The position numbers and the translations under genes are program-made. DNA of 50,355 nucleotides from Bacteroidales bacterium (GTDB lineage: Bacteria; Bacteroidota; Bacteroidia; Bacteroidales; UBA932). The DNA lies in assembly GCA_017437755.1 (NCBI GenBank), contig JAFRXI010000059.1, positions 1 to 50,355 of the forward strand, read 5' to 3'. The first letter of the stretch is position 1. Each line of letters begins with the position of its first letter. A model generated the notes under the pieces. It made no database searches, was not told the DNA's origin, and worked only from the letters and a program-made list of their open reading frames with translations. Shown one piece after another: positions 1 through 50,355 of the stretch.

Positions 1-684
1 GAGATAATAGTGGAGAAAGGGGCCGACGTCAAGTATTCCACCGTCCAGAACTGGTATCCCGGCGACGAGAACGGCCGCGGCGGCATCCTCAACCTCGTGA
101 CAAAGAGGGGAATATGCCGCGGCGAGGGAAGCCATCTCAGCTGGACGCAGGTGGAAACCGGTTCGGCCATAACCTGGAAATACCCCTCAACCATCCTCAA
201 GGGCGACAATTCCTCGTCGGAATTCTACTCCGTGGCGGTGACCAACAATTACCAGCAGGCCGACACCGGTACCAAGATGATCCACCTGGGCCGGAATACC
301 CGCAGCCGGATAGTGAGCAAGGGAATCTCGGCCGGAAGGAGCCAGAACAGCTACCGCGGCCTGGTGCAGATGACCCCGTCGGCCGCCTTTGCCAGGAACC
401 ATTCCCAGTGCGACAGCCTCCTCCTGGGATCCCGTTGCGGTGCACATACCTTTCCGGTAATCAAAAACGCTTCACTTACCGGCGTGGTGGAACACGAGGC
501 CACCACTTCCAAGATCAGCGAGGAGCAGCTTTTCTATCTGGGACAGAGGGGAATAGCACCTGAAGAGGCCGTGGGTCTCATAGTTGGAGGCTATGCCCGT
601 GAAGTGCTGTCACGCCTTCCCATGGAGTTTGCCGTGGAGGCCCGGAAGCTGCTTTCACTTTCACTTGAAGGGTCCGTGGGATGA
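1..684 (+). CDS. sufB: SufB, Fe-S cluster scaffold subunit (5' end outside window)
   Basis: This is the C-terminal 227 residues of SufB, the scaffold subunit of the SufBCD complex that assembles Fe-S clusters in the cytoplasm. The frame is open from base 1, so the gene begins upstream. Recognisable SufB features are the beta-helix core ([14 protein letters not shown], then [21 protein letters not shown]), the segment [21 protein letters not shown], and the family ending [21 protein letters not shown]. It overlaps the next gene by four bases (ATGA), so translation is probably coupled. The identification is secure from the motifs and from sufC and sufD just downstream. Confidence 0.96.
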
Positions 685-1268
685 TAAGCTGGATTGACAT
701 AGTGGCATCTGTGCTTGGCCTGACATGTGTGTTCCTGGCCGGTCGGAATTCCAAATACAATTTCTGGGTGGGGTATCTCTACACGGCCGCCCTGTTCGTG
801 ATGTTCTATGACAAGGGCCTCTTTGCATCGCTGCTGCTCCAGCCGGTCTCCCTTGCCATAAACATTCTAGGCCATTACCGCTGGACCCATCCACGCGAGG
901 GGGAGGAAAGCGCCTCCGACAGCTCTGCACTCAAGGTTTCCATGCTGTCCTGGCCGGAAAGGGGGCTTGCCGTGCTGTCGGTCCTGGTGGTTGCCTTCCT
1001 ATGGGGGTGGCTGCTGGACAGGTTGTTCCCGGCCGACCCGCATCCCTACCTTGACAGCTGCGTTACCGTGCTGATCCTGCTGGCACAGCTGCTCTCGTCC
1101 ATGAAGAAATGGGACTGCTGGATAGCCTGGCTGGTGGTGAACGCAGCCCAGATAGCGCTGCACGTGAGCATCGGCAATATTTTCATGCCCATTGTATGCT
1201 CGCTGTATCTCATCAACGGTCTCTGGTCGCTCAGGACGTGGATAGGACTTTATAGGAAAAACAGTTGA
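681..1268 (+). CDS. pnuC: PnuC-family nicotinamide riboside/mononucleotide transporter
   Basis: A 195-residue integral membrane protein of the PnuC family, which takes up nicotinamide riboside or related NAD precursors. The sequence starts with a PnuC-like first segment ([20 protein letters not shown]), followed by hydrophobic helices and the family pattern of aromatic residues ([31 protein letters not shown], and a [17 protein letters not shown] stretch). Its ATG overlaps the sufB stop, and its TGA is followed at once by the sufC start, so it is cotranscribed with suf genes. That position, between sufB and sufC, is unusual. The exact substrate cannot be told from sequence. Confidence 0.88.
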
Positions 1269-1270
1269 AG

Positions 1271-2017
1271 ATGAACGATATATTATTGGAAATCAAGGGG
1301 CTGCATGCCTCTGTGGAAGGTAAGGAGATACTCAGGGGAATAGATCTTGTTATCCGTCGCGGTGAAATCCATGCGGTTATGGGACCAAACGGGGCGGGGA
1401 AGAGCACCCTGTCGGCGGTGCTTGCCGGAAAGCCCGGATACGAGGTCACCTCCGGAGAGATTGTATTTGACGGAAAGGACCTCCTGGAACTGTCTCCGGA
1501 GGAGCGCTCATGGGCCGGAATCTTCCTTTCTTTCCAGTATCCAATTGAAATTCCGGGAGTTACCATAACCAATTTCATGAAGGCTGCGGTCGATGCACAC
1601 CGCAAGGCAAAGGGCGAGGAGCCGCTCAGCGCCGGCGGGTTCCTGCGTCTTATGAAGGAGAAGATGGCCCTGGTGCAGATGAAGGGAGAGTTCGCCAAGA
1701 GGGACGTGAATGCCGGCTTCTCCGGAGGCGAGAAAAAGCGCTGCGAGATCTTCCAGATGGCCATGCTGGACCCGGTGCTTTCAATCCTGGACGAAACCGA
1801 CTCGGGCCTGGATGTGGATGCCCTGAGGATAGTGTCAGACGGCGTGAACGCACTCCATACACCGGAAAAGTCAGCCATCGTGATTACCCACTACAAGAGG
1901 CTCCTGGACTATATCGTTCCCGATGTGGTCCATGTCCTCAAGGCTGGAAAGATAGTTGCCACAGGAGGAAGGGAGCTTGTGGAAATAATTGAAAATGAGG
2001 GATATGACAAGTTCTGA
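1271..2017 (+). CDS. sufC: SufC, ATPase of the SufBCD complex
   Basis: SufC is the ABC-type ATPase that drives Fe-S assembly on SufBCD. The 248-residue protein has Walker A GPNGAGKST (about residues 38-46), Q-loop FQYPIEIPG, the Suf-type signature FSGGEKKR, Walker B ending LSILDETDSGLD and the switch histidine in VITHYKR. A TTG two codons upstream (1265) is possible, but the ATG at 1271 gives the usual family start. The coding region runs into sufD by about 20 bases, indicating tight coupling. Length and motifs are those of a complete, functional SufC. Confidence 0.96.
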   Translation: MNDILLEIKGLHASVEGKEILRGIDLVIRRGEIHAVMGPNGAGKSTLSAVLAGKPGYEVTSGEIVFDGKDLLELSPEERSWAGIFLSFQYPIEIPGVTITNFMKAAVDAHRKAKGEEPLSAGGFLRLMKEKMALVQMKGEFAKRDVNAGFSGGEKKRCEIFQMAMLDPVLSILDETDSGLDVDALRIVSDGVNALHTPEKSAIVITHYKRLLDYIVPDVVHVLKAGKIVATGGRELVEIIENEGYDKF

Positions 2018-2645
2018 AAAGGTTTTTGTCATAGGACCCGACCAGATATCGGCGCTTCCTCCGGAGCGGTTCTCCGTGGGGACTGGGGAGGAGTTGCGGG
2101 TTGTCCTCGTGGTCCTTCCCGGTGTTTCGCCGGTAATTCCCATGACCTTTGACCTTGTGGGTGAAGGGGCGTCTGTCCGGGTATCGGCACTGTATCTTGC
2201 CGCCGGTTCCGGCAAGGTCCGTTTTGACGTGCTCATGCACCACCGCGCGCCGCATACCACATCCACCCAGCTTTTCAACGGCATCGCGGGAGGGGAGGCG
2301 TCAACCGTTTTCAGCGGAAGGATCATCATCGACGAGGGGACATTCGGTATAGACGCCGGACAGGAAAACCATAACATCCTGGTCTCCGACCGCGCCAGGG
2401 CCGAATCCGACCCACAGCTGGAAATCTATGCCGACGACGTGAAATGCTCCCACGGTGCCACCGTGGGCCGTCTTGACGAGCAGGAGCAGTTCTACATGCG
2501 CTCCCGCGGCATCCCCGAAGATGAGGCCCGCTTCCTCCAGCTCCTTTCCTTCGCCTCCCCGGTCCTCCAGTCCCTCCCTGACCACTGCCGCGAGGCCGTT
2601 TCCTCCCGCGTTTCCTCCGCAATCCGTTCACTTCTCGCCCAATGA
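1995..2645 (+). CDS. sufD: SufD, short form of the Fe-S assembly subunit
   Basis: SufD pairs with SufB in the Fe-S scaffold. The C-terminal core is clear: SufD-like DDVKCSHGATVGRLDEQEQFY (with the conserved cysteine and histidine), then MRSRGIPEDEARFLQLLSFA. The protein is only 216 residues, about half of a typical SufD, and it starts directly in the beta-helix part, so the N-terminal helical domain is missing. ATGs at 1995 and 2004 are both possible starts. The stop overlaps an ATGA that is the ancestral ispE start (2642), now separated from the rest of ispE by an insertion. Confidence 0.88.
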   Translation: MRDMTSSEKVFVIGPDQISALPPERFSVGTGEELRVVLVVLPGVSPVIPMTFDLVGEGASVRVSALYLAAGSGKVRFDVLMHHRAPHTTSTQLFNGIAGGEASTVFSGRIIIDEGTFGIDAGQENHNILVSDRARAESDPQLEIYADDVKCSHGATVGRLDEQEQFYMRSRGIPEDEARFLQLLSFASPVLQSLPDHCREAVSSRVSSAIRSLLAQ

Positions 2646-3580
2646 CCACCCATCCAAACGTCAAGATCAACCTCGGGCTGAATGTGCTGATTATATTTAT
2701 ATTGTTGTTGTGTTCATGTAGAGGTGTTTCTTCTATTTCAAAGGAGTCTTTATTAGAGTATGATAAAGATTCATTAGTGATTAATAATAAGATATCAAAG
2801 AAGGTTTGGAGGGGGTTGCATGTTTCAAGGATATAGGGATAGGCGATATTGATAATTTGGGAGAGAACATTCATGAGGGGATTCTTTATCTTCCAACGTA
2901 TTATTCTGGAGAGATAGAACCTGCCGGAAATCCAATAATTGTATCTTGCAACGGTGTTTAAGAAATAGGCAAACCTAAGGAAAAACTACGGGAAAAGCGT
3001 GATTCGATTTCGGATATTTATTATGAAAAGATAAGAGGAATTTTGGATGATAAACAAAAACTTCTATATAATCCAGCCGCTTTGAAAGCGGCTAAAACAG
3101 ACGAAATCCGCTTGTTGAACATTGACGTTAAGACCTCTTATAAGTTAGGCGAGATTAAGGCATGGTATGAAAAGGAAAAGCAATACCTTCGTGATAATTA
3201 TCCGGCAAAAGAACAACGAATAAAGAATAAAGAAAGTAGATTTAGAGCAGCAGTATTGCCAAAAGGTTAAGAATGTACTATCGGATCAGAAATACAGGCA
3301 ATGGCACAAGTTTCGGGATACGGCGTATATCAGATTCTTAAGCAAAGAGTTTGGTATGACGTATAGTAAAGCGTCAAAGTACATTGAGTTTGAGAATGAA
3401 CATCTATTGAGTATCAGCAAGATAAAGAATAGTCGGATTCCGATGTTAGAAAAGCAAAGAGCAAAAGAAGATGAATTTACTCTATGGAAGGAAAAGGTCC
3501 GTGGTTTAATGGATGCAGATGGGTACAGACATTGGTTGGTTTTCATTGAGAAGAAGCAAAAGAATAGGACAAGTAAATAA
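2642..3580 (+). pseudogene. Decayed exported-protein gene, head fused to ispE start
   Basis: No intact frame spans this stretch, but pieces in two frames join into one protein-like sequence. Frame 2 from 2642 reads the first 16 residues of IspE and then a lipoprotein-like signal (hydrophobic IIFILLL followed by CSC) and stops at 2834. Frame 1 takes over at about 2812 (ACFKDIGIGDIDNLGENIHE), meets an in-frame TAA at 2959 and continues to 3270. Frame 2 resumes near 3242 (LEQQYCQKVKNVLSDQKYRQ) and runs to 3580. At least two frameshifts and one nonsense codon are needed. The product, probably exported, is rich in K, E, Y and R. I do not recognise the family. Its start was probably lost at the left junction. 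Confidence 0.7.
2645..2690 (+). repeat. 46-base direct repeat, left copy (orphan head of ispE)
   Basis: This copy is identical over 46 bases to 4451-4496 and encodes IspE residues from the second codon on (TTHPNVKINLGLNVL). Here it still follows the ATG that overlaps the sufD stop, so it marks the ancestral sufD-ispE junction. Identity ends at 2690, where AT-rich foreign sequence begins. Confidence 0.93.
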
Positions 3581-4450
3581 TGAGTATCTATGAAGCAGGT
3601 TTTTAATGGTTGGGCGTTATTGTTTTTACTTTTATGTACTAGTTTAGTGGTAGTAACAGTTAAAGCCCAGGTTCCTCAGAGTTATCGTCAGAGATTGGTG
3701 TCCCGAACATGGTCCCCAACTAACATTCCTGAAGCCACGTATTCTTTTTCGACAGATTCCGTTTTTTTTCGATACAATAACCCTTCGTTGTCGGTGGATG
3801 CTTCTGCTGATGCTGGGTATTATTTTAGTGAGACTTTTGATACGGTTTTTAATTCAAGTAAGGTTGGAGTGCAAGAATTGGGTACTTTCTTGATAATGGA
3901 ATCCACACAGGGTAGAGCCTTTGCGTTCAGGATAGTTTCCATAGATACCGACACTTTGAAATTTTGGACCAATAATCACTTATGGATATGGCATTCCGTA
4001 GAATAAGAAGGCTGTTATTATTTGTCTTTTTCTGGTTGTCGTTGTCCTTACTTTTGGGATGTGTAGAAAAGCGAGAGGGAAATGAAACTGCCACAAAGGA
4101 TGTTGACAAGATAGAGAAATTAAAGTATATTTTCACAGAGGAGTATACGGGTAATTTAGACAAAAGGGTTACAAGCATTGTTTCAAATGGGGGGTATGTT
4201 CCAGATTGGAAAGAGGCGAAGAAGAACAAGACGTTCCGTCAGTTAGAATATACTATTCCTATTATATCGGATTATTCGATAATTGCCATTCATTCTGGAA
4301 TAATAAATGGACGTCCAAGAGTAACCAAGTTTCAGATGATTCAGGAATTGAATATAAAGCTTCGGGAACAAGGACAGACGAGCAAGGTGTTGTCAACAGA
4401 ATATCTGGACATGATAACAGAAGTTTCGAATTATACAGGAAGCAATGTCA
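2691..4450. other. AT-rich inserted block between duplicated ispE heads
   Basis: A 1,760-base block of clearly different composition (for example 23 of 60 bases are G or C at 3241-3300, against 37 of 60 at 4981-5040 in ispE) is bounded exactly by the two 46-base ispE-head copies. It carries a decayed gene, a small intact secreted-protein gene and a 3'-truncated lipoprotein gene, all on the plus strand. I found no transposase, integrase or terminal inverted repeat. Recombination between the repeats would restore a normal sufD-ispE overlap. An assembly chimera is the main alternative. Confidence 0.8.
3590..4006 (+). CDS. Small secreted protein of unknown function
   Basis: A 138-residue protein with a clear signal peptide (MKQVFNGW, then hydrophobic ALLFLLLCTSLVVVTV and a likely cut after KAQ). 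The mature part is rich in short beta-like stretches with alternating aromatic residues (YSFSTDSVFFRYN, GYYFSETFDTVF, LKFWTNNHLWIWHS), which suggests a small beta-barrel or lipocalin-like fold, but this is inference. It lies in the AT-rich insert, nine bases after the decayed gene, and overlaps the following lipoprotein gene by 25 bases, so the three were probably one operon in the donor. I do not recognise a family. Confidence 0.65.
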   Translation: MKQVFNGWALLFLLLCTSLVVVTVKAQVPQSYRQRLVSRTWSPTNIPEATYSFSTDSVFFRYNNPSLSVDASADAGYYFSETFDTVFNSSKVGVQELGTFLIMESTQGRAFAFRIVSIDTDTLKFWTNNHLWIWHSVE

Positions 4451-4527
4451 ACCACCCATCCAAACGTCAAGATCAACCTCGGGCTGAATGTGCTGAGGAG
4501 GAGGGAGGACGGTTATCACGATCTTGA
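3982..4527 (+). CDS. Lipoprotein of unknown function, 3' end replaced at the insertion junction
   Basis: The frame begins with a basic N-region (MDMAFRRIRR), a hydrophobic core (LLLFVFFWLSLSLLLGC) and a lipobox cysteine followed by VEKREGN, so it is a lipoprotein. The foreign part ends with EVSNYTGSNVN at the right junction (4450). Beyond it the frame runs through the ispE head in the wrong phase (HPSKRQDQPRAECAEEEGG) and stops at 4527. The natural C-terminus is therefore lost. An ATG at 3988 is an alternative start. No family was recognised, and the product may be nonfunctional. Confidence 0.6.
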   Translation: MDMAFRRIRRLLLFVFFWLSLSLLLGCVEKREGNETATKDVDKIEKLKYIFTEEYTGNLDKRVTSIVSNGGYVPDWKEAKKNKTFRQLEYTIPIISDYSIIAIHSGIINGRPRVTKFQMIQELNIKLREQGQTSKVLSTEYLDMITEVSNYTGSNVNHPSKRQDQPRAECAEEEGGRLSRS

Positions 4528-5293
4528 TACCGTTTTTCTGCCGTACCATGAGATTCACGATACCCTGGAGATAATCTCCGGCGACGACTGGAGCCGGACT
4601 TCGGCGGCCATGTTTGAGATATATTCCCCGGACGAGGTTGCCCAGGGGATAGCCCCGGACGGGTCGCTGATGATAACAATAGCCCGCCGTGGCGGAGTGG
4701 ACTGGGACCCGCTGGACGACCTCACGGCTAATGCATACGGTATTCTGAAAGAGGACTTCAAGCTGCCTCCGGTGAAGATTTTCCTGGAAAAGACATCGCC
4801 CGTGGGGGCGGGCCTCGGGGGAGGATCCGCCGATGCCGCCTTTGCCCTCAGGATGCTGAATGAAATGTTCTCCCTGGGGCTCGACGACGAGAGGCTTGCC
4901 GAGTACGCCTCCCGCCTCGGGAGCGACTGCGCCTTCTTCATTTACAACCGCCCCATGAGCGGCCGTGGCCGCGGGGAAGTCCTCTGTCCCGTGGATGTCC
5001 CGCTCGACGGATATGAAATCAAGGTGGTGGTGCCGGAAGGGATTGCCGTTTCCACGAGGGAGGCCTATTCCGGAGTTACGCCAAGGGTCCCGGAACTGCC
5101 TCTTGAGGATGCTCTCAAAAGGCCTGTCGGGCAGTGGAAGGATCTGGTTGTCAATGATTTTGAGACGTCGGTATTTGCAAAGCACCCTGAGCTTGCCGCA
5201 GTTAAGCAGTCCCTGTACGATTCCGGTGCCGTCTTCGCCTCCCTTTCCGGATCCGGCGCCGCCCTATTCGGTATTTATCGTACTATTTGTTAA
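4445..5293 (+). CDS. ispE: IspE, 4-diphosphocytidyl-2-C-methyl-D-erythritol kinase
   Basis: IspE phosphorylates CDP-methylerythritol in the non-mevalonate isoprenoid pathway. The 282-residue protein has the family N-terminus (THPNVKINLGLNVLRRREDGYHDLDTVF), the GHMP kinase ATP loop PVGAGLGGGSADAAFALRML, the segment SDCAFF, and the C-terminal glycine motif LSGSGAALFGIY. The start is unusual: the ancestral ATG overlapped the sufD stop at 2642, whereas the present ATG at 4445 is supplied by the inserted block and adds one residue (MSTTH rather than MTTH). Expression must now come from within the insert or by read-through from suf. Confidence 0.95.
   Translation: MSTTHPNVKINLGLNVLRRREDGYHDLDTVFLPYHEIHDTLEIISGDDWSRTSAAMFEIYSPDEVAQGIAPDGSLMITIARRGGVDWDPLDDLTANAYGILKEDFKLPPVKIFLEKTSPVGAGLGGGSADAAFALRMLNEMFSLGLDDERLAEYASRLGSDCAFFIYNRPMSGRGRGEVLCPVDVPLDGYEIKVVVPEGIAVSTREAYSGVTPRVPELPLEDALKRPVGQWKDLVVNDFETSVFAKHPELAAVKQSLYDSGAVFASLSGSGAALFGIYRTIC
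4451..4496 (+). repeat. 46-base direct repeat, right copy (functional head of ispE)
   Basis: This is the second perfect copy of 2645-2690. It is in frame with the whole ispE gene. The six bases just before it (ATGTCA, 4445-4450) come from the insert side and give ispE a new start codon, with AGGAAG five bases upstream as a possible ribosome site. Confidence 0.93.
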
Positions 5294-5298
5294 TTTTG
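5291..5298 (+). promoter_or_regulatory. Putative -7 box (TAATTTTG) for the ATP-grasp gene
   Basis: TAATTTTG fits the Bacteroidota TAnnTTTG element and overlaps the ispE stop, 25 bases before the ATG at 5324. No clear TTTG -33 element lies at the right distance, so support is moderate. Confidence 0.4.
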
Positions 5299-5323
5299 CG
5301 GGATTTTTTGCACCACAAGGCCG

Positions 5324-6166
5324 ATGATGACACTGGACGAACTGATAATCAGGATAAAATTCCTGATAAAGATGCATAAGAGGCTTAACCTCAAGGCTCC
5401 TTCCACTTTCAACGAAAAGTTGCAGTGGCTCAAGCTCCATGACCGCCGTCCGGAATATTCCCGCATGGTAGATAAGGTTGAGGCGAAAAAATGGGCGGAG
5501 GAGATCCTCGGCCCCGGGCACATCATCCCGGACATAGCCGTTTATGACAGCATCAGGGAGGTACCCTGGGAAAGCCTTCCAGAACGGTTTGTAATGAAAT
5601 GCGCCCATGACAGCGGTGGTGTCGCGGTCTGCGGCAACAGGGCCGCTTTCGATGTAAGGAAGGCCCGCCGCCGTCTTTCCCGACGCTCCCGCAAGAATTA
5701 TTACCATATCACCCAGGAATGGCCTTACAAGAGCGTGAGGCCGAGGATCCTTGTGGAGGAATTCCTCTCCGACGGGGATCCCGGAGGCCTGAGGGACTAC
5801 AAGTTCTTCTGCTTCGGGGGCAGGGTCCACAGCGTCATGATCTGCGTCGACAGGGGTATCGGCGATCCAAAGTTCTATTTCTTTGACAGGGAATGGAACC
5901 TCCTGAGGCTCAATATCCGGGGGAAGCAGGCACCTGAGGGGTTCACGGTTTCAAAGCCCGAGGGGATTGATGAGATGTTCTCTTTCGCGGAAAGGCTTTC
6001 CGCCGGGATCCCCTTTGCGAGGGTCGACCTTTACAATGTCAGTGGAAAGATCTATTTCGGGGAACTTACCCTTTATCCCAAGAGCGGTTATGATTCCAAT
6101 CTCCTCCCTGAGACGGATGATCTTTTCGGGAGTCTTCTCAGTCTAGACAGTCTTCAATCGAAGTGA
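5324..6166 (+). CDS. TupA-like ATP-grasp protein, surface polysaccharide biosynthesis
   Basis: A 280-residue cytoplasmic protein of the TupA-like ATP-grasp type found in capsule and teichuronopeptide loci, where such enzymes are thought to join amino or carboxyl groups to sugars. Recognisable parts are TFNEKLQWLKLHDRRPEYSR, VMKCAHDSGGVAVCG (nucleotide-binding strand and lysine), VEEFLSDGDPGGLRDYKFFC and the Mg-binding end ARVDLYNVSGKIYFGELTLYP. ATGs at 5324 and 5327 are adjacent. Its 3' end overlaps the convergent dehydrogenase gene by 29 bases. The acceptor is unknown; the neighbouring kdtA and nonulosonate genes suggest a lipid A-core or capsule glycan. Confidence 0.82.
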   Translation: MMTLDELIIRIKFLIKMHKRLNLKAPSTFNEKLQWLKLHDRRPEYSRMVDKVEAKKWAEEILGPGHIIPDIAVYDSIREVPWESLPERFVMKCAHDSGGVAVCGNRAAFDVRKARRRLSRRSRKNYYHITQEWPYKSVRPRILVEEFLSDGDPGGLRDYKFFCFGGRVHSVMICVDRGIGDPKFYFFDREWNLLRLNIRGKQAPEGFTVSKPEGIDEMFSFAERLSAGIPFARVDLYNVSGKIYFGELTLYPKSGYDSNLLPETDDLFGSLLSLDSLQSK

Positions 6167-7340
6167 AGCCGTAGACGGACGGGATGCCGGCCTTGAACGG
6201 GGCGGAGAGGTCTTTGCCGCCGGTGAGGAGCCTTCCGTCCTCTCCAATGATGCTCTCGTGGCGCACCGACTGCCCCCAGCGGAGGATTTCATCGATCTGT
6301 CTTGTCTCCAGGCCGAGTTTTTCCGCCATCCATTTTACGATGCAAACTCCGTAGTAAATGTCGTCAAGGAAGAAGCGGTGGTTGTAATCCATCGAGAATT
6401 TCCCTTCCGGAGTCCTTACCACCGGTGTTTTGATCTCTCCGAGGGACTCGGATTCCAGGAACGACTGCTTGATGTCGTTGATGTCCGACAGGTAGCAGTA
6501 CCTTTCCAGTGCCAGGTAATCCAGCATGTTGGAGAAATCCCGGTCCGGGAATCTTGCCTTAATCGCCTCTCTCACAGCAGAATAGTCATTGTCAAGACGT
6601 TCCATTACAGAGGCGGACAGGTCGTCGAAGTCCCGGTAGAAATACGGGACTTCCCCTTCGCTGTCCCAGATTCCGCCGTATCGTTTCCACAGCGAGAACG
6701 ACCTGGAAGTGTGGATTATCTGGTTGTCCACGGAAAGGGTGAGGGACAGGAACCTGTCGTTTTTCTCTACAAGGCCCATGTGGAGATGGCGGTAGCAGAC
6801 CTGGTCAAAGAAATCTTCCTTGACCGTCTTGAAATACTTGTCGGGGTAAACTGCGGCGCAGGTCCTCTCCTTGAATCCATAGGTCACGCCCCTGTGGCCG
6901 TATTCCATGATGCGGCATATCCAGGGGATAAGGCCGAAGGCAAAGGCTACCAGGTTGTCAAGGGAGAACTCCCTCCGGATCTCATCGACCATCCAGTTCC
7001 AGCCCCCCTGCCCGTAAAGGGTTCCTACAAAGACTTCCTTTTCCCGGCTGAGGTAAGGTGCTATCCGGTGCAGGGCCACGCGGTATTTGTGGACCGGCAT
7101 GCAGAAGACTACGTAGTCTGCCTGGGGAAACAGTTCGGCCGGGTCGTCCGAAGCTTTTGAGATGGGGCCGCGGAACACATCCAGGACCTTTCCGGAAGGG
7201 TCGTGCCACTGCAGTTCAATCTCCGGAGCCCACTTTTCGGGTTTGGAGGTATAGACCGACACTTCGAAGGATGAGTCCTTCAGGAACGGTATCAGGGAAT
7301 GTGCGCTGTTTCCACCTCCGCAAACAACAAGTCTTTTCAT
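6138..7340 (-). CDS. Opine-dehydrogenase-like NAD(P)-dependent enzyme
   Basis: A 400-residue protein with an N-terminal Rossmann fold (MKRLVVCGGGNSAHSLIPFL, where GGGNSAH is the dinucleotide loop) and a helical C-terminal domain of the octopine/nopaline dehydrogenase type (YLSDINDIKQSFLESES, then NHRFFLDDIYYGVCIVKWMA, ending in a histidine-containing RWGQSVRHESIIG). Such enzymes condense an amino acid with a keto acid by reductive amination. No signal peptide is present. It faces the ATP-grasp gene tail to tail and shares 29 bases with it, which may indicate a linked role in modifying surface glycans, but that is inference. The substrate is unknown. Confidence 0.75.
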   Translation of the reverse strand: MKRLVVCGGGNSAHSLIPFLKDSSFEVSVYTSKPEKWAPEIELQWHDPSGKVLDVFRGPISKASDDPAELFPQADYVVFCMPVHKYRVALHRIAPYLSREKEVFVGTLYGQGGWNWMVDEIRREFSLDNLVAFAFGLIPWICRIMEYGHRGVTYGFKERTCAAVYPDKYFKTVKEDFFDQVCYRHLHMGLVEKNDRFLSLTLSVDNQIIHTSRSFSLWKRYGGIWDSEGEVPYFYRDFDDLSASVMERLDNDYSAVREAIKARFPDRDFSNMLDYLALERYCYLSDINDIKQSFLESESLGEIKTPVVRTPEGKFSMDYNHRFFLDDIYYGVCIVKWMAEKLGLETRQIDEILRWGQSVRHESIIGEDGRLLTGGKDLSAPFKAGIPSVYGFTSIEDCLD

Positions 7341-7363
7341 TCTGAATGAGCGTATTCGGTCGA

Positions 7364-7371
7364 CAAAGGTA
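7364..7371 (-). promoter_or_regulatory. Putative -7 box (TACCTTTG) for the opine-dehydrogenase-like gene
   Basis: Reading the minus strand, TACCTTTG lies 23 bases before the ATG at 7340 and matches TAnnTTTG. I see no convincing -33 element. Confidence 0.4.
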
Positions 7372-7403
7372 ACTATAAAAAACGAGAATCGGGCTCCTTC
7401 ATG

Positions 7404-7436
7404 TTTGGAATATACTGCATTTAAGGTTATCTTTGT
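7404..7436 (+). promoter_or_regulatory. Putative promoter of kdtA (TTTG, 21 bases, TATCTTTG)
   Basis: TTTG at 7404-7407 and TATCTTTG at 7429-7436 are 21 bases apart, as in the Bacteroides consensus. The box ends 11 bases before the ATG at 7448, so the mRNA would have almost no leader. The same stretch can also be read as a frameshifted KdtA N-terminus, which weakens the call. Confidence 0.5.
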
Positions 7437-7447
7437 CGCCTTGCGCC

Positions 7448-8617
7448 ATGTCGACAGAAAAATTAAGGAAATTCTTCTCCGGGAGGAGAGACCTGATTGC
7501 CAGGATCCGGAAAGCCTGCGGCTCTTCCGATGGCATCATCTGGTTCCATGCCGCCTCCTTCGGCGAATTCGAGGAGGCACGTCCGGTAATTGAGGAAACC
7601 AGGAGGCGTTTCCCGGAAGGGAAGATCCTTCTGACCTTCTTCTCGCCTTCCGGATACGAGCCCCTGAAGGACTATCCGGCAGTGGACTGGGTTTTCTATC
7701 TTCCGCTCGACTTTCCGTGGAATGCGGGACGTTTCCTGGACGCAGTGCGCCCTGCAAAGGCGATATTCACCCTTGGCGAATACTGGGAATTCTTACTGGG
7801 TGAGCTCAGGCGCAGGAGGATCCCTACATATATAACCTCCGTGAGGATCCGTCCCGATTCGCCCTATCTCAAGTGGTACGGCTGGCGTTACAGGCACATA
7901 TACAGGACAACATACAGTGCCGTGATGACCCAGAACGAGACTGCGGCGCAACTCGTAAGGGAAATGGGGGCGCCGGTGGTCCATAATGTGGGTGACGCCC
8001 GTTTTGACCGGGTGCTGGAAATAGCCTCTTCCCCCTGGACCGACCCGGTGCTGGAAAGGTGGACTGCCGGAAGGAAGGTTTTCGTGGCCGGAAGCACGGT
8101 TTCCGGAGGCGATGACGTGATGGTGACATCACTTGCAAACGCCCGTCCGGAAGGGAAGTACCTGATTGTCCCTCACGATCCTGATCCGGAACAGCTAGGC
8201 TCCATAAAGTCATCGCTGACCGTTCCTTATTGCCTGTATTCCGAGTCGGAAGGGATTGATACCAAGGATGTTCCGGTGATGATCGTGGACAGGGTCGGAT
8301 TCCTGGCCAAGCTGTACAGGTATGGCTTTGCGGCTTATGTGGGGGCCGGTTTCACAACCGACTGTCCCCACAGCGTAATCGAACCCGCCGCGTACGGCCT
8401 GCCTGTAGCCGTGGGCCCGCGGTATTACCAGAATCCGCATTTTGTGGAACTCATGCAGCAGGGAGCCGGATTCTCCTTCGGTACTCCGGAAGAGCTGATT
8501 GCATGGTACGATTCCCTTACGCCCGAGCGTCTTTCACTGCTTGGCGGGATGGCAAAAAGCCTTTGCGAAAGCGGCAGCGGAGCCACTTCCCGCATAATGG
8601 ACATCATTTTTGGATAG
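7448..8617 (+). CDS. waaA: KdtA/WaaA, 3-deoxy-D-manno-octulosonic acid transferase
   Basis: KdtA adds Kdo from CMP-Kdo to lipid A precursors at the inner membrane. The catalytic glutamate lies in IIWFHAASFGEFEEARP. Other family blocks are ILLTFFSPSGYE, VDWVFYLPLDFPWNAGRFL, MTQNETAAQLVREMG and GAGFTTDCPHSVIEPAAYGLPVAVGP. The start at 7448 (389 residues) leaves out the N-terminal membrane anchor most KdtA proteins have; TTG at 7433 adds only five residues. Dropping one base near 7422 and one near 7454 would restore a typical anchor (MFGIYCI, KVIFVALRHVD, EKLRKFFSGRRDL) from an ATG at 7401, so the 5' end may be frameshifted. Confidence 0.9.
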   Translation: MSTEKLRKFFSGRRDLIARIRKACGSSDGIIWFHAASFGEFEEARPVIEETRRRFPEGKILLTFFSPSGYEPLKDYPAVDWVFYLPLDFPWNAGRFLDAVRPAKAIFTLGEYWEFLLGELRRRRIPTYITSVRIRPDSPYLKWYGWRYRHIYRTTYSAVMTQNETAAQLVREMGAPVVHNVGDARFDRVLEIASSPWTDPVLERWTAGRKVFVAGSTVSGGDDVMVTSLANARPEGKYLIVPHDPDPEQLGSIKSSLTVPYCLYSESEGIDTKDVPVMIVDRVGFLAKLYRYGFAAYVGAGFTTDCPHSVIEPAAYGLPVAVGPRYYQNPHFVELMQQGAGFSFGTPEELIAWYDSLTPERLSLLGGMAKSLCESGSGATSRIMDIIFG

Positions 8618-8622
8618 GAAAG

Positions 8623-9768
8623 CTACAGCAGCTTTTCAATGAAGTCACGGACGCATCCGTCGCCTCCCTTGACGGGGGAGACGTATATTCCGGGAACCGC
8701 CTTTGCTGCGGCGCATGCATCAGACGGGCAGCCCGGATGGCCGACGGCTTCAAGAATGGGGACGCAGCCTATGTCATCACCCATGTAGGCCACTTCTTCC
8801 ATGGTGATCCCCTTTTGGGAGCAGAACTCCTCCACGGCCTTTTTCTTGTCTTCAAAGCCCTTCCCCTGTACCAGCAGGTCAACTTTCAGTTTCTTTGCAC
8901 GGCGTTCCACGAGGAGGGTGTCTTCCGAAGTGACTATTCCGGTGAGGATGCCCTTTTCCCTCAGGAGGCGGAATCCCATTCCGTCGCGGGTGTTGAACTT
9001 TTTCAGTTCATCGCCTTCTTCCGAATAATACATGCCCCCGTCGGTGAGGGTGCCGTCCACGTCGGTAAGGAAGAGCCTTACCGGCTTGCCGCCGCACCCC
9101 TTGAGCACATGGGTCCTCATCAGGGCTTCCATTATGGTCCAGTCGTCGGGCTCGTCAATCTCAAAAGCGGTCCAGGACGGCATTTCCCATATCCCGATCC
9201 GGCCGCCCAGGCGGTTGCCGTTGCTGAGTATCCCAGCCACGGTGTTGATGTAGAAAGCCCCGTTCTCCATGAGGTTCCCCTCGAATTCCTGCCGGCGGGG
9301 ACGGTGGAGGTAGTCGTAATTGGCGCTGGTGCCATTGCTGTTCCAGAAGAACCGGTAGCTCCTTACACAGGAAAGAAGGGAATCGTAAGATCCTGATCCA
9401 TAGGTTTTAAGCGCACCTGAAAAGTCCTCCGTGCGGGTCAGCGGAGAGGTGGCCTGGACCAGCATGAAAATCTCGCTCCCGGAAAGCCCGGCGGCATGGA
9501 TGTACTCGAGCATCACGCTCTCGGTAGAGGCTGTGTCGGTGGCGTTTTCGCGGCTTCGGCGATAGATCCGTACTTTTGGGAACCCGGCCCCGGAAGCCAC
9601 CCCGGCAATCTCGTCCGAATCGGTGGCCACCACTATCCTGTCTACCTCAGGGCTGTCCTGAAGGGCTTTGAGGCTCCACCAGAGAAGGGGTTTCCCGCAG
9701 AACGGGCGGATATTCTTGAGGGGGATGGATTTGCTTCCGCCCCTGACCGGGATGAACGCTGTTACCAT
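8623..9768 (-). CDS. Bifunctional CMP-nonulosonate (sialic acid type) synthetase and HAD phosphatase
   Basis: Residues 1-220 form a NeuA-type cytidylyltransferase (MVTAFIPVRGGSKSIPLKN, VATDSDEIAGVA, MLVQATSPLTRTEDF, EIDEPDDW) that activates a sialic-acid-like sugar with CTP. Residues from about 228 to 381 form a KdsC/YrbI-type HAD phosphatase (FLTDVDGTLTDGGMYYSEEG with D236 and D238, then VTSEDTLLVERRAKKL and AYMGDDIGCVPIL). A phosphatase fused to the activating enzyme implies that the synthase upstream makes a 9-phosphate that must be dephosphorylated. The gene overlaps the synthase by seven bases. The sugar could be Neu5Ac, KDN or a related acid. Confidence 0.88.
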   Translation of the reverse strand: MVTAFIPVRGGSKSIPLKNIRPFCGKPLLWWSLKALQDSPEVDRIVVATDSDEIAGVASGAGFPKVRIYRRSRENATDTASTESVMLEYIHAAGLSGSEIFMLVQATSPLTRTEDFSGALKTYGSGSYDSLLSCVRSYRFFWNSNGTSANYDYLHRPRRQEFEGNLMENGAFYINTVAGILSNGNRLGGRIGIWEMPSWTAFEIDEPDDWTIMEALMRTHVLKGCGGKPVRLFLTDVDGTLTDGGMYYSEEGDELKKFNTRDGMGFRLLREKGILTGIVTSEDTLLVERRAKKLKVDLLVQGKGFEDKKKAVEEFCSQKGITMEEVAYMGDDIGCVPILEAVGHPGCPSDACAAAKAVPGIYVSPVKGGDGCVRDFIEKLL

Positions 9769-10634
9769 TTTACCTGGTTTTTCTTGAGTTTGTCCCTCTG
9801 CACCTTTTCAATGTCGAGGATGTCTTCCCTCTTGTAGGTGAGGGACTTGTATACCGCCCTGCAGTCGCGGGCAAGTTTGCGGACACCGTCAGGTTCAAGC
9901 GAGGCGGCATGGTCGGTCCCTTTCCAGGTGCGGTCCAGGGTGAAGTGGCGCTCTATCCACTCGGCCCCGAGGGCGACCGCCGCACTGTCCACGGCAATCC
10001 CGAGGTGATGCCCGGAGAATCCCACCGATTTAACCCTCTTGCCGTATAATTCCCTGAGCCTCACTATTTCCAGGAGGCAGATGTCCTCAAATGGGACCGG
10101 ATATCCCGAGGTGCAGTCGTATATCACAAGGTCCTTGTTACGGCCCATGTCCTCGAAGAAGGTGACTATTTCCTCGGTCTCTTCCTTTGTGGTCATTCCC
10201 AGGGAAAGGTGTATGTCTCCGCCGAAATTGTTGCACAGGTAGGTGAGCATTTCCCTGTTGAGGTTGCATGCGGACGGGATCTTGATGAGTTTGGGCTGGA
10301 GTGTGGTAATCTCCTTTGCCGAGGTGAGGTCCCATACGGAAGTGGAATACTCCACCTTGAAATCCTTGCACCACTGCTGCAGCTGGCGGTGCTGGTCCAG
10401 CGAGAATTCCAGGAATTCCCGGTGCTCCCCGTAGGTGGCCCCGTAGGAATTCTCCGGATGGGGATGGGGGGCGTTGTATTCTTCGGGAGTGAGGAGTTCG
10501 TGGTTGCAGCGTTTCTGGAATTTCACCACGTCCACCTTGCAATAGGTTGCAGCCGTCTCTATCATTTCCCTGGCTATCTCTATGTCGCCCTTGTGGTTGC
10601 AGCCTATCTCGGCGATTATTCTGGGTTTATTCAT
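9762..10634 (-). CDS. NeuB-type nonulosonate (sialic acid/KDN, perhaps 9-phosphate) synthase
   Basis: The enzyme condenses PEP with a hexosamine or mannose derivative. Family blocks are PRIIAEIGCNHKGDIEIARE, VDVVKFQKRC, SVWDLTSAKEI, IKIPSACNLNREML, LSLGMTTKEE and the metal/PEP segment VGFSGHHLGIAVDSAAVALGAEWIERHFTLDRTWKGTDHAAS (split here over several family blocks). At 290 residues it lacks the C-terminal SAF (antifreeze-like) domain of most NeuB proteins. An upstream in-frame ATG at 10673 lies inside the previous gene; the ATG at 10634 gives the natural start MNKPRIIAEIG and overlaps the glycosyltransferase stop by eight bases. Confidence 0.88.
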   Translation of the reverse strand: MNKPRIIAEIGCNHKGDIEIAREMIETAATYCKVDVVKFQKRCNHELLTPEEYNAPHPHPENSYGATYGEHREFLEFSLDQHRQLQQWCKDFKVEYSTSVWDLTSAKEITTLQPKLIKIPSACNLNREMLTYLCNNFGGDIHLSLGMTTKEETEEIVTFFEDMGRNKDLVIYDCTSGYPVPFEDICLLEIVRLRELYGKRVKSVGFSGHHLGIAVDSAAVALGAEWIERHFTLDRTWKGTDHAASLEPDGVRKLARDCRAVYKSLTYKREDILDIEKVQRDKLKKNQVKW

Positions 10635-11727
10635 GTTTTGCGTTATTTTCAATGAGCGATATGTAGCTATCAATAAACGGGCCTTTTGAAAGGGAAGAGC
10701 ACACTATGTCCCTGCTTTTTGCGCCGAATGCGGCTTTTTGTTCCGGCGTAAGGTCCAGGAGATCGGTAATGGCCCGGGCGATGCCGTCCGTATCCTTGGG
10801 GTTGAAGGTGAAACCGTTGACACCGTCCCTGCAGTACATGGCGTTGTCGCTCACCAGGCTGGCGGCGACCGGAAGCCCGCAGGCCATTGCCTCGCAGAGG
10901 GAGTTGGGCGTACCTTCGTAAAAACTGGGAAGGCAGAAGAAATCGGCCCTGCGGTAAATCCCGGCCACGCCCCTGGAGGCGTCGTGAAGGGTAAATACGC
11001 CTTTGAGCCCCAGGGCATCTATTTCCTTGAGGCACTTGGCCTTGTACTTCCCGTCCACGGCCGATCCCCACCATTCCACTTTCAGTTTCCTTCCCGAGGC
11101 GGCCACTTTGCCCACGGCCCTGATATATCCAAGGAGGTTCTTCCTGGGCGAGATCCTGGCGGTGGTTACAAACAGGGGAGGATCGTTCCGGACCGGTTCG
11201 GGGGAAGGGGTGAACTTGTCGGTATCGGTAAAATTGACGATGGTCTTCACCTTTGACGCCAGCGAGGGGAAATGCTTGAGGATGAACCCTTCCTGGGCGT
11301 GGCAGTTGGGGACTATGGCATCGGCCCTGCGGTACAGGAAGAATCTCCAGATGTCCGCAGGCGTGCACCTGAGGTTGAAATTCCGCTCGGAAACGATCAG
11401 GCGGTAGTCCTTTTTCCCGAAGAAGGTGGCCATGCAGACCTTCCGGTTGGCCCCCGAGGTGTAGGAGATGACCGCATTGGGATTTTCCCGTTCAAAATGG
11501 GCCGCAAGGTCCCTTGCCAACTTCAGCGAGGAGCCTTTCTTGGGTATTCTGATTACGCGGACCCCGTTGTCGATCAAGTCGCTCTCGTGGAAGGATCCGT
11601 GGTGATATGTGAGCACCTCCACGTCATAGCCCCTCTCCTTGAGGAGCAGGGCAAGCCCCCGGAGCTGTCTTTCGGCTCCGCCGGTCCTAAGTGCCCTGAG
11701 CACGCAGATGACCTTTTTCCCTTCCAT
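10627..11727 (-). CDS. GT4-family glycosyltransferase
   Basis: A 366-residue GT-B glycosyltransferase. The N-terminal donor/acceptor domain has the loop RTGGAERQL, and the C-terminal domain has the GT4 hallmarks TTARISPRKNL and the EX7E motif in PSFYEGTPNSLCEAMACGLPVAAS. No signal peptide or membrane span is seen, so it acts at the cytoplasmic face of the membrane. It is first in a unit with the nonulosonate synthase and CMP-activating enzyme, so it may build the glycan that carries this acid; this is inference from context. The start is the ATG at 11727, directly after a TATATTTG box. Confidence 0.85.
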   Translation of the reverse strand: MEGKKVICVLRALRTGGAERQLRGLALLLKERGYDVEVLTYHHGSFHESDLIDNGVRVIRIPKKGSSLKLARDLAAHFERENPNAVISYTSGANRKVCMATFFGKKDYRLIVSERNFNLRCTPADIWRFFLYRRADAIVPNCHAQEGFILKHFPSLASKVKTIVNFTDTDKFTPSPEPVRNDPPLFVTTARISPRKNLLGYIRAVGKVAASGRKLKVEWWGSAVDGKYKAKCLKEIDALGLKGVFTLHDASRGVAGIYRRADFFCLPSFYEGTPNSLCEAMACGLPVAASLVSDNAMYCRDGVNGFTFNPKDTDGIARAITDLLDLTPEQKAAFGAKSRDIVCSSLSKGPFIDSYISLIENNAKHE

Positions 11728-11733
11728 AATCCA

Positions 11734-11741
11734 CAAATATA
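11734..11741 (-). promoter_or_regulatory. Putative -7 box (TATATTTG) of the GT4/nonulosonate operon
   Basis: On the minus strand TATATTTG ends six bases before the ATG at 11727, leaving no room for a leader. The -33 element is not evident: a GC-rich tract ending in six T residues, perhaps a weak terminator of the upstream PUL, lies in that place. Confidence 0.4.
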
Positions 11742-11778
11742 CAAGATTATTTTCAAAAAAGGCCGCCGCGCGCCCGAA

Positions 11779-14700
11779 TCAGCCCTTGCCGCCCCGTCTT
11801 TTGAGATTGAACCCCGAAACCTCCACGGTTACCCCGTCGGGATGCTCTGCCTGGCGGATTTCCAGCGATACCGTCCGGCTCTCTCCGGGCATCAGGGAGA
11901 AGTAGTTGTCGCTCCAGACCGCAGGCAGGGCCATGTCGCCGGTCGAAGGATCCACGCCCTTCAGCCGGAGCATCAGCGCCGGCACTGAGCCGGTGTTTTC
12001 CAGTTCAACGGTATATTTTCCGTCGCCCCGGTCCTTTGCCGACAGCCTTATCTCGGCCTTTCCCAATGAGCGGAGCGCCTTCAGGTTGCCCGCTTCCTTT
12101 CCGAGTACGTAGAAATTGTGCGACAATGATTTACCTCCATCATCTGCCAGGTCCAGGTCGAGGTAATACACCTCCGGGATACTGTCCGGAACTTCCAGGG
12201 GGAAGCATCGGACGGTACTGTCCTCGGCGATATCCAGCGCGCATGAGTCCGTCCTGGCGAGGGTTCCGTCCATATTCAGGATCCTGGCCGTGGCAGTGAG
12301 CCCTGCACGGTCTCCGGAACGGTAGTTGGCCACCTGGATATTCCCTTCATAGGGATTGTAAAGGATATGGATGGGTTCGCAGGCCTTCTTGCAGCCGAAG
12401 TATGCCGCCGTGGGCTCGAAGTAATAGTCGTAGGTCTGCCATACCATCGACGGCCATGCCGGGTGGCTCATCCAGAGCAGAAGTCCCCTCCTGTGAAGGC
12501 TCCTTGCCTCGAACATGGCGCGGTAGCCGTCGTAATTGATCCATTGGGCCAGGGACGAGAATTCCCTGGCATCTGCAGGCTCGCCAAATGCATTGGCGAT
12601 CAGCTCGTTGAAGGTATCGGTCTTCTGGGCGTTCCAGTAGGGGATACCGGTGCCCAGGGTGTAGTCATGAAGGCCGTACATGGCATTGGGGTGGGCCACG
12701 GTATTCACCGGTTCCAGGTTCTCCTCTCCCATGGCGCGGACCATGTTCTCATAGTTCATGACGTTGGGCATTCCCATCTCGCTGTGGAGCTTGTCCTGCC
12801 CGGCCATGTGGAAATACTCCGCTACGGGCAGAGCCCTGTAGGGGCCTCCCCCGCTCACTCCGTCGGTGCCTGAATGGGGTATGTAGCGGAGTCCGGGATG
12901 CTCTTCGGCAATCAGCTTTCTCAAGTGGGAATCAATTACTTCCGGTGGATAACCCTCGTTCCGGCCAACATAGAGTGCCAGGGAAGGATGGTTCCGGATC
13001 CTGCGCACATAACCGTCGGCGATGTCGTTGAACCTCGCAGGGTCGGACGGGTCGGGCCCGTCCCAGGGGTTTGCCAGCCAGAAGTCCTGCCATATCATCA
13101 CCCCGTACCTGTCGCAGGCCTCGTAGAAGGCCCTGGCTCCGGTCATCCCCACCCAGTTGCGGATCATGGTGAAATTCATGTCGGCGTGGTACTTCACGGC
13201 AATGTCGTATTCCCTTGAGCGGTAGTTCAGAAGATGCTCCGGGAAACCCCAGTTGCCTCCGAATCCGATGAACCTCCGTCCGTTTACAAAAATCTCAAGC
13301 CTCTTGTCCTTGTCCCTTCCGTTGAACGCATCATTGAATACGCCCTCTTCGACGGGGCGCTTGTAAGGCTTCAGGGAATAGTCCATCTGCCGGATGCCGG
13401 AGAGGAACGATACGCTGTGGGAAAGGGCCTCTTCCGCAAAGAACGAGAAGTTTACTGGGTACAGGTTGGGGTCTCCGTAGCCGCGGGGCCACCAGAGGCG
13501 GGGATTTGATATCTCCAACGGGCTGAATACAACCGTCTTGCGCCCGCGTGGGGAAAGGACCACCTCCTGTTCGGCAGCCTCGTCCCCGAAGGTCCACTGG
13601 AGGATTCCGGTAACGGGACTGTCGGACCTGTTGACAAGGGTTGCCTGGGCAAGGATTGTGGCACTGGTTGTGTCCGGAAGTGGAAGCACCGACCTTACAA
13701 ACGGGTCTTCCACGGTCACCGGACCTGTGAAGGAGAGGTATACGTCATCGTAAATACCAATGTTGCGGCCCCTTACGGTCGGAATCCAGTCCCAGCCGAT
13801 GGTGGCGTGCATGGTGGGGTTGTCGTACCCGGGGAAGCCGCCGTTGCGGTCGGTGCTCCAGGCTGTCTGCTCCTTCACCATGCCGTAACTGTCGTTGTGG
13901 ATTATCTTCACCGCCAGGCAGTTGGCTCCGTCGTTCAGTACGGAGGAAACGTCAAGGTCGGCTGTCCGGAAAGCTCCGTCGATAAGGCCCAGATACTTTC
14001 CGTTCATGTAAACATCCGCCTTCCAGTTTACTCCCTCAAAGTGCAGGAGCTGTACCGGACTGTCCTTTTTGGCCTCGAAGGTGTCGCGGTACCAGAAGTC
14101 GCTGCGGAAATACGAGTCGGAGATGAACAGCTGGTTGTCGGCATAGTTGGGATGAAGCACGGCGCCGTTGTCCACATAGCTTCCAAGGACGGTCCCGGGG
14201 ACTGTCGCGACCATCCAGCCGGTGTCGTCGTAGTCCGGGGAAGATATCTCTTCTCCGGTTCCGGTGGCCTCTGGGGCCCTTTTGAGCTTCCATCCGCCTC
14301 CGGACAGATACTGCCTGGAGTCCTTCCTTTCCGGGGAGGGCTTGGGAACGGCTGAAGTACCGCCGGTACCGAAGATTTCCCACTCCCCGAGTTCAAAGGG
14401 ATTCCCGTCGGCTGTGCTTTCCATCGTCGCCCTGACGAACCTCGCCCTGGTTAGGGGAACGTCAACGGTGTCATCGGTGGCGGAAATTGCGGCAAGGTCT
14501 TTCCACTTTTTCCCGTCCCTTGAGGCCTGTATCCTGCCTTTGACCGGCGGATTCAGCCAGTGGAAGGCCATCCTGTCAAATGACGATTCCGTCCCGAGGT
14601 CCACCATTACCCATTCGTCCTTTGCACCGAGGCTCTTCCAGACGCTTGTGAAACAGGCTCCCGGAGTGGAATCTACCAGGGCCCCGCCGTTGAAAAAGAA

Positions 14701-15342
14701 TACTTCGCTGACGCTGAAGCCATTATCCTCACTTGGTTTTAAGGTTAGCTTTAAAGCGCTGGTTTCCAGTTCTTTCCCCGGGTTGAAAACCCATTCTGAG
14801 CCGTGTTTGATGAGATTGGTATCGCCAATTCCGTCGTTTGTGGTGACGGCCTTGGTCTCCGACGTCCAGATGACGGAGCCGTCTTTGCCGGTTATTTCCA
14901 GTTTGGCCGACGCGTCGCGGGCGCCTGAACCGGTAACGACCAGCTTGTCGGCGGTGAGACAGTACCCGTGGAGTTTCAGCTCCAGTACTGATTCCCCTCC
15001 GCTGCACGGAATGTCCGAAACGTTGAGATCGGTCAGGTAGCCCCGTTCAATTTTCCCGAGCTGTTCTCCGTTGAGTATGACCTCGGTCCATCTGGGACTG
15101 CCTTCAGGAAAGAGGCCGTCGGTCAGCAGCTGGGCGGTATGGTTGTAATCGGCCGAAGAGGATTGTGATGCGGCCCTCATCTGGGCGATGTTCCGGTACT
15201 GAGGCCCTCCGGGGACTATTTCCGGCGAGAAGTTCTCGGCCGGGTCGCCGGGATAAGTACCGATCCTCGGGTCGGTGGCCCTGGGGGACTGGCTGCAGGC
15301 TGCAAGCAGCAGTATTGAAAGTTGGAGGAAGCGTTTCATCAT
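11779..15342 (-). CDS. GH2-family exo-glycosidase (beta-mannosidase or exo-glucosaminidase type) lipoprotein with discoidin-like domain
   Basis: A 1,187-residue lipoprotein ([18 protein letters not shown] with lipobox LLAAC). After an N-terminal beta-rich part, a discoidin-like F5/8 module (about 230-325, WVMVDLGTESSFDRMAFHWL) precedes the GH2 sugar-binding, Ig-like and TIM-barrel domains. The acid/base is E796 in LYVGRNEGYPP and the likely nucleophile E855 in KLHSEMGMPN. The layout resembles exo-beta-glucosaminidases and beta-mannosidases of GH2, and the mannan context favours beta-mannosidase, but specificity is not proven. It would act in the periplasm or on the cell surface. Its ATGATG start overlaps the epimerase stop. 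It is the last gene of the PUL. Confidence 0.87.
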   Translation of the reverse strand: MMKRFLQLSILLLAACSQSPRATDPRIGTYPGDPAENFSPEIVPGGPQYRNIAQMRAASQSSSADYNHTAQLLTDGLFPEGSPRWTEVILNGEQLGKIERGYLTDLNVSDIPCSGGESVLELKLHGYCLTADKLVVTGSGARDASAKLEITGKDGSVIWTSETKAVTTNDGIGDTNLIKHGSEWVFNPGKELETSALKLTLKPSEDNGFSVSEVFFFNGGALVDSTPGACFTSVWKSLGAKDEWVMVDLGTESSFDRMAFHWLNPPVKGRIQASRDGKKWKDLAAISATDDTVDVPLTRARFVRATMESTADGNPFELGEWEIFGTGGTSAVPKPSPERKDSRQYLSGGGWKLKRAPEATGTGEEISSPDYDDTGWMVATVPGTVLGSYVDNGAVLHPNYADNQLFISDSYFRSDFWYRDTFEAKKDSPVQLLHFEGVNWKADVYMNGKYLGLIDGAFRTADLDVSSVLNDGANCLAVKIIHNDSYGMVKEQTAWSTDRNGGFPGYDNPTMHATIGWDWIPTVRGRNIGIYDDVYLSFTGPVTVEDPFVRSVLPLPDTTSATILAQATLVNRSDSPVTGILQWTFGDEAAEQEVVLSPRGRKTVVFSPLEISNPRLWWPRGYGDPNLYPVNFSFFAEEALSHSVSFLSGIRQMDYSLKPYKRPVEEGVFNDAFNGRDKDKRLEIFVNGRRFIGFGGNWGFPEHLLNYRSREYDIAVKYHADMNFTMIRNWVGMTGARAFYEACDRYGVMIWQDFWLANPWDGPDPSDPARFNDIADGYVRRIRNHPSLALYVGRNEGYPPEVIDSHLRKLIAEEHPGLRYIPHSGTDGVSGGGPYRALPVAEYFHMAGQDKLHSEMGMPNVMNYENMVRAMGEENLEPVNTVAHPNAMYGLHDYTLGTGIPYWNAQKTDTFNELIANAFGEPADAREFSSLAQWINYDGYRAMFEARSLHRRGLLLWMSHPAWPSMVWQTYDYYFEPTAAYFGCKKACEPIHILYNPYEGNIQVANYRSGDRAGLTATARILNMDGTLARTDSCALDIAEDSTVRCFPLEVPDSIPEVYYLDLDLADDGGKSLSHNFYVLGKEAGNLKALRSLGKAEIRLSAKDRGDGKYTVELENTGSVPALMLRLKGVDPSTGDMALPAVWSDNYFSLMPGESRTVSLEIRQAEHPDGVTVEVSGFNLKRRGGKG

Positions 15343-16499
15343 TGAAGCAGGCGGAGCGCCTCGAGGCACATCCGAGAGTTATGGTAAGGACATTTCCAGA
15401 ATCCTGCCTTTACCGAGTCGGTATCGGCCTTTCCGTCTGGAAGGACGGCCCAGTACCATTCGCCTCCTTCGCGGTCCACCAGGTGTTCCGTGATGAAGGT
15501 CCACAGTTTCCGGGCATTGGTCATCCCTTCGGGAATTCTGTGGTATTTTGCAAGATAAAGGTTTCCCACCACGGCCTCGGCCTGCACCCACCATTGCCTG
15601 GAGGTGTCGGAGGTGCCGTCGGGAAGGGTTTCGTACATCATGGACCCGTCCGGAAGCAGTCCGCTGTTTCCGGCGTCGGAGAGTCTCCGGCACCAGGGCA
15701 CGATTCCGGGGGAATGGTCGCCCAGGATTTCCGCACATTCCATGGCCAGCCACGATGTCTCAATGTCGTGGCCGTATGAAACGGCTCCGGGAAGGGGAGT
15801 CCAGTCGTCGGTGAAGTATAGGAGGAGATGCCCGTCCGGGCCGGTAATCCTTTCCCTGAAAATGGTCAGGAGTTCCCGGGAAGCGCTCCCGAGTGCCTTG
15901 TCAGGCCATACGGAAAAGAGGTTGGCATAGGCTTCCAGCAGGTGGAGGTGGGAGTTCATGGTCTTTGGGGCGTTTATGTCGTGCCCCGAGAGCGACATGT
16001 CCTCCAGCGGGGAGAAGTCCCTTGAAAGGGCTTCGGTATAACCTCCGAAGGTCCTGTCGCGGAAGTGCTTCTCCACCAGCCTGAACAGGAAGACGGCTTC
16101 GGCAAGGGCCCTGGGATCTCCGGAAACACGGAAATACTCTGACAGGCCGTAAATTGCAAACGCCTGTGCGTAAAGCTGTTTCTTCGTTTCCAGCGGCTCT
16201 CCGCCGGGAGTTATTGACCAACAGGCGCCCCCGTTATCCCTGTCCAGGAAACGGTCCATAAAATAGGCGGCCTCCCTGCGGGCGGCTTCAAGGCAGTCGT
16301 TCCGTCCAAGGGCCCTTGCAGCAGCCGACATGGTCCAGAGTATCCTGGCGTTCAGTACGGTTCCGCGCGGGGCCTCCGGATGGAGGTTTCCCTTTCCGTC
16401 AACCTCGCCGAAAAAACCTCCGGACGGGTCTTCAAGGGCCAGCCACCAGTCCAGGATGTTCGCTTCCAGTATTTCCCTCAGTCCCTCAAACCCTTCCAT
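15339..16499 (-). CDS. AGE-family 2-epimerase (mannobiose/cellobiose 2-epimerase)
   Basis: This (alpha/alpha)6-barrel epimerase of 386 residues converts the reducing-end sugar of a beta-1,4 disaccharide; in mannan loci it turns mannobiose into mannosyl-glucose. Family motifs are [13 protein letters not shown] (from residue 179), [14 protein letters not shown] with catalytic H244, [14 protein letters not shown] and [13 protein letters not shown] with catalytic H373. There is no signal peptide, so it is cytoplasmic. It overlaps the GH130 gene by 14 bases and the GH2 gene by four. The pairing with GH130 matches the known Bacteroides fragilis mannan pathway, so mannobiose is the more likely substrate. 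Confidence 0.9.
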
Positions 16500-17661
16500 C
16501 CCCGAGGCTTTTGTTGCGGTCGATCAGTGAGTTGAGCCGTTCAACGGAAAGAGCGGTCCGGAGGCCGTCGGGCGCTGTGTTGAGGCAGTAGTCTACCAGG
16601 CGGTCGACGGAGGACACGGCAACGTGGACACGGGTGTCGCACGAGGCATAGTAGATATAGACCGTGCCGTCTTCATCGGCAATCCAGCCGTTTGAAAACA
16701 GTACGTTCATCACGTCACCCACGTATTCATCGCCCTCCGGTGCCATCAGGAAACCTGCCGGTTCCGCGATTACCCGGGAAGGGTCGTCAAGGGCCGTCAT
16801 GTACATATAGAGCACATAACGGAGTCCGGAGGCGCACCCCCTTACACCGTGGGCCAGGTGGAGCCAGCCCTGAGGGGTCTTTATCGGCTGAGGCCCCTCG
16901 CCGTTCTTGCTCTCCTTGACGGTGTGGTAATACCTGCGGTTGATTATCTTCTCCTCGCGTATCACCGCGCCGTCCATGCTGTCCACCAGCGCCCAGCCTA
17001 TCCCGCCGCCATTCCCGGCATCGATGAATCCGTCCTGCGGCCTTGTGTAGAGGGCATATTTCCCGTCTACGAATTCCGGATGCAGGACCACGTTCCTTTG
17101 CTGGCAATTTGCCCGGATATCCGGAAGACGCTCCCAGTTCACCAGGTCCCGTGTCCTTGCTACGCCTGCCGCAGCCACGGCAGCAGACAGGTCGCCGGGT
17201 GCTGACGGGTCCTTCCTCTCCACGCAGAAGATACCGTAAATCCATCCGTCCTCATGGGCGGTGAGCCTCATGTCGTACACGTTGGTGGCCGGTTCTCCCC
17301 ATTCGGGCATAGTGACGGGACGGTCCCGGAAACGGAACCCGTTGATCCCGTCGGGACTTTCCGCCACGGCGAAGAACGACTTGCGGTCGGCTCCCTCGAC
17401 CCTGGCCACCAGGATGTACTTCCCGTTGAATTTAATGGCTCCGGGGTTGAATACGGCGTGTATTCCATAGCGCTCCATCAGGAAGGGATTCGTCTCCGGG
17501 GAGAGGTCGTACCTCCATTCCAGCGGGGCGTGCTCCGCCGTCAGTACCGGATACTCATACCTTTCCAGAACGCCGTTTCCTTCCAGCGGATGATTCGGCC
17601 GCTCCAGCAGGGCGCGGTGGCCCTGCCGGAGTGCCGACAGTCTCTCTTCAAATCCAGACAT
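16486..17661 (-). CDS. GH130 4-O-beta-D-mannosyl-D-glucose phosphorylase
   Basis: The enzyme phosphorolyses mannosyl-beta-1,4-glucose to mannose-1-phosphate and glucose in the cytoplasm. The 391-residue protein has the GH130 five-bladed propeller blocks [43 protein letters not shown] (catalytic aspartate D130), [19 protein letters not shown] and [20 protein letters not shown]. These are typical of subfamily 1 enzymes, which act after mannobiose 2-epimerase. It has no signal peptide and lies in one operon with the epimerase. Confidence in family is very high; the substrate assignment rests on subfamily motifs and context. Confidence 0.92.
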
Positions 17662-17667
17662 CAGCTC

Positions 17668-19623
17668 TTAAGGCTTTTCAAACATTATGATATATTCCAG
17701 CGGTGCGTTTACGAACCTGTCAACATCACTCCACTGGTCGGATGTGGCAGAAATGGGATCCATGATATGGAATTGCAGTGCAAAGCAGGCCGCAGGAACG
17801 GTGAAGGTTGGATTCTTGTATGACTGGGAGTACACGTAGGTCCCTGGTTTAAGTATCTTGGCTACATTTCCATTGCCCAGCGTAACCTCCATTTTTGCTA
17901 TGTCAAGGGTAAAGTTGCTCTGCCCCTTGGGAATCTTGTTGTAGAACCGGGACAGGTCTTCACCTGTCTTTTTCCAGGTATAGTCCCACCACTTGCCGTC
18001 GTTTCCGCTCCACCAGTTGGTGGTTCCGGTCACGGCAGTTTCGGTCATGCTCGATACCGATATGGTCAGTCCATTATCGGATTCGTACCAAATGGAATCG
18101 CTCCAGTCCCAGCTTTTCTCTATCGGGGATACAAACGCGGGGTCGCTTCCTGATCCGCCAAGAACCCATATTCCGAATGGTGCCTTGTTGCCTCCATATA
18201 CATTCCATGCCCCGGGCAGGGATGTGATGTCGAATGGCGGTTCAAATTCAAAGTCCGCATCGGTGGTCTTGGAGGCTTCTGGAACATCGAATCCCTCGGG
18301 CATCTGTTCCAGTTCGAGGAACATGGCACGGGGGTGCTTGGCAAAGACGTCAAGATCCGATGCGGCATTGTCCCAGTAATCAGTACCACCGGTGATGGTG
18401 AACTGCAGGGTCATGGATGAAACTGTCAGTTGTTTCAGCGGGCTGGTGTTAGGCAAGTCGTAGGTCCCTGGAGGAAGTATCTTGGCCGTGACGGCTGATC
18501 CGCCGGAGGGTGTAAGTGTCAGATTGTCTCCATCCATGGCCCAAGTGGCGGTACTGCGCGGAATAAGTTCATAGAATGACGACAGGTCGAGAAGTTGGCC
18601 GTTTTGTGAATAAACATACCACCAGTTGCGGGCGTCGGCTCCTGCCCAGTTTGTGAAGGTGCTGTCGGGATCGAGCTGGAAGTAATTGTCTTTCAGCGCC
18701 CTTGGTCCGCGGTTGTCAGTGTTGTCAAAGTTTTTGTATTTGGCAAACTGTTCGTCTGTCAAGAGCTCATAGAGTTTTGAGCAATTGTACTCCGGACCTG
18801 TTCCACCCCATATCCACAGTTTGCTGATTTTATAAATCTGAGGGCCGGAAGGGGTGCTGGAAACCGCTATCGCCTTCATCTTTGAAATCTTGCCTGCAAC
18901 CACTTCCAGGCTGGAGATGGATTTTGCGGAGCCCGGGATGACGGTGGTGCCGTCGGAGGCAACCAGCTTGATCTCTATGTTATGGGTTCCCGCCACAAGC
19001 GGAAGGGTGAATTCCAGGTTTCCGGAAGTCACGCCGGTTACGGTGAAGGTTTTTCCGGTACCGTCTCCCGTGAATGCGGCTCCGGTGGGGGCCGTGTAGT
19101 CGGCGATCCTCAATGTGCCCGATACATTCTTGTCAGAGGTGAGGATGAACTTGGAGGCATCTTCAGGAACGCCCGTGTAGGAGACGCGGATTGCGCCGGT
19201 GGTGAGCGAGAAGTTGAAGGTGGTACCGCCGGTGGAAACGCCTACCATGGGGATCGGGGCTGTCCCATATGCGAATTCAGCGGGGATTTCCACATCTATC
19301 TGCTTCCCGCTGTTGGCCGCGGAGGTTCCCGGATATGCCGCAAGGCCATTGGGGGAAAGGCTGGTGGCTGAGCTGGTGAATGTACCCGTGGTCACAGGAC
19401 CTTCGCCCTGGAGGGTGAACAGTTCAGGCGAGCCGCCGGTCTGGAACAGGGCCACCTTGTCGCCGGTGGTCCACTGGACCTGGAGGCCGTCCACTGCCGT
19501 TTTGTTGACCGGAGGGGCAACGGCGGTGATGGTGATGCCCTCGGAAACGGGGGTGTCAATTTCCTTGTTGCAACCGACGCATGCTATGAAGGCGGTAGCG
19601 ATAATGATAGCTGTCTTTTTCAT
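17668..19623 (-). CDS. Surface glycan-binding lipoprotein B with tandem C-terminal repeat
   Basis: A 651-residue lipoprotein (MKKTAIIIATAFIACVGCNKE; mature cysteine C18). Residues about 28-255 resemble a fimbrillin/Mfa-like beta-sandwich (KTAVDGLQVQWTTGDKVALF). Two related modules follow, about 263-440 and 465-648. Each has W-x-x-x-GG near its start, an NW...WW...Y strand, LS-x-FY-x-x-IP, A-KIL-x-PGTY and LQF-x-I, and each ends near a short acidic SD-x-D or DVDRF stretch. Its neighbour at 19780-21729 is a full-length paralogue. In a mannan PUL this is the expected surface glycan-binding protein, but the module itself is not one I recognise. The start at 19623 was chosen for its signal peptide. 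Confidence 0.78.
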   Translation of the reverse strand: MKKTAIIIATAFIACVGCNKEIDTPVSEGITITAVAPPVNKTAVDGLQVQWTTGDKVALFQTGGSPELFTLQGEGPVTTGTFTSSATSLSPNGLAAYPGTSAANSGKQIDVEIPAEFAYGTAPIPMVGVSTGGTTFNFSLTTGAIRVSYTGVPEDASKFILTSDKNVSGTLRIADYTAPTGAAFTGDGTGKTFTVTGVTSGNLEFTLPLVAGTHNIEIKLVASDGTTVIPGSAKSISSLEVVAGKISKMKAIAVSSTPSGPQIYKISKLWIWGGTGPEYNCSKLYELLTDEQFAKYKNFDNTDNRGPRALKDNYFQLDPDSTFTNWAGADARNWWYVYSQNGQLLDLSSFYELIPRSTATWAMDGDNLTLTPSGGSAVTAKILPPGTYDLPNTSPLKQLTVSSMTLQFTITGGTDYWDNAASDLDVFAKHPRAMFLELEQMPEGFDVPEASKTTDADFEFEPPFDITSLPGAWNVYGGNKAPFGIWVLGGSGSDPAFVSPIEKSWDWSDSIWYESDNGLTISVSSMTETAVTGTTNWWSGNDGKWWDYTWKKTGEDLSRFYNKIPKGQSNFTLDIAKMEVTLGNGNVAKILKPGTYVYSQSYKNPTFTVPAACFALQFHIMDPISATSDQWSDVDRFVNAPLEYIIMFEKP

Positions 19624-19636
19624 GGCTGTGTCGTCT

Positions 19637-19780
19637 TTAATTGTCCCAGGAAATATCTTCATCTGTCGTATAGCCGCTGAATGACGGCGCGTTACCGTTC
19701 CCTGAAATCAGGAAACTTTTACCGAGTGACAGTTCCTTGACTGACTCGGCGGGGCTCAGATAGGTTTTTTTCATGGCCAT
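19637..19780 (-). CDS. Small peptide gene, 47 residues, between the two surface-binding lipoproteins
   Basis: A short frame encodes MAMKKTYLSPAESVKELSLG followed by KSFLISGNGNAPSFSGYTTD and EDISWDN. Its first ATG overlaps the stop of the upstream lipoprotein (TAATG) and it ends 13 bases before the next lipoprotein start, so it fills the gap exactly and is likely translated. There is no signal peptide. The form MKKTYL-x-P, a middle L-x-x-SG segment and an acidic end with W-D resembles small orphan peptides found widely in Bacteroidales, whose role is unknown. The alternative start is the ATG at 19774. Confidence 0.62.
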   Translation of the reverse strand: MAMKKTYLSPAESVKELSLGKSFLISGNGNAPSFSGYTTDEDISWDN

Positions 19781-21729
19781 TATGGTTTTTCAAAAATAAT
19801 TATGTATTCAAGCGGAGCATTTATGAAACGGTCGACGTCGGTGTACATGTCGGGCGTCTTTGGAATGGGATCCATGATATGGAAATCCAGTGCAAAGCAG
19901 CCGTCGGGTACGGTGGTGGACTTGCCGTATGAGAATTTATGGACGCCGGGGCCAAGGAGTTTGGGCTTTTCGCCGTTGCCCAGGGTGGCCGTCATCGTGG
20001 ACATGTCGATGGAGAAGGGATTCTCGCCTTTGGGTATCTTGTCGTAGAACCGGGAAAGGTCTTCCCCGGTCTTTATCCAGACGTAGTCCCAGAATTTGCC
20101 GTCGGCCCCGCCGGTCCATTCCACGGTTCCGGAGGCCGAGGTGCCGCTCATGGCTGTAACCTTGATTATCAGGTTGTTGTCCGATTCGTTCCTAATCGAG
20201 GAATTCCAGTCCCAGCTCTTGTCGATGGGTGATACAAAGCCGGGATCGGTGCCGGATCCGCCAAAGACCAGGATGCCGTAGGGTGCGCTGTTCCCGCCGT
20301 ATACGGTCCAGGTCCCCGGGAGGGAGGTAAGGTCAAAGTCGCCGCCCGGACTCACCGGAGGCTTGTATTCAAAGTCGGCGTCGGTGGTCTTTGCCGCCTC
20401 GGGAACCTTGAATCCCGCAGGCATTGCCACCAGTTCAAAGAAGATTACCCTTGGATGGGAAGCTATAACGTCGAGGTCCGACGCCGCGGAGTCCCAATTG
20501 TCCTTTCCTCCGCTAATGGTAAACATAAGCGCCTGGTTCTCAATCGTTACCGTTTTTTCAGGGCTGGTCCCGGGCATGGGATAAGTCCCGGCCGGGACAA
20601 CGGTGGCGGTGGCGGTGCTTCCATCCGGTTTGGTAAATGTCATGCTGCTGCCCGTCAGGGAGAAACTGCCCTCGGAGCGCGGAAGGAAATCATAGAACTG
20701 CTTGCAATCCACGTTGTTCCCCGAGTAGGTGAATACGAACCACCAGTTGCGGCCATCCTCCCCGGCCCAGTTGCGGAAGGTCCCGTCGTTGTGGAATTCC
20801 AGGTAGTTGTCCTTGAGGGCCATGATTCCGCGGCCGTCGTCATTGTTGAAGCTAGAGGCCTTCGTGTACAGGTCGTAAACCTTGGTGCAGTTGTATTCCG
20901 GTCCTGTACCGCCCCAGAGCCAAATCTTGTCTATGCGGTATACGGGAGGTTCCTGTGCCAGTGTTCCAAGGTCCGTGGTCTTTCCGGCCTCGGTGACAAG
21001 ATTCTCCCCGGAGGTGACGGCAACCGGGTCGTTGCCTGAAAACGCAGTAATGGTATATGACGATAAGGTTCCGGGACAGACCGTGAACCAGACCTTGTCT
21101 CCCTTGGCGAAGTTTCCGGAAAGGGTGACGGTACTGCCGGAGGCCGACAGCTCGGGATCCTCTCCGGAATAGTCCACGGTGGCGGCACCGGCAATCCCTT
21201 CTCCGCCGGCAGCGGAAAGGACTATGGACGTGGCATTGTCAAAGTCGACGTCAAGGCTGACCTTGGCCAGCAGGTTGCGGAACAGCAGCGTACGACCTGA
21301 TGACCGGGCTACCCTGAAAGCTGGAGCTGGTGATTCAAGTGATTGGTTCGCAGGTATTTCCATACTCACCGAGTTGCCGTCGACCCTTATGCTCCCCGAG
21401 GCTGGACTGACCGCGAAGACCTCGCCGGGCTTTCCCTTTATGGTGGCGGGGAATTTGGCCACGGGACCGTCGTCGGCGGTATTCGCTATGGATACCACGG
21501 AACTCCCGTCGGAAAGGGAGATCATATCACCCTTTTTCCAGGAGACTCCGCCGGCGGCCTCGATTATACCTGTGAATACAACGTCGCCGCTCAGGGGGGC
21601 GATTTCTTCCTCCCACGGCCCGGTCCCGTTGCCGTCCGGTTCAGGCACCGACGGAATCTCTATGGCGTCGCCGCATGAAAGGGCCATGCCGCAGAGCAGG
21701 ACAATTGCTGTCAGTTTAATATGTTTCAT
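19780..21729 (-). CDS. Surface glycan-binding lipoprotein A with tandem C-terminal repeat
   Basis: A 649-residue lipoprotein (MKHIKLTAIVLLCGMALSCG; lipobox ALSC). An N-terminal fimbrillin-like part (VSWKKGDMISLSDGSSVV, TLLFRNLLAKVSLDVDF) runs to about 255. Two repeats follow at about 263-442 and 470-648, with the same landmarks as protein B: IWLWGGTGPEYN, NWAGEDGRNWWFVF, FYDFLPR, VPAGTYPMPGTSPEKTV, then WTVYGGNSAPYGILVFGGSG, DLSRFYDKIPKGENPFSID and a DVDRFINAPLEYIIIFEKP ending shared almost word for word with B. It probably binds mannan at the cell surface. The ORF can be opened further upstream (21747), but the signal peptide favours 21729. Confidence 0.78.
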   Translation of the reverse strand: MKHIKLTAIVLLCGMALSCGDAIEIPSVPEPDGNGTGPWEEEIAPLSGDVVFTGIIEAAGGVSWKKGDMISLSDGSSVVSIANTADDGPVAKFPATIKGKPGEVFAVSPASGSIRVDGNSVSMEIPANQSLESPAPAFRVARSSGRTLLFRNLLAKVSLDVDFDNATSIVLSAAGGEGIAGAATVDYSGEDPELSASGSTVTLSGNFAKGDKVWFTVCPGTLSSYTITAFSGNDPVAVTSGENLVTEAGKTTDLGTLAQEPPVYRIDKIWLWGGTGPEYNCTKVYDLYTKASSFNNDDGRGIMALKDNYLEFHNDGTFRNWAGEDGRNWWFVFTYSGNNVDCKQFYDFLPRSEGSFSLTGSSMTFTKPDGSTATATVVPAGTYPMPGTSPEKTVTIENQALMFTISGGKDNWDSAASDLDVIASHPRVIFFELVAMPAGFKVPEAAKTTDADFEYKPPVSPGGDFDLTSLPGTWTVYGGNSAPYGILVFGGSGTDPGFVSPIDKSWDWNSSIRNESDNNLIIKVTAMSGTSASGTVEWTGGADGKFWDYVWIKTGEDLSRFYDKIPKGENPFSIDMSTMTATLGNGEKPKLLGPGVHKFSYGKSTTVPDGCFALDFHIMDPIPKTPDMYTDVDRFINAPLEYIIIFEKP

Positions 21730-21743
21730 CGTGAGCATGATAT

Positions 21744-23360
21744 TCATCTGATTTCAAAAATGCATCCTTCGCCTGGAGGGACTGATATCGCTTTCTTTCC
21801 GAAGGGGCGGAAGCGGCACGACCCGGAATCGAGCTTCCGGATACTGCGCCTTTGTGCCGGAGAGTCGAGGGTTACATCATCCACGGGCTTTTCCCCGGAT
21901 GGATTCCATACGTAAAGATACGTCCTTTTACCGCACCTCACCGCCATCGCGGTGGCTTTTTCTCCGGCCGAGGCCCCCACGGGCGAGAATTCCCCCTTGC
22001 CGGCGGCAAGCATCCTGTCGGAGACATACCTCACTGCCTTCAGGCTGCGGTCGGTTCCCTTGTCGGCAAACCATTCCCACCACCAGCTCATCGGGGTTAC
22101 CGGAGTTGGCGAGAAAAGCCCCAGCCAGGCACCGCGACGGAAATCGTCCTGCATCCCGTCGGCAAAGTCGTCGAAGTTCTTGGACCAGTCCCACTCATAT
22201 CCGAATTCGCCAATGACATAAGGTTTTCCATGACGGCTTTCATAATCTGTGACTGTACCCGGGATGGATGAGGTGTTGCAGTATATATGTTTCTGGTTTA
22301 CATCTATTTCCTCTATATCGTTAAGTCCCGGGACATCCCTGTGCGAGATGGATGTGGTCACCATGTGGGAATACGGGTCGATACTTTTCAGGAAGGCTGC
22401 CATTTCGGAATGCCACGCTGTTATTTCCTCCGGAGGAATGGGATTGTCGGCGTCCCGGAACTGTACGTTGTCCACCTCGTTGAAGAATTCCCACATGGCA
22501 ATTGAGGGGCTGTAGCCCCAGCGGGCCACAATGTAACGGAGCCGGTTGCGGTAACGTTCCTTTTCTGCCGCCGACGTAAAGAATTCCTCTCCCTCCGCCC
22601 CTTCCCCGGGTCCCATGCAGAGCATGATCTTTATGCCAAGCTTTTCTGCAAGGGAAAGCACATGGTCCAGTCGCTCTGCCGCACTCGGATTGAAATAATC
22701 CCCGGAAGGGGAGTACCGGCTGTTGTTGAAGCCGGAATGCCTGTCGATGGGGAAGTTCCAGGAGCACATCCACATCCGGCAGAAATTGCCGCCGTTGCCG
22801 GCGAGCGACGGAAGCATGACATCGTAATTGAAACGGTCATGCTGCTCGTGGAGGGCCTTGAAAAAGCGGGAATCGTCGTTGTCCCTGGACTCCCAGCAGA
22901 GGTTTTCCCCTATCCCGCGGAAAGGGGTCCCGTCGTCGTAACGGAGGATCCAGTTTCCGCCGGGGCGGAGCATTCCGTGGCCCCTTGGAGCACGTGCCCG
23001 GAAGGTGCCTTCCTGGCTGACGGAGACAAGGCTGCCGTTTTCCGAATATTCAAAATGATATCGGTACTGTCCCTTTTCTTTTGGAGTGAACCTGGCTTCC
23101 CAGGTACTCCGGGAGCCGCTTTCACCGCTGATGAAGAAGCACGGCAGGCGAAGCTGCCCCCCTGACGGAGCGGTAAGGACCATGTCCAGGGCGGCCTCCC
23201 CGGAAAGGAAAGGATTGCTCCACTCGCCGGTGAGGGATATGCGGAAATCGGCCCGGCCGTATTGGCGGACCTTCCCGGATGGAACCTCGACTCCGGTTAT
23301 CTGCGCTTCAAGGGTGCATGTGACCAGAAGGGCCAGTATTGCAGCTGCGGTCTTCCACAT
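21744..23360 (-). CDS. GH5-like (clan GH-A) secreted glycoside hydrolase with N-terminal Ig-like DUF5060-type domain
   Basis: A 538-residue protein with signal peptide (MWKTAAAILALLVTCTLEAQ, cut after AQ). Residues about 21-122 form a DUF5060-like beta-sandwich (VEVPSGKVRQYGRADFRISL). The catalytic barrel follows: acid/base E295 in SIAMWEFFNEVDNVQF and likely nucleophile E385 in KPYVIGEFGYEWDW, with a WWWEWFAD substrate-site stretch. A C-terminal beta domain closes the protein. Its place in the operon points to beta-mannan or a linked hemicellulose, and it is likely periplasmic or exported. The subfamily cannot be assigned by eye. The ATG at 23360 gives the signal peptide and follows the SusD stop at 23362. 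Confidence 0.82.
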   Translation of the reverse strand: MWKTAAAILALLVTCTLEAQITGVEVPSGKVRQYGRADFRISLTGEWSNPFLSGEAALDMVLTAPSGGQLRLPCFFISGESGSRSTWEARFTPKEKGQYRYHFEYSENGSLVSVSQEGTFRARAPRGHGMLRPGGNWILRYDDGTPFRGIGENLCWESRDNDDSRFFKALHEQHDRFNYDVMLPSLAGNGGNFCRMWMCSWNFPIDRHSGFNNSRYSPSGDYFNPSAAERLDHVLSLAEKLGIKIMLCMGPGEGAEGEEFFTSAAEKERYRNRLRYIVARWGYSPSIAMWEFFNEVDNVQFRDADNPIPPEEITAWHSEMAAFLKSIDPYSHMVTTSISHRDVPGLNDIEEIDVNQKHIYCNTSSIPGTVTDYESRHGKPYVIGEFGYEWDWSKNFDDFADGMQDDFRRGAWLGLFSPTPVTPMSWWWEWFADKGTDRSLKAVRYVSDRMLAAGKGEFSPVGASAGEKATAMAVRCGKRTYLYVWNPSGEKPVDDVTLDSPAQRRSIRKLDSGSCRFRPFGKKAISVPPGEGCIFEIR

Positions 23361-23361
23361 A

Positions 23362-25035
23362 TCAATACCCAGGATTCTGCACCAGCGTTCCGCCGGAATT
23401 CTCAATCTCCGAACGCGAGAACGGCAGGTAGTAATTATATGAGCTGAACTTTCTCGTGGCCACGTCCACGGGAGTGTAAATATATGTGTTTCCGGCCTTT
23501 GTGATCTTTACTCCCTTCACCGGGGTGTTTAGGACCGTCATGGCGTCCTTCCAGCGAAGAAGGTCCCAGTAACGGTGGTCTTCAAAGGCCAGTTCCACGC
23601 GGCGTTCGTGCTTGACCGCCTCCCTGAAGGAGTCCACGGTTCCGGCAGTAACCTGGGGGAGACCCGTGCTTGCCCTGTCACGGATCTTCTTCAGGGCTTC
23701 AAGGGCGCTCATCGGGAAGCCGGGGGGTACGGAGTTGGGACCGTATGCCTCGTTGAGGGCCTCGGCATAGTTCAGGAGAACTTCCGCATACCGGTAGGCC
23801 ACCCAGTTGTGCTGGGCCTTCTGGTCCTGGGTAAGGTTAAGTTCATCGGTGAGGAATTTCTTCAGGTAATACCCCGTCTTGCTGGCATTTGTGCGGGCCA
23901 TGTCGTCGGTTTCGCCGGGAGCCTGGGCTATTACACGGCCGTTCCATGTGCTTCCGTTTGTAACCACCCATGCTTCAAGGCGGGGGTCGCGGTTGGCGTA
24001 AGGAGCCGACGGATTGGGCTTTCCGATGTATTCATAGGCCTCCACGAGTGAGTGGGTGGGGCATACTCCGCTCTTTCCTCCGGATGTCGCTATGGGATAG
24101 TTCTTCTGCTCCATGGCGTTGGATGTCCCCCTCCTGATAACGAAGATGGATTCCTTAGAGGTCAGGGAGTTGCCGCCCCGGAAGTAGGATGCCACAAAGT
24201 CGGCGTCCAGCTCGTATGAGAGGTCCGGGTCGGTCAGCAGCTCGGCGGCGGCACGGGCCGCCCTGTCCCATTTTTCCCACTCGCCGGTGGGATTGTGGAG
24301 CGGGCTGGCCGCGTACAGCAGGGTCCTTGCCTTTATCGCCAGGGCCGCACCCTTGGTAAGGCGTCCCTCGTATGTGGCGTAATCCTTCCAGCTGGGAGAT
24401 AGTTGATCTTTATATGTATCTATCTCATTTACAATATATTCCACGCATTCTTCGTAGGTTGAACGCCCAATCTTGGCACCGTTCCCGGCCTCCTGCGTCT
24501 TTTCCACAATGGGCACCCCGCCATACATTTTGATGAGTTCCGAATAATAGTATGCCCTGGCGGCGTGCGCTTCCGCTATGTACCAGTTGAGGGAGGCTAC
24601 GTCCCTCTGGTAGTTCACGGCGTCGGTGATTATGTTCCTGCCCATTTCCAGCATGGCGATGCCCTTTCCGTCGGACACGTAGTCCAGGAAGAAGTTGGCC
24701 GCGCGGATTCCTTCGTAACAGTTGTTGTAATACTTCCAGAGGGGATTTACGCTGGAGTTGACCATTCCCTTGTTGAAGTAGATCACTTCCGACGAGGCTG
24801 CGGTCTGCTCGGCTTCGTCGGATGCGGCGGCAAAGATGTTGTCATCCACCACCGAGAATCCGTAAATCATGGGGGAGTAGAAGGCCCTGGCAAAGTCCCA
24901 GATGGAACTGCGGGCGGTCTGGACGGTCTGCGTGGAGGGATGGGTATCCAGGGCCGTGTCGAGGAATTTTCCGCAGGCGGAGACGGTGAGTGCCGCAGCG
25001 GCGGAAACAACCATTAGTGTGAGTCTTGTTTTCAT
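23362..25035 (-). CDS. SusD-like outer-membrane glycan-binding lipoprotein, pair 2
   Basis: A 557-residue SusD/RagB family lipoprotein (signal and lipobox in VVSAAAALTVSACGKFLDT). It has the helical TPR-like core (YNNCYEGIRAANFFLDYV, WYIAEAHAARAYYYSELIKMYGGVPIV, RLTKGAALAIKARTLLYAASP) and the C-terminal features WVAYRYAEVLLNYAEALNEAYGP, RRVELAFEDHRYWDLLRWKDA and NYYLPFSRSEIENSGG-LVQNPGY. SusD proteins cap the SusC channel and hand over oligosaccharides. It lies 12 bases after the SusC of pair 2. Sequence is clearly different from the other SusD in this operon. Confidence 0.94.
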   Translation of the reverse strand: MKTRLTLMVVSAAAALTVSACGKFLDTALDTHPSTQTVQTARSSIWDFARAFYSPMIYGFSVVDDNIFAAASDEAEQTAASSEVIYFNKGMVNSSVNPLWKYYNNCYEGIRAANFFLDYVSDGKGIAMLEMGRNIITDAVNYQRDVASLNWYIAEAHAARAYYYSELIKMYGGVPIVEKTQEAGNGAKIGRSTYEECVEYIVNEIDTYKDQLSPSWKDYATYEGRLTKGAALAIKARTLLYAASPLHNPTGEWEKWDRAARAAAELLTDPDLSYELDADFVASYFRGGNSLTSKESIFVIRRGTSNAMEQKNYPIATSGGKSGVCPTHSLVEAYEYIGKPNPSAPYANRDPRLEAWVVTNGSTWNGRVIAQAPGETDDMARTNASKTGYYLKKFLTDELNLTQDQKAQHNWVAYRYAEVLLNYAEALNEAYGPNSVPPGFPMSALEALKKIRDRASTGLPQVTAGTVDSFREAVKHERRVELAFEDHRYWDLLRWKDAMTVLNTPVKGVKITKAGNTYIYTPVDVATRKFSSYNYYLPFSRSEIENSGGTLVQNPGY

Positions 25036-25047
25036 CGTCCTGGATAT

Positions 25048-27813
25048 TTAAAAGTTTACGCATACCCCGGCATTTACCGAGGCGAGGAGTGGATAAAGCC
25101 CGCCGACACTCTCGGGATCAAGGTTGTATTTCCACTTGAAGGGGCTGATGGTTAGGAAGTTCTGCCCGTTTGCGAATATCCTGAACCTGGAGAAGCTGTA
25201 TCCTATTTCCAGGTTTCGGAGTTTTATGAATGACGCATCCTTCACCCACAGCGAGCTCTGCCGGTAGTTGTTCTCGTTGCTTCTGGTAGTTAGGCGGGGA
25301 TAGGTGGCGGCAGCACGGTTGTCAATGCCTTCGGTGGGATAGTATACCCATGCGCCGCGGGCTATTTCATAGACGGTCCGGTTGTCCACGAAGGCCACGG
25401 TCTGGTCCCAGTTGTCGAGGAGGCTGACGCTCACCCCTGCCATTCCGGAGAAGAGGACTTCCAGGTCGAAGCCCTTGTACGATAACTTCCCTCCGAATGC
25501 GAATGTCCATTCCGGGATGCGGCTGCGGCCGATTTTTGTGACGTCGTTCTGGTCCACGACCCCGTTCCGGTCCAGGTCCAGGTATTTTACGTCGCCGGGC
25601 TGCACGGCTCCGAACGACGGGGCCGGAAGTCCTTCCACAAGGTTCCCGTCGTCGTCCAGGTCATGGATGCCGTAGAAACCGTCGGCCACCAGGCCTATGA
25701 TGGTTCCGTACGGCCGTCCGGTGGCGGCGCTGAAGTCGTTGGCGGGAGCCACTTCGGCCATGTAGTCCACCCTGTTGCGGGCAAAGCAGACGTTCCCTCC
25801 GGCCTGCCATGTCCAGTCGCCGGAATGCCCTTTGTAGAGGATCTGGAGTTCAAAGCCGCGGTTTGACATCCTTCCTATGTTGGAGAACGCGTACTGCTTG
25901 CCGTAATAGCCCATGAGCGAATTGTCCAGGGTAAGGATGTCGTACCGCCTGTCCATGAAGAAGTCGGCGCTGACGTGGAGACCTCCGAACAGGTCGGCAT
26001 CTAGTCCCACATTGAATTTCAGGCTCTTTTCTGCATGGACGCCGGCGTTGGGCGAGAACATCGGCACCAGGGTCGACTGCCAGGTTCCGTTGGTGGCCCC
26101 GGTGTAGAACGTCCCGATGTAACTGTTTGTGTAATAGTCCTTGAACAGGAAACGTCCGGCCGAGTTGTATCCGCTGAGGACGGAAGTGGCGTCCGAGTCG
26201 GAGAACCCGGACAGGCCGGCCGAGGCCCTCAGCCTGAGGTCCTGTACGGCGGAGCTGCCTTTGAGGAAGTTCTCGTTGGAAAGCACCCAGGCTGCCGACA
26301 GGGCGGGATAGGCGGCCCAGCGGTGTCCCTTTGCATAGGCATCGTTCCCGAATTCCGAGAATCCCAGTTCGGTTATATACCGATGGTTGTAGTCGTACCG
26401 GAGGAAACCGTTGAGATTCAGTGTGTTATACTTGAATGAGAAGTTTCCGTCGCCCTTGTAGGCCGAGATGTTCCAGTTGACGGCGGCACTGAGGTTATGA
26501 CCTCCGAACGAGCGCTCCCATCCTGCGGTGAGGCGCCCCTGCTTCCAGTCGTCCATTCCGGCGGAACCGTAGCCGCTTGCCGTGATGGTGGTTGTCTGGT
26601 CCGTAGTGGTGGCCGTCCCTCCGTAGTACCTGGCGTAGTTGCGTGTCTTGGAATAGGTACTGAGCGTCCGGCTGTAAAGCGAAACGGCCTCTTCCAGGTA
26701 CAGTCCCGGAGTCACCATGTCCAGCCTTTCCTTTACCTGGATGTTGGTCTGGAGGCTTCTTCCCTTTGTCATGTGCCAGCCGAGGGCGTTTACCGAGGCA
26801 TAGGGGTTGTCGGGATAGACCGCCGTACCGCTGTAGTGTTCACGGGCGCCGTCGTCATATACGTCGTAGATGTTGGACGGGTACCTGGCCAGGTTTCCAA
26901 AGAGTTTAGAGATGGAGTATGCAGGACGGTGCAGGAACTCTATCCGGCCGCCGATGTCAAGTCTCACCTCAAAGATTTTCAGGACCTTGAAGTCGAGGTT
27001 GGCCCTTACGTTGAACTTGTTGTAACCCAGGTTACGGCTCTTGTCGGTGTCCTTTGCCGACAGCAGTCCCTTGCTGCCCATGTAGTCGAGGCTCACATTG
27101 TAACGTGCCGCCTCTGAGCCTCCGGAAAGGGTGACGTCGGCGTCGTAGATATGCCCTACCTTCCGCATGGCCTCGCCGTACCAGTCCACGTCCACGTCGC
27201 GTCCGGTTCGGTAGGCTTCTATCTGTTCCGGCGAGTAAACCGGCTGCCAGGCCATTCCGTTGTCGTTTGACCAGGCGTGGTTGTAAAGGGTGGCATAGTC
27301 GGCGGAGCCGAGCGGCGTGTTGAGCGACTGCGGCATCTGTGCCCCGTATCTGACCCGGCCCCTTACCGATGCGCTGCCGGCTTTTCCGCGCCTGGTGGTG
27401 ATCCTGATCACCCCGTTCGCGCCCTTTTCGCCATACAGCACGAGGGCGGCCGCATCTTTCAGTATTTCAACCGTTTCTATTTCCGAAGGGGATATCGAGT
27501 CCATGTAATCCCGGTTCACCTCAAAGCCGTCGACGAAGATCTTTGCACAGGAGGCGCTTCCCATTCCGTAGCTTCCTATCCCCCTGATGCGGTATGAAGC
27601 GCCGTTGCTGCCGAATTCACCGGAACCCTGCATCACGTAAAGTCCGGAAAGAGCTCCTGCAAAGGTGTTTACGAGCGATACGTCTGCAATCTTGGCAAGG
27701 TCTTCCCCGGAAGCTGCGGATATGGCCGCCGTCCCATGGTCCTGGGCCAGCATGGACCCTCCGGCCAGAAGGGCGCCAAGTGACAGTATGATATGTCTGT
27801 ATATTGTATTCAT
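25048..27813 (-). CDS. SusC-like TonB-dependent transporter, pair 2, lacking the N-terminal extension
   Basis: A 921-residue outer-membrane transporter. After the signal peptide (ending GGSMLAQ) the protein enters the plug domain almost at once (LAKIADVSLVNTFAGALSGL, SYRIRGIGSYG, ILKDAAALVLYGEKGANGVIRITTRRG) and ends in a beta-barrel with the usual terminal phenylalanine (SVNAGVCVNF). The carboxypeptidase-like domain and the EVVVTA-type TonB box seen in the first SusC are absent. The start at 27813 (ATG) follows the SusD stop; a TTG at 27819 is possible. The barrel appears complete, so it is an atypical rather than broken SusC. Confidence 0.9.
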   Translation of the reverse strand: MNTIYRHIILSLGALLAGGSMLAQDHGTAAISAASGEDLAKIADVSLVNTFAGALSGLYVMQGSGEFGSNGASYRIRGIGSYGMGSASCAKIFVDGFEVNRDYMDSISPSEIETVEILKDAAALVLYGEKGANGVIRITTRRGKAGSASVRGRVRYGAQMPQSLNTPLGSADYATLYNHAWSNDNGMAWQPVYSPEQIEAYRTGRDVDVDWYGEAMRKVGHIYDADVTLSGGSEAARYNVSLDYMGSKGLLSAKDTDKSRNLGYNKFNVRANLDFKVLKIFEVRLDIGGRIEFLHRPAYSISKLFGNLARYPSNIYDVYDDGAREHYSGTAVYPDNPYASVNALGWHMTKGRSLQTNIQVKERLDMVTPGLYLEEAVSLYSRTLSTYSKTRNYARYYGGTATTTDQTTTITASGYGSAGMDDWKQGRLTAGWERSFGGHNLSAAVNWNISAYKGDGNFSFKYNTLNLNGFLRYDYNHRYITELGFSEFGNDAYAKGHRWAAYPALSAAWVLSNENFLKGSSAVQDLRLRASAGLSGFSDSDATSVLSGYNSAGRFLFKDYYTNSYIGTFYTGATNGTWQSTLVPMFSPNAGVHAEKSLKFNVGLDADLFGGLHVSADFFMDRRYDILTLDNSLMGYYGKQYAFSNIGRMSNRGFELQILYKGHSGDWTWQAGGNVCFARNRVDYMAEVAPANDFSAATGRPYGTIIGLVADGFYGIHDLDDDGNLVEGLPAPSFGAVQPGDVKYLDLDRNGVVDQNDVTKIGRSRIPEWTFAFGGKLSYKGFDLEVLFSGMAGVSVSLLDNWDQTVAFVDNRTVYEIARGAWVYYPTEGIDNRAAATYPRLTTRSNENNYRQSSLWVKDASFIKLRNLEIGYSFSRFRIFANGQNFLTISPFKWKYNLDPESVGGLYPLLASVNAGVCVNF

Positions 27814-27815
27814 GA

Positions 27816-29630
27816 TCAATAACCGGGATTCTGGGTGATTGAGCCTTTGTTTATTTCATCCTGCGGGAACGGTTCCAGATACATGGAATCGCTCCAATAG
27901 GCGTTGTAGACCACGGCATCCCACCATTGCTGTACGTTCTTTGCCGGATATGGCCATGTGGATCCTTCCATCACCAGGAACTGGAGCATCCGCATCGGGC
28001 CGCCGCAGATACCGTCGGCGATATCGGCCCTCTTCCAGTGCTTTACGTCAAAGTAACGGTGGACTTCCTGGAAGAGCTCCACTGCCATCTCTCTCTGTAT
28101 CAGTGCCCTGAGTTTCTCCTTGCCGGTTTCTGTTATGGAGGGGAGCCCCGCCCGGTTGTGCACCATGTTGAGGTTTTCGAGGGCCTTTTGCGGGTTCCCG
28201 TACTCGTTGTAAGCCTCGGCCAGGTTCAGGTAGGTCTCCGCAAGGCGGAAGAGAGGCGGTTCAAACCACAGGCGGTTGCCGGCATGGTAATAGAACTTGG
28301 TGCGTTCTCCGCAGCCCCTTTCGTCGTTCACGGGATCGGGGAACGAGCCGTTCTTCATGGTCACGGCGGCGTATCCGCCCCGGTTCCATCCGGAATTCAT
28401 CCAGTAGTAGTCGCCGGGGTTGTTCTCGGAATCATGTCCTCCGAACTTGATGTCGGCCCTTGCCCGAGGTTCCAGCGAAGCGACCTTAGCCATCCATTCA
28501 GAGCCGGGACGGGGCATTTTCTCGCCCACCGTAGGCCAGTCTATCTCGCTTCCGTCGGAGGCCCAGTACTGTTCCAGGTGATTGGTGAGGATTCCGCTGC
28601 AGTCGGTGTCATACCGGTAATGGTTCTGGTATGGGGAGCAGTTCAGGTAATTCACGATGGGCTCGTATCCGGAGTTGTTGTTCATCTTGTATGCGAGGAT
28701 TATCTCCGGATTGGAGGGTGTGGAGGTGGCCCTTCCGTAGTCGTCAAAGGCATTTGGATTGGGCTTTCCGATTCCGGCGCCTCCGGTGTTGATGAGTTCC
28801 ACTCCGGCATCCACGGCCCATTTGAGGACCTCCTCATTGGCGTCGATGGCGGCTTTCCAGCGCTCCGGGTCGGCCTTCCCGAAGCAGATTAGGTCATTGT
28901 GGGCGCCGTTGTCGAGATAGGGCTTGTCGCTGTTGAAAAGCGGCCTTGCCGCAAACTGTAGCGTCCTTGCCTTGATGGCCAGGACTGCTCCCTTTGTCAT
29001 CCTGCCCACGTTCGCGGCATCCCATTTGACGGGCAGCACCTTGACCGCGTCGTCACACAGTCCGGTGATGAAGGCGACCATTTCTTCCAGTGTTGCCCTT
29101 CCGGCGGTAAGGTCGTCGGAAGCGTTGAACGAGCACCTCACTATCGGGACGCCGCCGTAGCGGTAGAACATTCCCATGTAGCGGTATGCCACCAGGGCCT
29201 GGGCTTCGGCCTTCATCACGGCCTTTTCTTCCGCCGTCAGGTCGGCCACATTGTCCACGTTTTCCATGAACAAGTAGCAGGCCCTGATAAAGCGCCAGTT
29301 GTTGCCGTAGTGGTCGGCTCCGGCATCGGAACCGTCGTCGCCCGTGACCGTCAGGCCATGCTGGCTGATCTTGTAGCTTCCGTGCCAGTTGCATCCGCGG
29401 CAGACTTCGCCGCTGAGGGCGCCCAGGGTGCTGTGTCCTATGCCCATGCCCCCCGGCCATCCGTGCCGGAGAACGGCCAGATAGCAGGTCATCAGGGCCG
29501 ACTGGGCGTTCTTTGCCGATGAAAAAACCGCTTCCTGGTCCACCGTGCCGGTGGTATCCGGCTTCTCGAGGAACAGGCTGCACGATGAGGCGATGGCCGC
29601 CGCGATGAATATGATTGCAATCTTTTTCAT
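27816..29630 (-). CDS. SusD-like outer-membrane glycan-binding lipoprotein, pair 1
   Basis: A 604-residue SusD-family lipoprotein (MKKIAIIFIAAAIASSCSLF). Family blocks are NNWRFIRACYLFMENVDNV, ALVAYRYMGMFYRYGGVPIV, RMTKGAVLAIKARTLQFAARPLFNS, FRLAETYLNLAEAYNEYGNP, MAVELFQEVHRYFDVKHWKRAD and the C-terminal LEPFPQDEINKGSITQNPGY. It partners the full-length SusC just upstream (12-base gap) and would hold mannan oligosaccharides over that channel. Rich aromatic content (WPGGMGIGHSTLG, CRGCNWHGSYK) fits sugar binding. Family identity is secure; the ligand is inferred from neighbouring enzymes. Confidence 0.94.
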   Translation of the reverse strand: MKKIAIIFIAAAIASSCSLFLEKPDTTGTVDQEAVFSSAKNAQSALMTCYLAVLRHGWPGGMGIGHSTLGALSGEVCRGCNWHGSYKISQHGLTVTGDDGSDAGADHYGNNWRFIRACYLFMENVDNVADLTAEEKAVMKAEAQALVAYRYMGMFYRYGGVPIVRCSFNASDDLTAGRATLEEMVAFITGLCDDAVKVLPVKWDAANVGRMTKGAVLAIKARTLQFAARPLFNSDKPYLDNGAHNDLICFGKADPERWKAAIDANEEVLKWAVDAGVELINTGGAGIGKPNPNAFDDYGRATSTPSNPEIILAYKMNNNSGYEPIVNYLNCSPYQNHYRYDTDCSGILTNHLEQYWASDGSEIDWPTVGEKMPRPGSEWMAKVASLEPRARADIKFGGHDSENNPGDYYWMNSGWNRGGYAAVTMKNGSFPDPVNDERGCGERTKFYYHAGNRLWFEPPLFRLAETYLNLAEAYNEYGNPQKALENLNMVHNRAGLPSITETGKEKLRALIQREMAVELFQEVHRYFDVKHWKRADIADGICGGPMRMLQFLVMEGSTWPYPAKNVQQWWDAVVYNAYWSDSMYLEPFPQDEINKGSITQNPGY

Positions 29631-29642
29631 AGTGCCATGGGA

Positions 29643-32600
29643 TTAGAAGCGGAAACTGAGTCCGGCCATGAAGACACGGGTGAGCGGATAGACATAGGTG
29701 CTCCCGTCGGTGGTCTCGGGATCGATCCCGTAGGGAGTGAGGGCATTGCGGAACGTGTACACGTTGTTGGCGTTGACCCAGACGCGGATTGCCTGCAGTA
29801 CCGTATCGCGCCCGCCTTTCCCGAATCCGAAGGTGTACCCAAGCTCTATGTTCTTGAGTTTCAGGTGGTCGGTGGATTTCATCCAGTAGTCGCTGACAAG
29901 GAAATTGTTGTGGCTGGTGGTGGCGCTGTAGGTCGCCCTGGGGAAGGTGATTTTCTCCCCGGCGAGGTATTTCTCCTCCGTCCACCTGCCGTCGTACTGC
30001 CACTTCCATGCGTTTCCGGCATTCTTGAAGAAGGGGATAGTAAATCCGCTGGGAAGGTAGTACGAGCCGTCCTTGCTCCCGGTGAAAAGGACCTTCAGGT
30101 CAAAGCCCTTGAATCCCAGCTGGACCTTGAAGCTGAAATGGCAGAGGGCGTAGTTGGGGAATCCAATGGGGCCGATGTCGTTCTGGTCTATGGTGTCGTC
30201 GCCGTCAAGGCTCTTGTAGCGGATGTCTCCCAGGGTGGCCTGGTTGCCGGTATAGGTATTGAACGGCCTGGCTTCCAGTTCTTCTGCCGTGTTGAACAGG
30301 CCGTCGGAGGTGAGTCCGTATCGCTGCCCTATCATGTGGCCGGTCTTGTTCATCCAGGGATAGGGGTTGTCGGCTTCCGCCATGTAGATTATCTTGTTCC
30401 TGGAGTAGCTCAGGTCCGCCCCCACCGAATAGATGAGGTTCCCGATTTTGTCGGACCACCCCAGTACCACTTCATAACCCTTGTTGGTGGTGATTCCCAC
30501 GTTTGCCGGAGGCACGTCGGAAGGGCTTACGCCGTAGATGGCGGGAATAATGCCCAGCGTAGTGAGGATGTTGCCGCGGTGCTCCCAGAACCAGTCGAAG
30601 TCCACTGAAAGCCTGCCCTTGAAGAACTTGGTCTCCACTCCGGCATCAACTTTCCGGGCCCTTTCCCAAGTGATGTCGGGGTTTCCCAGGCTGCCTTCGC
30701 GGGCTCCGGTATAGTAGGCGTTGGGAGAAGTGCCGTCCCCGCTTCCCAGCCAGTAGCCGTCCTGGTTTAGGTTCCAGGTGTTTGGAAGGTAGTAGTATCT
30801 GCGGCTTGCGGCCTGGCCAAGCTGGTCGTTGCCGACCTCTCCGTAGGAGGCCCTGACCTTGAAGAAGGTAAGCCAGTCGTTCTTGGGGAACCATGGCTCC
30901 AGGGTCGGCACCCATCCGGCCGAGACGGCGGGGAAGAACCCGAAGCGGCGTCCTTCGGCAAACTGCTCGGTTCCGTTATAGCCGATGTTCACCTCGGCCA
31001 TGTAGCGGTCGGCATAGTTATAGGTGACCCTGCCCACGAAGCCCATGATCCCGGAGGGAACGTGGTAGCTGTCCGACGGCATGGTGAATTTCGACGCCTT
31101 GCCCAGCAGGAGGGCCCCCAGGTTATGGCTGCCGAAGGTGCGTGCCCAGTCGAAGCCGGCCTCCACATAGAGTTTGTTCCAGTTGGAATAGCCTCTGGAT
31201 TCAAAGCTGCCGCCACTCATGGAACCGCCGAAGAAATCGTACTCGAGGGGATTCTCGGCATTCCTCTGGATGGAGTAGGAAGGAATTGAGGGAGAGTACT
31301 TTACATAGCGGTTATAGTTGTCCTGGTAGGAAACGGTGGCGTGTGCCTTGAGCCCCCGGAGCAGGTAATCCATGGAATGGTTGAGGCGGATGGTGTTGTC
31401 CAGCAGGCTGTTGTAGACGGTTGCCGTACCGCTGGTGAGCAGGTTGTAGACCGCGTTCTGGAAACCGAGGTTGCTGTTCACCTTGGAGGCGATGGGGTTC
31501 TGGTCCGAACCGGAGATTCCCGCGAATCCGCTGATGAGCTTCCCTTCCACGAAACCGGGGCTTATGAAGGGGTTGCAGTCGTAGATGTACTGCATTATTA
31601 TCTTGTAACGGGCCTCGAGGTCATAGGCGTCGGCGCCGTTGCCGGGGCCCTTGGTCTCGCCGAACTGCCCGGCGGTATTCACCGAGAGGGAAGTCCTGTC
31701 GGTAATCTTCACGTCGATGTTGGAGCGGAAGTTGTACCGGTTGAACAGCGACCTGGTATCCGCCCCGTAGTAAGATACCGAGCTGGTGATACCCTCCTGC
31801 CGGAAGTATCCCACCGATACGAAATACTTGACCCGGTCGGTTCCCCCGCTCACGTTAATGTTGGCCTGATACTGGGGCGCCACCTTGTTGAACTGCTCCT
31901 TATACAGGTTGTGGCTGGCGTAGTAAAGGGCGGGGGAGTTGTTCAGGGCCTTTTTCTGTTCCGGAGTCAGCCCCGTCATGGCTTCCACTTCCTGCGGAGT
32001 GAAGTCCCTGTTGTTCTTGAACTTCCAGAGGTCGTAATCGTCAAACAGGTAGGCCGAAAGGCCTTCATTCCCTTCAAATCCCTTCTGTTCGTTCCGGATG
32101 GCCTCGTTGCGGAACAGGGCGTATTCGTATGCAGTGGTGCCCTCCTGAAGTATCGAAGCCTGGGTAAGACCGTAGTTCCCGGAGAAGGAGATGACCGGTT
32201 TCCCCTTGGAACCCCTCTTGGTGGTGACTATGATTACACCATTTGCGCCCCTCACCCCGTAAACTGCGGTGGAGGCGGCATCCTTGAGGACGCTCACGCC
32301 CTGGATTTCGTTGGGGTCCATGGCATTGAACTCGTCAAAGGCCTGTTCCGAAGCCTGCTCCACACCGTCTATTATAATTAGAGGGGTGGATGACCCATAT
32401 GTGGAAACGCCTCGTATATAGAGGTTTGCGGCATTGCGGCCGGGTTCGCCAGAGGTCTGGAGACCGCTGACGCCGGGAGTGTTGCCTATGAGGGCGTTGG
32501 AAATGTTGGAAACCGGGACGGAGAGTATGTCGGAGCCGTTCACCGACGAAATGGCGCCTGTTACGTTTACTTTTTTCTGGGTGGCGAAGGCTGTGACCAC

Positions 32601-32930
32601 CACCTCGTCCATGAGGTTGATGTCGGTTTCAAGGACAACGTCCAGCCGGTCCTGCGACGGCGATACCTTCACCGTCTTGTTGAGGAAGCCGATGAACTGC
32701 ACTTCCAGTTCCACCGGTCCCTGGGGAACCTTGATTGCAAAATGCCCCAGTGCATCGGTGGATACACCGTTTGAAGTGCCCTTCTGCATCACGAAGGCCC
32801 CGAAAAGGGGTTCGCCGGAGCTGTCCGAAACCGATCCGGAAACCGTCCTTGTCCCCTGTGCCCAGGAGATCAGGCAGATTGTTCCGGCAAGGCCTGCGAG
32901 GAGGAGTCTTTTCAGTATTCCTGTTCTCAT
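29643..32930 (-). CDS. SusC-like TonB-dependent transporter, pair 1 (full length)
   Basis: A 1,095-residue outer-membrane transporter. A signal peptide (to AQ, residue 25) is followed by a carboxypeptidase-regulatory-like domain (RTVSGSVSDSSGEPLFGAFV), a TonB-box-like DEVVVTAFA at about 108-116, the plug domain (GVSTYGSSTPLIIIDGVEQ, VLKDAASTAVYGVRGANGVI) and the 22-strand barrel ending VFMAGLSFRF. It imports oligosaccharides using energy passed on by TonB. It starts four bases before the end of the GH26 gene region and directly precedes its SusD. This is the canonical transporter of the locus. Confidence 0.95.
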   Translation of the reverse strand: MRTGILKRLLLAGLAGTICLISWAQGTRTVSGSVSDSSGEPLFGAFVMQKGTSNGVSTDALGHFAIKVPQGPVELEVQFIGFLNKTVKVSPSQDRLDVVLETDINLMDEVVVTAFATQKKVNVTGAISSVNGSDILSVPVSNISNALIGNTPGVSGLQTSGEPGRNAANLYIRGVSTYGSSTPLIIIDGVEQASEQAFDEFNAMDPNEIQGVSVLKDAASTAVYGVRGANGVIIVTTKRGSKGKPVISFSGNYGLTQASILQEGTTAYEYALFRNEAIRNEQKGFEGNEGLSAYLFDDYDLWKFKNNRDFTPQEVEAMTGLTPEQKKALNNSPALYYASHNLYKEQFNKVAPQYQANINVSGGTDRVKYFVSVGYFRQEGITSSVSYYGADTRSLFNRYNFRSNIDVKITDRTSLSVNTAGQFGETKGPGNGADAYDLEARYKIIMQYIYDCNPFISPGFVEGKLISGFAGISGSDQNPIASKVNSNLGFQNAVYNLLTSGTATVYNSLLDNTIRLNHSMDYLLRGLKAHATVSYQDNYNRYVKYSPSIPSYSIQRNAENPLEYDFFGGSMSGGSFESRGYSNWNKLYVEAGFDWARTFGSHNLGALLLGKASKFTMPSDSYHVPSGIMGFVGRVTYNYADRYMAEVNIGYNGTEQFAEGRRFGFFPAVSAGWVPTLEPWFPKNDWLTFFKVRASYGEVGNDQLGQAASRRYYYLPNTWNLNQDGYWLGSGDGTSPNAYYTGAREGSLGNPDITWERARKVDAGVETKFFKGRLSVDFDWFWEHRGNILTTLGIIPAIYGVSPSDVPPANVGITTNKGYEVVLGWSDKIGNLIYSVGADLSYSRNKIIYMAEADNPYPWMNKTGHMIGQRYGLTSDGLFNTAEELEARPFNTYTGNQATLGDIRYKSLDGDDTIDQNDIGPIGFPNYALCHFSFKVQLGFKGFDLKVLFTGSKDGSYYLPSGFTIPFFKNAGNAWKWQYDGRWTEEKYLAGEKITFPRATYSATTSHNNFLVSDYWMKSTDHLKLKNIELGYTFGFGKGGRDTVLQAIRVWVNANNVYTFRNALTPYGIDPETTDGSTYVYPLTRVFMAGLSFRF

Positions 32931-32933
32931 AAG

Positions 32934-34379
32934 TTACTTTATTTCATATCCTTCCGGAAGTGAATACATATCGGGAAGATCCTTGCTGAAGAAGGTCCTG
33001 TCAAGGTCGTACATCTTTCGGAAGTCGTTTTCCGAAGGGTGTCCGGGATATACGCTGTAGAAGTGGGTGTCGCTCTCGTTGGAGCCCACATATTTATTCC
33101 TCCACATTGTGACCATCGATATCCTGCGGCCCTCGGTGGGGGCTACTATGTAAGTGGACCAGTAGTCGGCCCTGGTGAATCCTTCAATTCCGTCCTCGGT
33201 GACCCCGCAGGGCTTTTTCTTTGCGATGGAAACCTCTTCCAGCGCCTTCAGGTTGGATATGAAGGCCGAGTTGTTGGAGCCGTGGTAGCAGTCCATGCCC
33301 AGGAAGTCGACCCAGTCGTCACCCGGCCAGCGGAACTGGATGCGGCCCTTGGGGTCGGCATACATGCCGTCCATCTGGGGGGATATGGCGTAGAGGAAAT
33401 TGTGCACGCCCTTGGTGTCCCTGAGGTATTCGATGGTCATCCTCCACAACTGGGTGAATTCACTTGTGGACGTGCAGGACGTTCCCCACCAGCTCCAGTT
33501 CTGCGTATGCTCATGGAACATCCTGAATATCACGGGGATAAGCTTCCCGCGTGAATCTTTCAGTTCCAGGGCGAACCCGGCGCAGCGGTCCAGCCATGAA
33601 AGGTAGGTCTCCCTTGTGGCGGATCCGGGGGTGAGTATCTCCCTCACCACTTCGTTGGAGGAATTGTCCCACGAATCCTTTCCGGTCTTGGGATTGTTCA
33701 GGTGGGCGCAGGCCAGTATGACCTCGCCCCTTTCCCTGGCTTCCAGGATAACTCTCCGCCTGATGGCGTTATTCCCGCTAGCGAAGCGGTCGTCCATGAT
33801 CTCGGCGATGTCCACGCTGAAAACGGCAGGGTAGTCGCCGCAGACCGCCTTGGTGTCGGAGCCGCCGGGCTGGTTCTGCCAGTACCGTCCGTACCACAGG
33901 TCGTCGTGGTGGCCGAACATCCAGCCCCTGTCGGCAATGGCCCAGAGGTTTGCCAGCAGGGCTTTGGTCTCGGGAGTTGCCTGCTTGTCAACGATGTTGA
34001 TGATTATGGAGGCGTCGGGATTGGAAAGCTGAGTTACGGTTACCTCCTTGAAATAGTACCGGTCTTCAACGTCGGTGAACCGGATCTTCGCAGTCCGGTC
34101 AAAGGAGATTTCGTTGCTCTCGGCCTGGAAAACCGGCGCCGAAGTGTTTGAAAGGTCCTTTTCGGTAAGCCATGCGGCGTCGGTTTTGACCTTGTATGTG
34201 AAGTTTGCATTCACCTCCACGGAGAATGTCCCTCCTGTGGCCGGGATGCTTATCTGTGTCTTGGAAAAGGTCAGGCTCCTCGGATCCGCCGGTTTTTCGG
34301 GGCCGGCGGGTTTTCCGCAGGATGCAGAGCACAGCGCGATGGCCATGATGCACGACAGGGTGTTCATTATCTTGTCCAT
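32934..34379 (-). CDS. GH26 endo-beta-1,4-mannanase lipoprotein with BACON domain
   Basis: A 481-residue lipoprotein (lipobox in CSASCGK, C21). Residues about 33-118 form a BACON-type beta-sandwich (LTFSKTQISIPATGGTFSVEV). The GH26 catalytic barrel follows: GWMFGHHDDLWYG, acid/base E290 in IPVIFRMFHEHTQNWSWWG, and nucleophile E395 in KKPCGVTEDGIEG. These residues are those of mannan-degrading GH26 enzymes. As a lipoprotein upstream of the SusCD pair it probably sits on the cell surface and starts mannan breakdown. It is the strongest single indication that the operon targets beta-mannan. An ATG at 34367 is an alternative start. Confidence 0.92.
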   Translation of the reverse strand: MDKIMNTLSCIMAIALCSASCGKPAGPEKPADPRSLTFSKTQISIPATGGTFSVEVNANFTYKVKTDAAWLTEKDLSNTSAPVFQAESNEISFDRTAKIRFTDVEDRYYFKEVTVTQLSNPDASIIINIVDKQATPETKALLANLWAIADRGWMFGHHDDLWYGRYWQNQPGGSDTKAVCGDYPAVFSVDIAEIMDDRFASGNNAIRRRVILEARERGEVILACAHLNNPKTGKDSWDNSSNEVVREILTPGSATRETYLSWLDRCAGFALELKDSRGKLIPVIFRMFHEHTQNWSWWGTSCTSTSEFTQLWRMTIEYLRDTKGVHNFLYAISPQMDGMYADPKGRIQFRWPGDDWVDFLGMDCYHGSNNSAFISNLKALEEVSIAKKKPCGVTEDGIEGFTRADYWSTYIVAPTEGRRISMVTMWRNKYVGSNESDTHFYSVYPGHPSENDFRKMYDLDRTFFSKDLPDMYSLPEGYEIK

Positions 34380-34381
34380 GG

Positions 34382-35431
34382 TTATTGCAGCAGTGCGGAA
34401 TGGTTTTCAAGAGGTGAGTCGGAGACTTTTTTTACAAGCCAGAGGACATGCCGGACGTTGTCGGTGTACCAGCGGGTGTCGGGGTAGTTGTAATCAACTA
34501 TGTTGAAGGGGCCCTCGAAAGACCGTGCAAAGGCCTTTTCGGGAACCGTGAAGGTGGACGAGCCGGACAGGCTCTTCTCTCCGCCGTCCAGGACGTCCAC
34601 GGTATAAAGGGGAGAAGAATATCCGGTGTCTTCAAAGGCATAGACGGCAAAGGCGGTACCTCCCTTTGACTTTGACCACCGGCACTTTCCTTCCGGGAGT
34701 ATGCGGTAACTGGCGTTGACGTCTATCGAGTTGTTATAAACGTAGTTTGCATAGACTCCGTTGGCTCCAGGGGTATTGACGAGGGTCCCGAAAGTGTCGC
34801 CGGAACCGGGATCGGCCTTCTCCAGACGGAAACTGAGGACGTTGTCGTCCTCGTCGGTGGGCATGTAACCGCTTCCCCAGTGCCAGTATTTGTCCATGAC
34901 CGTGGAACGGACCACCTCGCCGTCCCAGCCGCCGACTATTATGCAGGCGCATTGCGGGGCATTTGCCGGATCCAGGATTCCCGGGACCCTGGTAAAGGTC
35001 CAGGTGCCTTCCAGGGCATCGTTGAAAGAGGTGTAAGTTATTGTATATACGCGAGTTTCACCGTTGTATGCCGTTACGGTGAAGTCGGCGCTGCCCCCGC
35101 TCAGGTCGATGGTGCTCCCCGGAGCGATGCTGGCCTTGGGGCAGAACTCGCTTTGGGGGAACTTGAAGTCTATGGCTTCGACCAGGACCCTGGAAAGGTC
35201 CAGTGCGCTGGTCATCAGGTTCACGGTGACGGAACCCACTGCATCGTCCTTTGCGTCGTTGGAAATTACTGCGGCGCCTATCTGGGATTCCAGGCGCAGG
35301 TTTACCGGAGTCCTCTCCCTCGTCCACGGGTCCGTGAGGGGCTCCGTGTTGCGCGGTTCCTCCGTGCAGGAGAGGACTGCGATGCATGCTGCGGCAAGGG
35401 AGATGGGACAGAAGAACAGTTTGATTCTCAT
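34382..35431 (-). CDS. Surface lipoprotein with DUF5018-like N-terminus, first gene of the PUL
   Basis: A 349-residue lipoprotein (MRIKLFFCPISLAAACIAVLSC). The N-terminal half resembles the DUF5018 type (VNLRLESQIGAAVISNDAKDDA, then IAPGSTIDLSGGSADFTVTAYNG). The C-terminal half starts LEGTWTFTRVPGI and has short blocks (KYWHWGSGYMP, DVNASYRILPEGKCRWSKSKGG, FTVPEKAFARSFEGPFNIVDYN) that recall single copies of the module repeated in the two other lipoproteins; this likeness is tentative. It is likely a surface glycan-binding protein. The start at 35431 gives a proper signal peptide and lies 28 bases from a strong promoter; the frame opens upstream to 35527 only by chance. Confidence 0.7.
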   Translation of the reverse strand: MRIKLFFCPISLAAACIAVLSCTEEPRNTEPLTDPWTRERTPVNLRLESQIGAAVISNDAKDDAVGSVTVNLMTSALDLSRVLVEAIDFKFPQSEFCPKASIAPGSTIDLSGGSADFTVTAYNGETRVYTITYTSFNDALEGTWTFTRVPGILDPANAPQCACIIVGGWDGEVVRSTVMDKYWHWGSGYMPTDEDDNVLSFRLEKADPGSGDTFGTLVNTPGANGVYANYVYNNSIDVNASYRILPEGKCRWSKSKGGTAFAVYAFEDTGYSSPLYTVDVLDGGEKSLSGSSTFTVPEKAFARSFEGPFNIVDYNYPDTRWYTDNVRHVLWLVKKVSDSPLENHSALLQ

Positions 35432-35459
35432 AAATATGAACAGGTTATTTCCGATAATA

Positions 35460-35491
35460 CAAAAATAAATGATATAAATCGGCATTTCAAA
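35460..35491 (-). promoter_or_regulatory. Promoter of the mannan utilisation operon (TTTG, 20 bases, TATTTTTG)
   Basis: On the minus strand TTTG (35488-35491) and TATTTTTG (35460-35467) are 20 bases apart, matching the Bacteroides consensus, and lie 28 bases before the first start codon. A second TATTTTTG box at 35503-35510 lacks a good -33 element. The sequence between here and 35709 holds no gene; a GC-rich hairpin lies at about 35594-35618 without a T tract. Confidence 0.7.
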
Positions 35492-35709
35492 TACAATTTT
35501 AGCAAAAATAGATACATTTTTAACCAATTGTATTAAGATGCGGATATTAAGGGTTGGTAAGGTTAAGTTATTGGAATATAGTTGTTTATACGAACGGGGC
35601 CGTGTGGTGCCCCCGTTGCTTCAAGGCTTGTTATAAACTATTTGGAGATAATTCTAAAAAAAATTATCAATAAAGTATCAGTTGTGTGTGAAAAGACTCT
35701 CGGGCAGGT

Positions 35710-36135
35710 CTAATCTTCCCAGCTCAGGGTCCTGGAGCCGTCTTCACCTGCGGTGATATTCACCACGAGGGTTTCCTCCGGCAGGAGCTCTTCAATGTTT
35801 TCCGCCCATTCCATAATGCAGGGCGCCCCGGAATCGAGATAGTCGTAAAGTCCTATGTCCAAAGCCTCTTCAGGCTTGGTAATCCTATAGAAATCAAAGT
35901 GATAGATTGGTTCGCCGGAGCCGGAACGGTATTCGTTGACGATGGCGAAGGTGGGTGAACCGACGGCATCTTCCCGTACCCCGAGCCGGCGGCACAGCGC
36001 CGTGGTGAAAGTGGTTTTCCCGGCGCCCATCGGACCGTGCAGGGCAATGATGTTGTGCCCGGAGACCAGGCGGAGAAACTCTTCTGCCGCCCTGTCGAGG
36101 TCTTTCAGGTCACGTATGACAATCCTGTGTTGCAT
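35710..36135 (-). CDS. tsaE: TsaE, ATPase for tRNA threonylcarbamoyladenosine formation
   Basis: TsaE is the small P-loop ATPase that works with TsaB and TsaD to make the t6A base in tRNAs that read ANN codons. The 141-residue protein has Walker A HGPMGAGKTTF, the SPTFAIVNEY block, YHFDFYRI and the EWAENIEELLPEE segment, all typical. The start is the ATG at 36135; a GTG just before it is less likely. Its promoter lies within a copy of the comM 3' end, suggesting that comM and tsaE were once direct neighbours. Confidence 0.93.
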   Translation of the reverse strand: MQHRIVIRDLKDLDRAAEEFLRLVSGHNIIALHGPMGAGKTTFTTALCRRLGVREDAVGSPTFAIVNEYRSGSGEPIYHFDFYRITKPEEALDIGLYDYLDSGAPCIMEWAENIEELLPEETLVVNITAGEDGSRTLSWED

Positions 36136-36140
36136 CACCG

Positions 36141-36172
36141 CAAAGATAACGGCTATCGCTCAAATAACCAAG
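36141..36172 (-). promoter_or_regulatory. Putative promoter of tsaE (CTTG, 20 bases, TATCTTTG)
   Basis: On the minus strand CTTG (36169-36172) and TATCTTTG (36141-36148) are 20 bases apart. The box ends five bases before the ATG at 36135, which leaves no leader. The matching box is lost in the other copy of this repeat near 38755. Confidence 0.55.
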
Positions 36173-36200
36173 TCATGCCAGATCCATCATGTCCCGGCGG
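36145..36200 (-). repeat. Direct repeat with the comM 3' end, orphan copy beside tsaE
   Basis: These 56 bases match 38755-38810 with nine mismatches and no gap. Read on the minus strand they encode a comM-like tail (RRDMMDLA and stop, against RRNIMDMA and stop in the real gene). No comM body is attached here; the CocE gene ends inside the copy at 36187. Confidence 0.85.
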
Positions 36201-38058
36201 CAACAGGCAGGGATATCCAGGAGTCGTTCCAGACCGTGACCCGGCAAGTCCGGTAGCCGGCGGCCGGCACGGTATAGGGATTCTCCTGGAAGGACTGCGG
36301 GGAGACTGCCATGAGCGGATACCAGGACGACTGGACCTGGACCACGATGCGGTGGCCTTTCTGGAAGATATGGGCGATGTCGTTGAGCGTGAATTCGACA
36401 GAAGTCTTCTTCCCCGGTTTCACAGCCTCCGGAGTGCGCAGGCTGTTGCGGTAACGGGCACGGAAGACATCGCCCCGGACGAGCATCTGGTAGCCGTCCG
36501 GCCGTTCGTCGATGAGTTTGACGATGAAATCCGCGTCGGTCGTAGAAAGGCTTACTTCCAGGTGGACACGTACAGGTCCCTCCGCGGGCAAATCCTCCCG
36601 CAAGGGGTTGTCCCGGTATGTCAGCACATCCTTTCTCGCCTCGGCAAAGCGCTGGTCTGCAGCCATATAGTTCTTGGTGCGACCGTTTGTCAGCTTCTCC
36701 ATATATGGGACGGGATTCTCCGGATCCGAGACATAGACCCTGGAACGCCGCTTCTTCGGGGCTCCGGTCAGTTCCCGGAGAAGCTTCCCGTCGAGGTAGA
36801 AACGCAATTCTTTCAGGCCGGCGGCAGGCCAGTCGTCGTATATGCGCCAGTCTGGTCGCGTATCATGGCAATCACCTGCTTCCAGTGCCCGTGAAGGAAG
36901 GATATGGACGCGGGAAGGTCTTTGCCCCTTCCCTTCCAGATAGCAGGCGAAGAACGGGTACTCGATCTCTTCCACGAAAAAGTCCGTTGAGCCATACCCG
37001 AACCGGCTGTCTCCGAGCCCCGTGTATTTGGAATCCCGCCAGCCGCCGTGGGACCAGGGGCCGTAGACGAAATACGACTCGGTCGCAGGTGATTGGCGCC
37101 TGAGGGCGGCATAGGTCGCGACTGCCCCGTAGCAGTCTTCGGCATCATAGTTTCCACCGACCACCAGGACGGCGGGCTTGACGCCATACAGCCGGTCCGT
37201 CACGTTCCTTTCCACCCACCAGTCGTCGTAATCGGGATGCTGCATCATCTCTTCCCAGAAGGGGATACGCTCGCCGAAATTCGCTGTCAGCGACTGGAAA
37301 TCAGGGAATTGCCTGTAATAGCTGTAGATGTCGCGGTCAATTTTCACGAGGGCTTCAGGGCCCTTCTCTGAAGTTCCATGCCGGACGCGGAAGAAGGACG
37401 AGGCAAAGGTGTACATGTCCAGCATCCAGACGCCGTTGTGGTGGAAATCATCCCCGCGCCACCAGTCCGTAACGGGGGCCTGCGGTGAGACGGCCTTGAT
37501 GGCCGGATGCCCGCATAGCCCCGCGAGCATCGCATAGAATCCGGGATAGGACACTCCCTTGACGCCTACAGCTCCGTTTGTGCGGGTGTGTTCCAACAGC
37601 CACTCGACCGTATCGAAAGTATCCGTCGCCTCGTCGGTTTCCAGCCAATGGGCGCCCTCCGGTTTCAATGGGCGGATGTTCTCGTAAGTCCCTTCGCTCA
37701 GATAGGTTCCGCGGACGCTCTGAAACACGATGATATAGCGGTTCAGGACAAACATCCGCATCCAGGTCCCCAGGCTTCCCGGGAGCTTTTCTCCAGTGGC
37801 TCCGATGCCATAAGGGGTCCGGATCATGATGACCGGATGCTTCAGAGTATCCGATGGAGAATAGACGGCGGTATGGAGACGCACGCCGTCCCGCATCTTG
37901 ATAAATGCCTCCTGCTTGCCGTAATGGTCATGCAGCCATGTATCCGTCACCGGAGGGACAGCCTCCCGCGGAATCGCGGCATGGGCCTTCACTCCCCAGC
38001 ACGGCAGGAGGAGGGCAATGACCACAAGCGCCAGACGCCTGGCCAGCGTTCTTTCCAT
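36187..38058 (-). CDS. CocE/NonD (X-Pro dipeptidyl-peptidase S15) family hydrolase, exported
   Basis: A 623-residue serine hydrolase with a signal peptide (RRLALVVIALLLPCWGVKAHA). The alpha/beta-hydrolase core has the nucleophile elbow GVKGVSYPGFYAML, the acid in VVGGNYDAEDCYGA and the histidine in VYGPWSHGGWRD. A C-terminal jelly-roll domain (FYLDGKLLRELTG, VRVHLEVSLSTTDADFIVKL, YRTCRVTVWNDSWISLPV) is typical of the CocE/NonD group, which includes acyl hydrolases and Xaa-Pro peptidases. The exact substrate is unknown. It is the second gene of a two-gene unit with the nitroreductase (seven-base gap), and the unit is bounded by copies of the comM tail. Confidence 0.85.
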   Translation of the reverse strand: MERTLARRLALVVIALLLPCWGVKAHAAIPREAVPPVTDTWLHDHYGKQEAFIKMRDGVRLHTAVYSPSDTLKHPVIMIRTPYGIGATGEKLPGSLGTWMRMFVLNRYIIVFQSVRGTYLSEGTYENIRPLKPEGAHWLETDEATDTFDTVEWLLEHTRTNGAVGVKGVSYPGFYAMLAGLCGHPAIKAVSPQAPVTDWWRGDDFHHNGVWMLDMYTFASSFFRVRHGTSEKGPEALVKIDRDIYSYYRQFPDFQSLTANFGERIPFWEEMMQHPDYDDWWVERNVTDRLYGVKPAVLVVGGNYDAEDCYGAVATYAALRRQSPATESYFVYGPWSHGGWRDSKYTGLGDSRFGYGSTDFFVEEIEYPFFACYLEGKGQRPSRVHILPSRALEAGDCHDTRPDWRIYDDWPAAGLKELRFYLDGKLLRELTGAPKKRRSRVYVSDPENPVPYMEKLTNGRTKNYMAADQRFAEARKDVLTYRDNPLREDLPAEGPVRVHLEVSLSTTDADFIVKLIDERPDGYQMLVRGDVFRARYRNSLRTPEAVKPGKKTSVEFTLNDIAHIFQKGHRIVVQVQSSWYPLMAVSPQSFQENPYTVPAAGYRTCRVTVWNDSWISLPVAAGT

Positions 38059-38065
38059 GTCTGGA

Positions 38066-38677
38066 TCAGAAGAACTTGACTACCTCGTCAAGAGGCCTGT
38101 GAACCGGCTCCTTCGGATCCTGAGCCCGGTAACCCAGGGCGATGACGGCCATGACGGTCTCTTCTTCCGGGATGGAGAACAATGCACGGAGCGCCTCCGA
38201 ATCCCGCATGCCCATGATCAGGGTATCCATCCCCATCGCACGGGCCTTCAGAATCAGGTACGCGTTGCTGAGGCCGTTGTCATAGGCGCCCCATCCGTCA
38301 CCGATCTCATTGGTCTGCAGGCCGCGGAAAAAGCCGGATTTGCCCGTCTCAAAGGTTGAGACAAGGAAAGCGGAAGCCTGGGCGACGCGTTCCTTGTTGC
38401 CGCCGATCATTTCCAGCACGGCAGCCCGCTTCTCCGGGCTGAGTGCGACATAGTATTTGCTGGGTTGCTGGTTGGCCCACGAAGGGGCATTCTGCACCGC
38501 AGCCATCAATTCTCGGACCTGCGCCTCCTCAATGGTTTTCCCGGCCTCATAAGCCCGGATGCTCCTCCTGGAGGCGAACACATCATCAAGCGAAGGGCCC
38601 GCCGGGACCTTCCCGGCACATCCTGCAACCAGCAGCGGCATGGCAACTGCAATCAAAAGGGTCTGTAACTTATTCAT
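38066..38677 (-). CDS. Nitroreductase-family lipoprotein
   Basis: A nitroreductase-fold flavoprotein of 203 residues (FASRRSIRAYEAGKTIEEAQ, AVQNAPSWANQQPSKYYV, NAYLILKARAMGMDTLIMGM, VMAVIALGYR) with an N-terminal lipoprotein signal (MPLLVAGCAGK). FMN-dependent nitroreductases are usually cytoplasmic, so export as a lipoprotein is unusual, although such forms occur in Bacteroidota. It is first in the unit with the CocE-type hydrolase and has its own near-consensus promoter. An in-frame ATG at 38686 is an alternative start. The electron acceptor is unknown. Confidence 0.83.
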   Translation of the reverse strand: MNKLQTLLIAVAMPLLVAGCAGKVPAGPSLDDVFASRRSIRAYEAGKTIEEAQVRELMAAVQNAPSWANQQPSKYYVALSPEKRAAVLEMIGGNKERVAQASAFLVSTFETGKSGFFRGLQTNEIGDGWGAYDNGLSNAYLILKARAMGMDTLIMGMRDSEALRALFSIPEEETVMAVIALGYRAQDPKEPVHRPLDEVVKFF

Positions 38678-38704
38678 GGCATGCATCTGATAGATTCATT
38701 TCTG

Positions 38705-38736
38705 CGAATATACTCGTTTTTCGTCATGAAGACAAG
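38705..38736 (-). promoter_or_regulatory. Putative promoter of the nitroreductase/hydrolase unit (CTTG, 20 bases, TATATTCG)
   Basis: On the minus strand CTTG (38733-38736) and TATATTCG (38705-38712) are 20 bases apart, each one base off the consensus, and lie 27 bases before the ATG at 38677. The inserted unit thus seems to have its own promoter. Confidence 0.45.
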
Positions 38737-38754
38737 TTTCGGCAGTTCGTTGGT

Positions 38755-38810
38755 GATAGCGGCTGTTGCTCAATTACCCAGGTCATGCCATATCCATGAT
38801 GTTCCGGCGG
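38755..38810 (-). repeat. Direct repeat, copy at the true comM 3' end
   Basis: The counterpart of 36145-36200 (47 of 56 bases identical). It includes the last eight codons and stop of the intact comM gene and about 28 bases beyond the stop. The two copies face the same way and bound the nitroreductase/hydrolase unit. Confidence 0.85.
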
Positions 38811-40327
38811 TCCAGGAAACGGTACGATGCGGCTTCGGCTATGTGGGCTGGCAGGATGGACTCCACGGCGGCGAGGTCCGCTATGGTCCTGGCTATCCGG
38901 ATGATGCGGGTATAGGCCCTTGCGGAGAGGCCCAGTGAGTCGATCAGCTTTCCGAGCAGTGACTTGCATTCCGGGCTGAGCGGGCAGAATCTCTCCAACT
39001 GGCGGGCAGTCATCTCGGCATTGTTGAAGATGCCGCTTCCGGCAAACCGCCTGGTTTGGATATCCCGTGCCCGCTTCACCCTTTCCGCAATCGCTGCCGA
39101 CGGCTCACCGCGGTGCGAACCAAGCAGGTCGGAAGTCTGGACCTGCTTTATAACCAGCTGAATATCAATTCTATCCAGAATTGGCCCGCTGAGTTTGCCG
39201 ATATATGCGGCCCTGGCTGCGGGAGTGCAGGTACACCGTCCATCTTCTCCCCAGTACCCGCACGGGCAGGGATTGGAGGCCGCGACCAGCATGAACGAAG
39301 CCGGGTATTCTATCTTTGACTTCAGCCGGGAAATGGTGACCTTCCTGTCCTCCATCGGGGCCCGGAGGGCCTCCAGGGTACTTTTGGGGGCTTCGCAAAA
39401 CTCATCGGCAAAGAGGATTCCTCCGGTTGCGAGAGACACCTCACCCGGCATTACGTTCTCTCCGCTGCCGCCTCCCAATATGGCTGCCCTGGAGGCCGAT
39501 ATATGCGGCGCCCTGAATGGTCTTTTGTAGAGGACGTTCCTTCCCCCAAGGCCGGAAACCGAATATATCTTGCTGGTTATCAGGGCTTCTTCTGGTGTCA
39601 TGGGAGGGAGGATGCCGGCTATTGCCTTTGCCAGGGTGCTCTTCCCGCTTCCGGGAGGACCCAGGAAAAGCAGGTTATGTGAGCCTGCGGAGGCCACTTC
39701 CACGCCCCTCTTTGCGCTGTCCTGTCCCACTATTTCCGAGAAGTCCGGAATCCGGTCTCCCGTTGCCGGCGTCCCCTGTACGGCCGTTGACATCCGGACT
39801 TTCAGGTCGGAGACGTCCTCTTCTCCTGAAAGAATCCTGAGGACGTCGTCCAGGGTGGCGGCCCCGTACACGCCGGGGAACGGGAAGCCTGCGCATTCCA
39901 CGGCCGATTCCCTTGGCAGGATGCACCCCTTGAGGCCGCATTCCGCCGAGAGTTCGGCCACGGGAAGGCAACCCGAGGTGTACCGCACCGAGCCGTCCAG
40001 GCCCAATTCGCCCATTATCAGGTAGTTCTCCAGTTCCGGGAGTTCCCTTTGCCCGGAAGCCGCAATTATGCCCACGGCTATAGGGAGGTCGTATCCGCTC
40101 CCGCTTTTATGGACGTCGGCAGGGGCCAGGTTTATCACGATTTTCTTTCCCGGGATGCGGAACCCGCGGCTCTGGAGGGCTGTTACGGTCCTGAGGAGGC
40201 TTTCCTTCACGGCAGCGTCGGCGAGGCCCACCAGATGGATGCCGATCCCCAGGGTGATGTCTATTTCCACGGTTACCGGAACCGCCTGGATACCTACGCA
40301 TTTTGCGCAGTGGATATATGACAGCAT
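38783..40327 (-). CDS. comM: ComM/YifB family AAA+ ATPase (Mg chelatase-like)
   Basis: ComM is a hexameric helicase that promotes branch migration during natural transformation. The 514-residue protein has the N-terminal Lon-like domain (VTVEIDITLGIGIHLVGLAD, HKSGSGYDLPIAVGI), Walker A GPPGSGKST (223-231), the sensor region GILFADEFCEAPKSTLEALR, a zinc-finger-like cysteine cluster (SNPCPCGYWGEDGRCTC) and the C-terminal LSARAYTRIIRIARTIADL. The ATG at 40327 is separated from the previous stop by two bases. Its 3' end is duplicated near tsaE. A transformation-linked gene at an apparent insertion boundary is suggestive but may be coincidence. Confidence 0.93.
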   Translation of the reverse strand: MLSYIHCAKCVGIQAVPVTVEIDITLGIGIHLVGLADAAVKESLLRTVTALQSRGFRIPGKKIVINLAPADVHKSGSGYDLPIAVGIIAASGQRELPELENYLIMGELGLDGSVRYTSGCLPVAELSAECGLKGCILPRESAVECAGFPFPGVYGAATLDDVLRILSGEEDVSDLKVRMSTAVQGTPATGDRIPDFSEIVGQDSAKRGVEVASAGSHNLLFLGPPGSGKSTLAKAIAGILPPMTPEEALITSKIYSVSGLGGRNVLYKRPFRAPHISASRAAILGGGSGENVMPGEVSLATGGILFADEFCEAPKSTLEALRAPMEDRKVTISRLKSKIEYPASFMLVAASNPCPCGYWGEDGRCTCTPAARAAYIGKLSGPILDRIDIQLVIKQVQTSDLLGSHRGEPSAAIAERVKRARDIQTRRFAGSGIFNNAEMTARQLERFCPLSPECKSLLGKLIDSLGLSARAYTRIIRIARTIADLAAVESILPAHIAEAASYRFLDRRNIMDMA

Positions 40328-40329
40328 GC

Positions 40330-41538
40330 CTATTCCTCCCTTACGCAGGATATGTAGCCGTTGAATTCCATCTCTTCAAGGCTGCCGTCCCTCCAGATGA
40401 AGTTTTCCCTGAGCCCAGGGGTCGAGAATCCCGCCAGGACGCTTCCGTCCAATACGCTGCAGCACGACGGGAAAAGGAATTTGCCTTTTCCGGGGGAGGT
40501 CTTTTCCCCTTTTGGCGCGGCATATATGAACGGACTGCCGGTTTGGCTGTCGTTTCCGGCAAGGAAGACGGTTTCCCCGTCGGTTCCGGAAGAAAGGACC
40601 TGGCTTCCGCTGTCCATCCATGTGATGTTGGACGAGGCCCCTTCCATCCATAAGAAGTATAGCCTGTCCCCATTGCCGGAATGATAATCTCCTGTAACCC
40701 AGATCTTTCCATTGGCCGTTCCGATGATTCTGCCACCCGTTGGAGAATAACCCGGAGGATGTGATCCGCCAAAGGTGAAGCTGCGTCCGTCGCCCAGTGT
40801 CAGCCGGTAGACGCTCCAGGACCCCATGATTCCAAGGGTGGCCACACTGCCTCCTATGGACTTTATGTCGGTTATGGAGCTGCAGTTGTACGGCATGGGA
40901 ACGCTCTCCGGGGTTCCGTTGCGGCAAAGCATGTATTCCTTTACGACTTCTCCTCCAAGGCGGAAGCCGAAGCAGATGTCATCGCCGTCGGAATGCAGTT
41001 CCCCGATGATTTCTCCGGAGAAGCTCATGAAAGCGGGATCGCCGTTAATCCTGTAGGTAAAGCCCTTTCCTGAACGGGACTTCCCCAGGGTGTGGACCTT
41101 TCCCTTGCGGAGGATGAACCCTGTCAGGGATTCTTCTCCATTGTACTGAAGGAACGGTTCCCCGTCCTTCAGGATGACGGTTTCCCCCTGGCGACAGAAA
41201 TCGGTATACAGGCTTCCGCCGACAATGCGGTGGCTGTCGGGGTCCGGGGAAAGGTCCGTCACCTTTACTGATGACAGGGACAGTATCCTTTCGTCGCCGG
41301 AATACAGGACTATGTTGAAATTGACGGAGCCGAAGGCGGTATCCCTGTACCAGTCGTATTCCTCGGGAAACTCCACGGCCGAGATCCAGGTCCGCTTCCC
41401 TGGCGGAACCGGGACCTCGGGACGGATTTCCCCGGAGGTCGATGCGCGAGTCCTCCCCGGAAGCGGATTCCCGTCCAGGGCTGAGCAGGACGGTACGGCT
41501 ATCACGACTGCGGCAATCAGTTTTAAGATGTTTCCCAT
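40330..41538 (-). CDS. Lipoprotein of unknown function, beta-propeller-like
   Basis: A 402-residue lipoprotein (signal IAAVVIAVPSCSAL; lipobox PSC). The body has repeated short beta-like units with G-x-x-W/Y-V-T/L and F-L-A-G-N-D type turns (GKIWVTGDYHSGNGDRLYFLW, GETVFLAGNDSQTGSPFIYA, LGIMGSWSVYRLTLGDG), which suggests a propeller, by inference only. I recognise no family. It directly precedes comM with a two-base gap, so the two are probably cotranscribed, although no functional link is evident. A terminator for the preceding transcript lies just upstream. Confidence 0.65.
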   Translation of the reverse strand: MGNILKLIAAVVIAVPSCSALDGNPLPGRTRASTSGEIRPEVPVPPGKRTWISAVEFPEEYDWYRDTAFGSVNFNIVLYSGDERILSLSSVKVTDLSPDPDSHRIVGGSLYTDFCRQGETVILKDGEPFLQYNGEESLTGFILRKGKVHTLGKSRSGKGFTYRINGDPAFMSFSGEIIGELHSDGDDICFGFRLGGEVVKEYMLCRNGTPESVPMPYNCSSITDIKSIGGSVATLGIMGSWSVYRLTLGDGRSFTFGGSHPPGYSPTGGRIIGTANGKIWVTGDYHSGNGDRLYFLWMEGASSNITWMDSGSQVLSSGTDGETVFLAGNDSQTGSPFIYAAPKGEKTSPGKGKFLFPSCCSVLDGSVLAGFSTPGLRENFIWRDGSLEEMEFNGYISCVREE

Positions 41539-41575
41539 AGTGCGGTTTTTTTCGCAAGATAGTGTCTCTTCCGAT

Positions 41576-41611
41576 AAAAAAAGCAGCCTGAGGTGCTCTC
41601 AGGCCGCTTTT
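41576..41611 (-). terminator. Rho-independent terminator after the sigma/barrel-protein operon
   Basis: On the minus strand a stem with the arms GCCTGAG and CTCAGGC (five-base loop), extended by GC/AAGC pairs, is followed by seven T residues. It lies 40 bases past the stop at 41653. The plus strand carries a shorter T run, so it may work weakly both ways. Confidence 0.85.
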
Positions 41612-41652
41612 GCCGCAATATTTTTATGTTTCTTAATGGTTTTATGCGTTTC

Positions 41653-42798
41653 TTAAAAACCGGCGCGGATACCTATCTCGAAATTCATGGTGAAAGGCTG
41701 CTGGGTGCGGATGCTGTTGGGCTGCGCGCAGTTGAAATAGTATCTCCAGCCCGGATCCAGATAGATTCCGAAATTGGGCGCCACGGCGAATTCCACGCCG
41801 AGGCCTCCGCCGGCAGACCACTGGACTCCCGGAATCCTTTCCGTCAGGCGGATGTCCCTGGAGGAATCGTGGAGTATGAATTTGTTGGCTACGCCCTTTT
41901 CCACCGAGCCTCCGCCCCATACATAGAACTTGATGGCGTTGCGGCTGATTACGTTATAATATACGTTCAGCGGAATCCCGATGTAATGCTGGAAATTGTC
42001 GGTCTTCCCGGTTACGGAAAGGTCGGGCGACGAGGTGTCGTAGTAGGTTGCGGTGAAACTTCTGGAAAGCAGCGAGTAGGTAACCCCGGTTCCTATGCTC
42101 CATTTGGGGTTGAAGTTGTACCTGACCCCGATTCCCGCAGACAGCGTCATTCCATATGTGGATTCGGAGACTTCTGTGATTCCGGCTTTTGCGGGAGCCT
42201 TTGCACGGGCGTACCTGAAGCCGGTGAGCATCTTGGCCGGCGAACCGTTGCTCTGGAGGTTTCCACCTGCGGATATGGAAATCCTTCCGATGTCCTTGGG
42301 GCGTGATTCCTTGTTGAAAAGGGCTTTGTTGAAAGACAGGGGAACCTTGGCGGTCTGTCCCTGGTCTTTTGTATCTTTCTTTGTCACGGTTGTTTCCGTG
42401 GTTTCGGGAGAAGGCATTTCCTGTGGCGCGGTTTCCGCAGCCACCACTGCAGGGGCCGGGGCGGGTGCCGCTGCGACGATTATGGGCCTGGAGGGGACAG
42501 CTTCTGACAGCAGTGCCGGGGCGGCGGTTACGGGGACTTCCGTCCGGACCATAGGGGCCCCGGGTGTCGGTGTATTGTCGGGAGTGCTCCTCGGGACAAG
42601 GAACACGGCTGCAGCGGCGGCAGCGGCGGCAGCCACCGCAAAAGCGGCCCTTTTCCACCAGACGGCTGCCGGTACGGGGGCCTTTTTACGGTCCAGCGCG
42701 GAGGATACGCCATCCCATATCCGGGAGGGGACGTCTTCTTCCGCATTCTCCATGAGGGACCTTACTTCAAGGTCGAATCTATTCTCAAAATCCTCCAT
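41653..42798 (-). CDS. Membrane-anchored outer-membrane beta-barrel protein with anti-sigma-like N-terminus
   Basis: A 381-residue protein of unusual layout. Residues 1-46 are acidic and cytoplasmic in character (EDFENRFDLEVRSLMENAEE), 47-68 form one membrane helix rich in alanine, about 70-165 are a Pro/Ala/Thr linker, and about 170-381 look like a small outer-membrane beta-barrel (ISISAGGNLQSNGS, GAGVRYNFNPKWSIGTGVTYSLL-like strands, C-terminal EIGIRAGF). The N-terminal part follows an ECF sigma factor with overlapping genes, as anti-sigma factors do. Proteins of this combined form occur in Bacteroidota, but their action is not established. The substrate or signal is unknown. Confidence 0.72.
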   Translation of the reverse strand: MEDFENRFDLEVRSLMENAEEDVPSRIWDGVSSALDRKKAPVPAAVWWKRAAFAVAAAAAAAAAVFLVPRSTPDNTPTPGAPMVRTEVPVTAAPALLSEAVPSRPIIVAAAPAPAPAVVAAETAPQEMPSPETTETTVTKKDTKDQGQTAKVPLSFNKALFNKESRPKDIGRISISAGGNLQSNGSPAKMLTGFRYARAKAPAKAGITEVSESTYGMTLSAGIGVRYNFNPKWSIGTGVTYSLLSRSFTATYYDTSSPDLSVTGKTDNFQHYIGIPLNVYYNVISRNAIKFYVWGGGSVEKGVANKFILHDSSRDIRLTERIPGVQWSAGGGLGVEFAVAPNFGIYLDPGWRYYFNCAQPNSIRTQQPFTMNFEIGIRAGF

Positions 42799-42799
42799 G

Positions 42800-43336
42800 T
42801 CAATTCCTTTTCCTTATCATATCCTGCAGCTTCAGGCGGGCTCTCTGAAGTTTGGACCTGGACGTAGCCTCGGTTATGCCCAGGCTGTCGGCGATCTCCT
42901 TATGGGAATAGCCCTCGATTACGTGCATGTTGAATACCGTTCGGGACGACGGCTCCAGCGACGTGATCATCTTCAGAAGCTCCTTGTATCCGATCTGTTG
43001 GCCCGGCGGCGGCTCTCCGTTGTCCAGCGAGCGGGCGTCTTCTATGTCGCCGCTCAGTTTGAGCGCGTCGGTCTTCCTCAGATACATCAGTGCGGTGTTG
43101 ACAAAGATCTTTCTGGCCCAGCCTTCAAAAGAGCCTTTCCCCGCGTAGCTGTCAAGCCTGCCGAAAAGGGTAATGAAGCCATCCTGAAGAATATCCTCGG
43201 CCACGGCCCTGTCCCCTGTGTAACGGAGGCAAAGGGAAAACATCTTGGGCGAAAGGGCGTCGTAGATGGATTTCTGTGCGCGCCGGTCTCCCTTGATGCT
43301 CCGTCCGATGAGTTCTTCTTCAGTTACTTTGTCCAT
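42800..43336 (-). CDS. ECF-type RNA polymerase sigma-70 factor
   Basis: A 178-residue ECF sigma factor. Region 2 is seen in LSPKMFSLCLRYTGDRAVAEDILQDGFITLFGRLD and region 4 in LEPSSRTVFNMHVIEGYSHKEIADSLGITEATSRSKLQRARLKL (the helix-turn-helix, with spacing as in the family). The start at 43336 (MDKVTEEELIG) fits the family better than the upstream in-frame codon at 43396. It lies directly before the membrane-anchored barrel gene, its likely regulator, and is divergent from the TPR operon; the 103-base gap should hold promoters for both. Its target genes cannot be told. Confidence 0.92.
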   Translation of the reverse strand: MDKVTEEELIGRSIKGDRRAQKSIYDALSPKMFSLCLRYTGDRAVAEDILQDGFITLFGRLDSYAGKGSFEGWARKIFVNTALMYLRKTDALKLSGDIEDARSLDNGEPPPGQQIGYKELLKMITSLEPSSRTVFNMHVIEGYSHKEIADSLGITEATSRSKLQRARLKLQDMIRKRN

Positions 43337-43402
43337 AGATGCAATCCGGAGGCGAAACGTTTCATTACAAAGTTGAGGATTTATTCCATAAATCAAAAAA
43401 GT

Positions 43403-43435
43403 TTTGTTCTTTGCATGGTATTTGTGTTATTTTTG
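43403..43435 (+). promoter_or_regulatory. Promoter of the TPR/EnvC-like/ATPase operon (TTTG, 21 bases, TATTTTTG)
   Basis: TTTG at 43403-43406 and TATTTTTG at 43428-43435 match the Bacteroides consensus with a 21-base spacer. Only four bases separate the box from the ATG at 43440, so the transcript should start at or next to the start codon. Confidence 0.65.
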
Positions 43436-43439
43436 CGTC

Positions 43440-45092
43440 ATGAAAAAAGCAGTGGCCATATTCATCTGCCTGTCGGTTTTTGCCACGTCGTGGCCGGTGC
43501 ATGCCAAGACCCCCGTCCGGCAGCAGCCGTCGGGAGGCGCCGGATTCGTGGATGCCGTACAGTTGTTCAGCGACGGGAAGTACCGTAAGGCCCTTTCCGC
43601 ACTGTCGTCACTGTCCTCGTCGGAGCCGGAAAACGATGCCGTATGGTACTACAGGGGCATGGCCGAGGCCTACCTCGGAATGATGGACCAGTCGGTGGAG
43701 CATCTCCGCAAGGCCGTGGCGCTGGACTCGACGAACTACTGGTACAAGCAGCGCCTGGCGGCCGTCTATGAGGCCATGGGGGAGGATGAATACGTGGTTG
43801 ACATGTACGAGAGCATCCTCCGGGACCATCCCCGTAAGACTGAGGTGTCCTATGCGCTGCTGGGACTGTACATGAAGCAGGGAAATACCGGCAAGGCCCT
43901 TGCCACCCTTGACGACATAGAGGCCGTCATGGGCCCCGGGGAGCAGATAACCTCCACCCGTTACGACCTGCTCCGACGGGAGGGCCGTACCGACGAAGCC
44001 CTGGAAGCCCTGCAGAAGTTCAACGACCGCTTTTCTTCGCCGTCGATACTGTCGATGCTCGGCGACTACTACCTTTCCGAGTACGACGACACCACCGCCA
44101 TGAGGTATTACGACGAGGCCATTTCGCTCCAGGGCGGTTACGTTCCGGCGATTCTGGGTAAATCGGAGGTGTACCGTACCACCAGGCGTTATCGGGATTA
44201 CTTTAATACCGTTGGCGAATTCATTGACAATGAGTTGGTTCCGGCTTCGCCTAAGGGAATGTACCTGTCCAATGCCATCCGCGGGCTCGACCCGAATTTC
44301 ATCCGTCTCCATTCCGATGATTTCGATTCGCTCATGGTCCGGTGCATGAAGCGTCACCCTGCCGACAGCACGGTCCTTTCCACTGCCGGGATGTATTTCC
44401 TGACCACCGGCCGCAGGAACGACGGCATGGCGCTTCTGGAAAAGAGCGCCGGACTCTATCCCGGGAAAGTCGGGCAGAGGGCCAATTACATCCAGGCCCT
44501 GGCATATACCGAAGACTGGGAGAAACTCCGCATTGAAAGCGCCAGGGCCGAGGAAGCCTTCCCGAAGGAAAGGGCCTTCCAGGAGTTCAGCGCCATGGCC
44601 AGCTACAACCTGGGGGACTACCGGGCGGTTATCGAGAATTGTGAAAAGCGCATCAAGGCCCATCCCGCCGACACGTCCGTCACCCTTCCGGCATGGTCCA
44701 CCATAGCCGACATGCATTACAGCCTGGGAGAACACAAGGAGGCGTTCAAAGCGTATGAGAAGGCACTGAAAATCAATCCGGACTATGCCCCGGTGCTCAA
44801 CAATTACGCCTATTATCTCTGCCTGAAAGGGAAGAAGCTGAAAAAGGCCCTGGAGATGAGCCGGAAGACCATAACCTCCAATCCCGACAACGCCACATAC
44901 CTCGATACATACGGCTGGATACTGCATCTTCTCGGGAGGGATGCCGAGGCCAAGCCGGTGTTCAAGCGTGCCCTGCTTTATGGAGGCAAGGAGAGCGCCG
45001 TGATGCTGGATCATTATGCCGACGTGCTTGACGCCCTGGGCGAGTCCGATGTGGCAAAGGTCTACAGGAACCAGGCAAAGAACCGTAAATGA
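43440..45092 (+). CDS. Exported TPR-repeat protein
   Basis: A 550-residue protein with signal peptide (MKKAVAIFICLSVFATSWPVHA) and tetratricopeptide repeats through most of its length. Clear repeats are DAVWYYRGMAEAYLGMMDQS, a following unit at NYWYKQRLAAVYEAMGEDEY, STIADMHYSLGEHKEAFKAY and YLDTYGWILHLLGRDAEAKP. Its likely place is the periplasm, as a scaffold or adaptor. Its TGA overlaps the start of the LytM-type gene (ATGA), so the two are coupled and may work together in cell-envelope upkeep. Its partner proteins are unknown. Confidence 0.85.
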   Translation: MKKAVAIFICLSVFATSWPVHAKTPVRQQPSGGAGFVDAVQLFSDGKYRKALSALSSLSSSEPENDAVWYYRGMAEAYLGMMDQSVEHLRKAVALDSTNYWYKQRLAAVYEAMGEDEYVVDMYESILRDHPRKTEVSYALLGLYMKQGNTGKALATLDDIEAVMGPGEQITSTRYDLLRREGRTDEALEALQKFNDRFSSPSILSMLGDYYLSEYDDTTAMRYYDEAISLQGGYVPAILGKSEVYRTTRRYRDYFNTVGEFIDNELVPASPKGMYLSNAIRGLDPNFIRLHSDDFDSLMVRCMKRHPADSTVLSTAGMYFLTTGRRNDGMALLEKSAGLYPGKVGQRANYIQALAYTEDWEKLRIESARAEEAFPKERAFQEFSAMASYNLGDYRAVIENCEKRIKAHPADTSVTLPAWSTIADMHYSLGEHKEAFKAYEKALKINPDYAPVLNNYAYYLCLKGKKLKKALEMSRKTITSNPDNATYLDTYGWILHLLGRDAEAKPVFKRALLYGGKESAVMLDHYADVLDALGESDVAKVYRNQAKNRK

Positions 45093-46312
45093 TGCGGAAC
45101 GTCCTCTCCATATACGTCTGGATGGCTGTCTTTGCGGCGGCGGTACTGCCTTCACCCTTGGTCCTGGGCCAGGACACCAGGGCGCAGGAGAACAGGAAGG
45201 CCCGCCTGGAGAAGGAGATCCGGAAGATCAATTCGCAGCTGTCGGCCACCATGGAGAAGAGTTCTTCGGCCCTGTCGGACCTCAGGCTCCTTGGAAAGAA
45301 GATTTCGCTCCGCGAGGAACTGGTGCAGGAGAGCGACCGGGAAATAGCCTCCCTTGACCGCGAAATCGCGGCCAAGCAGGATACCGTGCAGGCGCTCCAG
45401 GCCAGGCTCGACACCCTTTCCGCCTTCTACAGGCGGCTGGTGGTGAATTCCTACAAGAACCGCGATTCCAGGGTATGGTACATGTATATCTTTGGAAGTG
45501 AGGACCTTTCACAGGCTATGCGTCGGGCGGTGTACCTCAGGGGCTTCTCCCGTGAGATGAATTCCCAGGGAGAGAAGGTGAAGCGTTCCAGGGCTGATCT
45601 GGAGGAGGCCGTGGAGGAGCTCTCGGCGATGAAGGAATCGGCGGAGAAACTCCGTCAGGCCCGACGGGCCGAGGTGGACGCCCTTCGTGGCGAGAGAAGC
45701 CAGTCGGAAGCCCTTGTGGCAAAGCTTAACAAGGAAAAGGACAAGTACCAGAGGCAGCTGGACGAGAAGCGCCGCCAGGTGGAGGCCCTTAACCGCGAGA
45801 TTGCGGAAATAATCCGCAAGGCCGTGAAAAAGTCATCCGGAGGGACTTCCGGGAAACCCGGCGCCAAGGGAGGGAAGAGCACGTCGTCGGCGGTGGATAC
45901 CAGGCTTGCTAAGGAATTCGCATCGAACAAGGGCAAGCTCCCATGGCCGGTGGACGGGACTGTGGTGGAGAGCTTCGGCGAGCATAACCATCCCGTTTAC
46001 AAGAACGTGAAGCTTCCTTTCAACAACGGGGTCAACGTGGCCGTCGCCAAGGGGGCCGAGGTGAAGGCCGTTTTTGACGGGACCGTCGCCCAGATAGTGG
46101 TGATGCCCGGGTACAACCAGTGCGTGCTGGTCCAGCACGGAAGTTATTTCACATTCTACTGCAAACTCGGAAGCGTCTCCGTAAAGGCCGGCGACAAGGT
46201 CAGGACAGGCCAGGTGCTGGGGAAGGTGGATACCATCGGAGGGGAAACCCAGCTCCACTTCCAGCTCTGGTCCGGACGCAATCCCCAGAATCCTGAAAAC
46301 TGGCTCAAATGA
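45089..46312 (+). CDS. EnvC-like murein hydrolase activator (degenerate LytM/M23 domain)
   Basis: A 407-residue protein: signal peptide (to about residue 27), a long coiled-coil (about 28-255, e.g. [40 protein letters not shown]) and a C-terminal LytM domain ([20 protein letters not shown] through THFQLW-like end QLHFQLWSG). The zinc-ligand positions of active M23 enzymes are replaced: NNGVNVA in place of H-x-GID, and YCKL in place of YAHL. It is therefore probably an activator of amidases rather than a hydrolase, like EnvC. It overlaps both neighbours by ATGA, linking it to a TPR protein and an ABC ATPase. Confidence 0.88.
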
Positions 46313-46980
46313 TAATACAGGCAAGAAAGATTGAAAAGAGCTTCGGGGACCTCAAGGTCCTTAGGGGCATCGACTTCGAGGTGGAAGAGGCCGAGGTGGT
46401 CTCCATCATGGGCGCCTCCGGGGCGGGCAAATCCACCCTCCTGCAGATACTCGGAACCCTGATGAGGCCGGACGGTGGAACGCTTACGGTTGACGGGACA
46501 GACGTGCTGACACTCGGGAGGAAGGAGTTGTCGGCTTTCCGGAACGGCAGGATAGGGTTTGTATTCCAGTCGCACAACCTTCTCCCGGAGTTCAATGCGG
46601 TGGAGAACGTGATGATTCCGGCCCTGATAGGAGGGGCCTCGGAGAAGGCGGCAAAGGAAAAGGCCCAGGTCCTTTTGTCGGACATGGGCCTCAAAGACCG
46701 GTTCCTGCATAAGCCTTCCGAACTTTCCGGCGGTGAGCAGCAGAGGGTGGCGATCGCCAGGGCCCTCGTCAATTCTCCCGCAATCCTCTTTGCCGACGAA
46801 CCTTCCGGAAACCTGGACAGCGTGACAAAGCAGGAAATCCACAACCTCTTCCTGAGACTACGTGACGACTATTCCCAGACAGTGGTAATCGTCACCCACG
46901 ACCCGTCGCTTGCCGCAATGTCCGACAGGACGGTGTTCATGAAAGACGGCCTATTCGACCCCCTTGAGGTTGATCAGTGA
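46309..46980 (+). CDS. ABC-transporter ATPase of the LolD/FtsE type
   Basis: A 223-residue ABC ATPase with Walker [11 protein letters not shown]-loop [12 protein letters not shown], signature [15 protein letters not shown], Walker [13 protein letters not shown] and switch IVTHDPSLA. The form is that of LolD (lipoprotein release) and its relative FtsE (cell division). No permease gene is next to it. Standing after an EnvC-like factor, which in other bacteria is driven by FtsEX, an FtsE-like role is possible, but LolD is the closer match by eye. Its end overlaps the convergent apt gene by 30 bases. Confidence 0.88.
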
Positions 46981-47526
46981 CTTCACGGGGGCTATCCCCT
47001 CCAGAAGCTTGCGTCCGTTCAGGGCGTCCAGTTCCACCAGGAACACAAAATCCGTGACCTTCACCTTGTACTGCTTCCCGTCAAGGGTGACGGTCTGCTT
47101 TTCCAGTCCTTCCGCTATGCCCTTGGCGGTTCCGCCGGTGGCCAGCACGTCGTCGAAGAAAGTCAGGTTGAAGGTGTCGCCTTCAGGAACCCCGGCGGCG
47201 ATGTCGGAACGCCTGAAAATGACGGTATCCTTACCGTATTCCTTTACTATTCCCAGCGTTACCAGGTCGTCACCGGCATAGGGAAGCTTGCCCTTTTTCC
47301 TGATGGGAACCACGTTGATGATGTTGTCGCACTCGGTAAGCATCGGCGCGGCGAAGAGGAAACCCCTGGCTTCCGGCGCTGCGATGTTGGGCGAGGCACA
47401 CATTTTCCCGAGGTCCAGGATGATGTCCTTGAACAGGGCCTTGTCCTGCGTCAGGGGGATTATGTCCACGAAGTTCACGCCTTCGATGGGGAATCCCGGA
47501 TAGTATTTCAGGTAGTCCTCGTACAT
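46951..47526 (-). CDS. apt: Adenine phosphoribosyltransferase
   Basis: Apt salvages adenine by joining it to PRPP to form AMP. The 191-residue protein has the type I phosphoribosyltransferase PRPP loop in [20 protein letters not shown], the N-terminal [17 protein letters not shown] block (family: FP-x-GV-F-DI-PL) and [13 protein letters not shown]. It follows mdh with a two-base gap, so both are probably on one transcript, and its 3' end overlaps the convergent ATPase gene by 30 bases. Cytoplasmic, of standard length, with no oddities. Confidence 0.94.
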
Positions 47527-47528
47527 GA

Positions 47529-48515
47529 TCAGAGATTCGGGTTGACCTTTTTCCAGTCGGCGACTGAGGGAATGATACCCAGGGTGACAATCTCGTCCCT
47601 CATCTTGCAGAGGTGCTCGTAAGAAGCGTCGAGTGCGGCGATTTCTTCCGCGGTTCCCTCGGGGGCTGTGAAGTGGACGCCGGTTCCGTCGATTACGGTA
47701 GGCATTGCCATCATCACGTTGCGATACTTCCCTTCATTGACGTAAGTTCCTGCAGGCCAGGTGAAAGGCTCTCCGCCCATGGCGGCCTCGATCATCTTCA
47801 CGGCGTTGTATGCAGGGCTCTGGAAGGAACTGCGGCCGCGGAGCTTTATGATGTTGCTGCCTCCCTGTACGGTGGCGAGCTTTATGGCTGCAAAGTCTTC
47901 GTCGGAGAGGCCGGCCTCGGCGAGGGGCTTCCCGTCGATTTCCACCTTGGATGCGAATACCGCCATGGCTTCGCCGTGTCCGCCGTAGGTGCGGGCTCCG
48001 GTGACCTTGCACTGCTGCACGCCGAAGTGTGCCGCGAGGGCGGTCTGGAGGCGGGTCGAGTCAAGGGCGGCGAGGGTGGTTACCTGCGAGGGCTTGAGGC
48101 CGGAGTGGAGCAGGACAACCAGGCCGGTAAGGTCGGCGGGGTTGAAAATCACCACGATGTGCTTTACGTCGGGGCAGAATTCCCTGACGTTCTTTCCAAA
48201 GTCCTCGGCAATCTGGCAGTTGCCCTTGAGGAGGTCTTCGCGGGTCATTCCTTCCTTGCGCGGTGCACCGCCGGAGGAGATGATGTATTTGGCGTCCCTG
48301 TAGGCTTCGGCAGGATCGGTTGTCCAGGTGATGTTGGCTCCTTCAAATGCACAGTGGTTCATTTCCGCCACAACCCCGAGGAGCCCCGGTTCATACACGT
48401 CATAAAGGCAGATGTTGGGGGTAAGGCCGAGCATCAGCGCGGTCTGGGCCATGTTGGAGCCGATCATTCCTGCGGCTCCCACGATGGTAAGTTTTTCTTC
48501 TGTAAGGTATTTCAT
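47529..48515 (-). CDS. mdh: Malate dehydrogenase
   Basis: The 328-residue NAD-dependent enzyme interconverts malate and oxaloacetate. It has the dinucleotide loop TIVGAAGMIGSNMAQTAL, substrate-binding arginines in GGAPRKEGMTREDLLKGN and DSTRLQTALAAHFG, and the catalytic histidine in YGGHGEAMAVFA. In anaerobic Bacteroidales this step belongs to the reductive branch to succinate. The start at 48515 has a consensus promoter upstream (48550-48581) and is divergent from the phosphopantetheinyl transferase gene. Confidence 0.94.
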   Translation of the reverse strand: MKYLTEEKLTIVGAAGMIGSNMAQTALMLGLTPNICLYDVYEPGLLGVVAEMNHCAFEGANITWTTDPAEAYRDAKYIISSGGAPRKEGMTREDLLKGNCQIAEDFGKNVREFCPDVKHIVVIFNPADLTGLVVLLHSGLKPSQVTTLAALDSTRLQTALAAHFGVQQCKVTGARTYGGHGEAMAVFASKVEIDGKPLAEAGLSDEDFAAIKLATVQGGSNIIKLRGRSSFQSPAYNAVKMIEAAMGGEPFTWPAGTYVNEGKYRNVMMAMPTVIDGTGVHFTAPEGTAEEIAALDASYEHLCKMRDEIVTLGIIPSVADWKKVNPNL

Positions 48516-48549
48516 ATCAAAAATATAATAGAAGTCATTTTGGGGAAGA

Positions 48550-48581
48550 CAAAGTTACGGCAAAAAATCTTGGATTTCAAA
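48550..48581 (-). promoter_or_regulatory. Promoter of mdh-apt (TTTG, 20 bases, TAACTTTG)
   Basis: On the minus strand TTTG (48578-48581) and TAACTTTG (48550-48557) have a 20-base spacer, and the box ends 34 bases before the mdh ATG. A second box, TATTTTTG at 48518-48525, sits two bases before the ATG but has no matching -33 element. Confidence 0.6.
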
Positions 48582-48589
48582 AAAACTGC

Positions 48590-48597
48590 TATATTTG
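48590..48597 (+). promoter_or_regulatory. Putative -7 box (TATATTTG) for the phosphopantetheinyl transferase transcript
   Basis: TATATTTG fits TAnnTTTG; the nearest upstream CTTG is at a short 17-base spacing. The box overlaps the divergent mdh promoter region and predicts a leader of about 170 bases. Confidence 0.45.
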
Positions 48598-48602
48598 CAA
48601 CG

Positions 48603-48771
48603 TAATTCAACGGAATTCAAATGGAGCCTCCCAGTAGCACGGTATCCGGTCAACAGGTCATGACGGTCGTCGGTTCTGACGACCCTTTGCCGCGAATATG
48701 CCCAATACCCAGTCTCCCCGGTCGGACAGCGTCCCTCCGGGTGCTTCACCGTTTCCGTCAATAACGCATTT
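48603..48771 (+). ncRNA. Candidate structured leader RNA of the phosphopantetheinyl transferase gene
   Basis: The GC-rich leader can form a perfect seven-pair hairpin (GGTCGTC at 48665-48671 with GACGACC at 48678-48684), a second hairpin (CCGG-GGAC with GTCC-CCGG, 48718-48740) and a closing helix (AGCAC at 48636-48640 with GTGCT at 48741-48745). It matches no riboswitch class I know. A 47-codon frame (48621-48764) lies in the same stretch but has no recognisable features. Both a regulatory leader and mere GC-rich spacer are possible. Confidence 0.35.
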
Positions 48772-49407
48772 ATGGCACTTTATTTAAAGAAAAAACTCGA
48801 CAACGACGCCGAAATAGGCGTTTGGCAGATTACTGAAACCGAGGAGGAGCTGATAGCCCTGAGCGCGACGCCCTCCGATGAGATGGAGGAGATTTCCTTC
48901 ATCAGGAGCGAGTCGCTCCGCAAGCAGAGGCTGGCCGTGAGGGCCCTCCTCTGCGAGATGTTCGATGAGAAGGTGTACCTGAGCCATCACGACAACGGCA
49001 AGCCGTACATAGAGAACAACCCCATCAATATCAGCATCACACATACCAACAAGTACGTGGCGGTGATCCTTCATGACGAGGAGGATGTGGGCATCGACGT
49101 GGAATCGCTGGACCGCGACTTCTCCGCCGTGGAGAAGAAGGCCCTTTCCGAGGATGAGAAGGAAGACCTTGAGAGGGATAAGAGGAACGAGCAGCTGGCC
49201 ATCTACTGGTGCGCAAAGGAGGCCATATTCAAGCTGCTGTCGGTCTATAACCTGGACTTTGCCGAGCAGATCGAGGTGGAGCGTTTCCGCCCCAGGGGCG
49301 AGGGTGAACTGGACGCCACTTTCATCGACAAGGACGGTGACGAGCAGGAGTTTGAACTGGAGTACATCACCTTCGACAGGCATGTCATGGTATGGGTGGT
49401 TGCCTAG
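48772..49407 (+). CDS. 4'-phosphopantetheinyl transferase superfamily protein
   Basis: A 211-residue Sfp-type transferase that attaches the phosphopantetheine arm from CoA to a carrier-protein serine. Motifs are NISITHTNKYVAVIL (CoA-binding histidine), DVGIDVESLDRDF (magnesium ligands) and IYWCAKEAIFKLLSVYNLDF (WxxKEA). Upstream is HHDNGKPYIENNP, typical of the group. The target could be the fatty-acid carrier protein or a polyketide-like synthase, and no carrier gene is near. It is followed by a strong terminator. Confidence 0.9.
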   Translation: MALYLKKKLDNDAEIGVWQITETEEELIALSATPSDEMEEISFIRSESLRKQRLAVRALLCEMFDEKVYLSHHDNGKPYIENNPINISITHTNKYVAVILHDEEDVGIDVESLDRDFSAVEKKALSEDEKEDLERDKRNEQLAIYWCAKEAIFKLLSVYNLDFAEQIEVERFRPRGEGELDATFIDKDGDEQEFELEYITFDRHVMVWVVA

Positions 49408-49478
49408 TGTTGAAAACTGTGCGGCAAAAGTAACACAATTGTTGTAATTTAGAATAATTCAAAATTAAATATTCTTCT

Positions 49479-49516
49479 AAATCCCTGTTAATAAGCGAAT
49501 TAACAGGGATTTTTGT
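49479..49516 (+). terminator. Rho-independent terminator after the phosphopantetheinyl transferase gene
   Basis: A 12-pair stem (AAATCCCTGTTA at 49479-49490 with TAACAGGGATTT at 49501-49512) with a ten-base loop, followed by more T residues. It lies 72 bases past the stop. Confidence 0.88.
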
Positions 49517-49570
49517 GCATTGTTGATAACTTTTCTTGCATATTTGCGTACAAGTAATCGGTTTATAACT

Positions 49571-49578
49571 TACCTTTG
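49571..49578 (+). promoter_or_regulatory. Putative -7 box (TACCTTTG) of the nrdD transcript
   Basis: TACCTTTG fits TAnnTTTG; a TTTG lies upstream at 49543-49546 with a long 24-base spacer. The leader to the nrdD ATG would be about 115 bases. It holds hairpins at 49582-49609 and 49654-49672 and a 20-codon frame (49581-49643) that starts two bases after the box; whether it is translated is unknown. Confidence 0.4.
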
Positions 49579-49696
49579 TCATGCGGAAACGGGGAGACCT
49601 TTTTCCGCACGACAATAACCTTAGGCAAAAGCATAATAAATAAACCTTGGCATCCGGTCCTTTTTGGGCCGGCGCTGTCCCTAACACACACCATTT

Positions 49697-50355
49697 ATGG
49701 TAAAGCAGGTACTAAAACGCGACGGAAGACACGTCGATTTCAACAACCAGAAGATCGTCGCCGCGATCCTCAAGGCGATGAAAGTGACCGAATCGGGAGA
49801 GGACATCGTCCTTGCCGCCAAGATCGCAGACGCCATCTCCAAGATCGACAAGCAGGAGATGAGCGTGGAAGAGATCCAGGACTGCGTGGAAATGGAGCTC
49901 ATGAAGAGCCCCCGCAAGGAAGTCGCCCGCAAATATATCGCCTACCGCAACCAGCGGAACCTTGCCCGCAAGGCCAAGAGCACCGAGATTTTCCAGGCCA
50001 TCATAGACGCCCAGGCCAACGATATCACCCGTGAGAACGCCAACATGAATGCCGACACCCCCGCCGGCATGATGATGAAGTTCGCCTCCGAGGCAACCAA
50101 GTCCTATGTTGACGAGTGCCTCCTTTCCGAGGATGTCCGCGAGGCTGTGGCCGGCAACTATATCCACATCCACGACAAGGACTACTATCCCACCAAGTCG
50201 CTCACCTGCATCCAGCATCCCCTGGACATAATCCTCGAGCACGGGCTCAGGGCCGGGCACGGCGAATCCCGTCCCGCCAAGAGGATAGAGACCGCAAGCG
50301 TGCTGGCCTGCATCTCCATGGAGACCGTGCAGAACGAGATGCACGGCGGCCAGGC
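49697..50355 (+). CDS. nrdD: Anaerobic (class III) ribonucleoside-triphosphate reductase NrdD, 3' end outside window
   Basis: The first 219 residues of NrdD, the oxygen-sensitive glycyl-radical enzyme that makes deoxyribonucleotides in anaerobes. Residues 1 to about 90 are an ATP-cone (MVKQVLKRDGRHVDFNNQKI, then VARKYIAYRNQRNLARKAKS), the allosteric domain. The catalytic domain begins with NANMNADTPAGMMMKFASEA, GNYIHIHDKDYYPTKSLTC, SRPAKRIETASVLACISMET and QNEMHGGQ, all classical NrdD blocks. The frame is open to the window end. The ATG at 49697 is the only good start. The gene supports an anaerobic lifestyle. Confidence 0.95.
   Translation, partial: MVKQVLKRDGRHVDFNNQKIVAAILKAMKVTESGEDIVLAAKIADAISKIDKQEMSVEEIQDCVEMELMKSPRKEVARKYIAYRNQRNLARKAKSTEIFQAIIDAQANDITRENANMNADTPAGMMMKFASEATKSYVDECLLSEDVREAVAGNYIHIHDKDYYPTKSLTCIQHPLDIILEHGLRAGHGESRPAKRIETASVLACISMETVQNEMHGGQ

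Follow-up and report, generated by a model that had tools for sequence, protein, structure and literature searches.

A candidate insertion with long target duplication at the sufD-ispE junction of a Bacteroidales genome

How did 1,760 bases of AT-rich DNA come to lie at the start of ispE, between two copies of that gene's own head? The question is posed by the window, that is, the whole stretch of 50,355 bases analyzed here. Our best reading of the locus is an "insertion with long target duplication" whose cargo is something other than restriction-modification genes. The features on which this reading rests are as follows.

1989..2645, + strand: sufD, upstream gene, suf operon (Pfam SUFBD_core, E 2.4e-47)
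2642..2836, + strand: chimeric ORF, in-frame fusion of the ispE head with a lipoprotein-type signal peptide, then broken
2645..2690, + strand: left copy of the putative 46-base target duplication (ispE codons 2-16 plus base 1 of codon 17)
2691..4450, + strand: putative inserted DNA, 1,760 bases, G+C 0.368
2860..2982, + strand: putative alpha gene remnant (transglutaminase-like and F5/8-type lipoprotein), in-frame stop
2962..3580, + strand: putative beta gene remnant (LTXXQ/Spy-like, weak), frameshifted near 3235
3590..4006, + strand: orphan ORF of 138 aa, exported (signal peptide called by eye)
3982..4527, + strand: lipoprotein-like orphan ORF, its 3' part running through the right copy in another frame
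4445..5293, + strand: intact ispE, ATG TCA start from the inserted DNA, GHMP kinase N and C domains
4451..4496, + strand: right copy of the putative 46-base target duplication, 46/46 identical to the left copy

The repeat and the uninterrupted junction in relatives

Sequence comparison confirmed the perfect 46-base duplication of the ispE head claimed by an earlier sequence-only reading, at 2645-2690 and 4451-4496, with 46/46 identity and a start-to-start spacing of 1,806 bases. A scan of the window returned it as the longest exact direct repeat, the next longest being 21 bases. The duplication is read from the assembly of the source genome, G000, which consists of 76 contigs and is 84.87% complete. 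The left copy keeps an ATGA overlap with sufD (left ATG at 2642, sufD end at 2645), the overlap that had been taken as ancestral and that recurs in 10 of the 20 loci at which relatives have sufD adjacent. The right copy belongs to the full ispE, with the new start codon that had been proposed; because the cargo supplies ATG TCA, IspE gains one residue (MSTTHP vs MTTHP). A match to ispE was found in 92 of 101 genomes, G000 included. Between positions 2400 and 4700, 9 sigma-70-like promoter matches were observed vs 4.9 expected, and no Bacteroidetes-type promoter was matched in the insert.

In 20 of the 29 relatives' loci that were fetched, sufD lies within about 110 bases of ispE, and the junction is free of the cargo; the remaining nine have no sufD in the fetched upstream DNA (up to 1.5 kb). 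This proximity argues that the cargo is an insertion into the sufD-ispE junction, as had been suggested and as we read the sequences compared. An ancestral arrangement lost in the relatives is ruled out by their sufD-ispE overlap. Across the 29 loci, the best match of a relative's ispE head to the 46-mer is 39/46. Searching 400 genomes of the genus, we found the ispE-head pattern in 300 and two heads on one strand of one contig in G000 only, a same-contig count from which contig breaks could hide some doubles.

A probably captured, partly decayed fragment

The G+C content of the insert is 36.8% vs 0.561 in the window (contig 56%), which bears out its description as AT-rich, and none of 2,000 random insert-length segments of the sampled genome contrasts as strongly with its flanks. 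The cargo had been said to encode exported proteins. This stands for ORFs 3590-4006 and 3982-4527, both with signal peptides called by eye, but fails for the region from about 2691 to 3580, which is frameshifted, broken by stops and, judged against the related genome G250, internally deleted. The chimeric ORF at 2642..2836 carries a signal peptide called by eye (LIIFILLLCSC) and matches the N-terminus of the G250 alpha protein weakly (E 0.09). By tblastn, the alpha remnant corresponds to residues 307-347 of G250 alpha (49% identity, E 1.3e-8) and the beta remnant matches G250 beta in two frames (E 4e-19 and 2e-15); 20 shuffles gave no hit at E 0.01. For the beta remnant, a relative turned up in 4 of the 399 remaining genomes of the genus. 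The order alpha-beta is the same as in G250, a member of the same genus in which the operon is intact, and on these alignments we read the left half of the cargo as a decayed two-gene alpha-beta operon.

Neither ORF 3590-4006 nor ORF 3982-4527 has a match outside G000 among 101 genomes, or among 334 genomes of the order. The latter continues across the right copy in a different frame and so has probably lost its original end. The proposal of a discrete cargo cassette was not supported: the insert starts inside a signal peptide, its left part is decayed and its last ORF runs into ispE, for which reasons it looks like a captured fragment. Recombination between the two copies might excise it cleanly, as had been proposed.

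In agreement with the sequence-only reading, no transposase or integrase was matched in the six forward-strand cargo ORFs searched, nor was a nuclease, and the two cargoes tested for terminal inverted repeats scored at the median of the shuffles. Pfam, NCBIfam and PHROGs returned nothing usable for the forward-strand cargo ORFs and no restriction-modification match; their sole PADLOC match, a weak DruH3 (E 0.0034), was taken as chance. A phage origin was set aside, as ORF 3590-4006 has no protein match and the whole cargo no DNA match in phages, and so was a plasmid origin, with no protein match for ORF 3982-4527 and no DNA match for the whole cargo in plasmids. The two ORFs matched neither viral contigs nor genome contigs, and a 30-base stretch of cargo had no exact match in viral contigs. 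No other copy of the cargo was found in its own 84.87%-complete assembly.

Further inserts of like build

We scanned 2.03 Mb by a fixed rule, drawn up once the three G000 cases were known, for direct repeats of at least 25 bases, counting as isolated those with a flank alignment score below 22 (the 99% point of random pairs is 16). The rule dropped 37 of 41 repeats and left four isolated ones, all with inner G+C lower than their flanks. Three of these are in G000, one of which is the ispE insert itself, the starting point of the analysis. G013 and G041 had none and G016 had one, a doubtful case with a 25-base AT-rich palindromic repeat. Random segments with an equal G+C contrast numbered, per 2,000, 0 for ispE, 4 for lgt, 24 for the hydrolase and 28 for the G016 case. 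Inspection by eye assigned repeats C15 37142/38995, C14 34151/35244 and G016 64225 and 69433 to tandem paralogues, C1 45317 to NRPS-like modules, and C17 568/1698 to REP-like flanks of a RAYT-like gene.

The second G000 insert lies at the tail of lgt, where a 35-base repeat encloses part of an Rhs gene. Of the 11 lgt loci fetched from relatives, all have an lgt that terminates directly behind a tail resembling the duplicated one, and five have a relative of the gene that comes next in G000 no more than about 800 bases downstream, compared with 2.2 kb in G000. The third lies at the tail of a hydrolase gene, where a 239-base repeat encloses tRNA-Pro and hicA; the single genus relative found has an end like the right copy. 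That copy keeps 68 of the 239 bases, 67 of them identical, and lacks 171 bases lying between two GCGGCA hexamers, a gap of the kind expected from another template jump or from a subsequent deletion. The ispE, lgt and hydrolase targets share no common motif. Among 18 AT-rich blocks (<43% G+C) listed in the G000 sample, three are flanked by such a repeat and 15 are not.

Two of the three target genes are essential in well-studied bacteria. Together the three inserts suggest a general way of DNA uptake that spares essential genes. Since they carry unrelated cargo and sit at gene ends, the process would not be special to restriction genes. We propose tentatively that a functional, sequence-independent pathway in this lineage may build foreign DNA pieces of kilobase size into the chromosome, with tens to hundreds of target bases duplicated at each event. 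If true, insertions at gene ends, even those of essential genes, would be survivable. Long direct repeats that stand isolated and enclose AT-rich DNA would then be a general signature, one that could be counted in thousands of genomes, with a minimum repeat length of 25 bases and compositionally foreign DNA between the copies. The wider question is how bacteria integrate unrelated DNA with neither a transposase nor an integrase; in the parts of the literature searched that bear on it, insertion with long target duplication is reported for Helicobacter pylori restriction-modification genes, with no mechanism given.

Origin of the insert and known systems

We consider it probable (roughly 0.6) that a foreign fragment entered the sufD-ispE junction and that 46 target bases were duplicated around it, most likely by template switching. 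Judged by the cargo genes, the donor may have been a related Bacteroidales-like genome, at a locus that is AT-rich and changes fast. A broken replication fork would have left the chromosome at 2690, copied the foreign fragment and re-entered the chromosome 46 bases behind its exit point; such replicative template switching is, we infer, the likeliest molecular step. The insertion would have survived because the right copy and the ATG at the fragment's end left ispE complete, in line with the earlier claim that duplication of the head let the cargo in without destroying the gene. The same process would have acted at least twice more in G000, at the lgt and hydrolase tails.

Other histories could leave a similar trace. 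The 46-base copies might be attL and attR of an element that integrated at the ispE head as its attB and lost its integrase by internal deletion, leaving a cis-mobilizable scrap. Identity blocks of att sites span a range that includes 46 bases, the cargo does carry internal deletions, and such elements, too, leave foreign DNA between perfect direct repeats and a target gene that is re-headed but intact. We regard this as unlikely, given the cargo ORFs without an integrase match, the lgt and hydrolase targets without a common motif, the double head confined to G000 among 300 genomes, and the lack of an exact match to 41 bases of the 46-mer in IMG/VR contigs. Alternatively, nicks on opposite strands 46 bases apart, made by a nuclease or unknown transposase, could have been filled in and the fragment ligated. 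Fill-in and joining of this kind would give the same product, exactly one perfect duplication of arbitrary length at a target without a motif, and long, variable duplications are reported around restriction-modification genes (PMC3031569, PMC3874152, in the passages drawn on). We hold this to be improbable, as neither enzyme was matched in the six cargo ORFs, the 171-base hydrolase gap needs a second event, and Ku, the usual end-joining protein, was matched in only one of 151 genomes, G000 (84.87% complete) not being the one, so that its absence is weak evidence. Ku-independent end joining exists. Quite improbable too is an assembly artefact in which short overlaps led the metagenomic assembly to fuse the sufD-ispE contig with a foreign one; the genome is fragmented and the cargo foreign in composition, but the same 46 bases would be required at both cargo sides, relatives of the cargo are present in the same genus, and the cargo provides ispE with a start codon in the right frame. 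A single fixed k-mer overlap is further disfavoured by the unequal repeat lengths: 46 bases at ispE, 35 at lgt, and 68 remaining of 239 at the hydrolase.

Nobusato et al. in 2000 and Furuta et al. in 2010 reportedly described insertion with long target duplication for restriction-modification genes of Helicobacter pylori. There the target duplications are of the order of 100 bp (PMC3874152, in the part drawn on), compared with 46, 35 and 239 bases in G000. As far as those accounts go, the two have in common foreign genes between long direct target repeats of variable length and recognition of the insertion against an uninterrupted relative, found here in 20 of 29 loci. They differ in cargo: restriction-modification genes in Helicobacter, usual though not strictly defining, and in G000 two orphan ORFs behind a decayed operon at ispE, an Rhs gene fragment at lgt, and tRNA-Pro and hicA at the hydrolase. 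Integrative elements may also use a gene's 5' end as attB, as in the SXT-like re-heading of prfC, and CIMEs are cis-mobilizable. The ispE insert shares with them a perfect direct repeat and a host gene re-headed by the element's sequence, but shows no integrase or remnant in the ORFs searched and, in 299 other genomes of the genus, no double head that would point to reuse of the site, and the other inserts lie at unrelated sites. A transposon likewise makes a single direct duplication of target DNA, but of 8-10 bp for IS1 and 4 bp for IS5 (PMC3031569, in the part drawn on), so that the 46 bases were rightly judged too long for an ordinary transposon; the 35 and 239 bases (68 kept) also exceed this, and neither terminal inverted repeats (two cargoes) nor a transposase (forward-strand ORFs) was detected. 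Further literature searches, at the level of listings, gave no closer precedent for the ispE insert. In Arabidopsis, moved genes also lie between direct repeats: repeats of more than 30 bp flank 18 of 126 transposed genes vs 2 of 102 others, and for 13 of these 18 the sister species carries a sequence matching the repeat at its uninterrupted target (PMC2869330, in the part drawn on). That system is a plant, for which circles and recombination through the repeats are discussed, and the same part of the source describes neither a decayed bacterial cargo nor a re-headed essential gene.

Duplication of the ispE head

Exact repeat comparison of the assembly sequence showed that the 46 bases following the ispE ATG occur twice, at 2645-2690 and 4451-4496, with 0 mismatches. 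Among the exact direct repeats found in the 50,355-base window (one entire contig of a 76-contig assembly that is 84.87% complete), this pair is the longest, the runner-up reaching 21 bases. Judged by its gene content, the genome probably belongs to the Bacteroidales. The 1,760 bases between the copies have a G+C content of 0.368 versus 0.561 for the window, confirming the perfect repeat of the gene head around AT-rich DNA described in the sequence-only reading. Because the insert terminates in ATG TCA right before the duplicated bases, the IspE N-terminus reads MSTTHP at the right copy, one codon more than MTTHP at the left copy. A TupA-like ATP-grasp gene (5324-6166, Pfam E 9e-56) lies immediately 3′ of ispE. 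A Bacteroidetes-type promoter pattern is matched exactly at four sites in the window (7404, 35460, 43403 and 48550; 0.37 expected), none of them inside the insert.

Of 100 other genomes, 91 held an ispE match, and we next compared the best 29 of these loci, all of the same genus. The uninterrupted sufD-ispE junction looked for in relatives is present in 20 of the 29, with a gap of at most about 110 bases, and 10 of those 20 have the ATGA overlap of sufD stop and ispE start found at the left copy here, which supports the proposed insertion over an ancestral arrangement; at the other 9, up to 1.5 kb of upstream sequence was retrieved and showed no sufD. Relatives' IspE proteins start with M-I-T-(H/N)-P or a similar sequence, which makes the MTTHP of the left copy the ancestral head. 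The second copy would most simply have been made from the species' own ispE, because the closest head among the 29 loci matches 39 of the 46 bases. A degenerate ispE head pattern matched in 300 of 400 genus genomes, at least twice on one strand in 27; two head matches on one contig were seen only in the present genome (G000), as judged by eye across the 400 genomes, in which contig breaks could mask others. Within the reach of these searches, the insertion is private to this lineage.

Content of the ispE cargo

The cargo looks like a fragment rather than a unit. At its left end the ispE head continues in frame into the hydrophobic core LIIFILLLCSC of what is, by eye, a lipoprotein-type signal peptide, so that a start has been lost and another put in its place. 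The ~900 bases that follow hold pieces of two genes that adjoin, both whole, in another genome of the genus (G250): alpha, a lipoprotein that resembles transglutaminases and carries an F5/8-type domain (Pfam E 1.2e-4 and 2.1e-4, both sub-threshold), and beta, an exported protein of ~270 residues (weak Pfam LTXXQ match, E 0.27) with relatives in 4 of 399 other genus genomes searched. Of alpha there remain the signal-peptide region (a weak match, E 0.09) and ~41 residues, about positions 307-347; beta lacks its first 60-70 residues, and the pieces are interrupted by one stop and two frame changes. The main matches have E 1.3e-8 (alpha) and E 4e-19 and 2e-15 (beta), and 20 shuffles gave no match at 0.01. 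Two further reading frames complete the cargo:

3590-4006, exported orphan ORF
3982-4527, exported orphan ORF, last in the cargo

Neither matched beyond G000 in 101 genomes, 334 genomes of the order, viral contigs and genome contigs. The natural end of the second was probably lost, because its reading runs into the right copy in a different frame. The suggestion that the cargo encodes exported proteins thus holds for these two ORFs, the left ~900 bases being broken alpha and beta pieces. The six forward-strand cargo ORFs that were searched yielded no match to an integrase, transposase or restriction gene, in agreement with the earlier statement on transposases and integrases.

In another genome (G388:C2, L040 6138-12127), a ClpB-like gene is neighboured by beta, an alpha homologue, a lipoprotein of 527 aa whose C-terminus is hydrophobic, and small membrane proteins sharing a C-terminal tail, with internal direct repeats; this locus may be a toxin-immunity array.

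Further inserts in the same genome

We scanned 829,649 readable bases of G000, including the window, and 400,000, 400,000 and 398,470 bases of three relatives for exactly matching direct repeats 25 bases or longer, spaced 400-8,000 bases apart, with flanks not alike, a rule fixed only after a first look had revealed other G000 cases. Four of 41 repeats passed, three in G000 (stemming from 29% of one assembly), one in G016 and none in G013 or G041, and in 4/4 the inner DNA is lower in G+C than its flanks.

Inner versus flanking G+C, and random segments of the same length as the respective insert that were as different
ispE: 0.37 vs 0.56; 0/2,000
G000:C17 5304/7410: 0.42 vs 0.56; 4/2,000
G000:C14 27542/28996: 0.47 vs 0.54; 24/2,000
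G016:C1 238825/240193: 0.39 vs 0.48; 28/2,000

The G016 repeat, a 25-base AT-rich palindromic sequence next to a Fic-like gene (our own reading of the name), was not counted because it may be an operator. The two other G000 cases are:

L089 (contig C17) 5304-7444, lgt-tail insert, a 35-base direct repeat around 2.07 kb of AT-rich DNA
L100 (contig C14) 7542-9063, hydrolase-tail insert, gene tail duplicated around tRNA-Pro(TGG) and hicA

The duplicated stretch of 35 bases on C17 is the lgt tail (gene identified by Pfam LGT), and the cargo carries a partial Rhs gene (NCBIfam TIGR03696 for the Rhs core, E 5e-17) and a downstream exported part. In all 11 relatives' loci fetched lgt ends directly behind a tail of this kind. 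At 5 of the 11, the gene that comes next in G000 has a relative no more than about 800 bases downstream, in the same orientation; in G000 the distance is 2.2 kb. The C14 target, a gene without a Pfam match, is predicted to encode a hydrolase. Its 239 terminal bases stand on the left side; the right copy retains 68 of them, 67 identical, the 171 absent bases falling between two GCGGCA hexamers. The single relative found in the genus suggests that the natural end of this gene comes after the right copy. The tRNA-Pro is present once more on the contig (L101 10206-10280), and the hicA toxin gene (Pfam HicA_toxin, E 2.8e-10) stands beside a hicB-like partner named from position.

In the G000 sample 18 AT-rich blocks were listed, and only 3 of them are flanked by such a repeat, which counts against this reading. 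An Rhs gene on contig C26 (L112 4310-7065) has an AT-rich C-terminal end followed by a small orphan ORF, with no exact repeat of at least 20 bases around it within the stretch scanned. On C17, a Y1-transposase-like gene (RAYT by our own reading; no Pfam hit) lies between 32-base repeats (L089 568-1729) that are probably REP-associated.

Origin of the inserts and comparison with known cases

No shared motif was found among the three targets, nor terminal inverted repeats in the two cargoes tested. The targets and the cargoes of the three cases are unrelated, the duplications measure 46, 35 and 239 bases, and no recombinase was found; together this points to an event that is independent of sequence and copies the target. 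We infer that replicative template switching is the most likely mechanism: a fork would depart from the chromosome, copy foreign DNA and rejoin the chromosome some bases behind its departure point, so that this stretch becomes duplicated. The 171-base gap at GCGGCA would fit a second jump or a later deletion. The main alternative is the fill-in of two staggered nicks, with the fragment joined between them. Ku is the usual end-joining protein; a search of 151 genus genomes matched it in one (G106:C152, L165), where the gene may be contamination or a recent gain, and not in G000. Misassembly is improbable, and the unequal repeat lengths speak against k-mer overlap as the origin of the repeats. 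Both lgt and ispE are essential in well-studied bacteria. The position of the inserts at gene ends, and in these two genes, would be the outcome expected from selection for survival, because only a gene-restoring duplication can persist.

The primary papers on insertion with long target duplication are Nobusato 2000 and Furuta 2010. Full-text literature searches for such duplications in a Bacteroid context yielded one paper, on a Helicobacter enzyme, and found no report of Rhs genes flanked by direct repeats. Later papers describe this type of insertion in Helicobacter pylori; the inserted genes are frequently those of restriction-modification systems, and the duplications are long and vary in size, on the order of 100 bp (PMC3031569, PMC1643837, PMC4978471, PMC3874152, PMC3154945). 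In Arabidopsis, one study reports that transposed genes often lie between long direct repeats, which correspond to the empty target of a sister species (PMC2869330). This kind of insertion is thus already known; within the literature searched, the host group and the cargo appear to be new.
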